Numbered from the stretch's first letter, positions 1 through 64,000 are shown. The stretch is DNA of 64,000 nucleotides from Gammaproteobacteria bacterium (GCA_004214065.1 SGZM01000003.1:1-64000), one strand, 5' to 3'. The notes: a model not told the origin generated them from the letters alone. Numbers and translations are program-made.

Positions 1-281
1 TCAAAAAAATGTCCTTGCGAGGAAACCCCCGTATGACAAGACCTATGCTCAGGATTTATTTTTAGTTCTTCTTTTATTTTTACAAGGCTTTGGTGATCTT
101 TTGTATTTACTGTAAATCCGTTTTCTTCCATATGCTTAACCCACATTTTGCAACAGCCACAGGTTGGAGTTTTGTGAACTAGTAACTCTAAATTAGAATC
201 ACTATGTTGTTTACTGATGTTAGAAGCTCCTACGAATGAGGTTAATAGAAACAACAAAAAACCAAGATATATTTTTTTCAT
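1..281 (-). CDS. DUF411 family metal-binding-like protein, 3' end cut by window edge
   Basis: Reading the reverse strand from the ATG at 281 gives 93 codons that run off the left edge. The first 20 residues are a hydrophobic signal peptide (KKIYLGFLLFLLTSF). The motif TPTCGCC at residues 38-44 and RSCHTG near residue 80 are the hallmarks of DUF411 proteins, small periplasmic proteins often found with copper resistance genes. The conserved cysteines suggest metal binding; copper is an inference from family context. The start is supported by a TAAAAT -10-like hexamer six bases upstream. The C terminus lies outside the window. Confidence 0.85.
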   Translation of the reverse strand, partial: MKKIYLGFLLFLLTSFVGASNISKQHSDSNLELLVHKTPTCGCCKMWVKHMEENGFTVNTKDHQSLVKIKEELKINPEHRSCHTGVSSQGHFF

Positions 282-287
282 ATATTT

Positions 288-293
288 ATTTTA
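288..293 (-). promoter_or_regulatory. Putative -10 element of the DUF411 gene
   Basis: On the reverse strand TAAAAT ends six bases before the ATG at 281, and no Shine-Dalgarno sequence is near. A transcript starting about 7 bases after the hexamer would begin at the start codon (leaderless). The -35 is not clear. Confidence 0.4.
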
Positions 294-423
294 TACTTTC
301 TATACTTCCTTGAATATGAATGTCTAATTTAGAAAGCTTTTGTAAGATTGATTTATACTATTATTACTCTCATAATTGCGTTGTTACAGATCAATTTTAT
401 TTGTGACTCACCAAACTTCAATA

Positions 424-1332
424 ATGATTTATTTTATTACGATAATTATCATTGCATTAAGCTTATGGATCGGTAATTCAGCAGTTTCTTTATTTTTAGG
501 AATACTTCTAGCTTTATTTTATAAGTTGCCCGAGGGATTTTTCACTAAAAAGTATGGATCTAAGATTTTGCAGACGGGCATAGTATTTTTAGGCGGCAGT
601 CTGAGCTTTGGCACTGTGTATGAAACAAATACCGATTATTTTTTATGGATTTCCGCTTTTGTTCTTATCTCATTTGGAGCGGTAATAATCTTAGGAAAGC
701 TTATAGGAGTATCGGAAAAACTATCTTTTCTTCTTGCTTCTGGAACAGCTGTTTGTGGTGGAACCGCTATCGCTTCAGTTGCTCCTTCAATCAGGGCTAG
801 ACCACAAGATCTAACCACAGCAATTACTATAGTTTTCTTGTTAAATGCTATTGCAGTCTTATTTTTTCCTCTATCGAATGGATATCTAGAGTTAAACGAT
901 AGACAGTTTGGGGCATGGGCAGCTTTAGCTATACATGACACCGCTTCTGTTGTTGGTGCTGCATCAAGTATCAGTGAAGTTTCAGTTGAAGTTGCTGCTA
1001 CTTTAAAAGTAACAAGAACTATTTGGATTGTCCCTTTGGTTATTTTTTCTGCTTGGATTTACCGAAATAAGAATGATGGCTTCGGTCTTCCTATCTTTGT
1101 GGTTTTCTTCGTAGCAGCAGCAATACTGAATACTCTTTTACAGCCCAACGAAATGATCGTTGATTATTTGAAACTGACCAATAGGATTTGTCTTTTGACA
1201 GGTCTTTTTTGTATTGGAACTCAGATAAGTAGAGAAAGTTTAGCTCTTCTGGAATTTAAACCTATAGCTTTAGCTTCAGTAGTTTGGGCAATTATTATTC
1301 CTACTTCTTTATATTTAGTTCTAAATTTTTAA
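424..1332 (+). CDS. YeiH/UPF0324 family membrane transporter (putative sulfate exporter family)
   Basis: A 302-residue protein made almost entirely of hydrophobic segments (about 9-10 predicted membrane helices). Family signatures are GTAVCGGTAIASVAPSI in the first half and AIHDTASVVGAAS in the middle, typical of UPF0324/YeiH proteins, which are annotated as putative sulfate exporters; the substrate is not proven. I start at the ATG at 424 because the upstream extension begins with TTG at 376 and adds a polar stretch that breaks the first helix. It meets the next gene tail to tail with no spacer. Confidence 0.85.
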   Translation: MIYFITIIIIALSLWIGNSAVSLFLGILLALFYKLPEGFFTKKYGSKILQTGIVFLGGSLSFGTVYETNTDYFLWISAFVLISFGAVIILGKLIGVSEKLSFLLASGTAVCGGTAIASVAPSIRARPQDLTTAITIVFLLNAIAVLFFPLSNGYLELNDRQFGAWAALAIHDTASVVGAASSISEVSVEVAATLKVTRTIWIVPLVIFSAWIYRNKNDGFGLPIFVVFFVAAAILNTLLQPNEMIVDYLKLTNRICLLTGLFCIGTQISRESLALLEFKPIALASVVWAIIIPTSLYLVLNF

Positions 1333-1929
1333 CTAGAATTTTCTTTTTTGTTTTTCGCATTTGCCTTTAGCTAAGATTTCTATCTTAGGATCTTTTCCTC
1401 TCTTTCCATCTACTCTTTTTAACCAAATATCTCCTTTAATTCTTGCCTTGCCCGTAAACCAGTTTATTTCATTGGTAAGCTGATAAACATCCACTTTATA
1501 TTCAGGATAGTTGGGATGCATTGCTCCATTTTCAAGAAAATGGGTGACCATAAGGCCGGTTTCTTTTTTATCTTTTCTCCAATCGCTTTGTGTAATCCAT
1601 ACAGGTGCCGGTTCGATAATATAATCCAGTTTCAGCAAGTCATCAGAAGATTCATCTATGGACCAATACTGAGTGACATCAATCTTATTTTTATCCCACG
1701 CATCTTTATTTAAAGTTTGCTTCGCTCTATTTAAAAAGAATATTGATTGAGTAGTAGTTACTGCTACATTCTTTGCAATTTCAACTGCTTCATTGAAATA
1801 GTTTCTTCGGAAGTCTTCATAAGTAATAGAATAGTTGCCTTCAAGTTCACACAGCACTTTCTTTGTTTCCGAAAAAGATAATGGAGAAACTAAGAAAAAA
1901 ATAATCCCTAAAATAGAGAATCGTTTCAT
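1333..1929 (-). CDS. Exported protein of unknown function (198 aa)
   Basis: The N terminus (MKRFSILGIIFFLVSPLSFS) is a clear signal peptide, so the product is probably periplasmic. The mature part has two cysteines, is rich in aromatic and charged residues, and ends in a basic tail (KCEKQKRKF). I do not recognise a family. It is the last gene of a four-gene reverse operon: its ATG overlaps the stop of the dioxygenase gene by four bases, so translation is probably coupled. It may act on or bind the substrate of the neighbouring glycosidase or dioxygenase, but nothing in the sequence proves it. Confidence 0.75.
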   Translation of the reverse strand: MKRFSILGIIFFLVSPLSFSETKKVLCELEGNYSITYEDFRRNYFNEAVEIAKNVAVTTTQSIFFLNRAKQTLNKDAWDKNKIDVTQYWSIDESSDDLLKLDYIIEPAPVWITQSDWRKDKKETGLMVTHFLENGAMHPNYPEYKVDVYQLTNEINWFTGKARIKGDIWLKRVDGKRGKDPKIEILAKGKCEKQKRKF

Positions 1930-3107
1930 CTTTTTAGGAGTTTTGTTTTAGCTTCTTTAAGGGTGTATTTTTTTTCTAAGTCTTCTTTAGAAGATCTTGA
2001 GGAAAGCTCTCCAACACGAACATATTCTCCTTTGTCATAAGCTTCTCTGAATTGCTTGATATTTCCCCATTCATCTCCAACTTTACCACTGGCACCCATT
2101 CCAAAACCTTCAACTGTACTTCCGTAGGTGAGTGCCTGTAGCCCCATTCTATGAAGTAATTTAGGGCTTGCTCTATTAAGCACTTCAGGATCAACAGAAA
2201 GTACCCAATTTTCTTGTGTTCTCATCCAAGGTTTAACGTTACTCATAGTGGCCACGAACCTTACTTCGTCGGTTTTGTTAACCGCAGTTCCGTGCAACAA
2301 CCTTCCGTCAAACATCATTATGGTTCCTGCCTTAGCTTCTAAATTTATCGCAGGAGGTAATTCACCTATTTCTCCATTACTGCCAGCATCTATCATAATT
2401 TTATGACTACCAGGTATAACTAAAGTTCCTCCGTTTTCTTCGTTTACATCTTGAGGTATGTACATGGTATTTACTAGAGCTGGAGATTCTTCTGTCATCC
2501 AGGGGGATAATGGTCCTTGATCCATATGGAGGCCTTGAGGGTATTTTCCTTTCTCTGCTCCGTTAGCCAAAAAGCTATGGCATATCCAGCCTTTTCCTAA
2601 AGTTTCATTTAAGAAATTCTCTATTAATACTCCTGCTTGGACAGCTTCTGGATTCTGTTCTATACATTTACCAAAAACTTCACCTTTATTAATGAGTGTA
2701 TGAACATATTGTCCTGATGGAGTTTGAGCATCAAGACCAGCTAATTTTTCTCCAGCTGCTTGTTCTAGAACTCTATTGAGAAAGTTTTGGCATTGTATCT
2801 CTGAAAGGGCATCTTCTATTAAAGCGTATCCCCATTTTTTAAAGTCTTGCCTAATTTGAACAATATCCTTTGTGGGAGATGGAAGTTCAAAATTTTTCCA
2901 ATAGTCATGTTTTCTGGCAACTGTCGTATCCCAATAGTGATCTCCCCATTCCAAGGGTCTCTTTATATCTGGAGGAATCATCCACGGATTATTTTGAAAA
3001 ATAGACTTGTAAGGTTCCTTAGAGTCTATAAAGGTATTGAATAGACGATTTTCTTTTGTTGTATTTTCATCAAAGTATTCTTGTGAAAATTCTTTTATAT
3101 CTGACAT
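1926..3107 (-). CDS. Phytanoyl-CoA dioxygenase (PhyH) family Fe(II)/2-oxoglutarate oxygenase
   Basis: A 393-residue protein with the PhyH iron triad: H194-x-D196 in the motif LHMDQGPL, the second histidine H272 in LLHGTAVN, and R283 eleven residues later as the likely 2-oxoglutarate anchor. The family hydroxylates small organic substrates including acyl-CoAs, ectoine and marine metabolites; the substrate here is unknown. Gene order (small Cys protein, glycosidase, this gene, exported unknown) with 10-base and 4-base junctions shows an operon. Cytoplasmic: no signal peptide. Confidence 0.85.
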   Translation of the reverse strand: MSDIKEFSQEYFDENTTKENRLFNTFIDSKEPYKSIFQNNPWMIPPDIKRPLEWGDHYWDTTVARKHDYWKNFELPSPTKDIVQIRQDFKKWGYALIEDALSEIQCQNFLNRVLEQAAGEKLAGLDAQTPSGQYVHTLINKGEVFGKCIEQNPEAVQAGVLIENFLNETLGKGWICHSFLANGAEKGKYPQGLHMDQGPLSPWMTEESPALVNTMYIPQDVNEENGGTLVIPGSHKIMIDAGSNGEIGELPPAINLEAKAGTIMMFDGRLLHGTAVNKTDEVRFVATMSNVKPWMRTQENWVLSVDPEVLNRASPKLLHRMGLQALTYGSTVEGFGMGASGKVGDEWGNIKQFREAYDKGEYVRVGELSSRSSKEDLEKKYTLKEAKTKLLKR

Positions 3108-3117
3108 TTGCTGTTTA

Positions 3118-4170
3118 CTATGATCTTGCTGTTATTGCTTTTATAAATTCAACTTCTTTTTCATTATAAGCTGTTCCATCTTTTCTTAAAATATCATGAA
3201 ACCAAATTTCCGGTTCTGGAATTTCATCTCCATCTTCAAGAAACTTGCCACCCTCTTTTTTCTTTTGAAGGTCTAAGATAGTCGACCATCCAAAATGAGT
3301 TTGACTTTTCCCCGCAACGAGGCCCCAGTTATAACATCCTATATTATTTTCCTTAAAGATTGGAAGGCTGAATTCAAATGTGGAACCAAACTCTCTTGCC
3401 ATGTACTCAGTGCAAATCAAAGGTCTCTTATGCACCTTAAGTTTATCGATAGTTTCTTGTAACTTCTCACCTTCGTAGGTATGAAAGGTTATTATGTCCG
3501 AATTTTCTGCGTTTAATTTTATATTTCCTTCTCCTACAGAGCCATCTAAGCATGCAGTTAAGGGTTGAGAGGGTCTAACTTCATAAGCCCATTCCCAAGT
3601 AAGTTCCAATAAAGTTAACGACTTATCCCCTATGCCGAACTGACCAGGTTCGTTGTATAGATCCCACATGAGTATTCTTTTATCATCCTTGAAATTACTA
3701 AGAATTTCAGTAACGAATTTTTTAAGTCTAATGATCTCCAAATTATTGGATTGTTCTTCATGAATGCCATTCACTATTGCCATGCCGGGACTTTGTTTCC
3801 AGCCAGAATTATGAACACCTGAGACTGGTTTCGGTTGTTCACCAAGTTTGGGGTAGGGCCTATGACAATCATCAAATAACACCAGAAGAGGTTTTATCTC
3901 CAAGGAAGCACAAATATCTAAAAGTATATTTAACCTTTCTGAAAAACCTATTGGGTCAGTCCAAAGTAAATCATGCAGATAAACCCTGACTGAATTGAAG
4001 CCTAATTGTCTGGCCCAAGAGAGCTCTTTTTTATTTATCTCTGCATCAAAGGTCTCTTTCTGAAACATCTCCAGCTGATTAATGGCATTGCTTGGTAGAT
4101 AATTGCAACCCACGATCCAATTATTTTGGTTATACCAGTTCAGAGATTTTTCTATAGACCATTTACTCAT
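3118..4170 (-). CDS. GH5-like (clan GH-A) TIM-barrel glycoside hydrolase
   Basis: A 350-residue cellulase-superfamily protein. The likely acid/base is E174 in LYNEP and the likely nucleophile is E255 in CTEYMAR, with the expected spacing for clan GH-A; a substrate-side motif LFDDCHRPYP lies near residue 98. The product often carries database names such as 1,4-beta-xylanase or cellulase, but the sugar specificity cannot be read here. No signal peptide is seen, so it may act on an imported glycoside. Its ATG overlaps the stop of the upstream small gene by four bases. Confidence 0.8.
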   Translation of the reverse strand: MSKWSIEKSLNWYNQNNWIVGCNYLPSNAINQLEMFQKETFDAEINKKELSWARQLGFNSVRVYLHDLLWTDPIGFSERLNILLDICASLEIKPLLVLFDDCHRPYPKLGEQPKPVSGVHNSGWKQSPGMAIVNGIHEEQSNNLEIIRLKKFVTEILSNFKDDKRILMWDLYNEPGQFGIGDKSLTLLELTWEWAYEVRPSQPLTACLDGSVGEGNIKLNAENSDIITFHTYEGEKLQETIDKLKVHKRPLICTEYMAREFGSTFEFSLPIFKENNIGCYNWGLVAGKSQTHFGWSTILDLQKKKEGGKFLEDGDEIPEPEIWFHDILRKDGTAYNEKEVEFIKAITARS

Positions 4171-4382
4171 TGATAATCAACCTTTTCGCATCTGGTCATT
4201 CCATTTACAAATACACCTTGTCGAGCAATTTCACAACTCTCTTTTAATCTAAATGGCTCAGGATAAATTATCCAATCACAGCTCTTACAAGGCTTAAATA
4301 ATAAATTGTAATCATGCGCGAATAATAAAGATGGTAAGGCCATCAAGGAGATGAAAAGATAGAGCCATAAAACCTTTGTCAT
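4167..4382 (-). CDS. Small exported Cys-rich protein (71 aa), unknown
   Basis: First gene of the reverse operon. A signal peptide (about residues 1-22, ending LLFAHD) is followed by a short mature part with CKSC, then two more cysteines about 20 and 36 residues on, so two disulfides or a metal site are possible. No family recognised. A 4-base overlap with the glycosidase start supports it being a real gene. It diverges from the alpha/beta hydrolase at 4416 and shares its AT-rich promoter region. Confidence 0.65.
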   Translation of the reverse strand: MTKVLWLYLFISLMALPSLLFAHDYNLLFKPCKSCDWIIYPEPFRLKESCEIARQGVFVNGMTRCEKVDYQ

Positions 4383-4401
4383 ATTTTTAGTGCCTTTATT
4401 T

Positions 4402-4407
4402 TATAAT
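4402..4407 (+). promoter_or_regulatory. Putative -10 element of the hydrolase gene at 4416
   Basis: A perfect TATAAT ends eight bases before the ATG at 4416, with no Shine-Dalgarno sequence between. The predicted transcript would have a leader of 0-2 bases. The reverse strand of the same block (4397-4405) also contains TATAAAAT and could serve the divergent gene. Confidence 0.5.
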
Positions 4408-4415
4408 TAAACTCA

Positions 4416-5213
4416 ATGCCTATTATAAGCACAAAAAATCTCAATATATATTTTGAAAGGAGTCCAGCAAAGAAATATGAACCTCTGTTATACATAGGAG
4501 GAACCGCAGGTGATTTAAGGAATAAACCAAATCAGATGGACTCACCTCTAACTAATTTTTTTGAGGTTATAAGCTATGACCAGAGAGGTTTAGGTCAGAC
4601 TGACGCACCAGCAGGTGAATATTCTATGCAGGATTACGCTGATGATGCAGCTGATCTTTTAGATGCTCTCAACATTGATTCAATAAATATATTTGGAGTA
4701 TCTTTTGGAGGAATGGTTGCCCAAGAACTAACAATTCGACATCCTTCGAAAGTAAAAAAAGTAGTGTTGGCTTGCACTTCCTCTGGAGGAGAGGGAGGAT
4801 CTTCATATCCACTCCATGAACTAGAAGCGTTAGATCAGCAACAAAAACTTGAAATTGGGATAAAAATCAATGATCTTAGGATCACCGATGAATGGATGCA
4901 GGAAAATGGCGAAGCTTGGGATAATATCAAGGAAGCTACTCAGAAGAGAAATAATTACAAACCTAATAAGGACAATCTTCTGAAACAACTCATGGCTAGG
5001 AAAGGACATAACACCTTTAAAGATTTAACCAAAATTGATAAACCCGTGTTGCTGACAGGTGGTAAGTATGACGGGATAGCTCCTTTGGAAAATATGCAAT
5101 CTCTTAATACCCAGATAGCAGGTAGTCAATTAAAAATATATGAAGGTGGACACCTATTTCTTGTACAGGATGAAAGAGCATTTAAGGATATATGTAATTG
5201 GTTGCGTGATTAA
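4416..5213 (+). CDS. Alpha/beta hydrolase
   Basis: A 265-residue protein of the alpha/beta hydrolase fold. It has the strand-turn motif SYDQRGLGQTD near residue 55, the nucleophile elbow GVSFGGM near residue 95 (Ser), and the late histidine in EGGHLFLVQDE. The arrangement resembles 3-oxoadipate enol-lactonase and small ester or lactone hydrolases; the substrate is not evident. Single gene with its own likely leaderless promoter. Confidence 0.85.
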   Translation: MPIISTKNLNIYFERSPAKKYEPLLYIGGTAGDLRNKPNQMDSPLTNFFEVISYDQRGLGQTDAPAGEYSMQDYADDAADLLDALNIDSINIFGVSFGGMVAQELTIRHPSKVKKVVLACTSSGGEGGSSYPLHELEALDQQQKLEIGIKINDLRITDEWMQENGEAWDNIKEATQKRNNYKPNKDNLLKQLMARKGHNTFKDLTKIDKPVLLTGGKYDGIAPLENMQSLNTQIAGSQLKIYEGGHLFLVQDERAFKDICNWLRD

Positions 5214-5241
5214 CGATATTAAAACTTTGAAGGTACAAGAA

Positions 5242-5247
5242 TATTAG
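5242..5247 (+). promoter_or_regulatory. Putative -10 element of the DUF3429 gene
   Basis: TATTAG ends six bases before the ATG at 5254; no ribosome-binding site is present at usual distance. Fits the leaderless pattern seen at several genes here. Confidence 0.35.
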
Positions 5248-5253
5248 CTATTT

Positions 5254-5682
5254 ATGAACATTCGTCTTAGAAAGATTTTGGGATACTTAGGGACCTTGCC
5301 TTTTATTTTCCTTTCATTGATGCCTATTTTTTCTTTTTTCCCCGAAGATTATATTTTTTATTTATTGCTATCAATCTATGGGGGAGTGATCTTATCTTTT
5401 CTAGGTGGAATGACATGGGGTTGGAATCAGCCAAATGTTTCTCCCATTTATTTGATAGTTGGAATATTTGTTTCATTGGTTGGGTTCTTTGTTATCTCCA
5501 TCTCTAATATGTTTCTTATTTACAGTCTCTTTATAAGTCTTTTAGGTTTTATAGGTTTTTATTTCTTTGAATTACAAGCATCAGATTTTATGCGCGATAA
5601 AGGCTATAAGCTCTTAAGAAGAAACTTAACTATTATCGTTTCTCTTTGCTATTTGTTAGCCTTGTATAATTTTAATTATTGA
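5254..5682 (+). CDS. DUF3429 membrane protein
   Basis: A 142-residue protein with about four to five membrane helices. The segment GGVILSFLGGMTWGW near residues 46-60 is the DUF3429 signature. Function unknown in the literature I know. Its last 11 bases overlap the end of the convergent acylase gene. Confidence 0.8.
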   Translation: MNIRLRKILGYLGTLPFIFLSLMPIFSFFPEDYIFYLLLSIYGGVILSFLGGMTWGWNQPNVSPIYLIVGIFVSLVGFFVISISNMFLIYSLFISLLGFIGFYFFELQASDFMRDKGYKLLRRNLTIIVSLCYLLALYNFNY

Positions 5683-7777
5683 AAGGAACGGTATATGAGG
5701 AAGATAAGTTAGCTGCTAGGTCTTCATCATCATAAAAAGTTGGCTTGTATTGTTCGTCCACATAGAGCTCAACCTGATCTGCATAATGTTCTGAAGTATC
5801 ATCTTGTGTGGCACTGCCATATTGATGAATACTTTTAGATATTTGCTCTCCATTTTTATACCAGCTTACATGAATGTATAAGCCATCGCCTCCAGAAGCC
5901 TTTAAATCTCCTTCTTCATCATTTCTTCCATAAATCGCCCTGAGAACATCTGGCCCACCTTGGACTGATACTTTTTTATCACCTCTAACGATAAAGTTCC
6001 GCTCCGACCATAGCGGATCTACTCTCCCATATGTTTCTGTTAATTCCGCTACACAATCTCTAAAAGATATTTCTGGATTTTGAGGGATCCTTTGGCCTTG
6101 TTCTGAGATCCATTCACTAGAAAGAACACAGACGCCCAATGCTGCTGATTGATTATTAAAGTCAGTATGTAAGTTCCATTTTTCTAAAACTTTTCTAGCG
6201 TCATTTAATTCTTCAGTTTCAAAATTTCTATCAAATAGCTCTGATATATATTTGTAAGATCTAGATTGTCTTGAGTATTTATTATCAAATTTAATAGCAT
6301 CGAATATCTTTTCATCAACTTTGTCATTTTCCTCGAATAGTTCGATAGATCTGTATGCGCGGTTTGTCATTCTAGTTTGGAGGCCAAGAGTTGGGGAGAA
6401 GTTTGAACTATCAAGATTATCTTCAGAACCAGTGACTTTAAAAGGATCTTGATTAGTACTGGCTATCCAGCCTGATTGAGGATTTTTGATCATAGGTATT
6501 TCTTTAAAGCCTACATAATCCTTCCATATTAGTTCAGATTTTGTTCCGTCAACTGTTTCCTTCCACTGAATACCTTCTTTTCTCTTGGGAGAAGATGAAT
6601 TGTGTATAAAGAAAATATTATCTTCCTTATCGGCATATACTCCATTGAAAGAGATAATTGATCTTTTCTGCATTGCCTGAATCCATTCTTCATAAGAAGT
6701 TGCCTTGTTCATGGCATACCACTGATCTACTTGTTTGATATCATTCATTCCAGAAAATCTTAAGGCATATTGTTTATCTCCTAACTCAAGAACAGGCCCA
6801 TGGAGAGAATATTTTGCTTCTCTTTTAACTGTCCATCTTATTGGACCAAATATTCTTACAGGGATACTAATACTTTCAATATTAAAATCTCTCCATTCGC
6901 CATCTAGTTCATATTGGTTTGTGTTGTCTGGATTGATTTTTAAAAGATAACTATCAGATAAATCTGGCTTGTTTACAGTAAAGCCCCAAGCTAAATTTTG
7001 ATTAAAGCCAACAAATACAAATGGAGATCCAGGAAACAACCCTCCCATCATATTCCAGCCTTCATCACTGGAAACATGGGCTTCATACCATGCTAAAGGA
7101 CCATCTAGAGGTTGATGGGAATTTATTATTATTCGTGTAGAGCCATCTGTTGTCTTGTTTGAATTAACGGCAAGGACATTTGAGCCAGTGACAAATTCTT
7201 GATTTTTATATAAATAACTATATTCCTCGTTGTTAGTAGATTCTCTCTGAAGTTTTTCTATTGAACTTACTACACCGGAAAAAAATAAGTTTTGTATAGA
7301 AAAGCCAGCCACAATATCTTGTTCTGTAACAGGGAAGAAATGATTATATTTATTCTCAGGATTTTTAATCATCCAATAATTGATACCAGCGGCATATGCC
7401 TCTATGACAAGCCTGACACCTTCAGTTAAATCTTTCTCATAATTTTCTTGAACTCTCTCTCTGATTTTCAGAGTTTTAATTAAATAGTCTTGTACAGCAC
7501 CACTTGCACCATCTTTTAAACCCATTTGAGCTCTATAGAGGTACATATTTTCAGCTATATTTTCAAAGTCATCTTCTGCATGAGCATAGGCTAAGCCAAA
7601 GGCAGCATCTGCATCTGTTTCACCATGCACATGCGGCACGCCCCATATATCTCTTTTTATTTCAGCTTTATAGGTTTTAGATTTCTCTAGATAAAAGTTC
7701 TTTTGCACCATGTCTGGAGATTGACAAGAAATAAGCATTATTGAGAGAAAAAAATGAAGAAATAGACATCTAATCAT
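5672..7777 (-). CDS. Penicillin acylase family Ntn-hydrolase, lipoprotein
   Basis: A 701-residue precursor. The lipobox LISC at residues 15-18 indicates a lipid-anchored envelope protein. Self-cleavage is expected at G198-S199 (motif TGSNVLAVN), making S199 the N-terminal nucleophile of the beta chain; the alpha chain contains the family motif DIWGVPHVHGETDADAAFG. Relatives cleave amide bonds in penicillins, acyl-homoserine lactones or other N-acyl amides. The substrate cannot be told. Length is normal for the family. Confidence 0.88.
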   Translation of the reverse strand: MIRCLFLHFFLSIMLISCQSPDMVQKNFYLEKSKTYKAEIKRDIWGVPHVHGETDADAAFGLAYAHAEDDFENIAENMYLYRAQMGLKDGASGAVQDYLIKTLKIRERVQENYEKDLTEGVRLVIEAYAAGINYWMIKNPENKYNHFFPVTEQDIVAGFSIQNLFFSGVVSSIEKLQRESTNNEEYSYLYKNQEFVTGSNVLAVNSNKTTDGSTRIIINSHQPLDGPLAWYEAHVSSDEGWNMMGGLFPGSPFVFVGFNQNLAWGFTVNKPDLSDSYLLKINPDNTNQYELDGEWRDFNIESISIPVRIFGPIRWTVKREAKYSLHGPVLELGDKQYALRFSGMNDIKQVDQWYAMNKATSYEEWIQAMQKRSIISFNGVYADKEDNIFFIHNSSSPKRKEGIQWKETVDGTKSELIWKDYVGFKEIPMIKNPQSGWIASTNQDPFKVTGSEDNLDSSNFSPTLGLQTRMTNRAYRSIELFEENDKVDEKIFDAIKFDNKYSRQSRSYKYISELFDRNFETEELNDARKVLEKWNLHTDFNNQSAALGVCVLSSEWISEQGQRIPQNPEISFRDCVAELTETYGRVDPLWSERNFIVRGDKKVSVQGGPDVLRAIYGRNDEEGDLKASGGDGLYIHVSWYKNGEQISKSIHQYGSATQDDTSEHYADQVELYVDEQYKPTFYDDEDLAANLSSSYTVPFNN

Positions 7778-7783
7778 GTTTCT

Positions 7784-7789
7784 ATTTTA
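7784..7789 (-). promoter_or_regulatory. Putative -10 element of the acylase gene
   Basis: TAAAAT on the reverse strand ends six bases before the ATG at 7777, without a Shine-Dalgarno sequence; consistent with a leaderless mRNA. Confidence 0.4.
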
Positions 7790-7831
7790 TATTTATGAAA
7801 GAAATTTAGTAGAAAATTATCTATTTAAATA

Positions 7832-8296
7832 CTATTTCAGGGCAGACGGCGAAACTCTTGTTTTGCCATTTGTTGTAATAACCTCAACAAGGTCCCCGAC
7901 ATTGAAAGAATAATCACTTGTTTCCTGCACAACAGAAATTGTTCTTCCATCATCCATATTGATTGTTAGTTGAATACCCGCACTAGACTGCAAACTTTTA
8001 GAAAGGTTCCCCCCTAACGTTGCTCCAAGAGCACCGCCAATTACGGCCCCTATTTCTGACTCTGGCTTAGAATCGCTGACACCGCTTCCGGCAGCAGCTC
8101 CTACTAGACCTCCAACAATAGTTCCAGATTTTGTTCCACCTTCTATGGTTACTTTTTTTATAGTTACTACTTCCCCATAAAGGACATTTGACATTTTTTG
8201 AGCAGAATCTCTATCAAATGTATCAGGACCTAGAGAGGTATTGGCACAGCCTAATGCCAATAGAAGGAGAGGGTATAGAATAATCTTAGTTTTCAT
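7832..8296 (-). CDS. SlyB/Pcp-like outer-membrane lipoprotein with glycine zipper
   Basis: A 154-residue lipoprotein: lipobox LALGC at residues 13-17, then two glycine-zipper stretches (GTIVGGLVGAAAGSG and GAVIGGALGATLGG) typical of the 2TM glycine-zipper domain, and a C-terminal beta-rich domain (LTINMDDGRTISVVQ). SlyB relatives stabilise the outer membrane under stress. A hairpin just upstream (8305-8322) holds an AGGAA element in its loop on the mRNA strand. Confidence 0.85.
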   Translation of the reverse strand: MKTKIILYPLLLLALGCANTSLGPDTFDRDSAQKMSNVLYGEVVTIKKVTIEGGTKSGTIVGGLVGAAAGSGVSDSKPESEIGAVIGGALGATLGGNLSKSLQSSAGIQLTINMDDGRTISVVQETSDYSFNVGDLVEVITTNGKTRVSPSALK

Positions 8297-8304
8297 ATAT
8301 ATTT

Positions 8305-8322
8305 GACACTTTCCTGAGTGTC
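8305..8322. other. Perfect 6-bp inverted repeat upstream of the SlyB-like gene
   Basis: GACACT (8305-8310) pairs with AGTGTC (8317-8322) around a six-base loop. On the reverse-strand transcript the loop reads CAGGAA, a possible ribosome-binding sequence, followed by the ATG at 8296. It could be an operator or an mRNA hairpin; no T-run follows, so it is not a usual terminator. Confidence 0.35.
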
Positions 8323-8394
8323 TAGTTCTTAATTATTTCAAAATTAACTTGATTCAAAATTGATGCTAAAGAATTGCCTTAGACATTTACTTTT

Positions 8395-9558
8395 CTATTT
8401 GTTTTTATAAATACTTGATTCAAATTCTTCTAATGTTTGAACACATCCTTTTTCTAGAAAAGGTAACATCTGCATGAGAACGACTGAAACAATTTTATTT
8501 TCTGTATCTATCCAAAAATAAGAATTAAAGAGTCCTGCCCAACCGGCACTTTCTTTCGGCCTGCCAGTCTGCGATTCTTCATGGTTTATCATGAAGCCAG
8601 GACTCCAAGATTTATCTATTCCAGGCATAATTTCCATATCTTCTGTCAAAGGAGGAGCGGAAGTTGGTAATTTATTCATTTTAATGTTCTTATCAGAACT
8701 AACTAACATAGTCTGGATTGAACTTTCTTTTAATACTTGAGAACCATTTCCTTTTCCTTTATTAAGAAATATTTTTAGAAAAGTAGAATAATCTTCTGCA
8801 TTAGAAATTAATCCGCCTCCGCCAGAATAAAAATCAAATGTTTCTGTAACACCAAAAGGTATTTCAGCAAAATTCTCTCCTGTTCTGTTATAAACTTTGG
8901 TGACTCTGTCATGATCGCTTAGAGGTAGATCATAAGAGGTATCATTCATTCCTAGAGGGTTAAAAATATTCTCTTTCATATAATCTTGAAGGCTCATATC
9001 TGAGATCTTTTCTATCAGTACACCTAACCAATCTATACCAATACCGTACTCCCAAGCAGAACCAGGATTAAACAATAATGGGGCATCCAAAAATTCCTTT
9101 TTATTGGTCATCATTGAGACAAGTTCACCTCTTCCAACTAGTTTAGTGATATTTTCATTCCACATTTCGTACCCAAAACCTGAACTATGTGAAAGGAGAT
9201 GACTTATATTGACCGCATTAGTGACTTCCGAATAAATAGGCTGATCGTTTTCATTAAAACCTTCAATAATTTTTTTTGAAGCAACTTCAGGAAAAAATTG
9301 TTTAAGTTCGGTATCTAATGATAGTTCTCCTCTCTCTATAAGTTGCATTATGCAAGTTGAGGTAACTGCTTTTGTCATTGAAGCAATTCTGAAAAGAGAG
9401 TTATCATCAACAGGTAGTTTTTTTTCAAGATCTAAATAACCAAAATGACCCTTGTACAAAGTATTTTCTTCAGAAGAAACCATGGCTGATAACCCTGGAA
9501 CTCTTGATGAGGAATCTGCAAGAGCCTGGTCAATATATTGAGAATCTATTTCGATCAT
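8395..9558 (-). CDS. Serine hydrolase of the class C beta-lactamase family (EstB-like)
   Basis: A 387-residue protein with the SxxK motif S60-M-T-K63, followed by a tyrosine motif EYGIGIDW around residue 170, as in EstB-type esterases. No signal peptide is present, so a cytoplasmic esterase is more likely than a beta-lactamase. It follows the two acyl-CoA dehydrogenase genes with a 7-base spacer and is probably the last gene of that operon, possibly hydrolysing an ester before or after oxidation. Confidence 0.85.
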   Translation of the reverse strand: MIEIDSQYIDQALADSSSRVPGLSAMVSSEENTLYKGHFGYLDLEKKLPVDDNSLFRIASMTKAVTSTCIMQLIERGELSLDTELKQFFPEVASKKIIEGFNENDQPIYSEVTNAVNISHLLSHSSGFGYEMWNENITKLVGRGELVSMMTNKKEFLDAPLLFNPGSAWEYGIGIDWLGVLIEKISDMSLQDYMKENIFNPLGMNDTSYDLPLSDHDRVTKVYNRTGENFAEIPFGVTETFDFYSGGGGLISNAEDYSTFLKIFLNKGKGNGSQVLKESSIQTMLVSSDKNIKMNKLPTSAPPLTEDMEIMPGIDKSWSPGFMINHEESQTGRPKESAGWAGLFNSYFWIDTENKIVSVVLMQMLPFLEKGCVQTLEEFESSIYKNK

Positions 9559-9565
9559 TCTAAGA

Positions 9566-10693
9566 TTAAAGGCTTGTAAATTTATCTAGGTGAAAATCTG
9601 CATTTCCAAATTGAGAATCTATAACCAATAATCTTTTGAAGAAATGTCCTATTCTAAGCTCTTCAGTCACTCCCATTCCGCCATGAAGTTGAACAGCATT
9701 TTCTCCAACGAAAATACCAGATTTACCTATCAGGTGCTTAAGGGCATGGATTGTTCTTTGGGCCATCTTAGGGTCTTGTACAGTTTCCATGGTTGCTCTA
9801 AATAACAAGGATTTGCATTGTTCATACTCCATGAACATGTCAACCATCCTGTGTTGTAAGACCTGGAAGTCCGATAATGCATGGTCAAATTGTTCTCTTT
9901 GCTGGGTATATTCAACTGTATCTTTATAGAGTACTTCCATGGCTCCAACTGCTTCAGCAGCAAGAGCTAATATTGCATCATTAGCAATAGCTTGTAGGAT
10001 CTCAAAACCTTCATCCTTTTCACTCACCATATCTTCTTTGGATACTTTTACATTCTCAAATGAAACTTCAGATGCTCTTAACCCGTCAACTGTTGGGAAG
10101 TTTTCTCTAACCACTCCATCGGCACTAGAATCTACAATAAATAGAGAAATTCCTTTCTCTTCAGTCTGACCACCGCTGGTTCTTGCTACTACAATTAATT
10201 TATTAGCAGATTCAGCATTTAGAACCATAGATTTTTTTCCATTAATGATAAATTCATTGCCTTCTTCTCTAGCCGAAGTGGCAACATCATTTAGATCAAA
10301 TCTGCTTTGTTCCTCTGCATAAGCTAATGTTATTTGCAGGCTACCATCTATTAAACCTGGAATGAGTTCTTCTTTCAGGTGTGTTGCAGGACTCCTCTTT
10401 AAAGCTCCACCACCAAGGACTATATTTGCTAAAAAAGGTTCTAATACAAGACCTTTACCAAATTGTTCCATTAACACTAAGGTATCGATTTGATTCCCTC
10501 CAAAGCCTCCTTCTTCTTCTGAAAAGGCCAGCCCCAGCCATCCAAGTTCAGCCATAGAAGACCAATAATCTTTACTGAATCCAGGATCTTCTGAGCTTAT
10601 TTTAATCCTGTTAGGTAGGTCATAATTTTCCTGTACAAAGCGTTCAACACTTTGTTGTATCATTTTTTGTTCTTCAGATAATTCAAAGTTCAT
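9566..10693 (-). CDS. Acyl-CoA dehydrogenase, second gene of a coupled pair
   Basis: A 375-residue FAD-dependent acyl-CoA dehydrogenase with the usual N-terminal helical, middle beta and C-terminal helical domains; conserved stretches include the GWLGLAFSEEEGGFGG loop near residue 51 and QLHGGMGVTEE near the C terminus. Its start overlaps the stop of the upstream dehydrogenase gene by four bases (ATGA). Such pairs form alpha2-beta2 enzymes in actinobacterial steroid side-chain degradation. A heteromeric enzyme here is inference from gene arrangement and lengths. Confidence 0.88.
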   Translation of the reverse strand: MNFELSEEQKMIQQSVERFVQENYDLPNRIKISSEDPGFSKDYWSSMAELGWLGLAFSEEEGGFGGNQIDTLVLMEQFGKGLVLEPFLANIVLGGGALKRSPATHLKEELIPGLIDGSLQITLAYAEEQSRFDLNDVATSAREEGNEFIINGKKSMVLNAESANKLIVVARTSGGQTEEKGISLFIVDSSADGVVRENFPTVDGLRASEVSFENVKVSKEDMVSEKDEGFEILQAIANDAILALAAEAVGAMEVLYKDTVEYTQQREQFDHALSDFQVLQHRMVDMFMEYEQCKSLLFRATMETVQDPKMAQRTIHALKHLIGKSGIFVGENAVQLHGGMGVTEELRIGHFFKRLLVIDSQFGNADFHLDKFTSL

Positions 10694-11862
10694 TTTGAGC
10701 TACCTTTAGTAAGACCTAGAACTTTTTTTGCAACTATATCTTTTTGAACTTCACTTGCCCCACCATAAATAGTGAAGTAACGGCTATTGAGATACCCTGC
10801 AGTTCCACCTTTAGCGAAAGATGGCCCTGCTCCTTTATCTCCCCAAGCAGATGAATATATGCCACTAGCTTCAACAGTTAATTTTTGTATACGCTGTTTT
10901 ATTTCCGTTCCTTTTAATTTTAAGATAGAAGATTCAGGTCCTGGTTCACCTCCAGCTGCAGCAGAAGCTAAGCTTCTAAGTTCAGTAAATTCTGTAGCTA
11001 GTAAATCTATTTCTAACTCTCCTACTTTAGACTTATAGCTTGAATCATCCATCAAATTTCCATTTCCTCGTTGGATTGATCGAGCATTATCTTTAAGTTG
11101 CTCTAATTCAACTAAAGATTTTGATAGTCCCGCTAACCCTGTTCTTTCATGTTCTAACAATCCTTTAGCATAAGTCCATCCTTTGCCCTCTTCGCCTATC
11201 ATATTTTCAACAGGTACTTTTACATCTGTAAAGTGGACAGTGTTAACAGTATGCGATCCTCCTAAAGTAATAATTGGTTTTACCTCTATACCTTCTTGTT
11301 TCATTGGAAAAAGTAAGAAAGTAATACCTTGTTGTTTAATTCCTGAATCATCAGTTCTGGTTAGACAAAAAATCCAGTCAGCTACATGAGCTAAGGTGGT
11401 CCATATTTTTGAACCATTTACTGTGTAGTACGTGCCATCTTCGGATAAGACTGCTTTTGTTTTTAGGTTTGCTAAATCTGAACCGGCTCCAGGTTCAGAA
11501 TATCCCTGACACCAATTCACTTTTCTATCTCTTATATCAGGTAAGAATCTTTCTTGTTGTTCTTCATTTCCATAATTCATAAGTATTGGAGCCAACATGC
11601 CCAATCCAAACGGCAGATCAAATGGAATATTTGCTTGAGCTGTTTCTTGCTCCCATATGTAGTGTTGTGTAGGAGTCCATCCAGGGCCACCAAACTTTTC
11701 TGGCCATTTGGGAACATCCCAACCACCTTTTTCTCTAGCTTTTTCAAACCAGCCTAGTCTCCAGGAAAAATAATCTTCTCCTGATTTTATTTTATTTTCA
11801 TCGAAAAAAGATCTAACTTCATCCCTAAACGCCAGATCATCACTGCTTAGATTTATATCCAT
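10690..11862 (-). CDS. Acyl-CoA dehydrogenase, first gene of a coupled pair
   Basis: A 390-residue acyl-CoA dehydrogenase. The substrate/FAD segment WCQGYSEPGAGSDLA lies near residue 118, LLEHERTGLAG near residue 234 matches the stretch of FadE26/28-type subunits, and YGGASEVQKDIVAKKVLG forms the C-terminal FAD contact. It is the first gene of a three-gene reverse operon (this gene, second dehydrogenase, serine hydrolase). The organisation suggests oxidation of an acyl-CoA with a bulky or branched chain; the substrate is not shown by sequence. Confidence 0.9.
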   Translation of the reverse strand: MDINLSSDDLAFRDEVRSFFDENKIKSGEDYFSWRLGWFEKAREKGGWDVPKWPEKFGGPGWTPTQHYIWEQETAQANIPFDLPFGLGMLAPILMNYGNEEQQERFLPDIRDRKVNWCQGYSEPGAGSDLANLKTKAVLSEDGTYYTVNGSKIWTTLAHVADWIFCLTRTDDSGIKQQGITFLLFPMKQEGIEVKPIITLGGSHTVNTVHFTDVKVPVENMIGEEGKGWTYAKGLLEHERTGLAGLSKSLVELEQLKDNARSIQRGNGNLMDDSSYKSKVGELEIDLLATEFTELRSLASAAAGGEPGPESSILKLKGTEIKQRIQKLTVEASGIYSSAWGDKGAGPSFAKGGTAGYLNSRYFTIYGGASEVQKDIVAKKVLGLTKGSSK

Positions 11863-11940
11863 ATTTTATTTATTGAAATTATTGAAAATGAGCGTTGATC
11901 TTAATATTTTTTTGCTCTAGAAGCTAGAAATATAGTGTAT

Positions 11941-11956
11941 TTCAAGCTGTTTTGAA
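11941..11956. promoter_or_regulatory. Possible operator: TTCAA-N6-TTGAA dyad
   Basis: An inverted repeat of five-base arms with a six-base centre sits in the divergent spacer between the acyl-CoA dehydrogenase operon and the thioesterase-SDR operon, a natural place for a shared repressor site. The arms are short and AT-rich, so chance occurrence is possible. Confidence 0.25.
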
Positions 11957-12028
11957 GTTAATTTTAAGAGATTTTTTTAGACCATAAGATTGCAATTCTT
12001 ATTAATTTTCTCCTATGATGAGAAGGTT

Positions 12029-12436
12029 ATGGAAGAAAGATTAAAAAGATTTAATGAAGAGTTCTTTGGACCTTCAATGGAGTTCTTTAAACTGAAGTAT
12101 GAATCAATTGAAAAGGAGACAATAATCTTTTCTTGCGAATTTAATGAGAAGTGTGGCAACCCAATGGGATTTGTTCAGGGAGGTATGATTTCAGCTGCTT
12201 TAGATGATGCAACTTCGGCAGCTATGATTTCAGGTTATCAAGAAAAGAAAGCACCTATGACAACTGATTTACATGTTTTATTTCATAGACCTTTAGCCTT
12301 AGGAAAAGCCACAATGAAGGTCAACCTTATAAAATTAGGCGCTAGAAGTGCCACATCAGAAGGAAGAATATTTAATCTCGAAGGAAAGCTTGTTGCAACT
12401 TTAATGCATACAGCTCAGCCAGTAGATGTAGCATAG
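12029..12436 (+). CDS. PaaI-type hotdog thioesterase
   Basis: A 135-residue hotdog-fold protein. The signature GFVQGGMISAALDDATSAA around residues 47-65 is the active-site helix of PaaI/4HBT thioesterases (Asp in the helix). I start at the ATG at 12029, preceded by GAGAAGG; the longer frame begins with TTG at 11990 and adds residues outside the fold. It probably hydrolyses an acyl-CoA. The SDR gene follows after 21 bases. Confidence 0.85.
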   Translation: MEERLKRFNEEFFGPSMEFFKLKYESIEKETIIFSCEFNEKCGNPMGFVQGGMISAALDDATSAAMISGYQEKKAPMTTDLHVLFHRPLALGKATMKVNLIKLGARSATSEGRIFNLEGKLVATLMHTAQPVDVA

Positions 12437-12457
12437 AAAAATATAGGAGAAAGTAAA

Positions 12458-13249
12458 ATGAAACCAGTTTGTTTAGTTTTTGGAGCAGGAGCCGGAATTG
12501 GTGGCACTGTAGCAGCAAAATTTGCTCAAGAAGGTTACCATTCGTTTTTGTGTAGACGTTCTGATCAGGAAGGTTTGGACAGATTAATTGCAAATATAGA
12601 AGAATCTGGCGGATCTGCGTCAGGACAGTTGCTTAATGCAATTGAAGAGAATGCTATCGAAGAAGTAATCCAAAAAGTTGAATCTGATATAGGTCCCATA
12701 GAAGTTGTGGTATATAACTTGGGCGCGCAAACAGGCATGAAACTCCTAAGTCAAACTACCTACAAGGAGTTTGAATGGGGTTGGAAAATGGCTAGTTTTG
12801 GATTATTTCGTGTAGCAAAAGTTCTTTGCCCTCTGATGGTTGATAGGGGTAAGGGAACTATATTAGTTACATCTGCTACAGCTGCTATGAGAGGTAATGC
12901 AACACAACATTCTCATGCTGCTGCAATGGCAGCCAGAAGAATGCTCTGTCAGTCTCTAAATGCAGAGTTCTCATCAAAGGGTATTCACGTTTCCCACATT
13001 ATTGTAGATGGTGCTGTAGATGCTCCGGATACACTTGGAAAAATGCTAGGACCAGAAATGTATCAGCAATTACGAGAAACTAAAGGCATGGAACATGATG
13101 GCTTGTTGTTACCAACGGAGATAGCAAAAACTTACTACCATTTATCTCAGCAACATCGTTCAGCATGGACACATGAACTAGATTTAAGGGCCTTTTCAGA
13201 CCTCGCATGGTGGAATCATGCCACTATGCTTGATGATGAGAAAGCTTAA
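12458..13249 (+). CDS. Short-chain dehydrogenase/reductase-like protein lacking the YxxxK pair
   Basis: A 263-residue SDR fold: cofactor motif GAGAGIG at residues 9-15, NLG near 87-89 in place of NAG, and the catalytic Ser region SATAAM at 139-144. At the position of the YxxxK pair the sequence reads HAAAM (H153, M157), so both tyrosine and lysine are missing. The rest of the fold, including IHVSHIIVDGAVD, is intact, and relatives with a changed tyrosine exist. It may bind NAD(P) without usual catalysis, or use other residues. Good Shine-Dalgarno (AGGAG). In an operon with the thioesterase. Confidence 0.85.
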   Translation: MKPVCLVFGAGAGIGGTVAAKFAQEGYHSFLCRRSDQEGLDRLIANIEESGGSASGQLLNAIEENAIEEVIQKVESDIGPIEVVVYNLGAQTGMKLLSQTTYKEFEWGWKMASFGLFRVAKVLCPLMVDRGKGTILVTSATAAMRGNATQHSHAAAMAARRMLCQSLNAEFSSKGIHVSHIIVDGAVDAPDTLGKMLGPEMYQQLRETKGMEHDGLLLPTEIAKTYYHLSQQHRSAWTHELDLRAFSDLAWWNHATMLDDEKA

Positions 13250-14177
13250 ATTTTGCTATCTGAATATCATCCTGACCTAAGTCTTGATAATTATCGTCTA
13301 TTCGCCCTTGAATGTATTCTTTCCAAGTAAATGGCCTGTAATTAGGTTTTGAAAGAGATATTTCAGATAGTGGTTCGATTATAGAATCACTTTTTGGGTT
13401 AAAGAAAAAAGGAGTGCTATATCTTGGTTCAGTAGTTCTTTTTAATACTCTATGCAACGCAGCTATATAATTGTCATTTGTCCAAACTTGCATAGCGTCA
13501 CCTAAATTAACAACTATAGAATCTTTTTCAGGCTCTATATCTATCCATCCAAATTCTTTTGATTTTGCCTGAAGGCCTCCCGTCATATCTTGCAATAGTA
13601 AAGTTAGTATTCCAGGATCAGTATGATGATGTAAGGCCATATCCCCAAGTTTGTTTACTTCATTTTTTTCATTAAGATTGAGAGGATCTTCAGTGGGATA
13701 ATAGTTCAATCTAGCATTACTTGTTCTGGAATCTCCAAAGACTTTTTCATTTTTAGTCAGTCCTAAACAAATCAGTATTAGTTCCAAGGTCTTTTCCGCA
13801 ACTTGAGAAGATTTAAGAAAAAAGTTTTCCATGGTCTGCTTAAATACTGCTTCCTCAGGCCATTGATTAATATCAGATTCTAATCGTGTTTCCATAAAAT
13901 CGAATACCTCTTTTAGGTCTCTCTTTTGTTTTGTTAATTCTCTATCAAAAAAACCTAGAGGGATTTGCTCAGATCTTAATAATTTTAATTTCTCTTCTCT
14001 ATCTTGAGAGAAGAACCATTCAGACATCTTCCACATATCATCTATTTCTTCTTGAATCCCATGATTCTTTAGTAAGAAGAAACCATGATCTCTGCATGCT
14101 AAGTCCAGTAGCTTTAATTGCTCGCTATCAGTTGCAGCATTCTGGAGATCAATTAGAGGTACGTTAGGAGTTTGCAT
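13224..14177 (-). CDS. Isopenicillin N synthase-like 2-oxoglutarate/Fe(II) dioxygenase
   Basis: A 317-residue oxygenase with an N-terminal DIOX_N domain (DHGFFLLKNHGI near residue 30) and a C-terminal catalytic domain: iron ligands H185-x-D187 in HHHTDPGI and H242 in ALHRVLKR, and R252-Y-S254 as the 2-oxoglutarate clamp. Family members oxidise very different small molecules. It overlaps the amidase gene by 14 bases, so the two are probably co-translated; the last 26 bases overlap the SDR gene on the other strand. Confidence 0.87.
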   Translation of the reverse strand: MQTPNVPLIDLQNAATDSEQLKLLDLACRDHGFFLLKNHGIQEEIDDMWKMSEWFFSQDREEKLKLLRSEQIPLGFFDRELTKQKRDLKEVFDFMETRLESDINQWPEEAVFKQTMENFFLKSSQVAEKTLELILICLGLTKNEKVFGDSRTSNARLNYYPTEDPLNLNEKNEVNKLGDMALHHHTDPGILTLLLQDMTGGLQAKSKEFGWIDIEPEKDSIVVNLGDAMQVWTNDNYIAALHRVLKRTTEPRYSTPFFFNPKSDSIIEPLSEISLSKPNYRPFTWKEYIQGRIDDNYQDLGQDDIQIAKFKLSHHQA

Positions 14178-15570
14178 GACCAGTGGCTTTTGCAGTAAAT
14201 TCTATTACCTTTTCAAATGAGTGCATGGCTTGAAGTACATCTAAATCTCTTCTTTGCCCACCAATTATTTGTATCGAGGCAGGAAGACCAGAATCTAATA
14301 AAGATATTGGAATAACACCAGCTGGATTTCTGGTCATGTTTATACCCATAGTAAAATCAACCCAAGATGGTGTTTGGGTGCCATTAACAAATCCATCGCC
14401 TTCCAACTTAGGAGCATGACCACAAGTAGCTGGGGTAATGATCAAGGGAGACTCATCAAAGAAATTTTGTAATTGATAACCTAACTTGTGACAGGCATCT
14501 ATAGAGGTCGCATAAGAAGCGCTATCCATTGTAGTACCCATCTCAATAAACAACCTCAGCAGAGGGTCAATTTTTTCAAAATCTTCTGTGCCAATTAAAT
14601 GTTGTTGCCTTCTAGCACAAGCAGATGCCCAAAATATCATCCATGCATCTACAGGGTTATCATCCCATATTGTTTCTTTTTCAATTATCTCAACACCGGC
14701 ATCAGCTAGCTTATTAATAGCAGCTTCACATTTAGACAAGATTTCTTTATCAACAGTCGAAAATCCCATAGTAGGTGACCATATTGCAGATTTTGGTAAC
14801 TCTTCAGTTAACTGCCCTGACCAATCTATGTCTTTTGACTCTAAAGAAAAAATATCTGTTGGATGTGGCCCAACAGTTGCATCTAATGCAAGAGCATTAT
14901 CTTCGGTAGAATTTGCCATAGGTCCTTTTACAGTCAGCAGACCTGATCCAGGAGGAGTATCCCCGCCTATAGGAATCCTTCCTTGAGAAGTTTTTATTCC
15001 TGCCAAACCTCCTAAAGCTGCTGGTATTCTTATTGAGCCACCACCATCAGAACCGGTTCCGAGAGGTATCATGCCTGACGCCAGGGCAGCTGAAGTTCCA
15101 CCGGATGAGCCACCGGGAGAATATTCAAGATTCCAAGGATTCTTGGTCACTCCAAAAGGAACATTATCTGTTTTTCCTTTATGACCAAATTCTGGTGTAT
15201 TAGTTTTTCCAAGGATTATGCATCCTTGATCACGCATTCTTTTAACTAGAATAGAATCCTTCTCTGCAATTTTATCTTTAACATGTAATTCAGAGCCAAA
15301 AGTTGTTACAAAACCTCTTGCGTCTTCAAGATCTTTCACTCCGATTGGAATTCCAGCGAGCTTCCCAACATTTTCGCCTTTTGAAAGTAGAGAATCTATT
15401 CTTTCTGCTTGCGCGAGGGCGTCTTCAGGGTTCACTGCACAAAAAGCATTTATCTCACTGTCAAACTTCTCAATATTATCTAAAGCAGACTGAGTCACTT
15501 CTTTGGCAGATATTTTTTTATTTTGAATATTACTGACTAATTCTTTTAATGAATAATCTCTAAAGTCCAT
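14164..15570 (-). CDS. Amidase signature family hydrolase
   Basis: A 468-residue amidase with an intact Ser-cisSer-Lys triad: Lys in IGVKDLEDARG near residue 78, serine of SPGGSSGGTSAAL near 151-163, and the nucleophile serine in GSDGGGSIRIPAA about 20 residues later. It is not clearly GatA, since no gatB or gatC is near. It shares a short divergent promoter region with the acyl-CoA dehydrogenase at 15634; GGAGAG precedes the start. The substrate amide is unknown and may be released to the coupled dioxygenase. Confidence 0.88.
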   Translation of the reverse strand: MDFRDYSLKELVSNIQNKKISAKEVTQSALDNIEKFDSEINAFCAVNPEDALAQAERIDSLLSKGENVGKLAGIPIGVKDLEDARGFVTTFGSELHVKDKIAEKDSILVKRMRDQGCIILGKTNTPEFGHKGKTDNVPFGVTKNPWNLEYSPGGSSGGTSAALASGMIPLGTGSDGGGSIRIPAALGGLAGIKTSQGRIPIGGDTPPGSGLLTVKGPMANSTEDNALALDATVGPHPTDIFSLESKDIDWSGQLTEELPKSAIWSPTMGFSTVDKEILSKCEAAINKLADAGVEIIEKETIWDDNPVDAWMIFWASACARRQQHLIGTEDFEKIDPLLRLFIEMGTTMDSASYATSIDACHKLGYQLQNFFDESPLIITPATCGHAPKLEGDGFVNGTQTPSWVDFTMGINMTRNPAGVIPISLLDSGLPASIQIIGGQRRDLDVLQAMHSFEKVIEFTAKATGHANS

Positions 15571-15589
15571 ATGGTTCTCTCCAATAATT

Positions 15590-15608
15590 AAAATGATGTT
15601 ATCATTTT
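15590..15608. promoter_or_regulatory. Perfect 8-bp inverted repeat, candidate operator
   Basis: AAAATGAT (15590-15597), three bases, then ATCATTTT (15601-15608) form a perfect dyad centred between the divergent amidase and acyl-CoA dehydrogenase genes. Size and place fit a TetR- or GntR-type repressor site controlling both; no such regulator gene is in the window. Confidence 0.4.
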
Positions 15609-15633
15609 TTAATAATATGACTTCAAATTAATT

Positions 15634-16845
15634 ATGAACTTTGAGCACACACAAAAAACGAAAGAGATAATGGGCCTTGTCTCAAATTTCATTGAGAATA
15701 AGGTTAAACCAAATGAGCAAGAATATTCTAATGCCATGATATCTTTCAGGGATTCAGGAAATCCTTGGCAGGTACCGAAGGTTTTATATGAGCTAAAACA
15801 AGAAGCAAGAGAGCTAGGTTTGTGGAATTTTTCATTAACTGGAGATTTAGGCTATGGATTAACCAATTTGGAATTCGCACCATTAGCAGAAATGATGGGA
15901 GTAGGATGGACATCTGAAGTTTTTAATTCTTCAGCTCCTGATGCTGGGAATATGGAAGTGCTCGATAAATATGGCAGTGACTATCAGAAAGATAAATGGC
16001 TGACTCCTTTGCTGTCGGGTGAAATAAGGTCTGCATTTGCTATGACTGAACCAAATGTCGCGTCTTCAGATGCAACAAATATTTCAAGTACTATCAAAAA
16101 AGATGGCGATGAGTATGTCATTAATGGAGAAAAGTGGTGGACATCCGGCTACGGAAGGCCTGATTGTAAGTTTATGATTTTTATGGGGGTCTCTAATCCA
16201 GATGCTCCAAAGCATCAAAGACAATCACAAATTATCATCCCGAAAGATACTCCAGGTATCACACTCAAGCGAATGCTAACTGTTTACGGTGCAGATCATG
16301 CTCCAAATGGTCATGCACATTTAGTCTTTGATAATGTAAGAGTACCTAAAGAAAATATGATTCTAGGGGAGGGAAGGGGCTTTGAAATAGCACAAGGAAG
16401 ATTGGGGCCTGGAAGAATCCATCACTGCATGAAGATTATCGGAGCTGCGGAACTGGCTCTTGAGTTACTCTGTAAAAGAGCATCCTCACGTAAAGCTTTT
16501 GGTAAAGCTATAGCTGAACTAGGTGGTAATTATGATGTTATTGCCAAATGTAGAAATGAAATTGAGATGTGCCGACTTCTTACTTTGAAAGCTGCCTATA
16601 TGATGGACACTCTTGGCAATAAGAAGGCAAAAAGTGAAATCGCTCAACCCAAAGTAGAGGTGCCAAGTATGGCTGTTAGGGTTATTGAAAGGGCAGTGCA
16701 GATTCACGGTGGCGCCGGAGTCTCTCAAGATACACCTTTGGCAAGTCTATACAGTTCTATAAGGTATTTAAGAATTGGAGATGGGCCAGATGAAGTTCAT
16801 TTAAGAACCATAGCAAAGGAAGAGTTAAGTAAATATTCTGATTAA
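15634..16845 (+). CDS. Acyl-CoA dehydrogenase of the ACAD10/ACAD11 type
   Basis: A 403-residue acyl-CoA dehydrogenase. Distinctive stretches such as SAPDAGNMEVL near residue 106, SAFAMTEPNVASSDATN near 130, KWWTSGYGRPDCK and GRLGPGRIHHCMK match the ACAD10/11 branch rather than classical short-chain FadE proteins. In that branch (including bacterial LvaC) the enzyme works after phosphorylation of a hydroxyacyl-CoA, with phosphate elimination. An LvaA-like kinase is encoded at 30569. Pairing of the two is inference. Alone on its strand, divergent from the amidase. Confidence 0.88.
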   Translation: MNFEHTQKTKEIMGLVSNFIENKVKPNEQEYSNAMISFRDSGNPWQVPKVLYELKQEARELGLWNFSLTGDLGYGLTNLEFAPLAEMMGVGWTSEVFNSSAPDAGNMEVLDKYGSDYQKDKWLTPLLSGEIRSAFAMTEPNVASSDATNISSTIKKDGDEYVINGEKWWTSGYGRPDCKFMIFMGVSNPDAPKHQRQSQIIIPKDTPGITLKRMLTVYGADHAPNGHAHLVFDNVRVPKENMILGEGRGFEIAQGRLGPGRIHHCMKIIGAAELALELLCKRASSRKAFGKAIAELGGNYDVIAKCRNEIEMCRLLTLKAAYMMDTLGNKKAKSEIAQPKVEVPSMAVRVIERAVQIHGGAGVSQDTPLASLYSSIRYLRIGDGPDEVHLRTIAKEELSKYSD

Positions 16846-17111
16846 GAATTTAAGCTTTTATCGATCTTTGTAGATTTAATAGAGAGCATTTTATTAGCAA
16901 ATTCCATTTCTTTATCTGCGTTTAGCTTGTTAAGCTTAAATTGCTCGGAGTCTTGTGTAGCTATAATTATTCTTCCTGAATCGGTATCAAGCCTAATACT
17001 GTCTGTTTTGAAGATTTTATTCTTTTTAGAAATCACAATTGCTTCTAATTCATTATTAAGGTCTTCTGTATGACAGCCTTCTATAAGTTTTTTTAATTCT
17101 TTTAATTTCAT
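16842..17111 (-). CDS. Unknown protein (89 aa)
   Basis: A charged, lysine-rich protein without signal peptide or membrane helix. The middle (EAIVISKKNKIFKTDSIRL, then GRIIIATQDSE) looks like a small beta-rich fold. I recognise no family. Its end overlaps the acyl-CoA dehydrogenase stop by four bases tail to tail. A TAAAAT hexamer seven bases before its ATG supports independent expression. Confidence 0.6.
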   Translation of the reverse strand: MKLKELKKLIEGCHTEDLNNELEAIVISKKNKIFKTDSIRLDTDSGRIIIATQDSEQFKLNKLNADKEMEFANKMLSIKSTKIDKSLNS

Positions 17112-17118
17112 ATGTGTA

Positions 17119-17124
17119 ATTTTA
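17119..17124 (-). promoter_or_regulatory. Putative -10 element of the 89-aa gene
   Basis: TAAAAT on the reverse strand ends seven bases before the ATG at 17111; no Shine-Dalgarno sequence. Leaderless pattern. Confidence 0.35.
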
Positions 17125-17157
17125 CTAGAGATAGTTCATATATGACAGCGTTGTCTT

Positions 17158-17565
17158 TTATATGAAGTTTGTTGAAAGGTTCTTTATAGTAAACAGATCA
17201 ACCTCTTTGGTTTTTATATTGTATTTAGGATGATTAATACCTGCATAGAGCATTTTCTGATTCACAAGATCTTCAATCATCAACCTGTCAAGCTTGAAAA
17301 TTAATTCTTCTTCAGAAGAATTATCATTCTTCTTTTCTCCATAGACTCTTAAGTTTTCTCCAATTTGTATCCATACCTTATTTTCTATTTCAGAGAAATT
17401 TAAATATATGGTCTTAGAGTTTTTTGAGTCAGTATCATGAAAAAGTAATTTTGCAGTAAGAATATCTTTTGAATCTTGAGACAAAGATGAATCTTTAAAA
17501 GAGAGAGATACTCTCTCTCCAATATGGATTAGCCAGTCTTTAGAATTCTCAATATTACTAGACAT
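17158..17565 (-). CDS. Unknown protein (135 aa)
   Basis: A soluble, acidic protein with no signal peptide, membrane helix or cysteine motif. Alternating hydrophobic stretches (KTIYLNFSEIENKVWIQIG, LRVYG) suggest a beta-rich domain followed by a helix (EEELIFKLDRLMIEDLVNQKM). No family recognised. It lies 46 bases upstream of the 89-aa gene on the same strand, and the two may be expressed together. It faces away from the riboswitch-controlled operon. Confidence 0.6.
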   Translation of the reverse strand: MSSNIENSKDWLIHIGERVSLSFKDSSLSQDSKDILTAKLLFHDTDSKNSKTIYLNFSEIENKVWIQIGENLRVYGEKKNDNSSEEELIFKLDRLMIEDLVNQKMLYAGINHPKYNIKTKEVDLFTIKNLSTNFI

Positions 17566-17682
17566 ATCTATAAGCTTTAATTAATGGTTGTTTATTTAGG
17601 CGGGCAATGTAATTTTACTATTATTTCATCATTAACACTATCTGTTACTCACATCGAGTCTAGTTTTCTTATTATTTTTTGC

Positions 17683-17688
17683 TAAAAT
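17683..17688 (+). promoter_or_regulatory. Extended -10 promoter of the riboswitch operon
   Basis: TGCTAAAAT (17680-17688) is an extended -10 element. Transcription would start near 17695, just before the first strand of the aptamer P1 helix. No good -35 is visible, as expected for an extended -10 promoter. Confidence 0.45.
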
Positions 17689-17695
17689 TGAGGCA

Positions 17696-17774
17696 CTGCA
17701 AAGGGGTGGCTTTAGCCTGAGATCATTGAAACTCTTTGAACCTGATCCATACAATAATGGCGGAGGAATTGCAT
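17696..17774 (+). promoter_or_regulatory. TPP (THI-box) riboswitch
   Basis: The conserved thiamine pyrophosphate aptamer is present in order: AAGGGGTGGC, the P3 arms GGC/GCC, CTGAGA, TTTGAACCTGATCC, and the 3' element GGCGGAGGA. P1 forms between TGCAA (17697-17701) and TTGCA (17769-17773). The 3' P1 strand includes the A of the start codon, and the ribosome-binding GGAGG (17762-17766) is itself part of the conserved aptamer core. TPP binding should directly hide the ribosome site, without a separate expression platform. It controls the TonB receptor and PnuC-type genes. Confidence 0.93.
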
Positions 17775-19857
17775 GCTAAAACGTATATTTTTATTTTCTT
17801 TTTTATTCTTTTTTCAATTTTCTATTCAATCTAAAGTTATTGAAGAAATTGTAGTTATTGGAGATTGGCGAGATACAACCCTAAAAGATGCTGATAGTAG
17901 TCTGGTTTTGATAACTGATGAGGATATAAGAAAAAATCAATACAAACATTTTGAAGAAATTACTTATTCAGTCCCTAATCTTAATTTTGCTGCAAGTGAC
18001 TCCAGGCCAAGATACTTTCAGATAAGAGGAATAGGCGAACGCTCAGGATACGAAGGCACTCCAAACTCTTCAGTTGGTTTCTTAATCGATGATATAGATT
18101 TTTCTGGTCAGGGTGGCATTGCTTCAACATATGATATCGATCAAGTTGAAGTTTATAGAGGTCCTCAAGGTTCAAGAATGGGAGCAAATGCTCTTGCCGG
18201 AATGGTTTACATCAAGACAAAAGATCCAGAGAGTTTTTTTGATGCTAGTGGAGTTATAACTTATGGAGATTATGGCAGGAGAGATCTAGGCGCCTTAATC
18301 AATATCCCTTTAAGTGAAACCATCAGATCTAGATTGAGTATAAAAAGAGAAGATTTTGATGGTTTTAGGAAGAATTTATTTCTTGGCAGATCAGATACCT
18401 CAAGGAAAGATGAAGAGTCTATTCGATTCAAAACCAAATGGTCCATCAATACGAATTCTTCTTTAGATTTAGTTTACTTTAATAACAATTTTAATGACCC
18501 CGCTGATATCTGGACCATTGATAACTCACTAAATACACTCTCAGACAGGCCGGGTATGGACTCTCAGGATTCACGTGCCCTTGGAATCAATTATCAATAT
18601 GAAAATACTTTTAACACTTTTAAGGTTCTCTATTCTAAGACCGATACCGATGTGGTCTTTAGTTATGACGCTGACTGGGGCAATACTGCATCACATGATC
18701 CTTATGTTTATGACTATTTTTCTGAAACCATAAGGGATAGAGAAACATCAAATTTAGAGTTTAGAATATTATCTAATTCTTCTTTGGATCGAAGATTTAA
18801 TTGGATATTAGGGTTTTCTTTGTATGAAGTTGATGAATCAAATAATAAGAAAGATGACGGAGCTTACGGAGATCCATTTGATGGATATGGAACTTTTTAC
18901 AGTGAATCTTTTTTCTCCAGTAACTATTCATCTGAGAGCAAATCTCTTTTCGGAAATATTGATTACTCATTTAATGAAAAAGTAACACTATCGATTGGTA
19001 TGAGGAGGGAAGATTGGAATGCAGATTATTATGACTCTAATAAGGAATTATTTCTACCTGATGATTTGATGAATGGAGGTAAAATTTCGCTTACAAATAA
19101 ACTAACCAGGGATTCAAGAACCTATCTAAGTATTGCAAAAGGTTATAAACAGGGAGGTTTTAATTTAGGAACCGGTTTCAATAATTCTAATCTAGTAAGA
19201 GCTATTTCTTTTTTCCCAGAATACCTTACAAATTATGAATTTGGATTTAATCGATATTTTAAATCTCAAGAAACTTATATTGATTTAGTTCTTTTCTACT
19301 CTGACAGAAAAGACCAACAAGTTCTTTCATCTATCCAAGTTGATCCACAAGACCCTAATACATTTTTATTTCTTACTAGCAATGCTGCAGAAGGTGTTAA
19401 TTATGGAGCGGAGGTGAGTATAAACTCGGATATTTCAGATACTTTAAACGCTTATCTAAATTTAGGTTTATTAAAAACGGAAATAAGGAATTATTCATCA
19501 AGACCAGATTTAGAAGGCAGGGAGCAAGCCCATGCACCAAGTTATAGTTTTTCAGTTGGTTTAGGTTGGGAAATATCTAATAATCTAGAATTATTGATTA
19601 ATCTTTCAGGAAAGAATGATTTCTATTATTCAGATTCTCACGACAATACTTCAGATGACTATATTTTGACCAACATTAATTTTATTTACGAAGAAGATAA
19701 TATAAACCTTAATTTCTGGGTCAGAAATTTATTTGATAAATACTATTCACTTAGAGGGTTTTATTTTGGAAATGAGCCTCCTAACTTTGAAGACACTTTG
19801 TATGAACGTCATGGAGATCCTCGTAATTATGGCATATCACTTACTTATAATTTCTAA
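17773..19857 (+). CDS. TonB-dependent outer-membrane receptor, probably for thiamine or a precursor
   Basis: A 694-residue receptor. Signal peptide (residues 1-20), a TonB-box-like IEEIVVIG at about 23-30, plug domain with YFQIRGIGERSGYEG and VEVYRGPQGSRMGANALAG (residues 75-140), then a 22-strand-type barrel ending in YNF with the terminal Phe typical of outer-membrane proteins. The TPP riboswitch at its start and the PnuC-type transporter directly after it (no spacer) indicate uptake of thiamine or a related compound across the outer membrane. Exact ligand is inference. Confidence 0.92.
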   Translation: MLKRIFLFSFLFFFQFSIQSKVIEEIVVIGDWRDTTLKDADSSLVLITDEDIRKNQYKHFEEITYSVPNLNFAASDSRPRYFQIRGIGERSGYEGTPNSSVGFLIDDIDFSGQGGIASTYDIDQVEVYRGPQGSRMGANALAGMVYIKTKDPESFFDASGVITYGDYGRRDLGALINIPLSETIRSRLSIKREDFDGFRKNLFLGRSDTSRKDEESIRFKTKWSINTNSSLDLVYFNNNFNDPADIWTIDNSLNTLSDRPGMDSQDSRALGINYQYENTFNTFKVLYSKTDTDVVFSYDADWGNTASHDPYVYDYFSETIRDRETSNLEFRILSNSSLDRRFNWILGFSLYEVDESNNKKDDGAYGDPFDGYGTFYSESFFSSNYSSESKSLFGNIDYSFNEKVTLSIGMRREDWNADYYDSNKELFLPDDLMNGGKISLTNKLTRDSRTYLSIAKGYKQGGFNLGTGFNNSNLVRAISFFPEYLTNYEFGFNRYFKSQETYIDLVLFYSDRKDQQVLSSIQVDPQDPNTFLFLTSNAAEGVNYGAEVSINSDISDTLNAYLNLGLLKTEIRNYSSRPDLEGREQAHAPSYSFSVGLGWEISNNLELLINLSGKNDFYYSDSHDNTSDDYILTNINFIYEEDNINLNFWVRNLFDKYYSLRGFYFGNEPPNFEDTLYERHGDPRNYGISLTYNF

Positions 19858-20445
19858 ATGATATCTATTGAAAGTCTTGCAGTCTTCTTGGCAATTCTTT
19901 ACCTGTTACTGGCAGTTAAGCAAAATATTTTTTGCTGGCTAGCTGCCATCTTGAGTGCAACTCTATATTTTTCTGTTATGTACTCAGCTGGATTATATAT
20001 GGAGGCTTACTTACAAATATTTTATGTGGGTATGGCAGTCTATGGATGGTCTCAATGGAACTCTGCAGAAAAACCTCTATTGGTAAGAAGTTGGAGTAAA
20101 ACTAATCATTTAAAAGCAATAGGGCTAATTTTATTCTTAACCTTACTATCAGGGTATTTATTAGAAACTTATACCGAAGCTGCATTACCATTTTTTGATG
20201 CTCTAACCACCTGGGGCGCAGTTGTAGCTACCTATATGGTAGCTAAGAAATTAATAGAAAATTGGATCTATTGGTTCGTTGTAGATTTGATCTCTGTATT
20301 CCTTTTTTTAAATAGAGATTTATATTTAACTGCTGGTTTATTTATTGTCTATTTAATTATTATAGTTTTTGGCTACAAGACATGGAAAAAATCAATGATA
20401 GAAAATAAAAACGGAGCTGCTGATAGTAATCGGCAACTCCGTTAA
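19858..20445 (+). CDS. pnuT: PnuC/PnuT family vitamin transporter (thiamine likely)
   Basis: A 195-residue inner-membrane protein with about seven helices. Family motifs are GWSQW (residues 63-67), TTWGAVVATYMVAKKLIENWIYW (conserved WxxxD/N region) and WFVVDLISVFLF. PnuC relatives carry nicotinamide riboside, riboflavin or thiamine; here the TPP riboswitch upstream makes thiamine the best guess (PnuT). Its ATG follows the receptor stop directly. The last codons (ELQ-like tail GAADSNRQLR) lie inside a terminator hairpin. Confidence 0.88.
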   Translation: MISIESLAVFLAILYLLLAVKQNIFCWLAAILSATLYFSVMYSAGLYMEAYLQIFYVGMAVYGWSQWNSAEKPLLVRSWSKTNHLKAIGLILFLTLLSGYLLETYTEAALPFFDALTTWGAVVATYMVAKKLIENWIYWFVVDLISVFLFLNRDLYLTAGLFIVYLIIIVFGYKTWKKSMIENKNGAADSNRQLR

Positions 20446-20450
20446 TAGTT
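20411..20450. terminator. Bidirectional intrinsic terminator overlapping the end of pnuT
   Basis: ACGGAGCTGCTGAT (20411-20424) and ATCGGCAACTCCGT (20429-20442) form a 14-bp stem with one mismatch and one wobble pair and a four-base loop. A T-rich stretch follows on the forward strand and an A-rich stretch precedes it, so it can stop both pnuT and the convergent katG transcript. The stem is within pnuT coding sequence and ends three bases before the gene end. Confidence 0.8.
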
Positions 20451-20457
20451 TTATTTA

Positions 20458-22605
<2,148 letters not shown>

Positions 22606-22773
22606 TTAATAAAAAACGGAGGTGCGCAGTACTGAAATCATAGTGTATTTTCTCTTTCTAGTCTATAAGACTAAGTCTAACTTGCTGGATGTTTACGATA
22701 TAAAAAATTTTTACAAAGCTTCATGAGATTATGCAATTTATGTGAGAGAATAATCGTATTAAAGGAGTAGATT

Positions 22774-23253
22774 ATGGCAAAAGCTTTATATCCAGGAACA
22801 TTTGATCCTATAACTTTAGGGCATATAGATATAATTGAAAGAGCATTACATCTTTTTGATGAAGTTACTATTGCAATAGCAACAAGCGCCTCAAAAAAAC
22901 CTATTTTTACACTCGAGGAAAGAATAGAACACGTAGAAAAAATATTTGAGGGTAATAAAAATGTTAAGGCCATAGGTTTTACAGGATTGGTTGTGGATCT
23001 TGCTAGAGAACAAGAGTCTAATATTTTAATTAGAGGTTTAAGAGCTGTATCTGATTTTGAATATGAATTTCAACTTGCCAATATGAATAGAGCTATGTCA
23101 CCAGATCTAGAAAGTATATTTCTTACTCCTAAGGCAAAGTTTTCGTTTCTATCTTCTACTCTTGTGAGAGAAATAGCTTCTATGGGTGGAGAAATTGATT
23201 CGTTTGTTGATCCGATAGTAAAAGAAGCTTTGCAAAAGAGATTTAAAAACTAG
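22774..23253 (+). CDS. coaD: Pantetheine-phosphate adenylyltransferase
   Basis: A 159-residue enzyme for the fourth step of coenzyme A synthesis. It has the nucleotidyltransferase motif [10 protein letters not shown] (residues 7-16), the family stretch [20 protein letters not shown] and the C-terminal [15 protein letters not shown] precedes the ATG at good spacing. Gene end overlaps mutM by 11 bases tail to tail; coaD next to mutM is common in Gammaproteobacteria. Confidence 0.97.
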
Positions 23254-24061
23254 ACTGACATAAAGGGCAGTACGCACTAGCTCTTTGACCTATTCTTTGA
23301 CCTTTAATGATTGTTTGACATTCATAACATTCTTTTCCTTCTCTACCATACACTTTCAGGCTTTGCTTAAAGTACCCTGGAGTATTATTACCGCTTACAA
23401 AATCTCTTAAAGTAGTACCTCCATCTTTGATTGATCTCCTAAGAATAGTCACTATCTCTTTAGCGAGAAGATCATATTTTTTTCTTGGTACTTTACCTGC
23501 TTTGGATGACGGTCTAATTGCAGCTGCAAATAATGCTTCTGTCGCATAAATATTTCCCACACCTACAACTACTTTAGAATTCATTATGAAGTTCTTTATA
23601 GGAACTTTTCTTTTTCTGGAGTTATGAAAGAGATAGTCTCCACTAAAATAATTACCCAATGGTTCTGGGCCTAAATCCTTAAGAAGAAAATGTGTTTCCA
23701 CATCTTTAGTCCATAAAAAGCATCCAAATCTTCTGGGATCACAGTATCTAAGTATAGTCCCATCCACAAAACAAACATCTATATGATCGTGCTTTTTAAG
23801 ATCTTCCTTTTTCGCAATTCTTAAACTACCTGACATCCCAAGATGAATGATTAAATGTTCATTACAACTTTCGAGTAATAGATATTTCCCTCTTCGGGTT
23901 ATATTTGAGAATGTTCTTCCTAGTAACTTCTTTTGAATCAGTTTTGTCGGTACCGTCCATCTCAATGAGCTCTGTCTTATAACAACAGAAGATATTTTTT
24001 TATTTAGTATAAATGGCTCAATTCCTCGTAGGGTCGTCTCTACTTCTGGTAACTCTGGCAT
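23243..24061 (-). CDS. mutM: Formamidopyrimidine-DNA glycosylase
   Basis: A 272-residue DNA repair enzyme that removes 8-oxoguanine and formamidopyrimidines. The mature N terminus [13 protein letters not shown] carries the catalytic proline and glutamate, a basic RRGKYLL and helix-two-turn-helix region follow, and the C-terminal zinc finger has CYEC and CPLC pairs. Length normal. No strong ribosome site is seen before its ATG. Confidence 0.96.
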
Positions 24062-24190
24062 TTCTGATTTACTTAATTTGTTTTCAGGAGTCTTTAGAGA
24101 ATTTCATAGAGTAAGTTTAAATGTATAGAGTTTAGATATAAAGTAGGATGAAATTTGGTCTTACTATATTAAGTCTTAGGAGCATTTTGC

Positions 24191-25141
24191 ATGAAATCAA
24201 CTAAACACTTGCTAGATCGTGAACTACAAGTAATGGCAGAAGCGCCAATTATTTCAAAAATAACTGATGAGAATCTAGCCGTCGTGAGACAAACTCTTCA
24301 TGATTTAAGGCCATCACTTGCAAATGCAGAGTCTTATGATGTTAAAAGAGCAGAGGTATTTGTTTCTTTAGATGGTGGGCCTGATGTGCGTTGTCTTCTT
24401 TATACGCCCAATCACAAAGAGGATTCTTTAAAGTCAGGTTATGTTCATATTCATGGAGGTGGATATATTATTGGTTCACCTGAGGGATCGGATCTGCAAA
24501 ACTTATTATTAGCTTCTGAATTAGGTGTTGTAATTATCTCTGTTGATTATCGTCTTGCTCCAGAGTGGCCCATACCAGCCCCTTTAGATGATTGCTATAC
24601 AGCACTTGGATGGTTACATGAAAACTCAGAAACTCTGGGGATTGATCGCGAAAGAATAGGGATAGGTGGAGAAAGCGCTGGAGGTGGTTTGGCAGCAGCT
24701 TTAGCCATCAAAGCAAGAGACGAAGGTATTTATAAAGTATGCTGGCAATCACTTACATATCCTATGCTAGATGACAGGACAGGGACTGATGAATTTCCTG
24801 GAGATCCTTTAGTTGGTGAATTTGTTTGGACAAGAGAATTTAACCAATATGCATGGAATTGTTATCTCGCTGATGCTGATAGGGTGGCGCCACAGGTGCC
24901 TGGTAGATTGGAAGATTTTAATGGGTTACCACCAACTTGGATGTTTACAGCCTCTCTTGATCTTTTTAGAGATGAAAACATAGATTATGCACAGAATTTA
25001 ATGAGTGCTGGGGTGTCTTGTGAATTAGTTGTTTATCCAGGAGCATGTCATGCTTTTCAGCGCATTGAAAATTCTGAGTTAGCAAAGCGTTATCAAGATG
25101 ACTTCAAAGCTTCTCTAAAGAGAGGATTAAGTAGTAAGTAA
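24191..25141 (+). CDS. Alpha/beta hydrolase fold-3 (hormone-sensitive lipase family) esterase
   Basis: A 316-residue esterase with the family oxyanion motif HIHGGGYIIGS near residue 92, the nucleophile elbow GESAGGG near 158 (Ser), the acid in the region SLDLFRDENIDYA, and the histidine in PGACHAFQ. AGGAG lies nine bases before the ATG at 24191. Cytoplasmic; likely acts on short acyl esters. Expressed alone. Confidence 0.9.
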   Translation: MKSTKHLLDRELQVMAEAPIISKITDENLAVVRQTLHDLRPSLANAESYDVKRAEVFVSLDGGPDVRCLLYTPNHKEDSLKSGYVHIHGGGYIIGSPEGSDLQNLLLASELGVVIISVDYRLAPEWPIPAPLDDCYTALGWLHENSETLGIDRERIGIGGESAGGGLAAALAIKARDEGIYKVCWQSLTYPMLDDRTGTDEFPGDPLVGEFVWTREFNQYAWNCYLADADRVAPQVPGRLEDFNGLPPTWMFTASLDLFRDENIDYAQNLMSAGVSCELVVYPGACHAFQRIENSELAKRYQDDFKASLKRGLSSK

Positions 25142-25163
25142 TTATTTAAGTTAAATCCTTGGT

Positions 25164-26255
25164 TTATTGCACTAAGTCAGTAACTTCTTTTCCCTCAATG
25201 AAATTAATCATAATTTGAGCTAATTCAGGACCAACTTCTTCTTGAACAAAATGTCCTGCTCCACCTAAAGTAATTACTGTTGGTTTTGGGATACGATTTA
25301 AAAAATCGTCTTTCATCCTAATGGTTATTCTTTCTTCCCCTCCAAAAGCCACAAGAAAAGGTTTATCCCATTTTTCATAAACCTCTTTCCAATATTTCTC
25401 ATTTTCATTGAGTTGAGTAGGTATCAAGTAAGGCCAAACATGAGCTCCGGCTTTATATTTACCGGAAGGATAGGGTGCCTCATAAGCTCTTTTTTCTCCC
25501 TCAGATAGATTTAAACCTCCAAAGGTTTCTATAATTCCTACTATGTCCATATTTTCAGAATAGTAAGAGTGCGCTATCCATTTAGTAAACATTGAAATGC
25601 CATCACTATTTGATGGACTCTCAGAATTAAGCGCTTCTTGAGCAGCAGTTTTAAGCTCTTCAAAAGTTATTGGTCCATTCCACCAAACAGTAAGTTCCAC
25701 CATACGCTGAGTTAACCATGCTCTAATACCTTCTCCTGCAACCATGCCGGTATTTGAAACAATCACTTGAGAAAATCTATCTGGCATTTCTGCAACAACT
25801 CTTAGGCCAACAAGCCCGCCCCAGTCCTGTCCAAAGTGAGTAGCATTTCTTAAATCAAGTCGTTCAACAAGTTCTTTCATTACTTCCACATGATGTCTAT
25901 AACTATAGTCGTATTTAGATTCAAATTTATCTGATTTTCCAAAGCCAACCATATCAGGCACTACCACTCTATAACCAGCTTCTGTCAAAACAGGTACCAT
26001 TTTTCTAAATAGATAACTCCAAGTAGGCTCGCCATGAAAGAGAATTATAGGGTCTGCATTTCTTGGACCTTCATCAAGATAGTGGATTCTAAGACCATCA
26101 ATCATCATATAGTTAGGTTTAAAAGGATAGTTTTCTAGATTTTCAAACCTATCATCAGGCGTTCTAAGAACACCTTCTTTCACTTCATTAGAAAAGGAAA
26201 GGATACTGAAGAAAGAAATAGTTAAGAAAGTTAAGATCTTTATTTTATTGGTCAT
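25164..26255 (-). CDS. Exported haloalkane dehalogenase-like alpha/beta hydrolase (DhlA/HLD-I type)
   Basis: A 363-residue protein with a signal peptide (residues 1-22) and then strong similarity to DhlA-type dehalogenases: RTPDDRFENLENYPF, HGEPTWSYLFRKM (oxyanion hole and halide-side residues, 74-86), FGQDWGG with nucleophile D144 and halide-binding W145, and GAGHFVQEE with the catalytic histidine. The second halide-binding tryptophan of the cap domain could not be assigned by eye, so epoxide hydrolase activity is an alternative. Known DhlA is cytoplasmic; the export signal is unusual. Confidence 0.85.
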   Translation of the reverse strand: MTNKIKILTFLTISFFSILSFSNEVKEGVLRTPDDRFENLENYPFKPNYMMIDGLRIHYLDEGPRNADPIILFHGEPTWSYLFRKMVPVLTEAGYRVVVPDMVGFGKSDKFESKYDYSYRHHVEVMKELVERLDLRNATHFGQDWGGLVGLRVVAEMPDRFSQVIVSNTGMVAGEGIRAWLTQRMVELTVWWNGPITFEELKTAAQEALNSESPSNSDGISMFTKWIAHSYYSENMDIVGIIETFGGLNLSEGEKRAYEAPYPSGKYKAGAHVWPYLIPTQLNENEKYWKEVYEKWDKPFLVAFGGEERITIRMKDDFLNRIPKPTVITLGGAGHFVQEEVGPELAQIMINFIEGKEVTDLVQ

Positions 26256-26278
26256 TTTCTCTCCAAATAACTCTAATT

Positions 26279-26310
26279 GAAGCGACGGCTACTTCTCCCG
26301 CAACCACTTC
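26279..26310 (-). other. RNA hairpin between tolC and the dehalogenase gene
   Basis: On the reverse-strand transcript an 11-base arm (26310-26300) pairs with 26289-26279 at ten positions, counting G-U pairs, around a 10-base loop. It is unusually G+C rich for this spacer. No U-run follows, so a standard intrinsic terminator is not supported; mRNA processing or stabilising of tolC mRNA is possible. Confidence 0.35.
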
Positions 26311-26313
26311 TAG

Positions 26314-27648
26314 TTATTTCATTTGACTACTAATTTTCATAAGATCATTAGGATTCAATGAGCCAACAGATGCTTTAAGTCTTAGCATAGAAATAATGTA
26401 TTCGTATCTAGAACTGGCGTAGTCCCTTTGAGCTTGAAAAAGTCTTTTTTGTGCATCGAGTAAATCCACAGTATTCCTTGTTCCAACTTCATACCCTACT
26501 TGAGTTGCTTCTAAGGCAGATTCAGCAGAAGCAAGGGCTTGTTTTCTTGCAGTGACATTAGCTACTTGTGTTTGAACACCAAAATGGTTCGATCTGACAT
26601 CTTTGATTGTTGATCTTTCAGTATAAATAGCCTGTTCTTTGGACCTATCATAATTAGCATATGCCTGCCTTCTTGCAGAACTTATGGCTCCTCCAGCATA
26701 TAAAGGTAAAGTGAATTGTATTGAATATTGTCTCGTATCTTGTTCGATACCAAATAAGGGGTTTTGTATAAACCCACCAAACTTTCCCTGTTTAGAAGTA
26801 CTTTGTGAAATTCTTCCTACTAGGTCGATCTGGGGAAGATGATTTGAGGCAGATCCTCTTGCTGCAGCTTGAGCTGCATCCCTTTGAAGCTTTGCAGATT
26901 TTAATTGATAGTTATTTTGTAAACCTAAGGATACCCAACTCTCCCTATCAAGAGGGTCCGGTAAAGAGATTTCAAATTCATCTATTAAGGGAGAAAGAAG
27001 TTTTATATCCCTACCCACAATAGATGTTAGTGTTTCTTGAGCTGAATCAAGTTGAGCTTCCCGAGCAATTCGAGATACTACAGTAAGATCAAAAGCAGCT
27101 TGTGTTTCTTGCACTTCAGTAATGGCTGCAAGGCCAACATCAAATCTTTTCTTAGCTAAATCTTTTTGTCTTCCTATTGCTTTTTCTTCTGCTTTTGCAG
27201 CATTGAGGCTATCAATAGAGTTTAAAACATTGAAATAAGCTGAAGCCACTCTGATCATGGTTTCTTGTTGTTGATAAGCAAATTCTGCAGCAGCAGCTTC
27301 TGATAAGGCATTGCCTCTCTCAAATTGGAACCACTTATCTAGCCTAAAAATAGGTTGATTTAAGTTTGCAAGGTAGGAATTGGAGTTATATTGATCCTGT
27401 AGCTGCTCCTCAACTCTATATTCATTCCAGTTTGTACTTCCAGATATACTTAGAGATGGCAAAAGACCAGCAATTCCTTGGTTTTTGTTTTCTTTCCCTG
27501 CTCTATAAGTTGCTTCGGCTGCCCTTAATAAGGGATCATTTTTAAGTGCCAACTCATACACGTCAGCAAGATTTTCAGCTTTAACTGTGCTACTTATTGT
27601 CATAGACAACAGGCTAAGCAATAGAATAAATTTATTTGATAAGCGCAT
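26314..27648 (-). CDS. tolC: TolC family outer-membrane efflux/secretion channel
   Basis: A 444-residue protein with signal peptide (residues 1-24) and the duplicated TolC architecture: two long alpha-helical coiled-coil repeats (each holding a region like RFDVGLAAITEVQETQAAFD and GYEVGTRNTVDLLDAQKRLFQAQRDY) separated by beta-barrel segments such as QYSIQFTLPLYAGG. It forms the trimeric tunnel for drug efflux and type I secretion. Partners are not in the window. It diverges from the peroxiredoxin operon across a spacer with a 26-bp dyad. Confidence 0.95.
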   Translation of the reverse strand: MRLSNKFILLLSLLSMTISSTVKAENLADVYELALKNDPLLRAAEATYRAGKENKNQGIAGLLPSLSISGSTNWNEYRVEEQLQDQYNSNSYLANLNQPIFRLDKWFQFERGNALSEAAAAEFAYQQQETMIRVASAYFNVLNSIDSLNAAKAEEKAIGRQKDLAKKRFDVGLAAITEVQETQAAFDLTVVSRIAREAQLDSAQETLTSIVGRDIKLLSPLIDEFEISLPDPLDRESWVSLGLQNNYQLKSAKLQRDAAQAAARGSASNHLPQIDLVGRISQSTSKQGKFGGFIQNPLFGIEQDTRQYSIQFTLPLYAGGAISSARRQAYANYDRSKEQAIYTERSTIKDVRSNHFGVQTQVANVTARKQALASAESALEATQVGYEVGTRNTVDLLDAQKRLFQAQRDYASSRYEYIISMLRLKASVGSLNPNDLMKISSQMK

Positions 27649-27661
27649 ATTTTTTAATTTA

Positions 27662-27687
27662 AGGTGTATTAGTCTACTATAACACCT
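27662..27687. promoter_or_regulatory. Candidate operator: 26-bp dyad between tolC and the peroxiredoxin gene
   Basis: AGGTGT (27662-27667) and ACACCT (27682-27687) are outer arms, with inner arms TAGT and ACTA around CT; 10 of 12 positions are symmetric. A third half-site, GGTGTT, occurs at 27725-27730 next to the -10 element of the peroxiredoxin operon. Placement suggests shared regulation of the divergent genes. Confidence 0.4.
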
Positions 27688-27718
27688 CTTTGATTCGCAA
27701 CAAAATTAATTCTTAGCC

Positions 27719-27724
27719 TATAAT
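27719..27724 (+). promoter_or_regulatory. Putative -10 element of the peroxiredoxin-P450 operon
   Basis: A perfect TATAAT, 23 bases upstream of the ATG at 27748, with AAGGAG between. The -35 is weak (TTCGCA-like), which may mean activator dependence. Confidence 0.5.
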
Positions 27725-27747
27725 GGTGTTTTAATTAAGGAGAAAAA

Positions 27748-28230
27748 ATGACAATACAAGTTGGTGATACTTTACCTTCAATAAACCTTACTACTATGAC
27801 TGATGAGGGTCCAAAACCCGTTTCTATGGCTGAGATTTCTTCGGGAAAGAAAGTAGTATTATTTGCTGTTCCTGGTGCTTTTACCCCTACATGCAGTGTT
27901 CAGCATCTACCTGGATTTCTAGAAAAAAATAGTGATTTAAAAGAAAAAGGCGTTGATGTTATTGCGTGTGTATCAGTGAATGACCCATTTGTTATGAAGG
28001 CTTGGGGTGAAGATAGAAGTGTTGGAGATGATGTAATGATGTTATCGGATGGAAACGGCGAGTTTACGGCTGCTATAGGCTTAGAGATGGATGGCAGTGG
28101 ATTCGGTCTTGGCACTAGGTCTCAAAGATATGCAATGATTATTGATGATGGTGTTGTTTCAGCATTAAATGTTGAACCTGGTCCTGGTCTAGATGTCAGC
28201 TCAGCTGAGACAATACTGGGGCTGCTGTAA
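27748..28230 (+). CDS. Prx5-type peroxiredoxin
   Basis: A 160-residue thiol peroxidase with the Prx5 motif PGAFTPTCS (peroxidatic Cys near residue 50) and a second cysteine in VIACVSVNDPF near 75 typical of the AhpE/Prx5 glutaredoxin-dependent group. It reduces hydrogen peroxide and lipid peroxides. First gene of an operon: its stop lies four bases before the P450 start, suggesting that it protects against peroxide made by the P450 or acts on oxidised lipid products. Confidence 0.92.
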   Translation: MTIQVGDTLPSINLTTMTDEGPKPVSMAEISSGKKVVLFAVPGAFTPTCSVQHLPGFLEKNSDLKEKGVDVIACVSVNDPFVMKAWGEDRSVGDDVMMLSDGNGEFTAAIGLEMDGSGFGLGTRSQRYAMIIDDGVVSALNVEPGPGLDVSSAETILGLL

Positions 28231-28234
28231 AAAA

Positions 28235-29473
28235 ATGCCAAAGCCCATTTATGATATCGGTCAGATTTGTGAACTTGATAAATGGGAGACTTTTATCAAT
28301 GGTCAGCCTTTTGATATTTTTAAAAGACTTCGTGAGGAAGCCCCAATCTATTGGCACGAAGAAAGTTTAGATTTTGAGCCTGGTTTTTGGGCCTTAACTA
28401 AGCATGAAGATATCGTAAGGGTCTCTAAAGATCCCATGACTTTTTCTTCTGCTGTCGGAGGTCATTTGATGTCAATGGGTGATCCTGAAGTTGTAGATCC
28501 TTCTGCTGTAGCAGCGATTATAGGAAATATGATTGGTATGGATCCGCCTGATCATCAGGTTTATAGAAAAATGGTAGCTCCAAGCTTTACTCCAAAGGCC
28601 ATTAGAAGCTTAGAAATAGATATGAGAGCTAAAGTGAGAGAACTTCTTGAAAATGTAGAAGGCAAAGGAGAGTTCAACTTCGTTACAGAAATAGCAGAGC
28701 AATTACCTTTATGGGTACTCTGCGAAATGATGGGTATTCCGGAATCTGAAAGACCTAAAATAAGAGATTTAGTTAATAACCTCACTGATGCATCCATACA
28801 ACAAGACCCTAACAACTCTTTCCAAATATGGGTCAATTATATGGAACTATTCAAGATGGGTAGAGACATGATTGAAGAGAGAAGAAAAAACCCAACTGAT
28901 GATCTTATGAGTGTGGTTGCTAATACTAAAATAGAAGGTTCAGAACTTCCTCCAGAGCTGCTTGATGGTTTTTTTCTTCTAATGGTAATTGCGGGAAATG
29001 AAACTACAAGAAACACACTAACAGGAGGGCTCATGGCTTTAACTGAGAACCCTGAAGAAAGAGAGAAACTTTTGAATGAACCTTCGTTAATTTCCAATGC
29101 TACTGATGAAATGTTGAGATGGGTCACTTCCGTGATCTACTTTAGAAGAACTGCAACTAAAGATACAAAAATTAGAGGTCAGAATATTAAAGCAGGGGAT
29201 AAGGTTGTCATGTGGTATGGTTCTGCGAATCGAGATGAAGATGTATTTACTGATGGTCACTTATTTAGAGTAGAAAGAGAGAACGCAAAGAAGCATCTGG
29301 CATTTGGGGCTGGTGAGCATCTTTGCTTAGGGAATAGGTTGGGACATATGCAGATTAGGGTATTGTTTGAAGAGCTTTTGTCTCGTTATCCTAATATTCA
29401 TTATGTAGCAGAGCCAACCAGGATACCTTCGAATTTCTTAGCCGGGATTTCTGAGTTAAAAGTAAATTTATAA
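28235..29473 (+). CDS. Cytochrome P450, CYP125-like
   Basis: A 412-residue soluble bacterial P450. Oxygen-binding helix I motif AGNETTRN (about 253-260), ExxR in EMLRW (about 292-296), and heme loop FGAGEHLCLG with axial cysteine near 364. The I-helix and the stretch KAGDKVVMWYGSANRDEDVF strongly resemble CYP125/CYP142-type sterol side-chain hydroxylases; the substrate is inference. I chose the ATG at 28235 because the longer frame overlaps the peroxiredoxin gene. No ferredoxin or reductase gene is near. Confidence 0.92.
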   Translation: MPKPIYDIGQICELDKWETFINGQPFDIFKRLREEAPIYWHEESLDFEPGFWALTKHEDIVRVSKDPMTFSSAVGGHLMSMGDPEVVDPSAVAAIIGNMIGMDPPDHQVYRKMVAPSFTPKAIRSLEIDMRAKVRELLENVEGKGEFNFVTEIAEQLPLWVLCEMMGIPESERPKIRDLVNNLTDASIQQDPNNSFQIWVNYMELFKMGRDMIEERRKNPTDDLMSVVANTKIEGSELPPELLDGFFLLMVIAGNETTRNTLTGGLMALTENPEEREKLLNEPSLISNATDEMLRWVTSVIYFRRTATKDTKIRGQNIKAGDKVVMWYGSANRDEDVFTDGHLFRVERENAKKHLAFGAGEHLCLGNRLGHMQIRVLFEELLSRYPNIHYVAEPTRIPSNFLAGISELKVNL

Positions 29474-29475
29474 AA

Positions 29476-30576
29476 ATGATCTCTCAAGGCGACGATTTCC
29501 CCATTCATCAACTACCCACACCAGTTGCCGAAGTCGGCACAGAGAGAAATTTTTACGATCGTTACTTTTTCAATGGCTACAACGAAGATGGAAGTATATT
29601 CTTCGGAGCCGCATTCTGTGTTTATCCTAATTTGAATATAAAAGATGGGAGTTTTATTTTAGTCCTCAATGGTGTTCAACATAATTTTAGATATTCTGAT
29701 GTTCTTAATCACGAACGAATGGAAACAGGTGTTGGCTGTTTAAAGATAGAAATAATTCAACCCTTAAAAAAGCTCAGAATTATTGTTGAGGACAACGAGA
29801 AAGACATTTCTGTTGATATTTCTTTCACTGGACGCTTTGAGCCAATGGAAGAACCAAGAATGACTTTAAAAAATGGCCCCAGGATCTACATGGACTCCAC
29901 ACGCATGACTCAACACGGAAACTGGATTGGAAATATAAAGTTTAAGGATGTGGCTATCGACCTTTCTCAAGATAATTATTTAGGTACTCGTGATAGATCA
30001 TGGGGTATAAGGCCTGTTGGTGCTCAAGATACTCAGATTGTGCCTCCGTTGAAATTACCGCAATTTTATTGGTTATGGGCTCCAGCTAATTTCCTTGATC
30101 AATCTTCACATTTATATTTTGTGGATGATGAGTCAGGTTACGCAACTCATAGCCACTGTGTTCAGCAAGGAACTGATCATAGCGTTAAGTTACACGAATT
30201 AAAAAAAGAAATAGAATACAAAAAGGGTTCAAGACGAATAACAAAGGCTAAATTCTTTGCCGTGAAAGAGGATGGCACAAAAGTATCTTGGTCCCTAACT
30301 CCAAAATATCATATTTACATGTGTGGACTGGGATATATGCATCCTGAATGGGGTCATGGTCAGTTTCATGGAGAGAATCAATCTCTTTACGACTTTTATG
30401 ATTTAAAGGAAGATCCTCACGATCCCCCTTTTCTTCACATACAGGCTATTTGTGATTTCGAAATGAAAGAACATGGCTCATCTAAAAAAGGAATAGGCGC
30501 TTTAGAGCAACTATTAATAGGTCCACATCATACTAGTGGTTTTGAGGCGTTATTAGACGGACAGGCTGATGTCTGA
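29476..30576 (+). CDS. Conserved-looking protein of unknown function in a P450-kinase operon (366 aa)
   Basis: A soluble protein without signal peptide. It is beta-rich throughout, with a striking motif GTRDRSWGIRPVG at about residues 170-182 and several His/Trp-rich segments (LPQFYWLWAPANF, HSHCVQQG, GYMHPEWGHGQFHG), resembling calycin- or lipocalin-like enzymes that bind hydrophobic substrates; I cannot name the family with certainty. Two bases separate it from the P450 and its end overlaps the kinase by eight bases, so a role in the same pathway is likely. Confidence 0.8.
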   Translation: MISQGDDFPIHQLPTPVAEVGTERNFYDRYFFNGYNEDGSIFFGAAFCVYPNLNIKDGSFILVLNGVQHNFRYSDVLNHERMETGVGCLKIEIIQPLKKLRIIVEDNEKDISVDISFTGRFEPMEEPRMTLKNGPRIYMDSTRMTQHGNWIGNIKFKDVAIDLSQDNYLGTRDRSWGIRPVGAQDTQIVPPLKLPQFYWLWAPANFLDQSSHLYFVDDESGYATHSHCVQQGTDHSVKLHELKKEIEYKKGSRRITKAKFFAVKEDGTKVSWSLTPKYHIYMCGLGYMHPEWGHGQFHGENQSLYDFYDLKEDPHDPPFLHIQAICDFEMKEHGSSKKGIGALEQLLIGPHHTSGFEALLDGQADV

Positions 30577-31573
30577 AGAACTCTCCTCTTTGTTTCTTAA
30601 TTATTATTCCAATTTTACAAATAAAGAATTTTCGCTAGTTAATTTAGAAAGAATTTTTGGAGGAGCAAGCCGAGAAACTTATAGAATAAAAGTTAAGGAT
30701 AATTCCGATAATGAAGAAAAGTTAATACTGAGACTCTCTCAAGACAGCTCTTTGATAGAGACTGAACAGAGAACTGAGTACTTAGCTTATTCTGCTTTTC
30801 AGGATTCAAAGGTTCCAGTCCCAATTCTGATTGACATGTCTGAAGATAATACTCAATTAGGTGCCTCATTTATGTTGATGAGGGAGCTAGAAGGAGAGGC
30901 TGCCAGCCCTTTTACTCCAAATATTTATTCACCCTATGAGGAAGATTTAGGAAATCAGTTTTGGTCAATCTTGGGAGAGATAGCAAAAAAAGAAATAGAT
31001 TCTGAAATCTTTAAAATCTTTTCTAAAGATTTTAAGCAACCTTGCTGGAAAAATGAATTAGATAAATGGGTTAAGGTGATACATGAAGACTCTATAGGAG
31101 TAGAGCCCATCCTAGAGTCAGGTATAAGATATTTATATCGAAACCCACCTAATGAAAATAAAAGAATAAGTATGGTGCATGGAGATTATAGAAGTGGAAA
31201 CTTCTTGTACTTGAAGGAAAAAGTTACAGGAGTTTTGGATTGGGAGATGGCTCATTTAGGAGATCCTCTTGAAGATTTAGGTTGGGCACTATCACCAATT
31301 TGGAGCTGGCAAGACAAAGAACGTCCTGCATACTTAATAAAGAGAGATGAGGCTATCAGAGTATGGAAAACATCAAGTGAAATTGATCTTGATGAAAAAG
31401 ATTTAGAGTGGTGGGAACTATTTGCTGCTGTAAAAGGGATGGCAATTTGGATTTCAGCAGGAAACGAATTTAAATCAGGTAAGAATATAGATCCAATAAA
31501 TTTATTTTCTGCATGGATACCTGGAGATATTCATTTAGAAGTTATTTTAGATATTTTAGAAAGTAATATATGA
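30569..31573 (+). CDS. APH-fold kinase resembling LvaA/ACAD10-11 hydroxyacyl-CoA kinases
   Basis: A 334-residue aminoglycoside-phosphotransferase-fold kinase. ATP loop GGASRETYRI near residues 31-40, catalytic loop HGDYRSGN at 204-211 and metal-binding LDWEMAHLGDP at 223-233. This set, notably GDYRSGN and DWEMAHLGDP, is that of the ACAD10/11-N and LvaA kinases that phosphorylate 4-hydroxyacyl-CoA, not drug-resistance enzymes. Coupled to the genes before and after by overlaps of 8 and 4 bases. Substrate not proven. Confidence 0.85.
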   Translation: MSEELSSLFLNYYSNFTNKEFSLVNLERIFGGASRETYRIKVKDNSDNEEKLILRLSQDSSLIETEQRTEYLAYSAFQDSKVPVPILIDMSEDNTQLGASFMLMRELEGEAASPFTPNIYSPYEEDLGNQFWSILGEIAKKEIDSEIFKIFSKDFKQPCWKNELDKWVKVIHEDSIGVEPILESGIRYLYRNPPNENKRISMVHGDYRSGNFLYLKEKVTGVLDWEMAHLGDPLEDLGWALSPIWSWQDKERPAYLIKRDEAIRVWKTSSEIDLDEKDLEWWELFAAVKGMAIWISAGNEFKSGKNIDPINLFSAWIPGDIHLEVILDILESNI

Positions 31574-32010
31574 AACCCGATATAAATATAGCTCTTCTTA
31601 ATGCTGCCCAAGAAATCATAAATAGATTTAGTCCCCTTATCGATGATGAATATGAGAAATCTCGTTTAGGTTCTTGGGGTGCTCTTATATTAATTTCAGC
31701 AATGAAGTTTAATGATGCGTCTTCATCATTACAAAAAGAGAATATAGAAATAATAGATTGGCTTTTGGTAAATTCTAGATTGAATGATAAAGATATTGAG
31801 AGTTATAGACCTTCAAACACTGAAAAAGGTATTGACCAATTAGACCAAGAAAATCAGGCATTAAGAGCTTTGTTAGATAAGGAAGTAGAGTACTTTGAGG
31901 AGAGGGGAGATAATAATTTACTAGAGAGTGTCTTTTGTTTATTTAGGTCAATGCATCATAGACGTAAGATTAGTGACCTTATAGGTTTATTGCAGCAGCC
32001 TGAATCTTAA
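31570..32010 (+). CDS. Small helical protein coupled to the kinase, LvaB-like by position
   Basis: A 146-residue, mostly alpha-helical, acidic protein with no signal peptide. The motif SRLGSWGALILISAMKF near residues 35-51 and KGIDQLDQENQALRALLDKEVEYF near 80-103 are notable. In levulinate-type catabolic operons a small protein (LvaB) directly follows and binds the kinase LvaA; position and length suggest a similar role, but sequence relationship is not established by me. Starts inside the kinase stop region (4-base overlap). Confidence 0.65.
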   Translation: MKPDINIALLNAAQEIINRFSPLIDDEYEKSRLGSWGALILISAMKFNDASSSLQKENIEIIDWLLVNSRLNDKDIESYRPSNTEKGIDQLDQENQALRALLDKEVEYFEERGDNNLLESVFCLFRSMHHRRKISDLIGLLQQPES

Positions 32011-32126
32011 CTGGCCCACTGAACGAAAGATACAAAACCATAAGCCCCTAAAAACATTGGAGCCAAGTAGAGAGTTGGTAATATCACCTCTGATACTTTT
32101 TTAGCTGTTTTTTCTATTTTTTTCAT
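32007..32126 (-). CDS. Possible 39-aa single-helix membrane peptide
   Basis: Reverse-strand frame of 39 codons: a lysine-rich N terminus (MKKIEKTAKKVSE) followed by one hydrophobic segment (VILPTLYLAPMFLGAYGFVSFV). It ends four bases inside the preceding gene. The amphipathic layout looks like a real small membrane protein, but there is no ribosome site and chance cannot be excluded. The rest of the spacer to 32229 is very AT-rich without other recognisable features. Confidence 0.35.
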   Translation of the reverse strand: MKKIEKTAKKVSEVILPTLYLAPMFLGAYGFVSFVQWAS

Positions 32127-32229
32127 TTAATTTTATGTTGAATATTTCAATTGAGTAAATAATATCATTTAAAATAATATAAGTATATAATTTTAGTGAA
32201 TATTATGTGAAATAGTTGTGAAATGGCAG

Positions 32230-33282
32230 TTATTTTGCGTTTGAAATAAAAAATTCTACTATAGCTATGCCATTTTCACCTCTAATTGAATATAACAAAT
32301 AGTTCTTATCATCTTCAATAAAGATTGCAGGATCTCTCAATTGATTAGCAGGAATATTAATGGCACTAGCTACAGACTTATATAAAGGCAGAGAAGCACC
32401 TTCCCATTCTTTTTCAGGCTTTAGAACTTCTAATGACTTTGAGGTTTCCCATGAAGATGAAGGTAAAGTAAGGTCTATAGTTGTAAGTAAAATACGTTCA
32501 GGCTTATCCCCCTTTCTAGTGTAAAAAATAAGTAGTTTATCGTCATGTACCATTACTGCACTATGTCTAGTGTCTTCATCCATGATTTGATTCACTATAG
32601 TAAAATCTTCTAGATCTCCAGAATTCTTGTAAATAACACCAGGCATTGAAATGGCGTAGTCCACGCCTTTATAGGAAAATTTTCTAAAGTAAGGCCATCC
32701 AACTATTTTTTTTCTAGCTAAAAAATTAATACCATCATTTGATACAGCTACTCTAGTTTTTTGAAGACCAAATTCATCAAGCCCATGATAGTACATGACA
32801 ATTCTTTGATTAATTTCATCTACATGAACATCAGGAGAAGCAATATGTGGATAAGTCAGATCATCTATCTTTTTAGGTATATGGTCAATATGATCTTTAT
32901 GGGCATCTCTATCTCCAAGTTCATTTACATTAAAATCGTCAGGTATCTCAGGTCTTTGAGTTAAAAAATGCGAATCCTTAAGTTGTAACGTACCTCCAGT
33001 ATATATTTTCCAGGGACCCTTAAGGTTTTCTGCAAATGCTAGTTTTATTCTATCTCCCTTGTGGTCTGCAAAGTATAAGTAGTATTTTCCAAGTGGACTT
33101 TTAATCCAAGCAGGAGCTTTGATTAGAGATGGGCCATTGATATTAGATCCAATCTCCTCTTCCAGAAAAGGAGGTATTATTGGCTCGTCTATAAAACGAG
33201 ATATTTTTATTTTCACTTCAGTCTCTTTTGCATTGCAACTCAATAGTAATCCCAAGATTAATGATATGAAATAATTCTTCAT
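32230..33282 (-). CDS. GH43-like beta-propeller lipoprotein, putative glycosidase
   Basis: A 350-residue lipoprotein: lipobox LLSC at residues 13-16. The mature part has repeated segments of the type YYLYFADHKGDRIKLAFAEN, VHVDEINQRIVMYYHG and AVSNDGINFL typical of five-bladed beta-propeller glycosidases (GH43/GH32/GH117 group). Candidate acidic residues are in SPDVHVDE and LRDPAIF, but the catalytic triad is not certain. An exported, surface-linked enzyme for polysaccharide or sugar conjugates is likely. No polysaccharide-utilisation partners are adjacent. Confidence 0.7.
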   Translation of the reverse strand: MKNYFISLILGLLLSCNAKETEVKIKISRFIDEPIIPPFLEEEIGSNINGPSLIKAPAWIKSPLGKYYLYFADHKGDRIKLAFAENLKGPWKIYTGGTLQLKDSHFLTQRPEIPDDFNVNELGDRDAHKDHIDHIPKKIDDLTYPHIASPDVHVDEINQRIVMYYHGLDEFGLQKTRVAVSNDGINFLARKKIVGWPYFRKFSYKGVDYAISMPGVIYKNSGDLEDFTIVNQIMDEDTRHSAVMVHDDKLLIFYTRKGDKPERILLTTIDLTLPSSSWETSKSLEVLKPEKEWEGASLPLYKSVASAINIPANQLRDPAIFIEDDKNYLLYSIRGENGIAIVEFFISNAK

Positions 33283-33330
33283 AATTAGATTTTATTTAAT
33301 TTCAAGTCCCGCACTTCGTATAGCACAGGT

Positions 33331-33336
33331 TATAAT
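33331..33336 (+). promoter_or_regulatory. Putative -10 element of parE-parC
   Basis: A perfect TATAAT 13 bases before the ATG at 33350. Predicted leader is about 6-7 bases, too short for a Shine-Dalgarno sequence, and none is seen. Confidence 0.45.
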
Positions 33337-33349
33337 AAGATAAAACCAG

Positions 33350-35236
33350 ATGGCTAGAGAATATACTGCAAAGTCGATTGAAGTCCTTTCAGGGCTCGAT
33401 CCGGTCAAGAAAAGGCCGGGTATGTATACGGAAACATCACGGCCAAATCACTTAGCCCTAGAAGTAATCGACAATAGCATTGATGAAGCCCTCGGAGGGT
33501 TCGCGTCTAAGATAGATGTATGTTTGCTTAAGGATGGTTCATTAAGTGTTGAAGATGATGGCAGGGGTATGCCAGTTGATATTCATCCTGATGAAGGAAT
33601 ACCGGCAGTTGAATTAATATTTACTAGACTGCATGCCGGAGCTAAATTCTCTAATGAAGATTATAAATTCTCTGGAGGCTTACACGGCGTAGGAGTCTCA
33701 GTTGTAAATGCTTTATCACTTCATCTGGAAGCTGAGATCAAAAGAGATGGTAAGAAGTATGCCATTAGATTTGAAGAAAGTGAAAAGAAGATAGATCTGA
33801 AGCCCATAGATACCGTAGGACAAAAAAATACAGGGACCAAGGTAACTTTTCTAGCTGATCCTCAGTATTTTGACAACGCAAAAATATCTGTATCGCAACT
33901 TACTGCAGCTTTAAAAGCTAAAGCAGTACTTTCTCCTGGTTTAAAGATATCCTTTTCTGATGAAAACACTGGCAATTCTGAGACTTGGTGCTTTGTCGAA
34001 GGATTAGCGTCTTATCTCGCTGCTTCAAATGTTGGGGGTGAAGTCGTCCCTTCAAATCCCTTTGAAGGGGAGTATCTTTCTGAGGATGGTGGATTGACTT
34101 GGGCCCTGCAATGGGTGCAAGGAATCGCTGATCCTATATCTGAGAGTTATGTAAATCTCATACCAACCTCTCAAGGTGGAACACATGTAAATGGAACCAG
34201 GTCAGGACTCACCGAAGCTTTAAAAGAATTTTGTGATTTTAGGAATTTAATACCAAGAGGCGTCAAATTAACTGCAGATGATATTTGGCTCAACTGTAGT
34301 TCAATAATTTCTGCCAAAGTAAAAGATCCTCAGTTTACTGGTCAGACAAAAGAACGATTATCCTCGAAAGAATTTACAAATATATCATCTCAAATCATCA
34401 AAGACTCTTTTAGTCTCTGGCTTAATCAGCATACTGAAGAAGGAGAGCTAATTGCTGAAATTTGTATTGCTAATGCTCAGGCAAGGCAAAAGAGCAATAA
34501 AAAAGTTGATAGAAAGAAAATTATTTCTGGACCGGCATTGCCAGGCAAGCTAACAGACTGCACTAATGATGATCCAGAAAAGGGTGAGCTTTTTTTAGTT
34601 GAGGGGGAGTCAGCCGGAGGCTCAGCAAAGAGAGCAAGAGACAGAACATTTCAAGCGATTCTCCCACTTAAGGGGAAGATTATGAATACTTGGGAGGTGG
34701 ATGTTAGCGAAGTTTTGGCTTCTCAAGAAGTAAGTAATATAGCTATTGCACTGGGTGTAGAACCAGGCAGTAATGATTTAGAAGGGTTGAGGTATGGAAA
34801 AGTTTGTATTTTGGCAGATGCCGATTCTGACGGATTACACATCGCTACTTTGCTATGTGCTCTTTTCTTAAAACATTTCAGACCTCTTGTTGAAGCTGGA
34901 AGAGTTTATGTTTCAATGCCACCTCTTTATAGAATAGATCAAGGTAAGGATGTTCATTACGCTTTGGATGATGATGAAAAAGATAAGCTAGTTAAAGAAC
35001 TTCAAAAGAAAAATAAGAGAACAAAAATAGAAGTACAAAGATTTAAGGGACTTGGAGAAATGAATGCATCCCAGCTTAGAGAAACAACTATGCTTCCAGG
35101 TGCGAGAAGATTAGTTCAGCTTACAGTTAAAAACGGAGATAAATCTTCTCAAATGGTTGATATGCTCCTTTCTAAGAAAAGATCTCAAGACAGAAAAGAG
35201 TGGCTCGAAGATAAGGGAAATTTAGCAAATGTCTGA
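33350..35236 (+). CDS. parE: DNA topoisomerase IV subunit B
   Basis: A 628-residue ATPase subunit of topoisomerase IV, which separates daughter chromosomes. GHKL ATPase motifs ([31 protein letters not shown]), then the TOPRIM domain with [15 protein letters not shown] and DADSDG. The length near 630 fits ParE rather than the longer GyrB. The ending overlaps parC by eight bases, so the subunits are made together. Confidence 0.96.
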
Positions 35237-37469
35237 AAAACTTGAACAGCAATCTCTAAGTCAGTTTAGCGAGAGGGCTTACCTTGACTATTCTATGTAC
35301 GTAATTCTTGATCGTGCATTACCCCATATTGGAGACGGTTTAAAACCAGTTCAAAGAAGGATTATTTATGCGATGTCAGAACTGGGCTTAAGCTCTGCTG
35401 CAAAGTATAAGAAAAGCGCAAGAACAGTTGGAGATGTTATTGGAAAGTTTCATCCTCATGGAGATACTGCTGCCTATGAGGCTATGGTCTTGCTCTCTCA
35501 AGTATTTTCAACGAGATATCCCCTTATAGATGGACAGGGAAATTGGGGTTCCATAGATGATCCCAAGTCTTTTGCTGCAATGAGGTATACAGAATGTCGT
35601 CTTTCACCCTATGCAAAAAGTCTTCTTGAAGAGCTTGGACAAGGAACAGTTGACTGGGCGAGTAATTTTGATGGGACTCTACTAGAACCTTCTGTATTAC
35701 CAGCCAGATTACCTAATTTACTATTAAATGGTGCTACAGGAATTGCTGTAGGGATGGCAACAGATATACCCCCTCATAATTTAAATGAAGTTGTCACCGC
35801 TTGTATTAAGATTTTAGATGAACCTAAAGTTACTGTTGATGAACTTTATACAATCATACCTGGGCCAGACTATCCAACTAAAGCAGAAATAATATCTTCT
35901 GAAGAAGATCTTAGAGAAATCTATCGTTCAGGAAGAGGCTCGGTAAGAATGAGATCAACTTACGAGATAGAAAAAGGTGAGATTGTTATCACCGCTTTAC
36001 CTCATCAAACTTCTAGTTCAAAAATTTTAGAACAAATAGCTCTTCAAATGGATAGCAAGAAACTTCCAATGATAGTTGATTTGAGAGATGAGAGCGATGA
36101 AGAAAGTCCAACTCGATTAGTCCTAGTTCCTAAATCCAATAGAGTAGACAAAGATGCAGTAATGAATCACTTATTTGCTACTACAGATCTCCAAAAAAAC
36201 TATAGAGTCAATATGAATCTAATTGGTCTTAATGGCAAGCCTCAGACCCGCGATATAAAACTTGTTCTTAAGGAATGGTTAACTTTTAGATCCCAAACAG
36301 TCACGAGAAGATTACAACATAGATTGGATTGGGTTTTGGATCGACTTCATATATTAGAAGGACTTCTTGTAATTTATCTCAACATTGACGAAGTTATAAG
36401 CATTATTAGAAATGAAGATGATCCAAAGAAGGTATTACAAAAGAAATTTAAATTAAGCGTAATACAAGTAGATGCAATTTTAGAAATACGACTAAGGCAA
36501 TTAGCTAAGCTCGAAGAAATTAAAATTACTGAAGAGCAAGGTAATCTTGATTCAGAAAGAAAGGATTTAGAGAAACTTTTAAGCTCAAAAACACGCCTTA
36601 AAACACTTATTAAAAACGAGCTTAAAGCCGATACAGAAATATATGGTGATGAGAGAAATAGCCCAATTGTATTTAGAGAGGAGGCCACGGCATTTGATGA
36701 AACTGAATTAATTTCTTCCGATCCTGTTACTGTTGTTCTTTCTGAGAGGGGGTGGATTAGAGCTGCTAAAGGCCATGATATTGATCCTGAATCTCTTAAT
36801 TATAGAGAAGGTGACTGTTATTTTTCATCTACACCTTCAAGAAATAATCAAAATGCAGTCTTCTTTGACTCAAAAGGAAAGGCATATACTTTGCCCTGTC
36901 ACTCATTACCTTCTGCAAGAGGTCAAGGAGAGCCTTTAACCGGAAGGTTAAATGCAGAATCAGGTGAAACATTCATGGGGGTAGTTTCTGGGGTAACTGA
37001 AACGAAGATTATTTTAGCCACTTCATCAGGTTATGGTTTTATAGCAAATCTTGGAGATTTACAGACTAAAAACAAATCTGGAAAAGCAGCAATCAAGGTC
37101 CAAGAAAACGCAAAAGTTCTCATACCAAGCGTGATTAAAGATGAGAATGATCTACTGGCAGCAATAACTAACCAAGGCAGAATGCTTGTTTTTCCTTATA
37201 CCGAGTTACCTCAACTAGCTCGAGGAAAAGGAAACAAGATAATTGGAATACCGAAGGCAAATTTCGAATCTGGCGATGAATTTTTACAAGAGATTGCAGT
37301 TATAGGTCAAGGAAGAGAGTTAAAATTAATTAGTGGTAAAAGGCATTTCACAATCAAACTTAAAGACCTTGAAAACTTCCTAGGCAATAGAGGTAGGAGA
37401 GGCAACTTCTTGCCTAAAGGATTCAGGAAGGTTGATAAAGTAGAAGTAGTATCACCCGAAAATTTATAG
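35229..37469 (+). CDS. parC: DNA topoisomerase IV subunit A
   Basis: A 746-residue DNA-cutting subunit. The quinolone-determining region reads [12 protein letters not shown] (Thr where E. coli ParC has Ser80; the acidic Glu84 is kept), and the active tyrosine is in [10 protein letters not shown] near residue 118. A degenerate C-terminal beta-pinwheel follows without the GyrA box, as usual for ParC. Overlap with parE supports coupled expression. Confidence 0.96.
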
Positions 37470-37512
37470 TTTTATATTCTTGTTTGTTATAAATAATTCA
37501 ATGGAGAGATAA

Positions 37513-37974
37513 ATGAAAGATAAATTTCCCTATCAAGGAAATGAAGTATTAATTACCCAGGAAATGTGTGATCTAAATGAGCATATGAATGTTCTATATT
37601 ACGCACAAATCTTTGAGGAAGAGTTTCCTTTCTATTCCTCGCTAGGCTTTTCATCAAATTACTTTGAGCAGGGTTTTTCTTTCTTTACTTTAGAAATGAA
37701 TATTCGGTATTTAAAAGAAATGAGAAAAGGGGAAGTAGCTTTGCCAGGTTTCAGATATTTTGCCGTGAAACCCAAATTGATACATTACGGGGGTGTTATC
37801 TTCAATGAAGCTGGAGATGCTTGTGCAATATCCGAGAATGTTTTGATTCATGTGGATATGAATACAAGAAAATCATGTGAAATGAATGACGAAACTATTA
37901 AGCATCTAAATGAAATGTTGCAAGATCATGCTTCGACCGGCGATATAGATTTTGAGCTTAGACTGAAGATTTAA
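37513..37974 (+). CDS. Hotdog-fold acyl-CoA thioesterase (YbgC/FadM-like)
   Basis: A 153-residue hotdog protein. The N-terminal DLNEHMNVLYYAQIFEEEF near residues 21-39 is the typical 4HBT catalytic helix (Asp/His pair, N-H-M-N). GGAGAG precedes the ATG at 37513. It may hydrolyse acyl-CoAs related to the acyl-CoA dehydrogenases in the window; substrate unknown. Ends four bases inside the aldo/keto reductase gene on the other strand. Confidence 0.85.
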   Translation: MKDKFPYQGNEVLITQEMCDLNEHMNVLYYAQIFEEEFPFYSSLGFSSNYFEQGFSFFTLEMNIRYLKEMRKGEVALPGFRYFAVKPKLIHYGGVIFNEAGDACAISENVLIHVDMNTRKSCEMNDETIKHLNEMLQDHASTGDIDFELRLKI

Positions 37975-38939
37975 ATTAATAGTAATTCTTTCTGAATATT
38001 TTCATTTAGTAACTCTAATACCTCAGAACTTTTAAGGTTTTCCTCCAATTGTTCTAATTTTGAGGCTCCTAGAATTACAGTAGAAACATTTTTATTCAGT
38101 AGGCACCAAGCAATAGCTAGTGAAGACATGCTTACATTCAAATTCTCAGCAATAGGAGCCAAAGAGGCAACCCTTTTCATTCTCTCTTGACCTCGATCAG
38201 ACTCAACCATGCTCTTCTTTAGCCATTCATAGCCTGATAAAGATGCCCTAGAACCTTCAGGAATTCCTTCTAGATATTTCCCTGTCAAAGCGCCAGAAGC
38301 CAAAGGAGACCAAATTGTTGTTCCCAATCCATATTTTTCATAAAGAGGCCCATATTCTTTTTCAAATCTATTCCTATCAAGTAGATTGTACTGAGGCTGT
38401 TCCATGGAAGGAGGAGTCAGATGATTTGAGTGAGCAAACTCATATGCTTCAGATATTTCTTCAGCAGTCCATTCCGAAGTACCCCAATAAAGAACTTTCC
38501 CTTGCATCACTAGATTGTGCATAGCCCAGACAGTTTCGCTAATAGGAGTGTTTGGATCGGCACGGTGACAAAAATATAAATCTAAATAGTCTACTTGTAA
38601 TCTTTCCATGGCTTGATGACATGCTTCTGTTACATGCTTCCTGCTTAGTCCTATCTGAGTAGGAAGAGGGTTCTCTTTAGATCCAAAAAATACTTTAGAA
38701 GATACACAATAAGAATCTCTCGGTTGATTGAGTGCTTTCAGCGCCTTTCCCATAACTACCTCAGATTCTCCTCTCTCGTAACCTTCAGCATTATCAAAAA
38801 AATTAATACCTGCATCCAAGCAAGTTCCAAACATCTTTTCAGCTAAATTTGTATCGACCTGTTTATTAAATGTCACCCAAGACCCAAATGATAACTCCGA
38901 AACTTTTAATCCCGATTTACCTAAATTTCTATATTTCAT
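37971..38939 (-). CDS. Aldo/keto reductase, Kv-beta-like family
   Basis: A 322-residue NADPH-dependent reductase. TIM-barrel AKR with catalytic residues in NFFDNAEGYERGESE (Asp and Tyr near residues 51-58), Lys in VSSKVFFG near 80 and His in YFCHRADPNTP near 124. GTSEWTAEEI and the C-terminal LGASKLEQLEENL are typical of the voltage-gated-potassium-channel beta-subunit branch. One base separates it from argD upstream; functional link unclear. Confidence 0.92.
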   Translation of the reverse strand: MKYRNLGKSGLKVSELSFGSWVTFNKQVDTNLAEKMFGTCLDAGINFFDNAEGYERGESEVVMGKALKALNQPRDSYCVSSKVFFGSKENPLPTQIGLSRKHVTEACHQAMERLQVDYLDLYFCHRADPNTPISETVWAMHNLVMQGKVLYWGTSEWTAEEISEAYEFAHSNHLTPPSMEQPQYNLLDRNRFEKEYGPLYEKYGLGTTIWSPLASGALTGKYLEGIPEGSRASLSGYEWLKKSMVESDRGQERMKRVASLAPIAENLNVSMSSLAIAWCLLNKNVSTVILGASKLEQLEENLKSSEVLELLNENIQKELLLI

Positions 38940-38940
38940 A

Positions 38941-40140
38941 TCACCTCTCTAATAATATTTTTTTTAATATCTTAATTCCCTGTTCTATCTCTTCATTAGA
39001 GATATTCAATGCAGGTGCCAACCTTAAGCAATTTGAGCCAGCAGAAACTAGAATTAAACCTTCACCGTAAGCTTGGTTGAGTACATCATTTGCACTTCTT
39101 TCTATGAGGTCACACCCAATCCATAACCCTGATGATCTAACGGCTGAGAAAACTTTATTTACTTTAAATTCTGAAAGCAGATTTAAAAATATTGATTCTT
39201 TCTCCTTCACTCCATCAAGAAATTTCTGATTACTAATTATATCTATAACTTCATTGGCAACGGCACATGCCATAGGATTACCCCCGAAAGTAGAGCCATG
39301 AGTTCCGGGTTGCATATTTTGTCCAATCGATTTAGTTGTAAGGGTTGCTCCAATAGGAATGCCTCCTCCTAATCCTTTAGCTGAAGTTACTATGTCTGGT
39401 TCTATATCATAGTCCATATAGCTATAAAGATTGCCAGTTCTTCCAACTCCACTCTGGACCTCGTCTATTATTAATAAAGCACCCTTCTTAGAACTTTCTT
39501 CTCTAAGTTTTTTTATAAATTCTTTACTTGCGGTATAGACACCTGCCTCTCCTTGAACCGGTTCAACAATTACTGCAGCAGTTTGATCAGTAATCAGATC
39601 TCCTAAACCAGCCACATCATTAAAATTCCCATGTTTTATTCCAGACATTAAAGGCTCAAATCCTTCTCTATGCATATCTGAACTACCAAGAGATATATTT
39701 AATAAAGATCGTCCGTGAAATGAATTTTTAAAAGAAACAATTTCGCCTCTCTTTTGACCATTAGCAGAATGAAATTTTCTAGCAATTTTTATTGCAGCTT
39801 CATTTGCCTCCGTTCCAGAATTGCTGAAAAATATATTTTCTGCAAAAGTCAGATCTGTTAATTTCTTAGCTAAATTAATTGCAGGCTCATTAGTTAGATA
39901 GTTACTTACATGCCAAAACTTTTTTGATTGTTCTGTTAGGGCGCTGATTAAGGCAGGATGGGAATGTCCTAAAGAATTGACAGCTATACCTCCTCCAAAA
40001 TCAATATATTCTTTATTATCTTTGTCCCAAATTCTAGACCCTTCCGCTTTTTCAGGAATGAAGTGCGCAGGAGAATAGTTAGGCAACATGACATCGTCAT
40101 AGATTCCTCTTAATTGATTATTTTTAGTATTATCTTTCAT
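38941..40140 (-). CDS. argD: Acetylornithine/succinylornithine aminotransferase
   Basis: A 399-residue class III PLP aminotransferase. Substrate and cofactor motifs: GGGIAVNSLGHSHP near residue 49, NSGTEANEAAIKIAR near 107, VEPVQGEAG near 196, DEVQSGVGRTG near 225 and the PLP lysine in TSAKGLGGGIPIGA near 254. Spacing and length match ArgD/AruC, which makes arginine (and can serve lysine) precursors. No other arg genes nearby. Confidence 0.9.
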   Translation of the reverse strand: MKDNTKNNQLRGIYDDVMLPNYSPAHFIPEKAEGSRIWDKDNKEYIDFGGGIAVNSLGHSHPALISALTEQSKKFWHVSNYLTNEPAINLAKKLTDLTFAENIFFSNSGTEANEAAIKIARKFHSANGQKRGEIVSFKNSFHGRSLLNISLGSSDMHREGFEPLMSGIKHGNFNDVAGLGDLITDQTAAVIVEPVQGEAGVYTASKEFIKKLREESSKKGALLIIDEVQSGVGRTGNLYSYMDYDIEPDIVTSAKGLGGGIPIGATLTTKSIGQNMQPGTHGSTFGGNPMACAVANEVIDIISNQKFLDGVKEKESIFLNLLSEFKVNKVFSAVRSSGLWIGCDLIERSANDVLNQAYGEGLILVSAGSNCLRLAPALNISNEEIEQGIKILKKILLER

Positions 40141-40190
40141 TCACTGAGGTTTATTTAGCTAGACAATAGTATTATAGATACCCTTTTTAT

Positions 40191-40673
40191 ATGGTCAAAA
40201 TCGAAAACAACACAGAAGAAAATACCTATCGTATATTGCTTCGACCTAATCAATCTACTGACTGGAAAACAAGCATCATTTTCATTTCGATAATTGCAAT
40301 TACATGTCTAGCAATTGGCATAGGATTTGCTTTTGCTGGGGCAACAATGATTCTTCCATTTGCTGGATTAGAAGTTATTTTTGTTGGTGTTTGTGTTTAT
40401 CTGGTAATGAAGAAAACCTATAAGCAGGAAGTTATAACCCTCACACAAGAAACATTAAAAATCGAAAAGGGGGAAGGGAAGATAGATCAAGTATGGGAAT
40501 ATTTTAGGATGTGGTCATTTGTTTCTGTCGAAAGACCCCAACACCCATGGTATCCGGCTCATATAGTTGTAACTTCAAAAGGAGAGAGAGTACCAATTGG
40601 TGATTTTCTTAATGAAGATGAGAAAGAGGAACTTGTTTCTAATCTAGAAAGGATAATTCAAGAATTACAATAA
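40191..40673 (+). CDS. DUF2244 membrane protein
   Basis: A 160-residue protein with two membrane helices near residues 28-70 and a C-terminal soluble beta/alpha part (QVWEYFRMWSFVSVERPQHPWYPAHIVV). The pattern matches DUF2244, often found next to cytochrome oxidase genes, though none is here. It meets the acyl-CoA dehydrogenase gene tail to tail without a spacer. A TATAGA hexamer 12 bases before the ATG could be its -10 element. Confidence 0.75.
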   Translation: MVKIENNTEENTYRILLRPNQSTDWKTSIIFISIIAITCLAIGIGFAFAGATMILPFAGLEVIFVGVCVYLVMKKTYKQEVITLTQETLKIEKGEGKIDQVWEYFRMWSFVSVERPQHPWYPAHIVVTSKGERVPIGDFLNEDEKEELVSNLERIIQELQ

Positions 40674-41837
40674 TCATTTTCTTTGATTAAATCTTTTTCC
40701 AACTATCGCAGAGGCTATGTTTATTTTTTGGATGTCTATAGTTCCTCCGGCAATTCCCCATCCCCAAACATCTCTATATTTTCTTTCCATTCCATATTCT
40801 TTATTGAATCCATAGCCTCCCATAAGTTGCATGGCAGATGCAACAACTTCTCTGGCCGTTTCATTTGAAAAACATTTTCCTACACTAGATTCAAAAATAC
40901 TTGGAAATCCTTCTTGTGCATTATGCGCCGCTCTATGTATGAGCAATCTAGAGGCTTCAACTTTCATTGCCATTTCTGCAAGCTTCATTTGCACTGCCTG
41001 AAATTCAACAATCGGTTTACCAAATTGCTCTCTTTCTTGGACATACTCAATAGCACTTTCCAGTGCACCGGAAGCTTGGCCTAGACACATAGTGGCATTT
41101 CCACATCTTTCTAAATCAAAAGCTTCCATGAGCTTTTTAAAACCACCATTGGCTTCAACAATTACGTTTCCTAAAGGAACTTCAACATTATCAAAGAAGA
41201 TATCTGCTGAAGGAATTCCGTTCCATCCCATTAACTCTTCTTGTTGCCCGAAGCTTACACCTTTTGCATTTTTCTCAACATATACTGCACCAATTCCATT
41301 AGCACCTGGTTCATCAGACATTCTGCAATATACAACATACCCTTCAGAATGGCCTCCTCCTGAACACCATCTTTTTGCACCATTCAAAATAATTTTATCG
41401 TCCTTAAATTCCGCTTTTGTGGTTAGATCAGTTAAAGCAGATCCTGCGTTTGGTTCAGACATGGAAACTGCAACCACAATATCCCCACTGCATACTTGAG
41501 GGATTACTTTTAGTTTTAATTCTTCTGAAGCAAAATGCTCTATAGCTTTTACTGGACCAACACAACTTTCAAAAATAGGAAATGCTACTGCAGAAGAAAT
41601 CTTTGCAAACTCTTCCATAACCAGCAGGGCATCCAAGTTTGATAAACCTAATCCACCATAATCTTCTGAAACATTAATACCTAAGAATCCCATCTCAGAG
41701 TATTTTTTTAACCAATCTTTAGAAAGAGGTTCGCTTGTTTGTTCAATAGATAGAGCAACATCAACCATTTCCTTCTGTGCAAAGTTTCTTGCCACTTCTT
41801 GAAGCTCTCTTTGTTGTTCAGTTAGTTTAAAATCCAT
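40674..41837 (-). CDS. Acyl-CoA dehydrogenase
   Basis: A 387-residue acyl-CoA dehydrogenase of the classical short/medium-chain type. FAD/substrate segments VAVSMSEPNAGSALTDL near residue 132 and KRWCSGGGHSEGYVV near 164, and QLMGGYGFNKEYGMERKYRDV near the C terminus. It follows a class III CoA transferase with nine bases between, a pairing seen in acid-activation and beta-oxidation of organic acids. Confidence 0.92.
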   Translation of the reverse strand: MDFKLTEQQRELQEVARNFAQKEMVDVALSIEQTSEPLSKDWLKKYSEMGFLGINVSEDYGGLGLSNLDALLVMEEFAKISSAVAFPIFESCVGPVKAIEHFASEELKLKVIPQVCSGDIVVAVSMSEPNAGSALTDLTTKAEFKDDKIILNGAKRWCSGGGHSEGYVVYCRMSDEPGANGIGAVYVEKNAKGVSFGQQEELMGWNGIPSADIFFDNVEVPLGNVIVEANGGFKKLMEAFDLERCGNATMCLGQASGALESAIEYVQEREQFGKPIVEFQAVQMKLAEMAMKVEASRLLIHRAAHNAQEGFPSIFESSVGKCFSNETAREVVASAMQLMGGYGFNKEYGMERKYRDVWGWGIAGGTIDIQKINIASAIVGKRFNQRK

Positions 41838-41846
41838 ATTTATCTC

Positions 41847-43031
41847 CTAGATAATTCGGTCTATTTTCAATTGTTCTATTTCATTTTTGCTATAACCAAG
41901 GCCCGATAGAATTTCAAAATTGTGTTCACCTAATTCAGGTGATCTAGTTCTTATTTTTCCAGGATTTTTTGAAAGCTCTACAGCTGGACCAACCACTGAA
42001 TATTTTTTATCCATACTAGGATAATCCATTTTGATAAAAGAGCCTTTCTTTAGAATATGTTCTTCATTTAGTGTTTCACTTGCTTTAAGAACCTCGCCAA
42101 CAGGTATTCTAGATTTCTCTAATGCTATTATCGCTTCCTTAGTTGTTCTTTCAGAACACCATTCAGACATTCTATCGCTTATTAAGTGTCCATTTTCACC
42201 TCTACTTAAATCATCTTTAAACTTTTCATCTTCAAGCCATTCTTTCTCTCCCATCATGTCGGCCCATCTTTCAAATAAAGGTCTACCTACAGTTTGAACA
42301 AGTATCCATCCATCTTTAGTTTGGAAAGTATCTGAAGGGCCAGAAGTTTGCGCTCTGTTCATAGAGGCAACCCTATTAACATTTAATATTTCTTGTTCTA
42401 TCAAAAGACTGTTTGTCGTAGTAAGGGCGGTTTGTAATAGAGAGGTTTGTACTCTTTGACCTTTTCCTGTTTTTTCTTTTTCTATATAGGCCAATAAAGT
42501 TCCAAAGGCAGCAAGAGATGCACTACAAAAGTCTACGTAAGGAGCATATGCTTTTGTAGGTTGACCAGGATCTCCAGTCATATCCATAGCTCCAGACATT
42601 GCTTGAGCGACACCATCAAACCCAACTCTTTCAGCATAAGGTCCTGTAGTTCCAAAGGCAGTATTGGAAGTTAGTATTATTCCTGGATTTATTAATTTTA
42701 ATTTTTCATAATCCAAACCCATAGATTTTAGAGTCTGCTCTGGCAGATTAGCGATAATTATGTCTGAATTCTTTACAAGTTTTCTTACGATCTCCTGTCC
42801 TTTCTCTTTGGTAGGGTTTAAGGTTAAACCCAATTTATTTCGATTAAGTTGTAGGAACATTGCCCCCTGACCATCTTCACTGACTGGTGTTACATACCTA
42901 TCTTCACTACCATTGACTCTTTCAATTCTGATAACTTCGGCACCATAGTCTGCCAGTAATGCACCACAAAATGGACCTGCTATATATCTGCCAAAGTCTA
43001 AGACCTTTACTCCTTCTAAAATTCCTTTCAT
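41847..43031 (-). CDS. CaiB/BaiF family (class III) CoA transferase
   Basis: A 394-residue enzyme that moves CoA between carboxylic acids. N-terminal VKVLDFGRYIAGPFCGALLADYGAEVIRIE is the family hallmark, and the catalytic aspartate is expected near residue 170 (PYVDFCSASLAAFGTLLA). Position upstream of an acyl-CoA dehydrogenase gene suggests activation of the acid which that enzyme oxidises. One-base overlap with the esterase gene upstream makes a three-gene operon. Confidence 0.92.
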   Translation of the reverse strand: MKGILEGVKVLDFGRYIAGPFCGALLADYGAEVIRIERVNGSEDRYVTPVSEDGQGAMFLQLNRNKLGLTLNPTKEKGQEIVRKLVKNSDIIIANLPEQTLKSMGLDYEKLKLINPGIILTSNTAFGTTGPYAERVGFDGVAQAMSGAMDMTGDPGQPTKAYAPYVDFCSASLAAFGTLLAYIEKEKTGKGQRVQTSLLQTALTTTNSLLIEQEILNVNRVASMNRAQTSGPSDTFQTKDGWILVQTVGRPLFERWADMMGEKEWLEDEKFKDDLSRGENGHLISDRMSEWCSERTTKEAIIALEKSRIPVGEVLKASETLNEEHILKKGSFIKMDYPSMDKKYSVVGPAVELSKNPGKIRTRSPELGEHNFEILSGLGYSKNEIEQLKIDRII

Positions 43032-44098
43032 TAAAACCTCTTATATCTTTCTAAAAAATTCCAAATTAATTCATTGCCCCAGTTAGAAATTTCATTTTTA
43101 TTTTCGCAAATCTTATTATTAATTTTATTTTGAACAATAGTATTACAAAAACCCACACTTTCCTTTTGTCCTGGCCAGAAATGACCCCCATCTTTAATTC
43201 GGCAAATTCTTACTTGATTACCATTTTTACAGTTTTGTCTAAATGAGCAACTGACATTTTTCTTTTTAAATTCATTCGACTCTAATTTATAAACTTTATC
43301 TTCACAATTCTGATTGTTTGCCCATGAAGTGAAAGTTTGATCCACTGACTCATAAAAAAATCCATCATAGGATTTTTGTCCATTTGGAGGAGTGGTCCTA
43401 TCATTTTCTCCGTATACTATTAGTAGGGGTAAATTCACATCATTTTCACAGACAGTTCCAACCGGTATTGAGCTAGATACTATTGCAGCTGCAGTTATTA
43501 AATCTTGATTTTCACAAGCAAATCTATAAACCATAGCGCCCCCGTTGCTCATTCCAACAATATATCTTCTAGAATCATCAGTACGATAATTTGATGATAT
43601 TTCCTCAATCACAGATCTTAAAAAACCTAAATCATCATTACAGGATGTCCAGGCACAGAAATTAAACTTTTTACACTCCGGTGGTCTAGGGTAATCAAAT
43701 CTATCTGACGAACATTTAAGAGGCTTACCTTCTATTGGATCAGCGTTACTCATAATATCATTCCAGGAGCTTACAAAGTTTTCCTGACCCATAGAACTTG
43801 AAGTGAAATAAGATCCTTGCGGATAAATGACAATCACCTCTTTTTCTTCTGCCATAATATTGAGACCTTTAGTAGTTTCCAATTCAAAGCCACTTGCAGT
43901 ACCCGAATAGCCATGGAGTCCAATTAAAACCGGAAATTTTCTATTTTCTGCTTTTAAATAAGAACTTGGCAAGAAAACCAAATACTCTCTCTCAATACCA
44001 TCCCATATTTTTTTTACAGAAAAGTAGTTTTTTTGCATCTCTTTAGTCATGAGGACTAGAGGGAGTATTAAAAGAATAAAAAGAATTTTAATTTTCAT
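43031..44098 (-). CDS. Exported PHB-depolymerase/feruloyl-esterase-like hydrolase (LpqC type)
   Basis: A 355-residue alpha/beta hydrolase with signal peptide (residues 1-20), oxyanion motif GLHGYSGTASGF, nucleophile elbow GMSNGGAMVYRFA near residue 205, and histidine in DGGHFWPGQ. The mature part has many cysteines, suggesting disulfides in the periplasm or outside the cell. Relatives cut polyhydroxyalkanoates, feruloyl or acetyl-xylan esters. First in an operon with a CoA transferase and acyl-CoA dehydrogenase, so the released acid may be their substrate. Confidence 0.82.
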   Translation of the reverse strand: MKIKILFILLILPLVLMTKEMQKNYFSVKKIWDGIEREYLVFLPSSYLKAENRKFPVLIGLHGYSGTASGFELETTKGLNIMAEEKEVIVIYPQGSYFTSSSMGQENFVSSWNDIMSNADPIEGKPLKCSSDRFDYPRPPECKKFNFCAWTSCNDDLGFLRSVIEEISSNYRTDDSRRYIVGMSNGGAMVYRFACENQDLITAAAIVSSSIPVGTVCENDVNLPLLIVYGENDRTTPPNGQKSYDGFFYESVDQTFTSWANNQNCEDKVYKLESNEFKKKNVSCSFRQNCKNGNQVRICRIKDGGHFWPGQKESVGFCNTIVQNKINNKICENKNEISNWGNELIWNFLERYKRF

Positions 44099-44119
44099 AA
44101 TTCATTTGGTGCTCTTAAA

Positions 44120-44129
44120 GATTATAATC
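44120..44129. promoter_or_regulatory. Palindromic bidirectional -10 element
   Basis: GATTATAATC is a perfect 10-bp palindrome that provides TATAAT on both strands. Forward, it ends six bases before the thioesterase ATG at 44135 (leaderless). Reverse, it lies about 22 bases before the esterase ATG at 44098. One site could set both divergent operons. Confidence 0.5.
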
Positions 44130-44134
44130 AAGGT

Positions 44135-44542
44135 ATGACAGATCAAGAAATACCTGAGGGCTTTAAAGAGCTCAAAATCCCTCAACCTCATATTGAAAAC
44201 ATGGGTCCAGGGTTTTATAAGAAAGATGATGATCAGTTATTTATGATCTTCTTTGCCAAAGAAGAGCATAGTAATTTCTACAAATCGGCACATGGAGGAG
44301 CGCTTATGGCCTTAGCTGATTTTTGTATGACATCATCAATGATGAAGGATAGAAATAGCTTGGTAACTACAGTTAGTTTTCATACTGAGTTTATAGCCCC
44401 CGCACCTATTGGCAGCATGTTGCTTATTCGATGTAGGCCTACCAAAATTGGGAAATCTTTAGGTTTCTCAGAAGGAGACATAACTGTCGATGGTAAAACC
44501 ATAATAAATTTTGGAGGAGTTGGAAGAATACTAAAAACATAA
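44135..44542 (+). CDS. PaaI-type hotdog thioesterase
   Basis: A 135-residue hotdog protein with the motif SAHGGALMALADFCMTSSMM near residues 50-69, the conserved PaaI helix (HGG, then Asp). It probably cuts acyl-CoA. Its stop overlaps the next ATG by one base, linking it to the enoyl-reductase-like gene. Confidence 0.87.
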   Translation: MTDQEIPEGFKELKIPQPHIENMGPGFYKKDDDQLFMIFFAKEEHSNFYKSAHGGALMALADFCMTSSMMKDRNSLVTTVSFHTEFIAPAPIGSMLLIRCRPTKIGKSLGFSEGDITVDGKTIINFGGVGRILKT

Positions 44543-45720
44543 TGGATAAAAAGTACGAAATAATTGTTTACGGGGCTACTGGATTTACTGGACAGATATG
44601 CTGTAAATATTTAAGAGATAATTACACCGATTTAGTTTGGGCTATGGCAGGAAGAAATGGAGATAAATTAGAAGAAATTAAGTCTAATCTAAATCTTGAT
44701 TGTGATGTAGTAGTTGCTGATGGAGGCGATATAGAAGCCTTAAGGTCATTGGCCAGTCAGACTAAAGTTGTTTTATCAACTGCAGGACCTTTTGCGAGAT
44801 ATGGATCTCTATTGGTCCAAGCATGCTTAGAGAGCGGGACGCATTACACAGATATAACAGGTGAAAATCATTGGGTTAGAGGCTTGATCGATAAACATCA
44901 TTCTGAAGCTGCCTCTAAGGGAGTAAGAATTATTCCTTCATGTGGTTATGATTCAATTCCCTCAGATTTAGGCGCTTTTTTTACGATCTCTCAATTTAAT
45001 AAGCCAGTATCTAGAGTAGATGTTTACCATGAAGCTCAAGGTGGAGCTTCAGGCGGTACAACTGAAACCATTTTTACTATGGATGGTCTCAGTAAAGAAA
45101 TGAGAGATCCTTTTGTTTTGAATCCACAAGAAACTGTATCAGAGGAACAAAGACAAAAATCTAAGGATGGGTTTGTAGTAGAACAAGTTGATGGAATTAA
45201 TGGCTGGTCAGGTATAGGAATGATGGCTGTTGCTAATACAAGAGTTGTTAGAAGATCTGCAGCTTTAATGGAGCAAAATCAAAAATCATATGGTAGTAAT
45301 TTTACATTTGGAGAACATGGTCTATTTTCAACTAAAAGGATGGCACGACTGGCCTCTTATGGTTCAATTCTAGCTTTCTTAGTTATAGGTACGCCATTGA
45401 AATATTTAGTAAGGCCTTTTCTATTGAAACCAGGTCAAGGACCCAGTCAAGAAACACAAGATAAGGGCTGGTTTAGAGCAACTTTTGTAGCTCATTCAGA
45501 AGATAATGAGAGAAAGATATGCTCTATGTATGGATCAGGAGATCCTGGATATAAATCTACAGCGAAAATGGTCTGTGAATCTGCTATTGCTCTTGCCAGA
45601 TCTAATGACTTGCCTGGAGGAAGTGAGTATGGCGGGGTTCTAACATCTGCAGTTGGTTTAGGAGATGTATTAATTGAAAGGCTTAAGAATGCCGAAATAG
45701 AGTTTAAAGTTATTAGTTAA
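44542..45720 (+). CDS. Saccharopine dehydrogenase-like / trans-acting enoyl reductase family protein
   Basis: A 392-residue Rossmann-fold oxidoreductase. Nucleotide motif YGATGFTGQICCKYL at about 10-24, then STAGPFARYGSLLVQAC and TGENHWVRGLIDKHH, and RIIPSCGYDSIPSDLGAF, all typical of the saccharopine-dehydrogenase-like family that includes mycobacterial trans-acting enoyl reductase (polyketide-lipid synthesis). Precise reaction unknown. A hydrophobic segment near residue 275 may contact membranes. Co-translated with the thioesterase. Confidence 0.85.
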   Translation: MDKKYEIIVYGATGFTGQICCKYLRDNYTDLVWAMAGRNGDKLEEIKSNLNLDCDVVVADGGDIEALRSLASQTKVVLSTAGPFARYGSLLVQACLESGTHYTDITGENHWVRGLIDKHHSEAASKGVRIIPSCGYDSIPSDLGAFFTISQFNKPVSRVDVYHEAQGGASGGTTETIFTMDGLSKEMRDPFVLNPQETVSEEQRQKSKDGFVVEQVDGINGWSGIGMMAVANTRVVRRSAALMEQNQKSYGSNFTFGEHGLFSTKRMARLASYGSILAFLVIGTPLKYLVRPFLLKPGQGPSQETQDKGWFRATFVAHSEDNERKICSMYGSGDPGYKSTAKMVCESAIALARSNDLPGGSEYGGVLTSAVGLGDVLIERLKNAEIEFKVIS

Positions 45721-46975
45721 ATTTAAATGCTTTAAGCTTTTTCTTCACCGGCTTATTCTTTAAAGAAACTGTATCAATAACACCATCTTTAAAAGGTGCC
45801 CAGGCTTCACCTTGAATTAGGGGGCTAAGATAGTTTTTACAGGAAGCAGTAATACCAAAACCGTCTTTAGAGATGAAATTTTTTGGCATTTTCTTTTCTA
45901 TATTAGCCACTTTAGATAGTTCAACTTTTCCAATTTCCCAGACGTAAGGTTGAGAATTTTTTCTTACAATAATGGGCATTATTGAATTCTCCCCTGAAAC
46001 GGCAAATTGTACAGCAGCTTTACCAACAGCATAGGCTTGGTCTAAATCTACTTGGGAGGAGATATGTCTAGCTGAACGCTGCAAGTAATCAGAGACTGCC
46101 CAATGATACTTAAGTCCTAATTTTTTATTTATTATTTCAGCTACTCGAGGCGCAACACCTCCTAGTTGTTTATGACCAAAAGAATCTACTGTCCCTGCAT
46201 CAGCAAGAAATTTTCCATTCTTATATTTGGCACCTTCAGATACAACGATTACACAATATCCATCCTTTTTTATTACGTCTTTTACCTTCTTAAGGAATTT
46301 AGTCTCATTAAAAGGAACTTCCGGTAATAAAATAATGTGGGGAGCAGAATTATTTTTAGATTTAGCTAGACTAGAAGATGCTGCCAACCATCCAGCATGC
46401 CTACCCATAACTTCAAAGATAAACACTTTAGTAGAGCTTTTGGACATACTTTTTACATCTAAAGCTGCTTCTTTTGTAGAGGTGGCAATGTATTTTGCAA
46501 CCGATCCAAAACCTGGACAATTATCAGTATATGGAAGGTCATTATCTATAGTTTTAGGTATACCTATACAGGTGACAGGAAAGCCAGCGTCTTTAGTATA
46601 TTGAGCAATTTTATTGGAAGTATCCTGAGAATCTCCACCCCCGTTGTAAAAGAAGTATCCAATATTATGAGCTTTAAAAACCTCGATTAGCCTGTTGTAT
46701 TCCTTTTTACTTTGGTTAACGTCTTTAAGTTTGTGTCTGCACGAGCCAAATACACCTCCAGGTGTATGCATTAATTTTTTTATTTCTTCATCACTCTCAA
46801 TACTTGTGTCTATAAGGTCTTCATTGAGGATTCCTACTATTCCATCCTTTCCAGCATAAACCTTATTAATCTTCTTCGATTTTCTTGCTGCCTGTATCAC
46901 TGCACAAGCGGTTGTATTTATAACTGATGTCACTCCTCCAGATTGAGCGTAGATAGCATTCTTGGCTTTCATCAT
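45713..46975 (-). CDS. pfp: Phosphofructokinase, probably pyrophosphate-dependent
   Basis: A PFK-fold protein of about 420 residues. Diagnostic residues favour pyrophosphate over ATP: the phosphate loop reads NGGGDSQDT (Asp at the place of Gly104 in E. coli PfkA), and the catalytic loop reads GIPKTIDNDL with Lys after Pro, where ATP enzymes have Gly. MGRHAGWLAA and SEGAKY are also typical. The start is ATG 46975 or the adjacent ATG 46972; a TATTAT element ends seven bases before the latter. A longer frame to 47056 would overlap mpl and is rejected. Confidence 0.88.
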   Translation of the reverse strand: MMKAKNAIYAQSGGVTSVINTTACAVIQAARKSKKINKVYAGKDGIVGILNEDLIDTSIESDEEIKKLMHTPGGVFGSCRHKLKDVNQSKKEYNRLIEVFKAHNIGYFFYNGGGDSQDTSNKIAQYTKDAGFPVTCIGIPKTIDNDLPYTDNCPGFGSVAKYIATSTKEAALDVKSMSKSSTKVFIFEVMGRHAGWLAASSSLAKSKNNSAPHIILLPEVPFNETKFLKKVKDVIKKDGYCVIVVSEGAKYKNGKFLADAGTVDSFGHKQLGGVAPRVAEIINKKLGLKYHWAVSDYLQRSARHISSQVDLDQAYAVGKAAVQFAVSGENSIMPIIVRKNSQPYVWEIGKVELSKVANIEKKMPKNFISKDGFGITASCKNYLSPLIQGEAWAPFKDGVIDTVSLKNKPVKKKLKAFKFN

Positions 46976-46979
46976 TGGA

Positions 46980-46985
46980 ATAATA
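46980..46985 (-). promoter_or_regulatory. Putative -10 element of the phosphofructokinase gene
   Basis: TATTAT on the reverse strand, four bases before ATG 46975 and seven before ATG 46972. The leaderless spacing would favour the second ATG. Confidence 0.35.
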
Positions 46986-47023
46986 CTTGAAAACAAATCT
47001 ATCTTGTAATCATTCTTGATAGT

Positions 47024-47029
47024 TATAAT
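47024..47029 (+). promoter_or_regulatory. Putative -10 element of mpl
   Basis: A perfect TATAAT ends six bases before the ATG at 47036; no Shine-Dalgarno sequence. Transcription start is predicted at the A of the start codon. Confidence 0.5.
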
Positions 47030-47035
47030 GAAATT

Positions 47036-48391
47036 ATGTCTAAAGAAAGAGTACATATACTTGGAATTTGTGGAACTTTCATGGGTGGACTTGCTTTACT
47101 GGGCAAGGAAAAGGGTATTGAGATCACAGGATGTGATAACAATATTTATCCCCCTATGTCTGATCACCTAAAAGATATGGGTATAGAAATAATTCAAGGT
47201 TATGAAGCCTCTAAACTCCCTGAGGCAGACTATTTTGTAATTGGAAACTCTATATCTAGAGGTAATCCAGCTTTAGAGTATTTACTTTCTAATAAAGCTA
47301 ATCTCATATCAGGTCCAGAATGGTTGTATAAATCTATTTTAAAGGACAAGAAGGTTATTGCTGTTTCTGGAACTCATGGCAAGACATCTACAACAGCAAT
47401 GATTTCTTGGATTTTTGAAGATCAAGGTATTGATGTAGGTTATTTGATAGCCGGTAAACCTAAAGATTTTGAAAAATCTGCAAGAAGGGGTAACGATGAA
47501 ATATTTGTTCTAGAAGCGGACGAATACGATACGGCTTTTTTCGATAAAAGATCAAAGTTTATTCATTACAAACCCGATACTTTAATAATTAATAATTTAG
47601 AATTTGATCATGGAGATATATTTCCAGACATAACCTATATATTCAGAGAATTTCATCATTTAGTAAGGACTTTAAAGGAAGAAGCGCAAATTATCTTTCC
47701 ATCTGATGATTCAAATATAGCAAAAGTTTTAGATATGGGCTGTTGGAGCAAATTAATCAGTTATGGAATAAATGATGATCATGATAATTCAATAAGTTTT
47801 CATGATGATTCTAAAAAAATAATATATAAAAATGACGAAGAGCAGGGACAGATAGATTGGAAAATGTTTGGCGAGCATAATGCAAGAAATGCAATGACAG
47901 CTGCTTTAGCTGCAAAACAATATGGCATATCTTTAAAAGATTCTTTATCGTCTTTGGCAAAATTTCAAGGTGTGTCAAAGCGTCAAGACATCCTTTTAGA
48001 CACAGATAGATTAATATTAATAGAAGACTTTGCCCATCATCCAACAGCAATAAAGACAACTATAGAAGGCATACGAAAGAATTTTCCTACTAATCGTTTA
48101 CTGGTTGCTGTTGAGTTAAGGTCCAATACTATGAAGTCAGGTTTTCATGACAAAAGGTTGGTAGAAGCAACCTCTGATGCAGATAAGATATTTTGGAAGA
48201 GTTCAGATTCTGAGCAGGTACAAGGGTTGATAAATAAGAATCCATCTATTTCTTTCAAGATTGATGATGTTGATGTCTTTGTGAACAACTTCAATTCAAT
48301 TTCTGATGAGGGTGATATTCTTCTTGTAATGTCCAATGGAAATTTTGATAGCCTATCAAGTAAAATTTTAGAAATAACCAAAGATGAATGA
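47036..48391 (+). CDS. mpl: UDP-MurNAc:L-Ala-gamma-D-Glu-meso-DAP ligase
   Basis: A 451-residue Mur ligase that recycles murein tripeptide. It begins with the Rossmann motif HILGICGTFMGGLALL, has the ATP loop VSGTHGKTSTTAMI near residue 115 and EADEYDTAFFDKRSKF near 163, which separates Mpl from MurC. The C-terminal domain holds EDFAHHPTAIKTT. Shows that recycled meso-DAP peptide is reused. Overlaps the next gene by eight bases. Confidence 0.95.
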   Translation: MSKERVHILGICGTFMGGLALLGKEKGIEITGCDNNIYPPMSDHLKDMGIEIIQGYEASKLPEADYFVIGNSISRGNPALEYLLSNKANLISGPEWLYKSILKDKKVIAVSGTHGKTSTTAMISWIFEDQGIDVGYLIAGKPKDFEKSARRGNDEIFVLEADEYDTAFFDKRSKFIHYKPDTLIINNLEFDHGDIFPDITYIFREFHHLVRTLKEEAQIIFPSDDSNIAKVLDMGCWSKLISYGINDDHDNSISFHDDSKKIIYKNDEEQGQIDWKMFGEHNARNAMTAALAAKQYGISLKDSLSSLAKFQGVSKRQDILLDTDRLILIEDFAHHPTAIKTTIEGIRKNFPTNRLLVAVELRSNTMKSGFHDKRLVEATSDADKIFWKSSDSEQVQGLINKNPSISFKIDDVDVFVNNFNSISDEGDILLVMSNGNFDSLSSKILEITKDE

Positions 48392-48977
48392 AGAAATAAC
48401 ATCACCAATATTTCCATTAAATGTAAATGTCTTACCGGGTGCGTTTTTGCCTTTACAGATTTTCGAGCCTAGATATATTGATATGGTAAGAGACTGCCTA
48501 GGTAATGCAGAAGGTTTTTGTATTGTTTTGTCAAAAGAAGACGATGGAAAAAATACCGATTTTCCTTCACATCATGATATTGCTACATATGTAGAGATTG
48601 TTGATTTTAACCAATTAGATAATGGCTTATTAGGCATAACCGTCAAAGGTAAACATAAGATTCAGGTTGAAGATAGATGGAAAAAGCCAGATGAATTACT
48701 ACTGGCAAAGGTAATCAAAATTAATGAAGAAGATGATAATTTATCTCAAGAACCTGAATACCTTGATTTATGGAATATGGTTGAAGAAATAACAAACCAC
48801 CCAGAGATAAAAAAACTGAATCTAGAGCTGGACTTAAATAGCTCAAAGAGTGTGTGTTATATCTTGGCAAGTATTTTACCTTTAAGACCTCAAGAGAAAC
48901 AGACTATATTAGAATTTGAGAATAATCGAGATAAACTAGATTATCTAAAAGCAGTAATTAAGAGACTAGGAGGTTAG
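48384..48977 (+). CDS. LON protease N-terminal-domain protein
   Basis: A 197-residue stand-alone LON substrate-binding (PUA-like) domain. The N terminus ISPIFPLNVNVLPGAFLPLQIFEPRY-type segment (FPLNVNVLPG then LQIFEPRYIDM) is the family signature. There is no ATPase or protease domain. Function of such stand-alone proteins is unclear. Coupled to mpl by an 8-base overlap and touching the carotenoid oxygenase gene tail to tail. Confidence 0.87.
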   Translation: MNEEITSPIFPLNVNVLPGAFLPLQIFEPRYIDMVRDCLGNAEGFCIVLSKEDDGKNTDFPSHHDIATYVEIVDFNQLDNGLLGITVKGKHKIQVEDRWKKPDELLLAKVIKINEEDDNLSQEPEYLDLWNMVEEITNHPEIKKLNLELDLNSSKSVCYILASILPLRPQEKQTILEFENNRDKLDYLKAVIKRLGG

Positions 48978-50378
48978 TTAGCCTTGTCGCCAGTTACCAT
49001 GAAAACCATAAGGTATTCTGTGAGGCAGCATAGCTTTAGCAAGAGGGCCGCTAGAAATATTTTCTGCATCGAAAATCATCAGGTCTGAACGATTCTCTTT
49101 GCCCAGATAAGCTAGGGCTAGTAGATATCCCACACCCTCATCTGAATTTTCATTTTTGGGAACAAAGATTGGCTCCCCAACTGCATCAAATTCAGTTAGT
49201 GTGAAGCTATCTTTTTGTGCTGTCTCAAAGTCATAATTCGAAATAGTATTAAAACTTACCCCTTTTGGCGATTTACCATTGTTTGAGGCGTAATATCCAT
49301 ATCTGTATTTAGACATAGATTTTCTTTCGTCCAACCTTGGGAACTCACCGATGCTATCATCAAGATATTGTTTCTTGATAGAACCTAAATTTGAGTTGAG
49401 ATCAATTTCCCATCTGTTCAATCTAGCTTCCCCTTTTTTTAGATCAGGTCGAGAGCCATCAAGATGTGGAAACATTGGCGCCTCCTCAAATTGCATCATA
49501 TCAGCAATTATCTTTCCTTCTTCTTCATACGCATTCATAGGATGGAATACATAACATGGATCGCTTTCTATCCACTTAATATCTTGAACAGAACCATCTC
49601 TAGGCATAACACCAATTTGACTAGGTCGATTAACATCCCAGGCTATTGGAGATTTACCCTGTGCAATAAGATTAAAATCTATAATTAACGGAAAAATTGG
49701 AAAAATAACGTGCTTAGTGGTTACAACAAAATCGTGGACCATGCTTGAATATGGTGTTTCAAATTCTGAGTAAGTGGTCATTATCCCTTCAGGATTAACA
49801 ACAAAATAACTCATTTTGTTTACACCAAATCCATAACTGAAACCTATCATTTCACCTGTTAGGGGATCGATTTTGGGATGGGCTGTCATGGCGGAGTCTA
49901 ATTTATTTTTATAGTTCCAAGCCCCTTTTGATTCTAAAGTGAGAGGATCCAGCTCAAATGGTTTGTGTCCTTCCTCAAGAGCTAGAAGTTTTCCTGAATG
50001 AAAGACAATATTAGTATTTGCAGTTCCATCTTCTCCTTCGAAATTATATTCAGGATCTGGCTCCATAGGATTTAAAGCGTTGATTAATGACCTACCAGCT
50101 TTTCTTTCCTGTTTCCATTTAGAAGTTTGAGCCCATCTATTTAAGTATGAAATCTTCCCATTCTCAAAATGAAAAGCATGTATCATTCCATCTCCTGCAA
50201 ACCAATGGTAGTCACCACCCATAGGCGGAAATTGAGGATCTGGACCATTTCTATAGTAACTTCCAAAAAGATCTTTAGGAACTTCTCCTTCTATTATGAG
50301 ATCTTGAATATCACACTCCATTCTCAGGGGAGCGTAATTACCTCTTAAATTAGGATGGTCTGGATATATATCTGTCAT
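48978..50378 (-). CDS. Carotenoid cleavage oxygenase (RPE65 family)
   Basis: A 466-residue seven-bladed propeller oxygenase. All four iron-binding histidines are visible in the expected motifs: TAHPKID near residue 164, MVHDFVV near 213, FHPMNAYEE near 278 and the C-terminal GFHGNWRQG. Substrates in this family include carotenoids, apocarotenals and lignin stilbenes; a retinal-forming role for proteorhodopsin is possible but there is no rhodopsin or carotenoid gene here. It follows the DedA gene by two bases. Confidence 0.92.
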   Translation of the reverse strand: MTDIYPDHPNLRGNYAPLRMECDIQDLIIEGEVPKDLFGSYYRNGPDPQFPPMGGDYHWFAGDGMIHAFHFENGKISYLNRWAQTSKWKQERKAGRSLINALNPMEPDPEYNFEGEDGTANTNIVFHSGKLLALEEGHKPFELDPLTLESKGAWNYKNKLDSAMTAHPKIDPLTGEMIGFSYGFGVNKMSYFVVNPEGIMTTYSEFETPYSSMVHDFVVTTKHVIFPIFPLIIDFNLIAQGKSPIAWDVNRPSQIGVMPRDGSVQDIKWIESDPCYVFHPMNAYEEEGKIIADMMQFEEAPMFPHLDGSRPDLKKGEARLNRWEIDLNSNLGSIKKQYLDDSIGEFPRLDERKSMSKYRYGYYASNNGKSPKGVSFNTISNYDFETAQKDSFTLTEFDAVGEPIFVPKNENSDEGVGYLLALAYLGKENRSDLMIFDAENISSGPLAKAMLPHRIPYGFHGNWRQG

Positions 50379-50380
50379 AG

Positions 50381-50980
50381 TTATTTAAATTTTTTACTAA
50401 AATATCTTATAAACAATAATAAGACAATTATTCCTATCCAAAACCATATTGAATCTAAGGGATTAGAGTTCTCAGTTACAACACTCTGACCAGCATAATA
50501 GCCGGGAATTGTGTATATAAGGGCCCATAAAAAACAAGACAAAATTTCAATAAAAAAGAAATTCCTTTTATTCATATTTAATGATCCTGCAGTTATAGGC
50601 AGCAATGGTCTAATTGGACCAATAAACTTTCCTACAAAAAGTCCAATCATTCCATATCGCTTAAAGAATTGCTGTCCATTGATTAAGAACTCAGGATGAT
50701 TTTTAAAAGGCCACAATTTACTTAGAGAATTTCTTAAACTAAATCCAATAAAGAAACTTGCTATATCAGACAGTAGACTAGAAAAATATGCCAGCATGAC
50801 CACTTCAAAAATGCTAAGAGAGGTAGCTGCTAAACCTGATATCACGGCAAGCAGAACCACTCCAGGAACAATAATTCCTATCAGTGCAAACGATTCTACA
50901 AATGAAGCACCAATTATTCCAACGGCAATCCATTGAGGATTTCTTTCCAACCAAACTATTAATTCATTAAATTCAAACAT
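50381..50980 (-). CDS. DedA family membrane protein
   Basis: A 199-residue inner-membrane protein with the DedA/VTT signature (PGVVLLAVISGLAA, then FFKRYGMIGLFVGKFIGPIRPLLPITAGSLNM). DedA proteins are undecaprenyl-phosphate or phospholipid translocases or affect membrane potential. The start chosen is ATG 50980 (MFEFNELIVWLE); the upstream frame to 51025 would overlap proA. In an operon with the carotenoid oxygenase. Confidence 0.88.
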   Translation of the reverse strand: MFEFNELIVWLERNPQWIAVGIIGASFVESFALIGIIVPGVVLLAVISGLAATSLSIFEVVMLAYFSSLLSDIASFFIGFSLRNSLSKLWPFKNHPEFLINGQQFFKRYGMIGLFVGKFIGPIRPLLPITAGSLNMNKRNFFFIEILSCFLWALIYTIPGYYAGQSVVTENSNPLDSIWFWIGIIVLLLFIRYFSKKFK

Positions 50981-51010
50981 CTTAAGTCTTTGAAAGCCTA
51001 GATACTTAGG

Positions 51011-51016
51011 TAGAAT
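51011..51016 (+). promoter_or_regulatory. Putative -10 element of the proA operon
   Basis: TAGAAT ends eight bases before the ATG at 51025, without a close ribosome site; predicted leader is 0-2 bases. Confidence 0.35.
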
Positions 51017-51024
51017 ATTCAACA

Positions 51025-52293
51025 ATGCCTCAGAGTAAAGAAATAAATGCCTATATGGAACAGCTAGGATTAGAAGCCAAACAAGCTTCTAAGGTGCTAT
51101 CACAGTCGTGTTTGGAACAAAAGAATGAAGCCCTTCAGTGTATTTCTGATCAAATAGATGAACACAGGGTCGAAATTTTAAAAGAAAATCAGAAAGATTT
51201 AGAGTCAGCAAAGAAAAAATCAATTGGATCAGCTCTTATAGACAGGCTGGAACTCAATGAGAGTAGAATTGATTCCATGATTTCAGGCTTGAAGGTAGTT
51301 TCAGATTTACCTGACCCTGTTGGAGAAATAGTAGACTTAGACCCAACACCATCTGGAATTGAGGTTAGTAAAATGCGAGTTCCTTTGGGAGTTGTAGGAA
51401 TAATATACGAGTCAAGGCCGAACGTAACAGCCGATGCAGCTGCTCTGTGTTTAAAATCTGGAAATGCTTGTCTCCTAAGAGGAGGTTCAGAGGCAATCTT
51501 ATCAAATAAGATTATTTGGAATTGCCTTCAAAAAGGTCTGGAAATATCTGGGCTCCCTAAAGAATGTATTCAATTAGTAGAAACTACTGATAGAGAAGCT
51601 GTAAAGAATTTATTACATCTAGATCAATATTTAGACGTAATTATTCCACGAGGAGGTAAAGGTCTGGTGCAGTTAATATCTGAAGAATCAAGAGTCCCTG
51701 TAATAAAACACTTAGATGGAATCTGCCATGTTTATATCGATAAGAGTGCAGATCTCTTTAAAGCTGAGGCTATAGCATTTAATGCAAAAACATATAGATA
51801 TGGTATCTGTGGAGCAATGGAAACTCTTCTAATTCATCACGAAGTAGCTTCTTCCATTTTACCTAGTCTCAATAAAAAATTCCTTTCTGAGAAAGTCGAA
51901 TTGCGAGGTTGTAAAAAGACCCGAGGCTTCATAGATGTTTTAGAAGCTAAAGAGGAAGATTGGCAGACCGAGTATCTTGCTCCCATACTATCCGTCAAAA
52001 TAGTAGATAGTATAGAAGAGGCTGTAGAACATATACAAAAATTTGGTTCAAATCACACAGACTCTATCGTTGCTGAAGAAGAGCAAACTGTAGATTACTT
52101 TTTTAAAAATGTAGATTCTAGTTCTGTGATGCATAATCTACCAACTTGCTGGGCTGATGGATTTGAGTATGGATTAGGTGCAGAAGTTGGAATTTCAACT
52201 GATAAGATTCATGCAAGAGGTCCTGTTGGATTGGAAGGACTAACGTCTCAAAAATTTATAGTTAAAGGTAATTCACATTTAAGAGGAGTCTAA
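51025..52293 (+). CDS. proA: Glutamate-5-semialdehyde dehydrogenase
   Basis: A 422-residue NADPH-dependent enzyme of proline synthesis (gamma-glutamyl phosphate reductase). MRVPLGVVGIIYESRPNVTADAAALCLKSGNA-type core (start MRVPLGVVG, then ESRPNVT), LVQLISEESRVPVIKHLDGICH, and the catalytic cysteine in YGICGAMETLL near residue 275. proB is not in the window. proA before nadD is common in Gammaproteobacteria. First gene of a long forward operon to 59682. Confidence 0.96.
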   Translation: MPQSKEINAYMEQLGLEAKQASKVLSQSCLEQKNEALQCISDQIDEHRVEILKENQKDLESAKKKSIGSALIDRLELNESRIDSMISGLKVVSDLPDPVGEIVDLDPTPSGIEVSKMRVPLGVVGIIYESRPNVTADAAALCLKSGNACLLRGGSEAILSNKIIWNCLQKGLEISGLPKECIQLVETTDREAVKNLLHLDQYLDVIIPRGGKGLVQLISEESRVPVIKHLDGICHVYIDKSADLFKAEAIAFNAKTYRYGICGAMETLLIHHEVASSILPSLNKKFLSEKVELRGCKKTRGFIDVLEAKEEDWQTEYLAPILSVKIVDSIEEAVEHIQKFGSNHTDSIVAEEEQTVDYFFKNVDSSSVMHNLPTCWADGFEYGLGAEVGISTDKIHARGPVGLEGLTSQKFIVKGNSHLRGV

Positions 52294-52294
52294 A

Positions 52295-52933
52295 ATAGCC
52301 AAAAAAAAATTGATTGGTATCTTTGGAGGAACTTTTGACCCAGTTCATTTAGGACATACTTTTGTTATAAAAGAATTCACAGACTCAGTTTATTTTGACG
52401 AACTTATTCTAATACCAAATGGCAACCCTCCCCATAAAGAAAAGAATGTTTATGAGGAAGAGAAACTTGAAATGACAAAGCTTGCCCTTGGAAATACAGC
52501 AAATTTAACAATAGACGATAGGGAAGTGAAAAAGAAAGCTCCTTCTTACGCTTATTCGACCCTCCAGGAGTTAAAGAAAGAAAATCCTGATGATATTTTA
52601 GTTTGGATTATGGGTTCTGATTCTTTTGCTAGCATCGACAGCTGGTACTGTTATGAAGAGTTTATAGATGAAGTAAATCTTCTCGTTTTAGAAAGACCCG
52701 GATATTCAATTCAAAAGCAATCAATTGCTTATAACATTCTTCGCTCTAACCAAACATTTGATTTATCTGATTTTAAAAAAGATGATAATAAAATTTTTCT
52801 CTTAAAGATTAATCCTATTGAGATCAATTCAACAGAAATTAGAAAACTCATAGCGAATAATGAGGATGCTACTGAATTTTTACATCCTAATGTTTATCAG
52901 TTCATTAAAACAAATAATTTATATAAAAAATAA
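52295..52933 (+). CDS. nadD: Nicotinate-nucleotide adenylyltransferase, apparent AUA start
   Basis: Makes nicotinate adenine dinucleotide for NAD. Nucleotidyltransferase motif GIFGGTFDPVHLGH close to the N terminus and the C-terminal INSTEIRKLI are intact. In frame there is no ATG or GTG: the options are TTG 52310 or ATA 52295. AGGAG (52284-52288) sits six bases before ATA but 21 before TTG, and ATA gives the usual beginning (M)AKKKLIGIFGG. ATA start is inferred, not proven. The stop touches rsfS. Confidence 0.93.
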   Translation: MAKKKLIGIFGGTFDPVHLGHTFVIKEFTDSVYFDELILIPNGNPPHKEKNVYEEEKLEMTKLALGNTANLTIDDREVKKKAPSYAYSTLQELKKENPDDILVWIMGSDSFASIDSWYCYEEFIDEVNLLVLERPGYSIQKQSIAYNILRSNQTFDLSDFKKDDNKIFLLKINPIEINSTEIRKLIANNEDATEFLHPNVYQFIKTNNLYKK

Positions 52934-53257
52934 ATGACTAAGAATCTAAAAAATAAAATCATTGATAGTTTAGAAGACATAAAAGCAGTTGACCCTGTTG
53001 CAATAGATGTAAAAAAAATAAGCTCACTTACCGATTTCATGGTCATTGCTTCTGGAACTTCAAACAGACACATTGCAGCTATGAGCGAAAGAGTGTTAGA
53101 AGGTTTAAAAGAAAATAATATCTCCGGAATAAAGATCGAAGGGCAAGGTGGAGATGATTGGTTGTTAGTAGACGCCGGTGATGTCATTGTCCATCTAATG
53201 TCTTTTGATGCTAGAGAGTTTTATGATTTAGAAAGTTTGTGGGATCCTGAGCTTTAG
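52934..53257 (+). CDS. rsfS: Ribosome silencing factor RsfS
   Basis: A 107-residue protein that binds ribosomal protein L14 and blocks subunit joining when nutrients are low. Family stretches include FMVIASGTSNRHIAAM near residue 35 and the IEGQGGDDWLLVDAGDVIVH core with LMSFDAREFYDLESLW. Directly follows nadD without spacer, the standard gene order. Confidence 0.96.
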   Translation: MTKNLKNKIIDSLEDIKAVDPVAIDVKKISSLTDFMVIASGTSNRHIAAMSERVLEGLKENNISGIKIEGQGGDDWLLVDAGDVIVHLMSFDAREFYDLESLWDPEL

Positions 53258-53724
53258 TGAAGATTAACGTAATATCCATAGAATCAAGTCGTCCTGAATG
53301 GGCTGAAAAAGCATTTAGATCATATGAATCAAAATTCAATAAATCCATTAGCATAAACTGGGTTGGATTGAAGCCTTTAAATAGGAACAGGAACTATAAC
53401 CATTCTGAAATTGTCGAACAGGAAAGCGAATTACTTTTTTCTAAAATTAAAAAGAAAGATTTTGTTATTACTTTAGACAGGCAAGGCATGGAATTAAGTA
53501 CAGAAAAACTTAGAGTTCAGTTTGATAATTGGGTCTCCAGTTCTAGAGACATTTCGATGATAATCGGAGGTCCAGATGGTTTGAGTAAGGATCTCTTGAA
53601 GAAAAGTGATTTTTGTTGGTCTTTATCAGACTTAACTTTTCCTCACTCTTTTGTACCTATTTTAATTATTGAACAACTCTATAGGGTTTGGTCTATAACT
53701 CAAAATCATCCTTACCATAAATAG
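53257..53724 (+). CDS. rlmH: 23S rRNA pseudouridine-1915 N3-methyltransferase
   Basis: A 155-residue SPOUT methyltransferase that modifies pseudouridine 1915 in 23S rRNA. Hallmarks are LDRQGMELSTEKL near residue 73, IIGGPDGLS near 102 (SAM-binding knot), and LSDLTFPHSF near 126. Starts with GTG that overlaps the rsfS stop by one base, giving re-initiation. Order rsfS-rlmH-mrdA as in E. coli. Confidence 0.95.
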   Translation: MKINVISIESSRPEWAEKAFRSYESKFNKSISINWVGLKPLNRNRNYNHSEIVEQESELLFSKIKKKDFVITLDRQGMELSTEKLRVQFDNWVSSSRDISMIIGGPDGLSKDLLKKSDFCWSLSDLTFPHSFVPILIIEQLYRVWSITQNHPYHK

Positions 53725-53728
53725 TTTT

Positions 53729-55573
53729 ATGAAATTTGTACAAGACCTAAAGCGAGATGAAAGGGAAATTAAATCCTTAAAGGAAAGATCTAGAATAATT
53801 TTCTTGTTCATTTCTATAATGTTTTGCATTGGTCTTTTTAAAATTCTTCAATTGAGCATCTTAGATAACACTGAATATTTAGATGATTCAGATAAAAATA
53901 GGATTATTGAAATGCCAATTCATCCTGCTCGAGGATTGATTAAGCTTCAGGATGGATTGGTGGTTGCGGAAAATATCGTCTCTAAAGATTTATTTATAAA
54001 GACAGAGTTTCTCGATTCAGCAGAAAAAGAACTAGATTATCTCAGAACAAATATTGCTAACGATAGGAAATTAACTTATTCAGATGTAAAAAATTATAAA
54101 AAAGATGAGAAGGTCTTATTACTCGGTAATTTAAGTTCTGCAGAACTCGCAAAATTCGAATTGTCTAAAGAGTTTATGCCGCATATTTCATTAGAGATAA
54201 GTTTAAGGAGATACTTACCTCAAAAAAATCTCTTTTCGCATGTGATAGGCCATCTAGGGAGACTATCTTCAGAGGAGAAAACTTACTTACCTAGATTTGA
54301 ATATCCTCTCACTTCTTTTTTAGGAAAAGTCGGTCTTGAGAAGGTTTATGAAAAAGAGCTGAAAGGATTCCCTGGTTTAAGTCTTATGGAAGTTGATGTA
54401 TATGGGAAAAAAATAAGAGAGCTAGAAAGAAACTTACCTCTAACCCCCAAAGACATAACACTTTCGTTAAATTTGAAGCTTCAGAATATTGCTCGAACAG
54501 AATTAGCAAATCGAAAAGGTGCTATTATAGCTTTAGATCCAAATACTGGTTTCATTAAAGCTATGGTCAGTTCTCCAGACTACAATCCAAATACTTTAAA
54601 CGGATCAGAAATTGGAAGTTCTTTTGAAGATTATCTTCGAGAGGATTCACCTTTTTTTAATAGGGCAATCTCAGGCTCATATCCTCCGGCATCAACCATA
54701 AAGCCTTTTGTGGGCTTATTGGGTTTAGAGGAAGGTGTCATTACAGAAGATACTAAAATTGAAGATAAAGGTTTCTTTCAACTTAAAGAGGACGGGCGTC
54801 GTTATCGAGGTTGGAAAGAAGATGGTCATGGGCAAGTTAATTTAAATAAGGCAATCGTAGAATCATCAGATGTATATTTCTATGAGCTTTCCTCTCAATT
54901 AACAATAGACAGGATTTCAAAGTTTTTGTCTGCCTTTGGATTTGGAAAATTCACCGAAATAGATCTTTATAGTGAGGCACAAAGTATCTTGCCAACCAGA
55001 AACTGGAAACTAGGCAATATAGGTGAACCTTGGTTTGTGGGAGACACAATCAATATTGGTATTGGTCAAGGATATATTACCTCTACTCCAATGCAGCTTT
55101 TATCTTCGATCTCAGCAATAGCAACTAAAGGCAAGATTTTTAAACCAAAAATTGTAAGTAAAATTGGTTCTGAACCTTTGATGCCTGAACTATTACATGA
55201 AATTAAAATCAAAGATCAGCAACATTGGAATATCATAGAGAAGTCTATGATTAAAGTTATTCAGTCATGGAATGGTACTGCACATAACTTATACACTGAA
55301 GGTGGAGTTGTGATAGCTGGTAAGACAGGAACCGCACAAATAAAAAGCTTAACTGACCAAGATCTAACAGTCAGAGAAGAATACCAAGAAGTTAGAGATA
55401 ATATTGAGGATAGAGATCATGCCTTATTTGCAAGTTATGGTCCGATTCCTAATCCAAATATTGCTGTGGTTGTAATTGTAGAGAATGGTGAATCGGGCAG
55501 TGCCGTAGCAGCACCGATTGCTAAGAAGATGATTGAAGCATATCAAAAGATAACTTTTATAGATGAGCAATAG
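53729..55573 (+). CDS. mrdA: Penicillin-binding protein 2
   Basis: A 614-residue class B transpeptidase that, with RodA, makes side-wall peptidoglycan in rod-shaped cells. N-terminal membrane anchor near residues 27-50, dimerisation domain, then transpeptidase motifs: PASTIKPF with nucleophile Ser near 317, SSD (in place of SxN) near 375, and AGKTGTAQ near 529. Overlaps rodA by 11 bases. Confidence 0.96.
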   Translation: MKFVQDLKRDEREIKSLKERSRIIFLFISIMFCIGLFKILQLSILDNTEYLDDSDKNRIIEMPIHPARGLIKLQDGLVVAENIVSKDLFIKTEFLDSAEKELDYLRTNIANDRKLTYSDVKNYKKDEKVLLLGNLSSAELAKFELSKEFMPHISLEISLRRYLPQKNLFSHVIGHLGRLSSEEKTYLPRFEYPLTSFLGKVGLEKVYEKELKGFPGLSLMEVDVYGKKIRELERNLPLTPKDITLSLNLKLQNIARTELANRKGAIIALDPNTGFIKAMVSSPDYNPNTLNGSEIGSSFEDYLREDSPFFNRAISGSYPPASTIKPFVGLLGLEEGVITEDTKIEDKGFFQLKEDGRRYRGWKEDGHGQVNLNKAIVESSDVYFYELSSQLTIDRISKFLSAFGFGKFTEIDLYSEAQSILPTRNWKLGNIGEPWFVGDTINIGIGQGYITSTPMQLLSSISAIATKGKIFKPKIVSKIGSEPLMPELLHEIKIKDQQHWNIIEKSMIKVIQSWNGTAHNLYTEGGVVIAGKTGTAQIKSLTDQDLTVREEYQEVRDNIEDRDHALFASYGPIPNPNIAVVVIVENGESGSAVAAPIAKKMIEAYQKITFIDEQ

Positions 55574-56690
55574 GAATCCATTAGATTATTCATTAAATAA
55601 ACCTTTAATTAGAGGCTTTAACCCTATTAATTATTTATTTAAAGATTTACCTCTCTTCTTAGCGCTTTTGATTCTTCTGTCTTTTGGATTATTAATGTTA
55701 TTTAGCGCAAGTGGCCAGTCTACAAGTATGGTATCCAGACAGATTATCTTTATCTTAGTAGGCTTAGTGCTTCTGTTATCTATATCGCATTTAAAACCAA
55801 GGTCATATAAGAATATACTTATGAACTCTTATTGGTTGGGAATTTTGTTACTCATATATGTCTTGATTAATCCGGCTTCAGGTTATCAGACAAGTAGGTG
55901 GATTGATTTAGGATTTTTTTCATTCCAGCCATCAGAGATAGTTAGGTTGATTTTACCTTTATCTATAGTTGCTTATCTCTGTAGAAAAGAGATGGTACCA
56001 AAATTTCAAGATTGGATGATTACGACTTTTGGGGCCTTAGCATGTTCTTATTTAGTCTATGAGCAACCCGATCTTGGCACGTCAATCATTGTACTCACAT
56101 CTGGTCTGATACCTATATTTCTAGCAGGATTACCTTTACGAATAATTATTAGTTACTTTGTTGTGCTTAGTTTGACTCTACCTGTCATTTGGACAAATTT
56201 CCTTTACGATTATCAAAAAGAGAGAGTTTATACTTTTATAGATCCTAACGCTGACCCTCTAGGCACTGGTTGGAATATTGCTCAATCTCAAACCGCAATA
56301 GGATCTGGTGGCCTATATGGAAAGGGCTTTCTTCAAGGTAGTCAAAGTCAACTTGATTTTATACCGGAAAGCCACTCTGACTTTATATTTTCTGTTATAG
56401 GTGAAGAGTTAGGTCTATTAGGAATACTCTTTTTATTTGCGTTATACGCATTTATTCTTTGGCGTGTCTTTAGAATAGGATTTTATGCTGAAACAAATTT
56501 TGAAAGATTGGCTTGCTGCTCCTTAGGTTTTATTTTTTTATTATTTATTTTAATAAACGTGTTGATGGTTATAGGTATAATTCCAGTTGTAGGTGTTCCT
56601 CTTCCATTAGTAAGCCAAGGTGGAACCTCTATAGTGGTGCATTTATTAGCTTTTGGAGTGATTCTTTCTACTAAAAAAACTCAACTATGA
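55563..56690 (+). CDS. rodA: RodA peptidoglycan polymerase
   Basis: A 375-residue SEDS-family membrane protein with about 10 helices. The family motifs FQPSEIVRL near residue 120 and the C-terminal GVPLPLVSQGGTSIV are clear; the catalytic aspartate region is ESHSDFIFSVIGEELG. It polymerises lipid II glycan strands with PBP2. Overlaps mrdA by 11 bases and mltB by four. Confidence 0.96.
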   Translation: MSNRNPLDYSLNKPLIRGFNPINYLFKDLPLFLALLILLSFGLLMLFSASGQSTSMVSRQIIFILVGLVLLLSISHLKPRSYKNILMNSYWLGILLLIYVLINPASGYQTSRWIDLGFFSFQPSEIVRLILPLSIVAYLCRKEMVPKFQDWMITTFGALACSYLVYEQPDLGTSIIVLTSGLIPIFLAGLPLRIIISYFVVLSLTLPVIWTNFLYDYQKERVYTFIDPNADPLGTGWNIAQSQTAIGSGGLYGKGFLQGSQSQLDFIPESHSDFIFSVIGEELGLLGILFLFALYAFILWRVFRIGFYAETNFERLACCSLGFIFLLFILINVLMVIGIIPVVGVPLPLVSQGGTSIVVHLLAFGVILSTKKTQL

Positions 56691-57661
56691 ATTTAAGACT
56701 ACCTTTAATCATAAAAATACTATTTTTAAGTTCTTTTCAGTACTTATATGCTGACTATTCTTCGCGCGATGAAGTAAATAATTTTATTGAATACATGTCA
56801 GAAAAACATGAATTTAGTAAATCTGAACTCAAAAATTTATTTGATCAAGCCGAATATCAGGAAAAAGTTGTGAGGATAATGAATCGGCAACCTGAAGGTA
56901 CAATGACCTGGGGAAGATATAAAGGAATAATGATTAATGATTCTCGTATATCGGCTGGTAAAGAATTTATAGAATCGTATGGAAACGAATTAAAACGTGC
57001 TGAAGACATTTACGGTGTTCCAGCAGAAATAATAGCCTCTATAATTGGAATAGAAACAAGGTACGGTAGGATAAAAGGCAATACAAGAGTCATAGATTCT
57101 CTGAGTACTTTAGCTTTCGATTATCCAAGAAGAGCAAAGTTCTTTAAAATTCAACTTGAAGAATTCTTGCTGTTGAGTAGAGAAGAAAAATTCAATCCCG
57201 AAGAAATAAAAGGGTCTATAGCCGGAGCCATGGGTTATGGACAGTTTATGCCTGATAGTTATAGAAATTATGCCGTTGATTTTGATAAAGATGGTGTGAG
57301 AGATATTTTAAATAATCCGGTTGATGCAATTGGAAGCGTTGCAAACTTTCTCAATAAGAAGGGTAAATGGAAACCAAATACACCGGTTGCAATAAAAGCT
57401 CGTGCTGTAAATCAAGTCGAAGACTTTAAATCATCTTTCAAGCCTTATATGACAGATATTGAACTATCGAAGCTTGGCCTTGAACCTATAGAACAGATAC
57501 CTGGCAATTTAAAGTTTGTTCCTATCTCTTTGGATGCTAATGAAGGTTACGAATATTGGTTAGGTTTTAATAATTATAATTCTTTATCTAGGTACAATCG
57601 TAGTAAGCTCTACGTAATGGCTGTTTTTGAATTTAGTAATGAATTGTCAAAATATTTATAG
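56687..57661 (+). CDS. mltB: Membrane-bound lytic murein transglycosylase B family
   Basis: A 324-residue enzyme that cuts glycan strands to 1,6-anhydroMurNAc. A short hydrophobic signal (KILFLSSFQYLYA) without a clear lipobox, the catalytic glutamate in IIGIETRYGRIKG near residue 125, and GAMGYGQFMPDSYRNYAVDFDKDG, a typical substrate loop. MltB is a lipoprotein in E. coli, but the missing lipobox here suggests a soluble periplasmic form. Usual place between rodA and dacA, with no rlpA gene between. Confidence 0.92.
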   Translation: MNLRLPLIIKILFLSSFQYLYADYSSRDEVNNFIEYMSEKHEFSKSELKNLFDQAEYQEKVVRIMNRQPEGTMTWGRYKGIMINDSRISAGKEFIESYGNELKRAEDIYGVPAEIIASIIGIETRYGRIKGNTRVIDSLSTLAFDYPRRAKFFKIQLEEFLLLSREEKFNPEEIKGSIAGAMGYGQFMPDSYRNYAVDFDKDGVRDILNNPVDAIGSVANFLNKKGKWKPNTPVAIKARAVNQVEDFKSSFKPYMTDIELSKLGLEPIEQIPGNLKFVPISLDANEGYEYWLGFNNYNSLSRYNRSKLYVMAVFEFSNELSKYL

Positions 57662-57663
57662 AT

Positions 57664-58836
57664 ATGAACAAACTATCAAGATTTTATTTTAAATTATTTT
57701 TAGGACTTAGCTTGGTTCTGATTAATCCTTCCTTGTTTGCTGAAGAAAGTTTTATACCTAAGCCTCCTTCTCTGAATGCATCAAACTATATTCTTATGGA
57801 CTCTATGTCAGGAAGAGTACTTGCAGAAAGCGGGGCTGATGAAAAAATAGAACCGGCTAGTATTACGAAAGTTATGACTGGTTACGTGGCTGTTGACCAA
57901 ATACAACAAGGCTATGTTAACTTGAGTGATGAAGTTTACATAAGTGAGAATTGTTGGAAAAAAGGAGGCTCTAAAATGTTTATTAGAGAAGGAACAAAAG
58001 TTCTATTCTCTGATCTCATAAAGGGTATGGTTATACAGTCAGGTAATGATGCAAGTTGTGCTATAGCCGAGCATGTGGCTGCTTCAGAAGAGGGATTTGT
58101 AGAACTTATGCAAATGTACGCTAAAGATTTAGGGCTTGTTAATACTCAGTTTAGAAATGTGAGCGGATGGCCTGATCCAGAGCATTTTTCATCTGCTAGA
58201 GATTTAGCCATCTTAACTCAACAAATGATAAGAAATTTTCCTGAGCATTATTCTCTTTATAAAGAAAAATATTTTACTTATAACGATATTAAACAGCGAA
58301 ATAGAAATAGTCTCCTTTGGCAAGATGATTCCATAGATGGTGTGAAAACAGGCCATACTGAGAGTGCAGGGTATTGTTTGGTGACCTCAGGCGTAAGGAA
58401 TGATACGCGACTAATTGCTGTAACTTTGAGAAGCTCAACTGAAAAATCTAGATTAACAGATAACAGAAGATTGTTGGACTATGGGTTTAGATATTTTAGA
58501 ACTAAAAAAGTATTAGAGACTAATACGGTCTTAGTGAGTGAGCAAGTTTGGGGCGGTGAGCAGGAAACAATCCAATTATCTGCTGCAACAGAGCTTTTTT
58601 TGACTCTTTCTCCTAGAGACTTTCCTAGAATAGAATCAAAAATTAAACTAAATGATTACCTGCAAGCGCCAATTGAGTCAGATCAAGTAGTTGGATCTGT
58701 TGATTTAATGCTAGATGGAAATTCCATAGCTTCTGTTGATGTAGTGGCTATGAGCAGTGTTACTGCATTGGGATTCTTTGGTCGCGCCTGGTCTAATATC
58801 AAATTACTTACCCATCAATTTTTGATGGAGGAGTAA
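57664..58836 (+). CDS. dacA: D-alanyl-D-alanine carboxypeptidase (PBP5/6 type)
   Basis: A 390-residue class C penicillin-binding protein that trims the pentapeptide. Signal peptide 1-26, SxxK in PASITKVMTGYVA near residue 62, SGN in IQSGNDASCAIAEH near 125, KTG in VDGVKTGHTESAGY near 229, then the C-terminal beta domain and an amphipathic tail (SNIKLLTHQFLMEE) that could anchor it to the membrane. Length and motifs normal. Confidence 0.95.
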   Translation: MNKLSRFYFKLFLGLSLVLINPSLFAEESFIPKPPSLNASNYILMDSMSGRVLAESGADEKIEPASITKVMTGYVAVDQIQQGYVNLSDEVYISENCWKKGGSKMFIREGTKVLFSDLIKGMVIQSGNDASCAIAEHVAASEEGFVELMQMYAKDLGLVNTQFRNVSGWPDPEHFSSARDLAILTQQMIRNFPEHYSLYKEKYFTYNDIKQRNRNSLLWQDDSIDGVKTGHTESAGYCLVTSGVRNDTRLIAVTLRSSTEKSRLTDNRRLLDYGFRYFRTKKVLETNTVLVSEQVWGGEQETIQLSAATELFLTLSPRDFPRIESKIKLNDYLQAPIESDQVVGSVDLMLDGNSIASVDVVAMSSVTALGFFGRAWSNIKLLTHQFLMEE

Positions 58837-58845
58837 GCAAATTAA

Positions 58846-59682
58846 ATGTGGGTTTTTCTTAATGGCCGTATATTAAGAGAAGATAAAGCCAGAATATCTC
58901 CGTTGGATAGAGGGTTTACTTTTGCTGATGGAGTATATGAAGTAATTCCTTCATATAACAACAAACGGTTTCTTTTTGAAGAGCATTTAACAAGACTTAA
59001 AAAGTCACTTAATAAATTATTTATTCCTTGTCCCCAAGTTTTGGATGAACTTAATTCTATATTGTCTGAACTTCATAAAAAAAATGGTTTTAAGAATCAA
59101 TTTTTTTACATTCAAATAACTAGAGGGGTCCAAGATATACGGTCCCATGAAGCTGAGTCAGAAATTCTCCCTACAGTTTTCATCACTTCTCAAAATTTAG
59201 ACTTAAACCCTTATAGAAACAATCCAGATAAAAAAGGTTTAAGCGTAAGATTAGAAGAAGATATTAGATGGGCTAGATGTGACATAAAGACTACTGGATT
59301 AACAGGTAATATTTTATCTTCTCATGATCCTTCAAAAAGTAAGGTGGATGAGATTATATTTCATAAGAATGGAATAATTAATGAAGGGTCAAAATCCAAT
59401 GTATTTATTTTGATCGAAAATTCTATTTTAACGCCTTCTCTAGATCAAAATATTCTTCCAGGTATAACAAGGGACTTTATTATAGAAAAGTTAAGAGGAA
59501 CAGATTTGGAAGTGCTTGAGACGGAGGTTAGTTTAGATCAATTCAGAAGTGCTGAAGAAATTTGGTTAACCAGCTCCACGAAAGAAATACAACCAGTTCA
59601 GTATTTAGACGACTTTGAACTTCCTAGAAGAAATTCGCAAGATTATCTATGGCTTGAAGTTCTTAACTACTTTAATCATTAG
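58846..59682 (+). CDS. Class IV PLP aminotransferase, probably D-amino-acid transaminase
   Basis: A 278-residue fold-type IV enzyme. The N-terminal LNGRILREDKARISPLDRGFTFADGVYEVI and the lysine in CDIKTTGL near residue 145, with NEGSKSNVFIL near 182 and LPGITRDFI near 205, fit the D-alanine transaminase/branched-chain transaminase family. Location after dacA suggests D-Ala or D-Glu supply for peptidoglycan, but IlvE-like or ADC-lyase activity cannot be excluded. Nine-base spacer from dacA; last gene of the operon. Confidence 0.85.
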   Translation: MWVFLNGRILREDKARISPLDRGFTFADGVYEVIPSYNNKRFLFEEHLTRLKKSLNKLFIPCPQVLDELNSILSELHKKNGFKNQFFYIQITRGVQDIRSHEAESEILPTVFITSQNLDLNPYRNNPDKKGLSVRLEEDIRWARCDIKTTGLTGNILSSHDPSKSKVDEIIFHKNGIINEGSKSNVFILIENSILTPSLDQNILPGITRDFIIEKLRGTDLEVLETEVSLDQFRSAEEIWLTSSTKEIQPVQYLDDFELPRRNSQDYLWLEVLNYFNH

Positions 59683-60650
59683 AAATTTAAAGCAAGTTCA
59701 CGTATAGAATGCCATGGATTTTTCTCAGAAAGGCCTTTGATTGCAGTATCAATCTCTGCAATATCTTTAAGAGATTTTTTTATTTTGGCTCTAGATGTCT
59801 TCTGAGCTCTTTTTGATAGTTGATCTAAATAATGTCTTGGCCCCCATATGCTTTTTGACGAACCTTCCTCAATGACTTTATATAAATTATAAATTTCTTT
59901 TGATAAGGCCCAAAGAATTAACGGAGGCTGAGTTCCTTCAGATTTTAGAACTTCTATAATCTTTATTGTTCTTTTTTTATCTCCAGAAATAAAAGCATTT
60001 GATAAATCGAAAATTCCATAAGTTGATGCATTTGATATTGATTTTTCTATCATTTGTAAATCAATTCTTTTTAAAGGAAATAATAATGCGAGCTTCATTA
60101 GTTCTTGAGTGGTGGCCAGCAGATTTCCTTCAGTCTTTTCAGAAAGCAGATTTATCGCATCTTTATCTATTTCTAAATTTAAATCTAAAGCTCTTTTTTC
60201 GATCCATTTTGGCATTGAAGATAGATTAATTGGTATTTCTACTACAGAAGTCCCTTTGTCTTCTAAGGACTTGGCCCAAGCACTTGATTGGACTTTCCTT
60301 TCAAGTTTCTCTGCCGAAAAAATTAAAAGTTTATTTTCATCTGGTTGCGAACAATATTCTTTAATTGCCTTTGATCCTTTGTTACCAGGACCAGTTCCTA
60401 TCATCTTTACCTCGATAATTTTTTTTGCACCAAATAAGTCAAAATTTTCATTACTTGTTTCTAGAAAAGACCAATCAGTATCTTTTGAAACGATGAATGT
60501 CTGTTTTTCTTCAAACCCTTCTGCCTTAGCCAATTTAATAACATGATCGCTTAACTCAGTTATCTGAATAGATTCATCTGCAAAGAATGAATAAATACTA
60601 TCAATTTTTTTTTCAGTTTCCTGAAAGAATCTATCCCTATTTAATTTCAT
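59679..60650 (-). CDS. holA: DNA polymerase III delta subunit
   Basis: A 323-residue clamp-loader subunit which opens the sliding clamp. It resembles HolA over the full length: an N-terminal AAA-like domain (LFGAKKIIEVKMIGTGPGNKGSKAIKEY region), the conserved DKDAINLLSEKTEGNLLATTQELMKLALL helix, and the C-terminal collar with KEIYNLY and LKDIAEIDTAIKGLS. Overlaps lptE by 14 bases, as in the usual leuS-lptE-holA order. Converges with the dat-like gene with a 4-base overlap. Confidence 0.92.
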   Translation of the reverse strand: MKLNRDRFFQETEKKIDSIYSFFADESIQITELSDHVIKLAKAEGFEEKQTFIVSKDTDWSFLETSNENFDLFGAKKIIEVKMIGTGPGNKGSKAIKEYCSQPDENKLLIFSAEKLERKVQSSAWAKSLEDKGTSVVEIPINLSSMPKWIEKRALDLNLEIDKDAINLLSEKTEGNLLATTQELMKLALLFPLKRIDLQMIEKSISNASTYGIFDLSNAFISGDKKRTIKIIEVLKSEGTQPPLILWALSKEIYNLYKVIEEGSSKSIWGPRHYLDQLSKRAQKTSRAKIKKSLKDIAEIDTAIKGLSEKNPWHSIRELALNF

Positions 60651-61137
60651 TATTTTGACTTGCCAAAAAGAATTCCATATTTTTAAGAGCTCTTTTTACA
60701 AAGTTTTCTGATGTAATCTCTACTTCTTTCTCAAAAGCTAAAAGGTTAGATTGATTGAAATCTATATATCTAGAGTCACTAAATTCATTATTTATTTGAT
60801 CTAAATCATCTGTTGTTGCTTCATATTTAATTAGATAATCAAGTCTGACTTGAGTAGTCCTTGCACCCAATCCGATGGATCCAACGTAACGCTCTATTTT
60901 ATGATCAGTAATCTTCAATACCAGGTCCGGCTCGATACTTATTTTTTGAAGATTATTATTCATGAGTTTAAGTTGGCGTTCTAATTCTTTATTAAGCTCA
61001 GAGTCTTTTGATATCAATTCTATAGTCTGGTTAGAGAGTATTTTTGATTGTGATCTCAATTCATAGCCACACCCATTTAAAAAAATAAAGAATACACTTA
61101 TTAATATTAGGTCCTTGATGCTTAAGATTATGCTCAT
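60637..61137 (-). CDS. lptE: LPS-assembly lipoprotein LptE
   Basis: A 166-residue lipoprotein that plugs the LptD barrel for lipopolysaccharide export. Lipobox region FIFLNGCGYELRSQ (Cys near residue 23) is the LptE hallmark; the rest is weakly conserved. Identity is secured by position between leuS and holA with 4-base and 14-base overlaps. Confidence 0.9.
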   Translation of the reverse strand: MSIILSIKDLILISVFFIFLNGCGYELRSQSKILSNQTIELISKDSELNKELERQLKLMNNNLQKISIEPDLVLKITDHKIERYVGSIGLGARTTQVRLDYLIKYEATTDDLDQINNEFSDSRYIDFNQSNLLAFEKEVEITSENFVKRALKNMEFFLASQNNEIK

Positions 61138-63581
61138 ACAACTATATTGAGTATTTTGCCAGGTATATAAATTACCTTTCTGATTTCTTTCCCCTCTGTA
61201 TATTTAATGATCTTTTTATCATCTAATGCCAATATCCTTACTTCTTCCTCTGAAGTTTCATGGCTAATCTCAATTTCAGACCTTAATTTCCCGTTTACTT
61301 GGACGGCTATTTTTAATTTATTATCTTGAAGCAATTCATCATCTGTTTCAGGCCAACACTTATCTAAGATTAATTCGTCAGGATAAAGTTTCCACCATAA
61401 ATGTTGACTTATATGAGGCGTAATGGGGGAAAGCATGAGCAAAATAGATTCTATGGCTTCATGTGCAGCTTCTCTACATTCAACACCTGATTCTGTTTCT
61501 AGAAATTCTTTCGGTATCTCATTAGATAGTTCCATGATGGAAGCAATGGCAGTATTAAAACTATGTCTTCTTTCGTAATCGTCTTTTACTTTCGCCAAAG
61601 TTTTATGCGTTTTTGATCTAAGATTCCTTATAGTCTCATTAGATGAATTAAATAACTTTTGGCTTGGGATCCCAGCCTCTATATGTTTATTAACCAATTT
61701 CCATATTCTGTTAATGAATCGATTAGCTCCTTGAACGCCTTGATCAGACCATTCTAAAGATTGCTCAGGAGGGGCTGCAAACATGACGAAAAGTCTCACA
61801 GTATCCGCGCCATATTTCTCTATAAGACCCTGAGGGTCAACGGTATTGCCCTTAGATTTTGACATTTTAGAGCCATCTTTTAATACCATACCCTGGCATA
61901 ATAAATTTCTGAATGGTTCGTCGCCTTCTATTAAATCAAGATCTCTCATGCACCTATAGAAGAATCTCGAATATAGTAAATGTAAAACCGCATGCTCAAT
62001 ACCACCTATATATTGATCAACCGGTAACCAATATTTAGCTCTCTCATCTAGCATAGAATCTTTACTGTCAAAGCTCGCAAATCTTGCGTAATACCACGAA
62101 GACTCAAAAAAGGTATCAAAAGTATCTGTTTCTCGCTTAAAACTTCTACCATCTTGTTTTACATTTAGAAAGTCATCCATATCTTTTAGAGGCGAACTCA
62201 CTCCCTGGAATTTAACTTTGGTAGGCAATTTAACAGGGAGTTCTTTTGCTGCAAGAGAAGTATCGCCATCTTTCAATACAGGTATAGGGGCACCCCAATA
62301 CCTTTGCCTAGAAACCCCCCAATCTCTTAGCCTAAAGTTAGTCTCTCTACTTCCGCAATCTAATTCAATAGCTTTTTTCTCAATTTCCTTAAAAGCTTCG
62401 TCAAAGTTTAGGTCATTAAATTCACCAGAATTAATTAGAATACCTTTTTCTAAAATGGCCTCTTCTATTAATTCATTGGCATCAAAGCTATTTATTACTT
62501 GGAGTATTGGAAGTTTATATTTTTTAGCAAACTCAAAATCTCTTTCATCGTGAGCGGGAACAGCCATAAGAGCTCCTGATCCATAATCACTTAGAACAAA
62601 GTTTCCTATCCAGATAGGTATTTCTTCGCCAGTGAATGGATGGATTGCATTCAGTCCCGTGTAGATACCTTCTTTTTCTTGCTTTGCAAAGTCAGCTTCT
62701 GATTGCTTAACTTTATTTTGCTCATCTATAAATATTTTTATTTGATTATCTTTTTCGGAAAGTTCTTCGCTTATATTATGAGATGTAGAGATGGCAATAA
62801 ACGAAACACCCATAATCGTATCTGGTCTTGTTGTAAAAACACTTATACTTTCTTGATGATCTTTCACTTCGAAAGTGAAATTCATTCCTTCAGATTTTCC
62901 AATCCAGTTTTTTTGTTGAACTTTTACTTGTTCAGGCCAGCCATTTAATTGATCTGTCCCTTCAAGGAGCTCTTCAGCATAATTAGTTATTCTAAGGAAC
63001 CACTGTTTAAGTCTTTTCTTCTCAACCACAGCGCCAGAACGCCAACCTTTTCCATCTATAACTTGTTCATTAGCCAGAACTGTTTGGTCAACTGGATCCC
63101 AATTAACTTCTGCTTCTTCCTGATAAGCCATTCCTTTGTCTAACATTTGTAAAAAGAACCATTGCTCCCATTTGTAATAATCCTCTTCTGAGGTAGCAAA
63201 TTCTCTTTTCCAGTCATAAGCAAATCCCAGGCGGGTAAGTTGAGATTTCATACTCTCTATGTTTTCTAATGTCCAGTCAGAAGGTTGCACCTTATTGTTT
63301 ATTGCAGCATTTTCAGCTGGAAGGCCAAATGCATCCCATCCCATCGGTTGTAAAACATTTTTGCCGAGCATTCTTTGGAATCTACTAATAGCATCTCCAA
63401 TAGTGTAGTTCCTTACGTGACCCATATGGATAGAGCCACTAGGATAAGGAAACATACTCAAGCAGAAAAACTTTTCTTTATTTGGATCTTCAGTAACAGA
63501 GAAAGTCTCATTATCAGCCCAATATTTTTGGACTGCTTCTTCAATGTCCCCAGGTTCATAGAGAAAATCTTCTTCGGGCAT
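61134..63581 (-). CDS. leuS: Leucyl-tRNA synthetase
   Basis: An 815-residue class I synthetase that charges tRNA-Leu. HIGH-type motif YPSGSIHMGHVRNYTIGD near residue 47, the editing domain with FTTRPDTIMGVSF near 250, KMSKS in DGSKMSKSKGNTVDP near 575 and a C-terminal anticodon-binding domain. Slightly shorter than the E. coli enzyme (860) but complete. Preceded by accC two bases upstream, an unusual neighbour, then lptE and holA downstream. Confidence 0.97.
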   Translation of the reverse strand: MPEEDFLYEPGDIEEAVQKYWADNETFSVTEDPNKEKFFCLSMFPYPSGSIHMGHVRNYTIGDAISRFQRMLGKNVLQPMGWDAFGLPAENAAINNKVQPSDWTLENIESMKSQLTRLGFAYDWKREFATSEEDYYKWEQWFFLQMLDKGMAYQEEAEVNWDPVDQTVLANEQVIDGKGWRSGAVVEKKRLKQWFLRITNYAEELLEGTDQLNGWPEQVKVQQKNWIGKSEGMNFTFEVKDHQESISVFTTRPDTIMGVSFIAISTSHNISEELSEKDNQIKIFIDEQNKVKQSEADFAKQEKEGIYTGLNAIHPFTGEEIPIWIGNFVLSDYGSGALMAVPAHDERDFEFAKKYKLPILQVINSFDANELIEEAILEKGILINSGEFNDLNFDEAFKEIEKKAIELDCGSRETNFRLRDWGVSRQRYWGAPIPVLKDGDTSLAAKELPVKLPTKVKFQGVSSPLKDMDDFLNVKQDGRSFKRETDTFDTFFESSWYYARFASFDSKDSMLDERAKYWLPVDQYIGGIEHAVLHLLYSRFFYRCMRDLDLIEGDEPFRNLLCQGMVLKDGSKMSKSKGNTVDPQGLIEKYGADTVRLFVMFAAPPEQSLEWSDQGVQGANRFINRIWKLVNKHIEAGIPSQKLFNSSNETIRNLRSKTHKTLAKVKDDYERRHSFNTAIASIMELSNEIPKEFLETESGVECREAAHEAIESILLMLSPITPHISQHLWWKLYPDELILDKCWPETDDELLQDNKLKIAVQVNGKLRSEIEISHETSEEEVRILALDDKKIIKYTEGKEIRKVIYIPGKILNIVV

Positions 63582-63583
63582 TT

Positions 63584-64000
63584 TTATTTGTCCTTATTAA
63601 GATTTTCGAGATAATTGATATTAAAGGTTCCGTTTATGAAGTTAGGATCATTTATTAGTTTTCTATGCATATCTAAGTTCGTATCAATACCTAGTACATA
63701 CATTTCCTCAAGTGCTCTTTCTAATCTTGCTCTAGCATCTTCCCTGTCATTAGCCCTGCAAATTACTTTTGCTATCAAAGAGTCATAGTAGGGAGGTACT
63801 ACATAATCTTTGTATAAATGGGAATCCATTCTGACACCAATTCCACCAGGGGCATGGTACTCTAAGATTTTACCTGGGGAAGGTAAGAAAGTTTCTGAAT
63901 TTTCTGCATTGATCCTGCATTCAATCGCGTGTCCCTTCATCACAATATCTTCCTGTTTAATTTTTAACTCTTCGTCTCTTGCTATTCTTAGTTGCAGCTT
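63584..64000 (-). CDS. accC: Acetyl-CoA carboxylase biotin carboxylase subunit, C-terminal part
   Basis: The reverse frame is open to the right edge of the window, so the start is missing. Residues KLQLRIARDEEL then GHAIECRINAEN and GVRMDSHLYKDYVVPPYYDSLIAKVI match the C-terminal ATP-grasp part of biotin carboxylase (AccC), including the conserved E-R-N motif. It ends two bases before leuS on the same strand, so the accC transcript probably continues through leuS-lptE-holA. Only 139 codons are seen. Confidence 0.95.
   Translation of the reverse strand, partial: KLQLRIARDEELKIKQEDIVMKGHAIECRINAENSETFLPSPGKILEYHAPGGIGVRMDSHLYKDYVVPPYYDSLIAKVICRANDREDARARLERALEEMYVLGIDTNLDMHRKLINDPNFINGTFNINYLENLNKDK

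Follow-up and report, generated by a model that had tools for sequence, protein, structure and literature searches.

Phosphorylation of an alcohol by a kinase is an established step for the tertiary C25 alcohols of steroids. Among the hydroxylases of sterols and methyl-branched lipids are the cytochromes P450 CYP125 and CYP124, and enzymes of this type usually target terminal methyl groups. For the sterol side chain, a precedent has been described in Sterolibacterium denitrificans, consisting of hydroxylation followed by a kinase and a lyase (PMC8449060, PMC11061730). In this anaerobic cascade of 25-hydroxysteroid kinase (25-HSK) and 25-PSL, which serves cholesterol degradation, the alcohol is phosphorylated and the phosphate is subsequently eliminated to yield an alkene; the preceding hydroxylation is independent of O2, being catalyzed by the molybdenum enzyme S25DH, and the 2021 paper located no candidate for the lyase in the vicinity of the kinase gene. 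A related gene pair is found in the Rv3168-Rv3169 operon of Mycobacterium tuberculosis, where an APH kinase is encoded next to an Rv3169-family protein under a TetR-type regulator, Rv3167c; the portion of the source considered here describes neither a small partner nor a P450 (PMC5340868). In the LvaA/LvaB/LvaC system of Pseudomonas putida and in ACAD10/ACAD11, a kinase of the same broad superfamily, with a small helper, likewise precedes phosphate elimination. The 12-kDa LvaB reportedly interacts with LvaA and acts together with it (PMC6692424).

The window analyzed in this study, a stretch of 64,000 nucleotides, comes from a genome of the SAR86 cluster (1.13 Mb in size and 73% complete), its nearest named loci belonging to SAR86 as well. 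SAR86 bacteria are among the most abundant uncultured bacteria of the ocean and have very small genomes. The window hosts the following genes in direct succession:

27748..28230, + strand: peroxiredoxin of the Redoxin family, opening the SAR86 operon; Pfam Redoxin, 140 bits
28235..29473, + strand: cytochrome P450; Pfam p450, 101 bits
29476..30576, + strand: putative phospho-lyase of 366 aa, Rv3169 / 25-phosphosteroid lyase family; NF053593, 347.6 bits
30569..31573, + strand: APH-fold small-molecule kinase; Pfam APH, 95 bits
31570..32010, + strand: helical protein of 146 aa, putative kinase partner on the basis of its linkage to the kinase; no library match

The preliminary description had reported the last four genes as tightly coupled, and four consecutive plus-strand reading frames were indeed found as described, with a spacer of 2 bases between P450 and lyase and overlaps of 8 bases between lyase and kinase and 4 bases between kinase and small protein. 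It had missed the peroxiredoxin gene, which stops 4 bases upstream of the P450 start and extends the unit to five genes. Order and orientation of all five are kept in essentially all loci examined from the SAR86 family to which the window belongs (family f1), showing that synteny is conserved and that the arrangement is not due to chance. Across these loci the P450-lyase spacer measures 0-10 bases and the kinase/small-protein overlap mostly 4 bases; the 8-base lyase/kinase overlap is peculiar to the stop position in the window genome, most SAR86 relatives having a short positive spacer instead. Compared with L100, among the closest named relatives, the identity amounts to 93% for the P450, 81% for the lyase, 79% for the kinase, and 65% for the small protein. 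Membership of the peroxiredoxin in the cassette was not seen in any locus outside SAR86. We consider it probable, at roughly 0.6, that the operon encodes a P450-fed pathway in which ATP is spent to dehydrate an alcohol group of a hydrophobic compound, the latter being probably isoprenoid- or sterol-like.

The 366-aa protein, listed as unknown in the preliminary description, can now be assigned to the Rv3169 family as a homologue of 25-phosphosteroid lyase (25-PSL) by score, PDB sequence matches, and fold. With the NCBIfam model NF053593 of the Rv3169 family, a score of 347.6 bits was obtained (cut-off 150), and its only significant sequence relatives in the PDB are the 25-PSL entries 9fzn, 9g2i, and 9g4c (E 3.6e-44), recovered at E 4.4e-74 in a profile search. 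The AlphaFold model (pLDDT 91.9) matched 25-PSL in Foldseek at E 2.4e-30 and aligned with the solved enzyme (VIA) at Z 41.2 and an rmsd of 2.2 over 333 residues with 29% identity, i.e., with the same fold over the full length. Kievitone hydratase, AttH, and the pericyclases CghA/Fsa2/Phm7 followed as a second tier of fold matches at Z 22-24. Those could speak for an AttH/CrtC-like two-barrel protein with a different chemistry (hydration, isomerization, or cyclization) in a biosynthetic pathway, a reading we hold to be improbable in view of the far stronger 25-PSL match (Z 41), the conserved D173 motif, and the adjacent kinase. Entry 9g4c, described as a 25-PSL complex with phosphate and desmost-1,4-diene-3-one, differs from 9fzn by a D to N exchange in RDRSWG. 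The equivalent aspartate of the window protein, D173 in GTRDRSWG, is invariant in a 29-row alignment and, because 9g4c carries the exchange at this very position, is likely the catalytic residue. In addition, an APH kinase was counted beside the lyase in 65 out of 80 named lyase loci. The protein is most likely the operon's eliminating enzyme, with a lyase activity predicted from homology.

The neighboring kinase retains the catalytic residues H204, D206, N211, and D224, all of them invariant, within intact motifs. Ranking of PDB structures by its profile placed 3dxp (LvaA/ACAD-like) first, followed by 9o56, ACAD11, and 3ats, which we take to be the structure of Rv3168 (75 bits, a match by profile only), and then by 9fsg, while an antibiotic kinase came far behind. 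The latter function was also considered in its own right and rejected, the models for APH(3') and macrolide kinases scoring far under their cut-offs. Entry 9fsg, possibly representing 25-HSK, reached 66 bits and the sixth rank among the PDB relatives. Since this is below the scores of the LvaA-like, ACAD11, and Rv3168 structures, the substrate of 25-HSK of S. denitrificans (SDENChol_21286) cannot be carried over to the window kinase. Within a tree of 57 rows, the kinases associated with the small protein formed one clade (100/99) and those neighboring DUF6285 proteins another (100/99), with further kinases branching near both. Judged by sequence, the kinase is placed in that section of the APH superfamily to which LvaA, ACAD11, Rv3168, and 25-HSK belong, yet represents a strongly supported clade of its own. 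Its earlier designation as LvaA-like hence holds with respect to the best structural matches (LvaA/ACAD-like, ACAD11, and Rv3168), but the kinase falls outside the DUF6285/LvaA clade of the tree.

For the 146-aa protein, no match was obtained in Pfam, NCBIfam, or the PDB: Pfam and NCBIfam scans of the protein and 32 relatives gave nothing above chance, and a PDB search with its profile returned coiled-coil-type noise only. It is modeled as a four-helix bundle (pLDDT 90.3) without any Foldseek match at E < 0.001, and the best Z of the model (VIA), 6.7, may in helical bundles reflect merely a common arrangement. The genomic distribution, however, ties the protein to the kinase, as had been suspected. 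It is present at 36 of the 37 named loci with the window's kinase clade, the single exception being cut by a contig end, and was never seen apart from that clade in the same set of loci. A survey of 397 Pseudomonadota genomes revealed it in seven, all of them among the 24 genomes with the lyase family, and its six strong matches sit at the lyase-kinase locus; such nested co-occurrence has a P of ~1e-9 under random assortment, with relatedness ignored. In the window's own family, 32 of 35 genomes contain it. With regard to LvaB/DUF6285, Pfam reported no match to PF19802 (DUF6285) for the small protein or its 32 relatives, while real DUF6285 proteins match well. Weak similarity (hhalign E 0.0014, probability 17%; one member matched by a DUF6285 HMM at E 0.0038) makes a remote relation possible. 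The protein represents a new four-helix-bundle family of putative kinase partners that is at most distantly related to LvaB. By analogy with LvaB, it may act as a partner of the kinase.

These findings also bear on the enzyme first proposed to remove the phosphate. According to this proposal, kinase and small protein would be an LvaA/LvaB pair generating a 4-phosphoacyl-CoA, from which the ACAD10/11-type enzyme encoded at 15634 would eliminate phosphate. That enzyme, located ~11 kb upstream of the operon, is ACAD11-like as described (E 1.5e-121), and a 79% identical copy lies near the operon in one further locus (L109), most other loci being too short to reach that far. Besides this, the proposal can draw on the kinase profile, matching LvaA-like and ACAD11 kinases, and on the slight resemblance between the profiles of the partner and DUF6285. 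Nevertheless, we judge it very improbable. The operon possesses its own phospho-lyase homologue and therefore has no need of the ACAD11-type gene, its kinase clade is apart from the DUF6285-associated one, and the partner and its relatives lack a Pfam DUF6285 match. Moreover, the same genome contains a separate operon comprising a ketoacyl synthase, an ACAD, an LvaA-clade kinase, and a true DUF6285 protein (G000:C2, L192 3635-7932). Compared with LvaA/LvaB/LvaC and ACAD10/ACAD11, the operon combines a kinase of another clade and a different or very remote partner with a two-barrel phospho-lyase homologue in place of an acyl-CoA dehydrogenase, and CoA thioester chemistry is not indicated.

The description of the P450 as CYP125-like is supported by its nearest structures. 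The best PDB match is CYP125MRCA (E 3.5e-99), followed by CYP126, CYP153, and CYP124, so that CYP125, CYP124, and CYP126 are among the closest solved structures to an enzyme encoded here beside a kinase and a phospho-lyase. The sequence features the I-helix motif AGNETTRN and the haem motif FGAGEHLCLG. In the window's genus, the genomes searched encode one or two P450s each in total, including that of the operon. Outside SAR86, a P450 adjoins the set of lyase, kinase, and partner in 4 of 31 loci, i.e., in Parvibaculum sedimenti, in a MAG of the Sphingomonadales, and in two genomes that belong to a single further genus, with about 32-35% identity to the window's P450. Its absence beside the set in the other 27 loci, as well as in other SAR86 families, characterizes it as a frequent feed at most and not as an essential part.

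From the protein families, fold, conserved residues, synteny, and co-occurrence observed here, we infer the order of reactions, the substrate class, and the function of the partner as follows. The P450 would hydroxylate an unactivated, probably tertiary, carbon of a hydrophobic compound with a probable isoprenoid- or sterol-like structure, a first step proposed because of the co-location of the genes and the known order in S. denitrificans. The kinase and its 146-aa partner would then phosphorylate the tertiary (or secondary) hydroxyl group at the expense of ATP, and the 366-aa protein would expel the phosphate, as does 25-PSL of S. denitrificans, leaving an alkene for further oxidation. In this sequence, the logic of hydroxylation, phosphorylation, and elimination laid out in the preliminary description is supported, with the adjacent lyase homologue replacing the ACAD as the most likely eliminating enzyme.

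A different position of the P450 is conceivable. Kinase, partner, and lyase may use an imported tertiary alcohol such as a terpene alcohol or an oxysterol, with the P450 later hydroxylating the alkene at its allylic methyl group or serving a separate step. This would agree with the preference of CYP125/124-type enzymes for terminal methyls and with the many loci outside SAR86 without a neighboring P450. It would also have a parallel in S. denitrificans, where the lyase is followed by a second hydroxylase that attacks the allylic C26 (PMC11061730). On the other hand, the P450 precedes the other genes in SAR86, even though the order of genes need not be that of reactions, and an alkene would be superfluous for an aerobe able to oxidize terminal methyls directly. 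We regard this alternative as unlikely. The best reading is that a tertiary alcohol, supplied by the P450 or by the environment, is passed to the kinase with its partner and then to the lyase.

Concerning the substrate, steroid pathways have been reported in other SAR86 genomes (PMC4810484). Searches for an HsaC-like ring-cleavage dioxygenase in the window's genus yielded marginal matches or none, including in a 95% complete genome, whereas HsaC-like proteins are present in a genome of another genus of the same family (G024). For the window's genus, this tentatively favors a conversion of side chains or isoprenoids over full steroid degradation. At the alphaproteobacterial loci, an MFS_1_like transporter, alpha/beta hydrolases, and a small membrane protein recur as neighbors of the cassette, maybe through shared ancestry; these genes provided no clue to the substrate.

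The route was initially presented as a new, P450-fed one. Its kinase and lyase steps are already known from S. denitrificans (PMC8449060, PMC11061730), to whose 25-PSL the window lyase is a full-length homologue; the novelty resides in an operonic, P450-associated form of this phosphorylation and elimination, equipped with a presumed small partner of its own. The window differs from that cascade by a P450 in place of the molybdenum hydroxylase, by the assembly of its genes in one operon, by the small kinase partner, and by its upper-ocean host. As regards Rv3168-Rv3169, the pair of APH kinase and Rv3169-family protein is shared, and the combination of alcohol kinase and phospho-lyase offers a concrete hypothesis for this uncharacterized mycobacterial pair. 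A protein annotated as unknown thereby gains a testable function, and a new family of kinase partners is defined. With Parvibaculum sedimenti HXT-9 (L127), a cultured relative carrying P450, lyase, kinase, and partner makes the system accessible to experiments.

More tentatively, and with the odds slightly against it, SAR86 and some alphaproteobacteria may share an aerobic route of P450, tertiary-alcohol kinase, and phospho-lyase that turns branched chains of isoprenoid or sterol-like type into alkenes, with a kinase depending on a new helical subunit family that parallels LvaB. Within one SAR86 family, almost all genomes carry the operon. If the proposed function is true, ATP-driven alcohol dehydration, known from anaerobic cholesterol degradation, would extend into aerobic marine lipid turnover.

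The surroundings of the peroxiredoxin-P450-lyase-kinase-small partner operon in the window, together with a separate operon of the same genome, comprise the following features:

8395-11862, two acyl-CoA dehydrogenases, a pair resembling the large and small subunits of pimeloyl-CoA dehydrogenase (scores below cut-off)
25164-26255, haloalkane dehalogenase subfamily protein (score above the family cut-off)
32230-33282, protein of 350 aa whose N-terminus resembles that of a lipoprotein
G000:C2, L192:3635-7932, separate SAR86 operon of ketoacyl synthase, acyl-CoA dehydrogenase, LvaA-clade kinase and DUF6285 protein

Downstream, many SAR86 loci conserve the 350-aa protein 3' of this operon; it gave no match in Pfam and NCBIfam searches. 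Upstream, the acyl-CoA dehydrogenase pair adjoins a protein similar to the methyl acetate hydrolase AcmB, and the dehalogenase subfamily protein carries an apparent signal peptide. Within the window's family, G024, a SAR86 genome of another genus, encodes about ten P450s compared with one or two in the window's genus; it also holds two HsaC-like proteins, for which the window's genus has no convincing counterpart.

In other SAR86 families (L080-L088, L111, L114-L118), the lyase is partnered by another, distantly related APH kinase of about 25% identity, and both the P450 and the small partner are absent beside this pair. No recognised kinase adjoins the lyase at L082 and L084. At L088:7339-8437 (SAR86 genome G039) the lyase is split over two ORFs, likely reflecting a frameshift.

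An LvaA-clade kinase, of the clade encoded beside DUF6285 (LvaB), overlaps by 4 bases with a 343-aa DUF7064/DUF7065 protein, very distantly related to the lyase, in Desulfobacteraceae (L135:1893-4309) and in a Deltaproteobacteria MAG (L147:398-2412), possibly representing a further kinase-lyase module. At L135, a true DUF6285 protein flanks the kinase on the opposite side.

In the window's own genome, chemistry of the 4-hydroxyacyl-CoA type probably resides in the G000:C2 operon.
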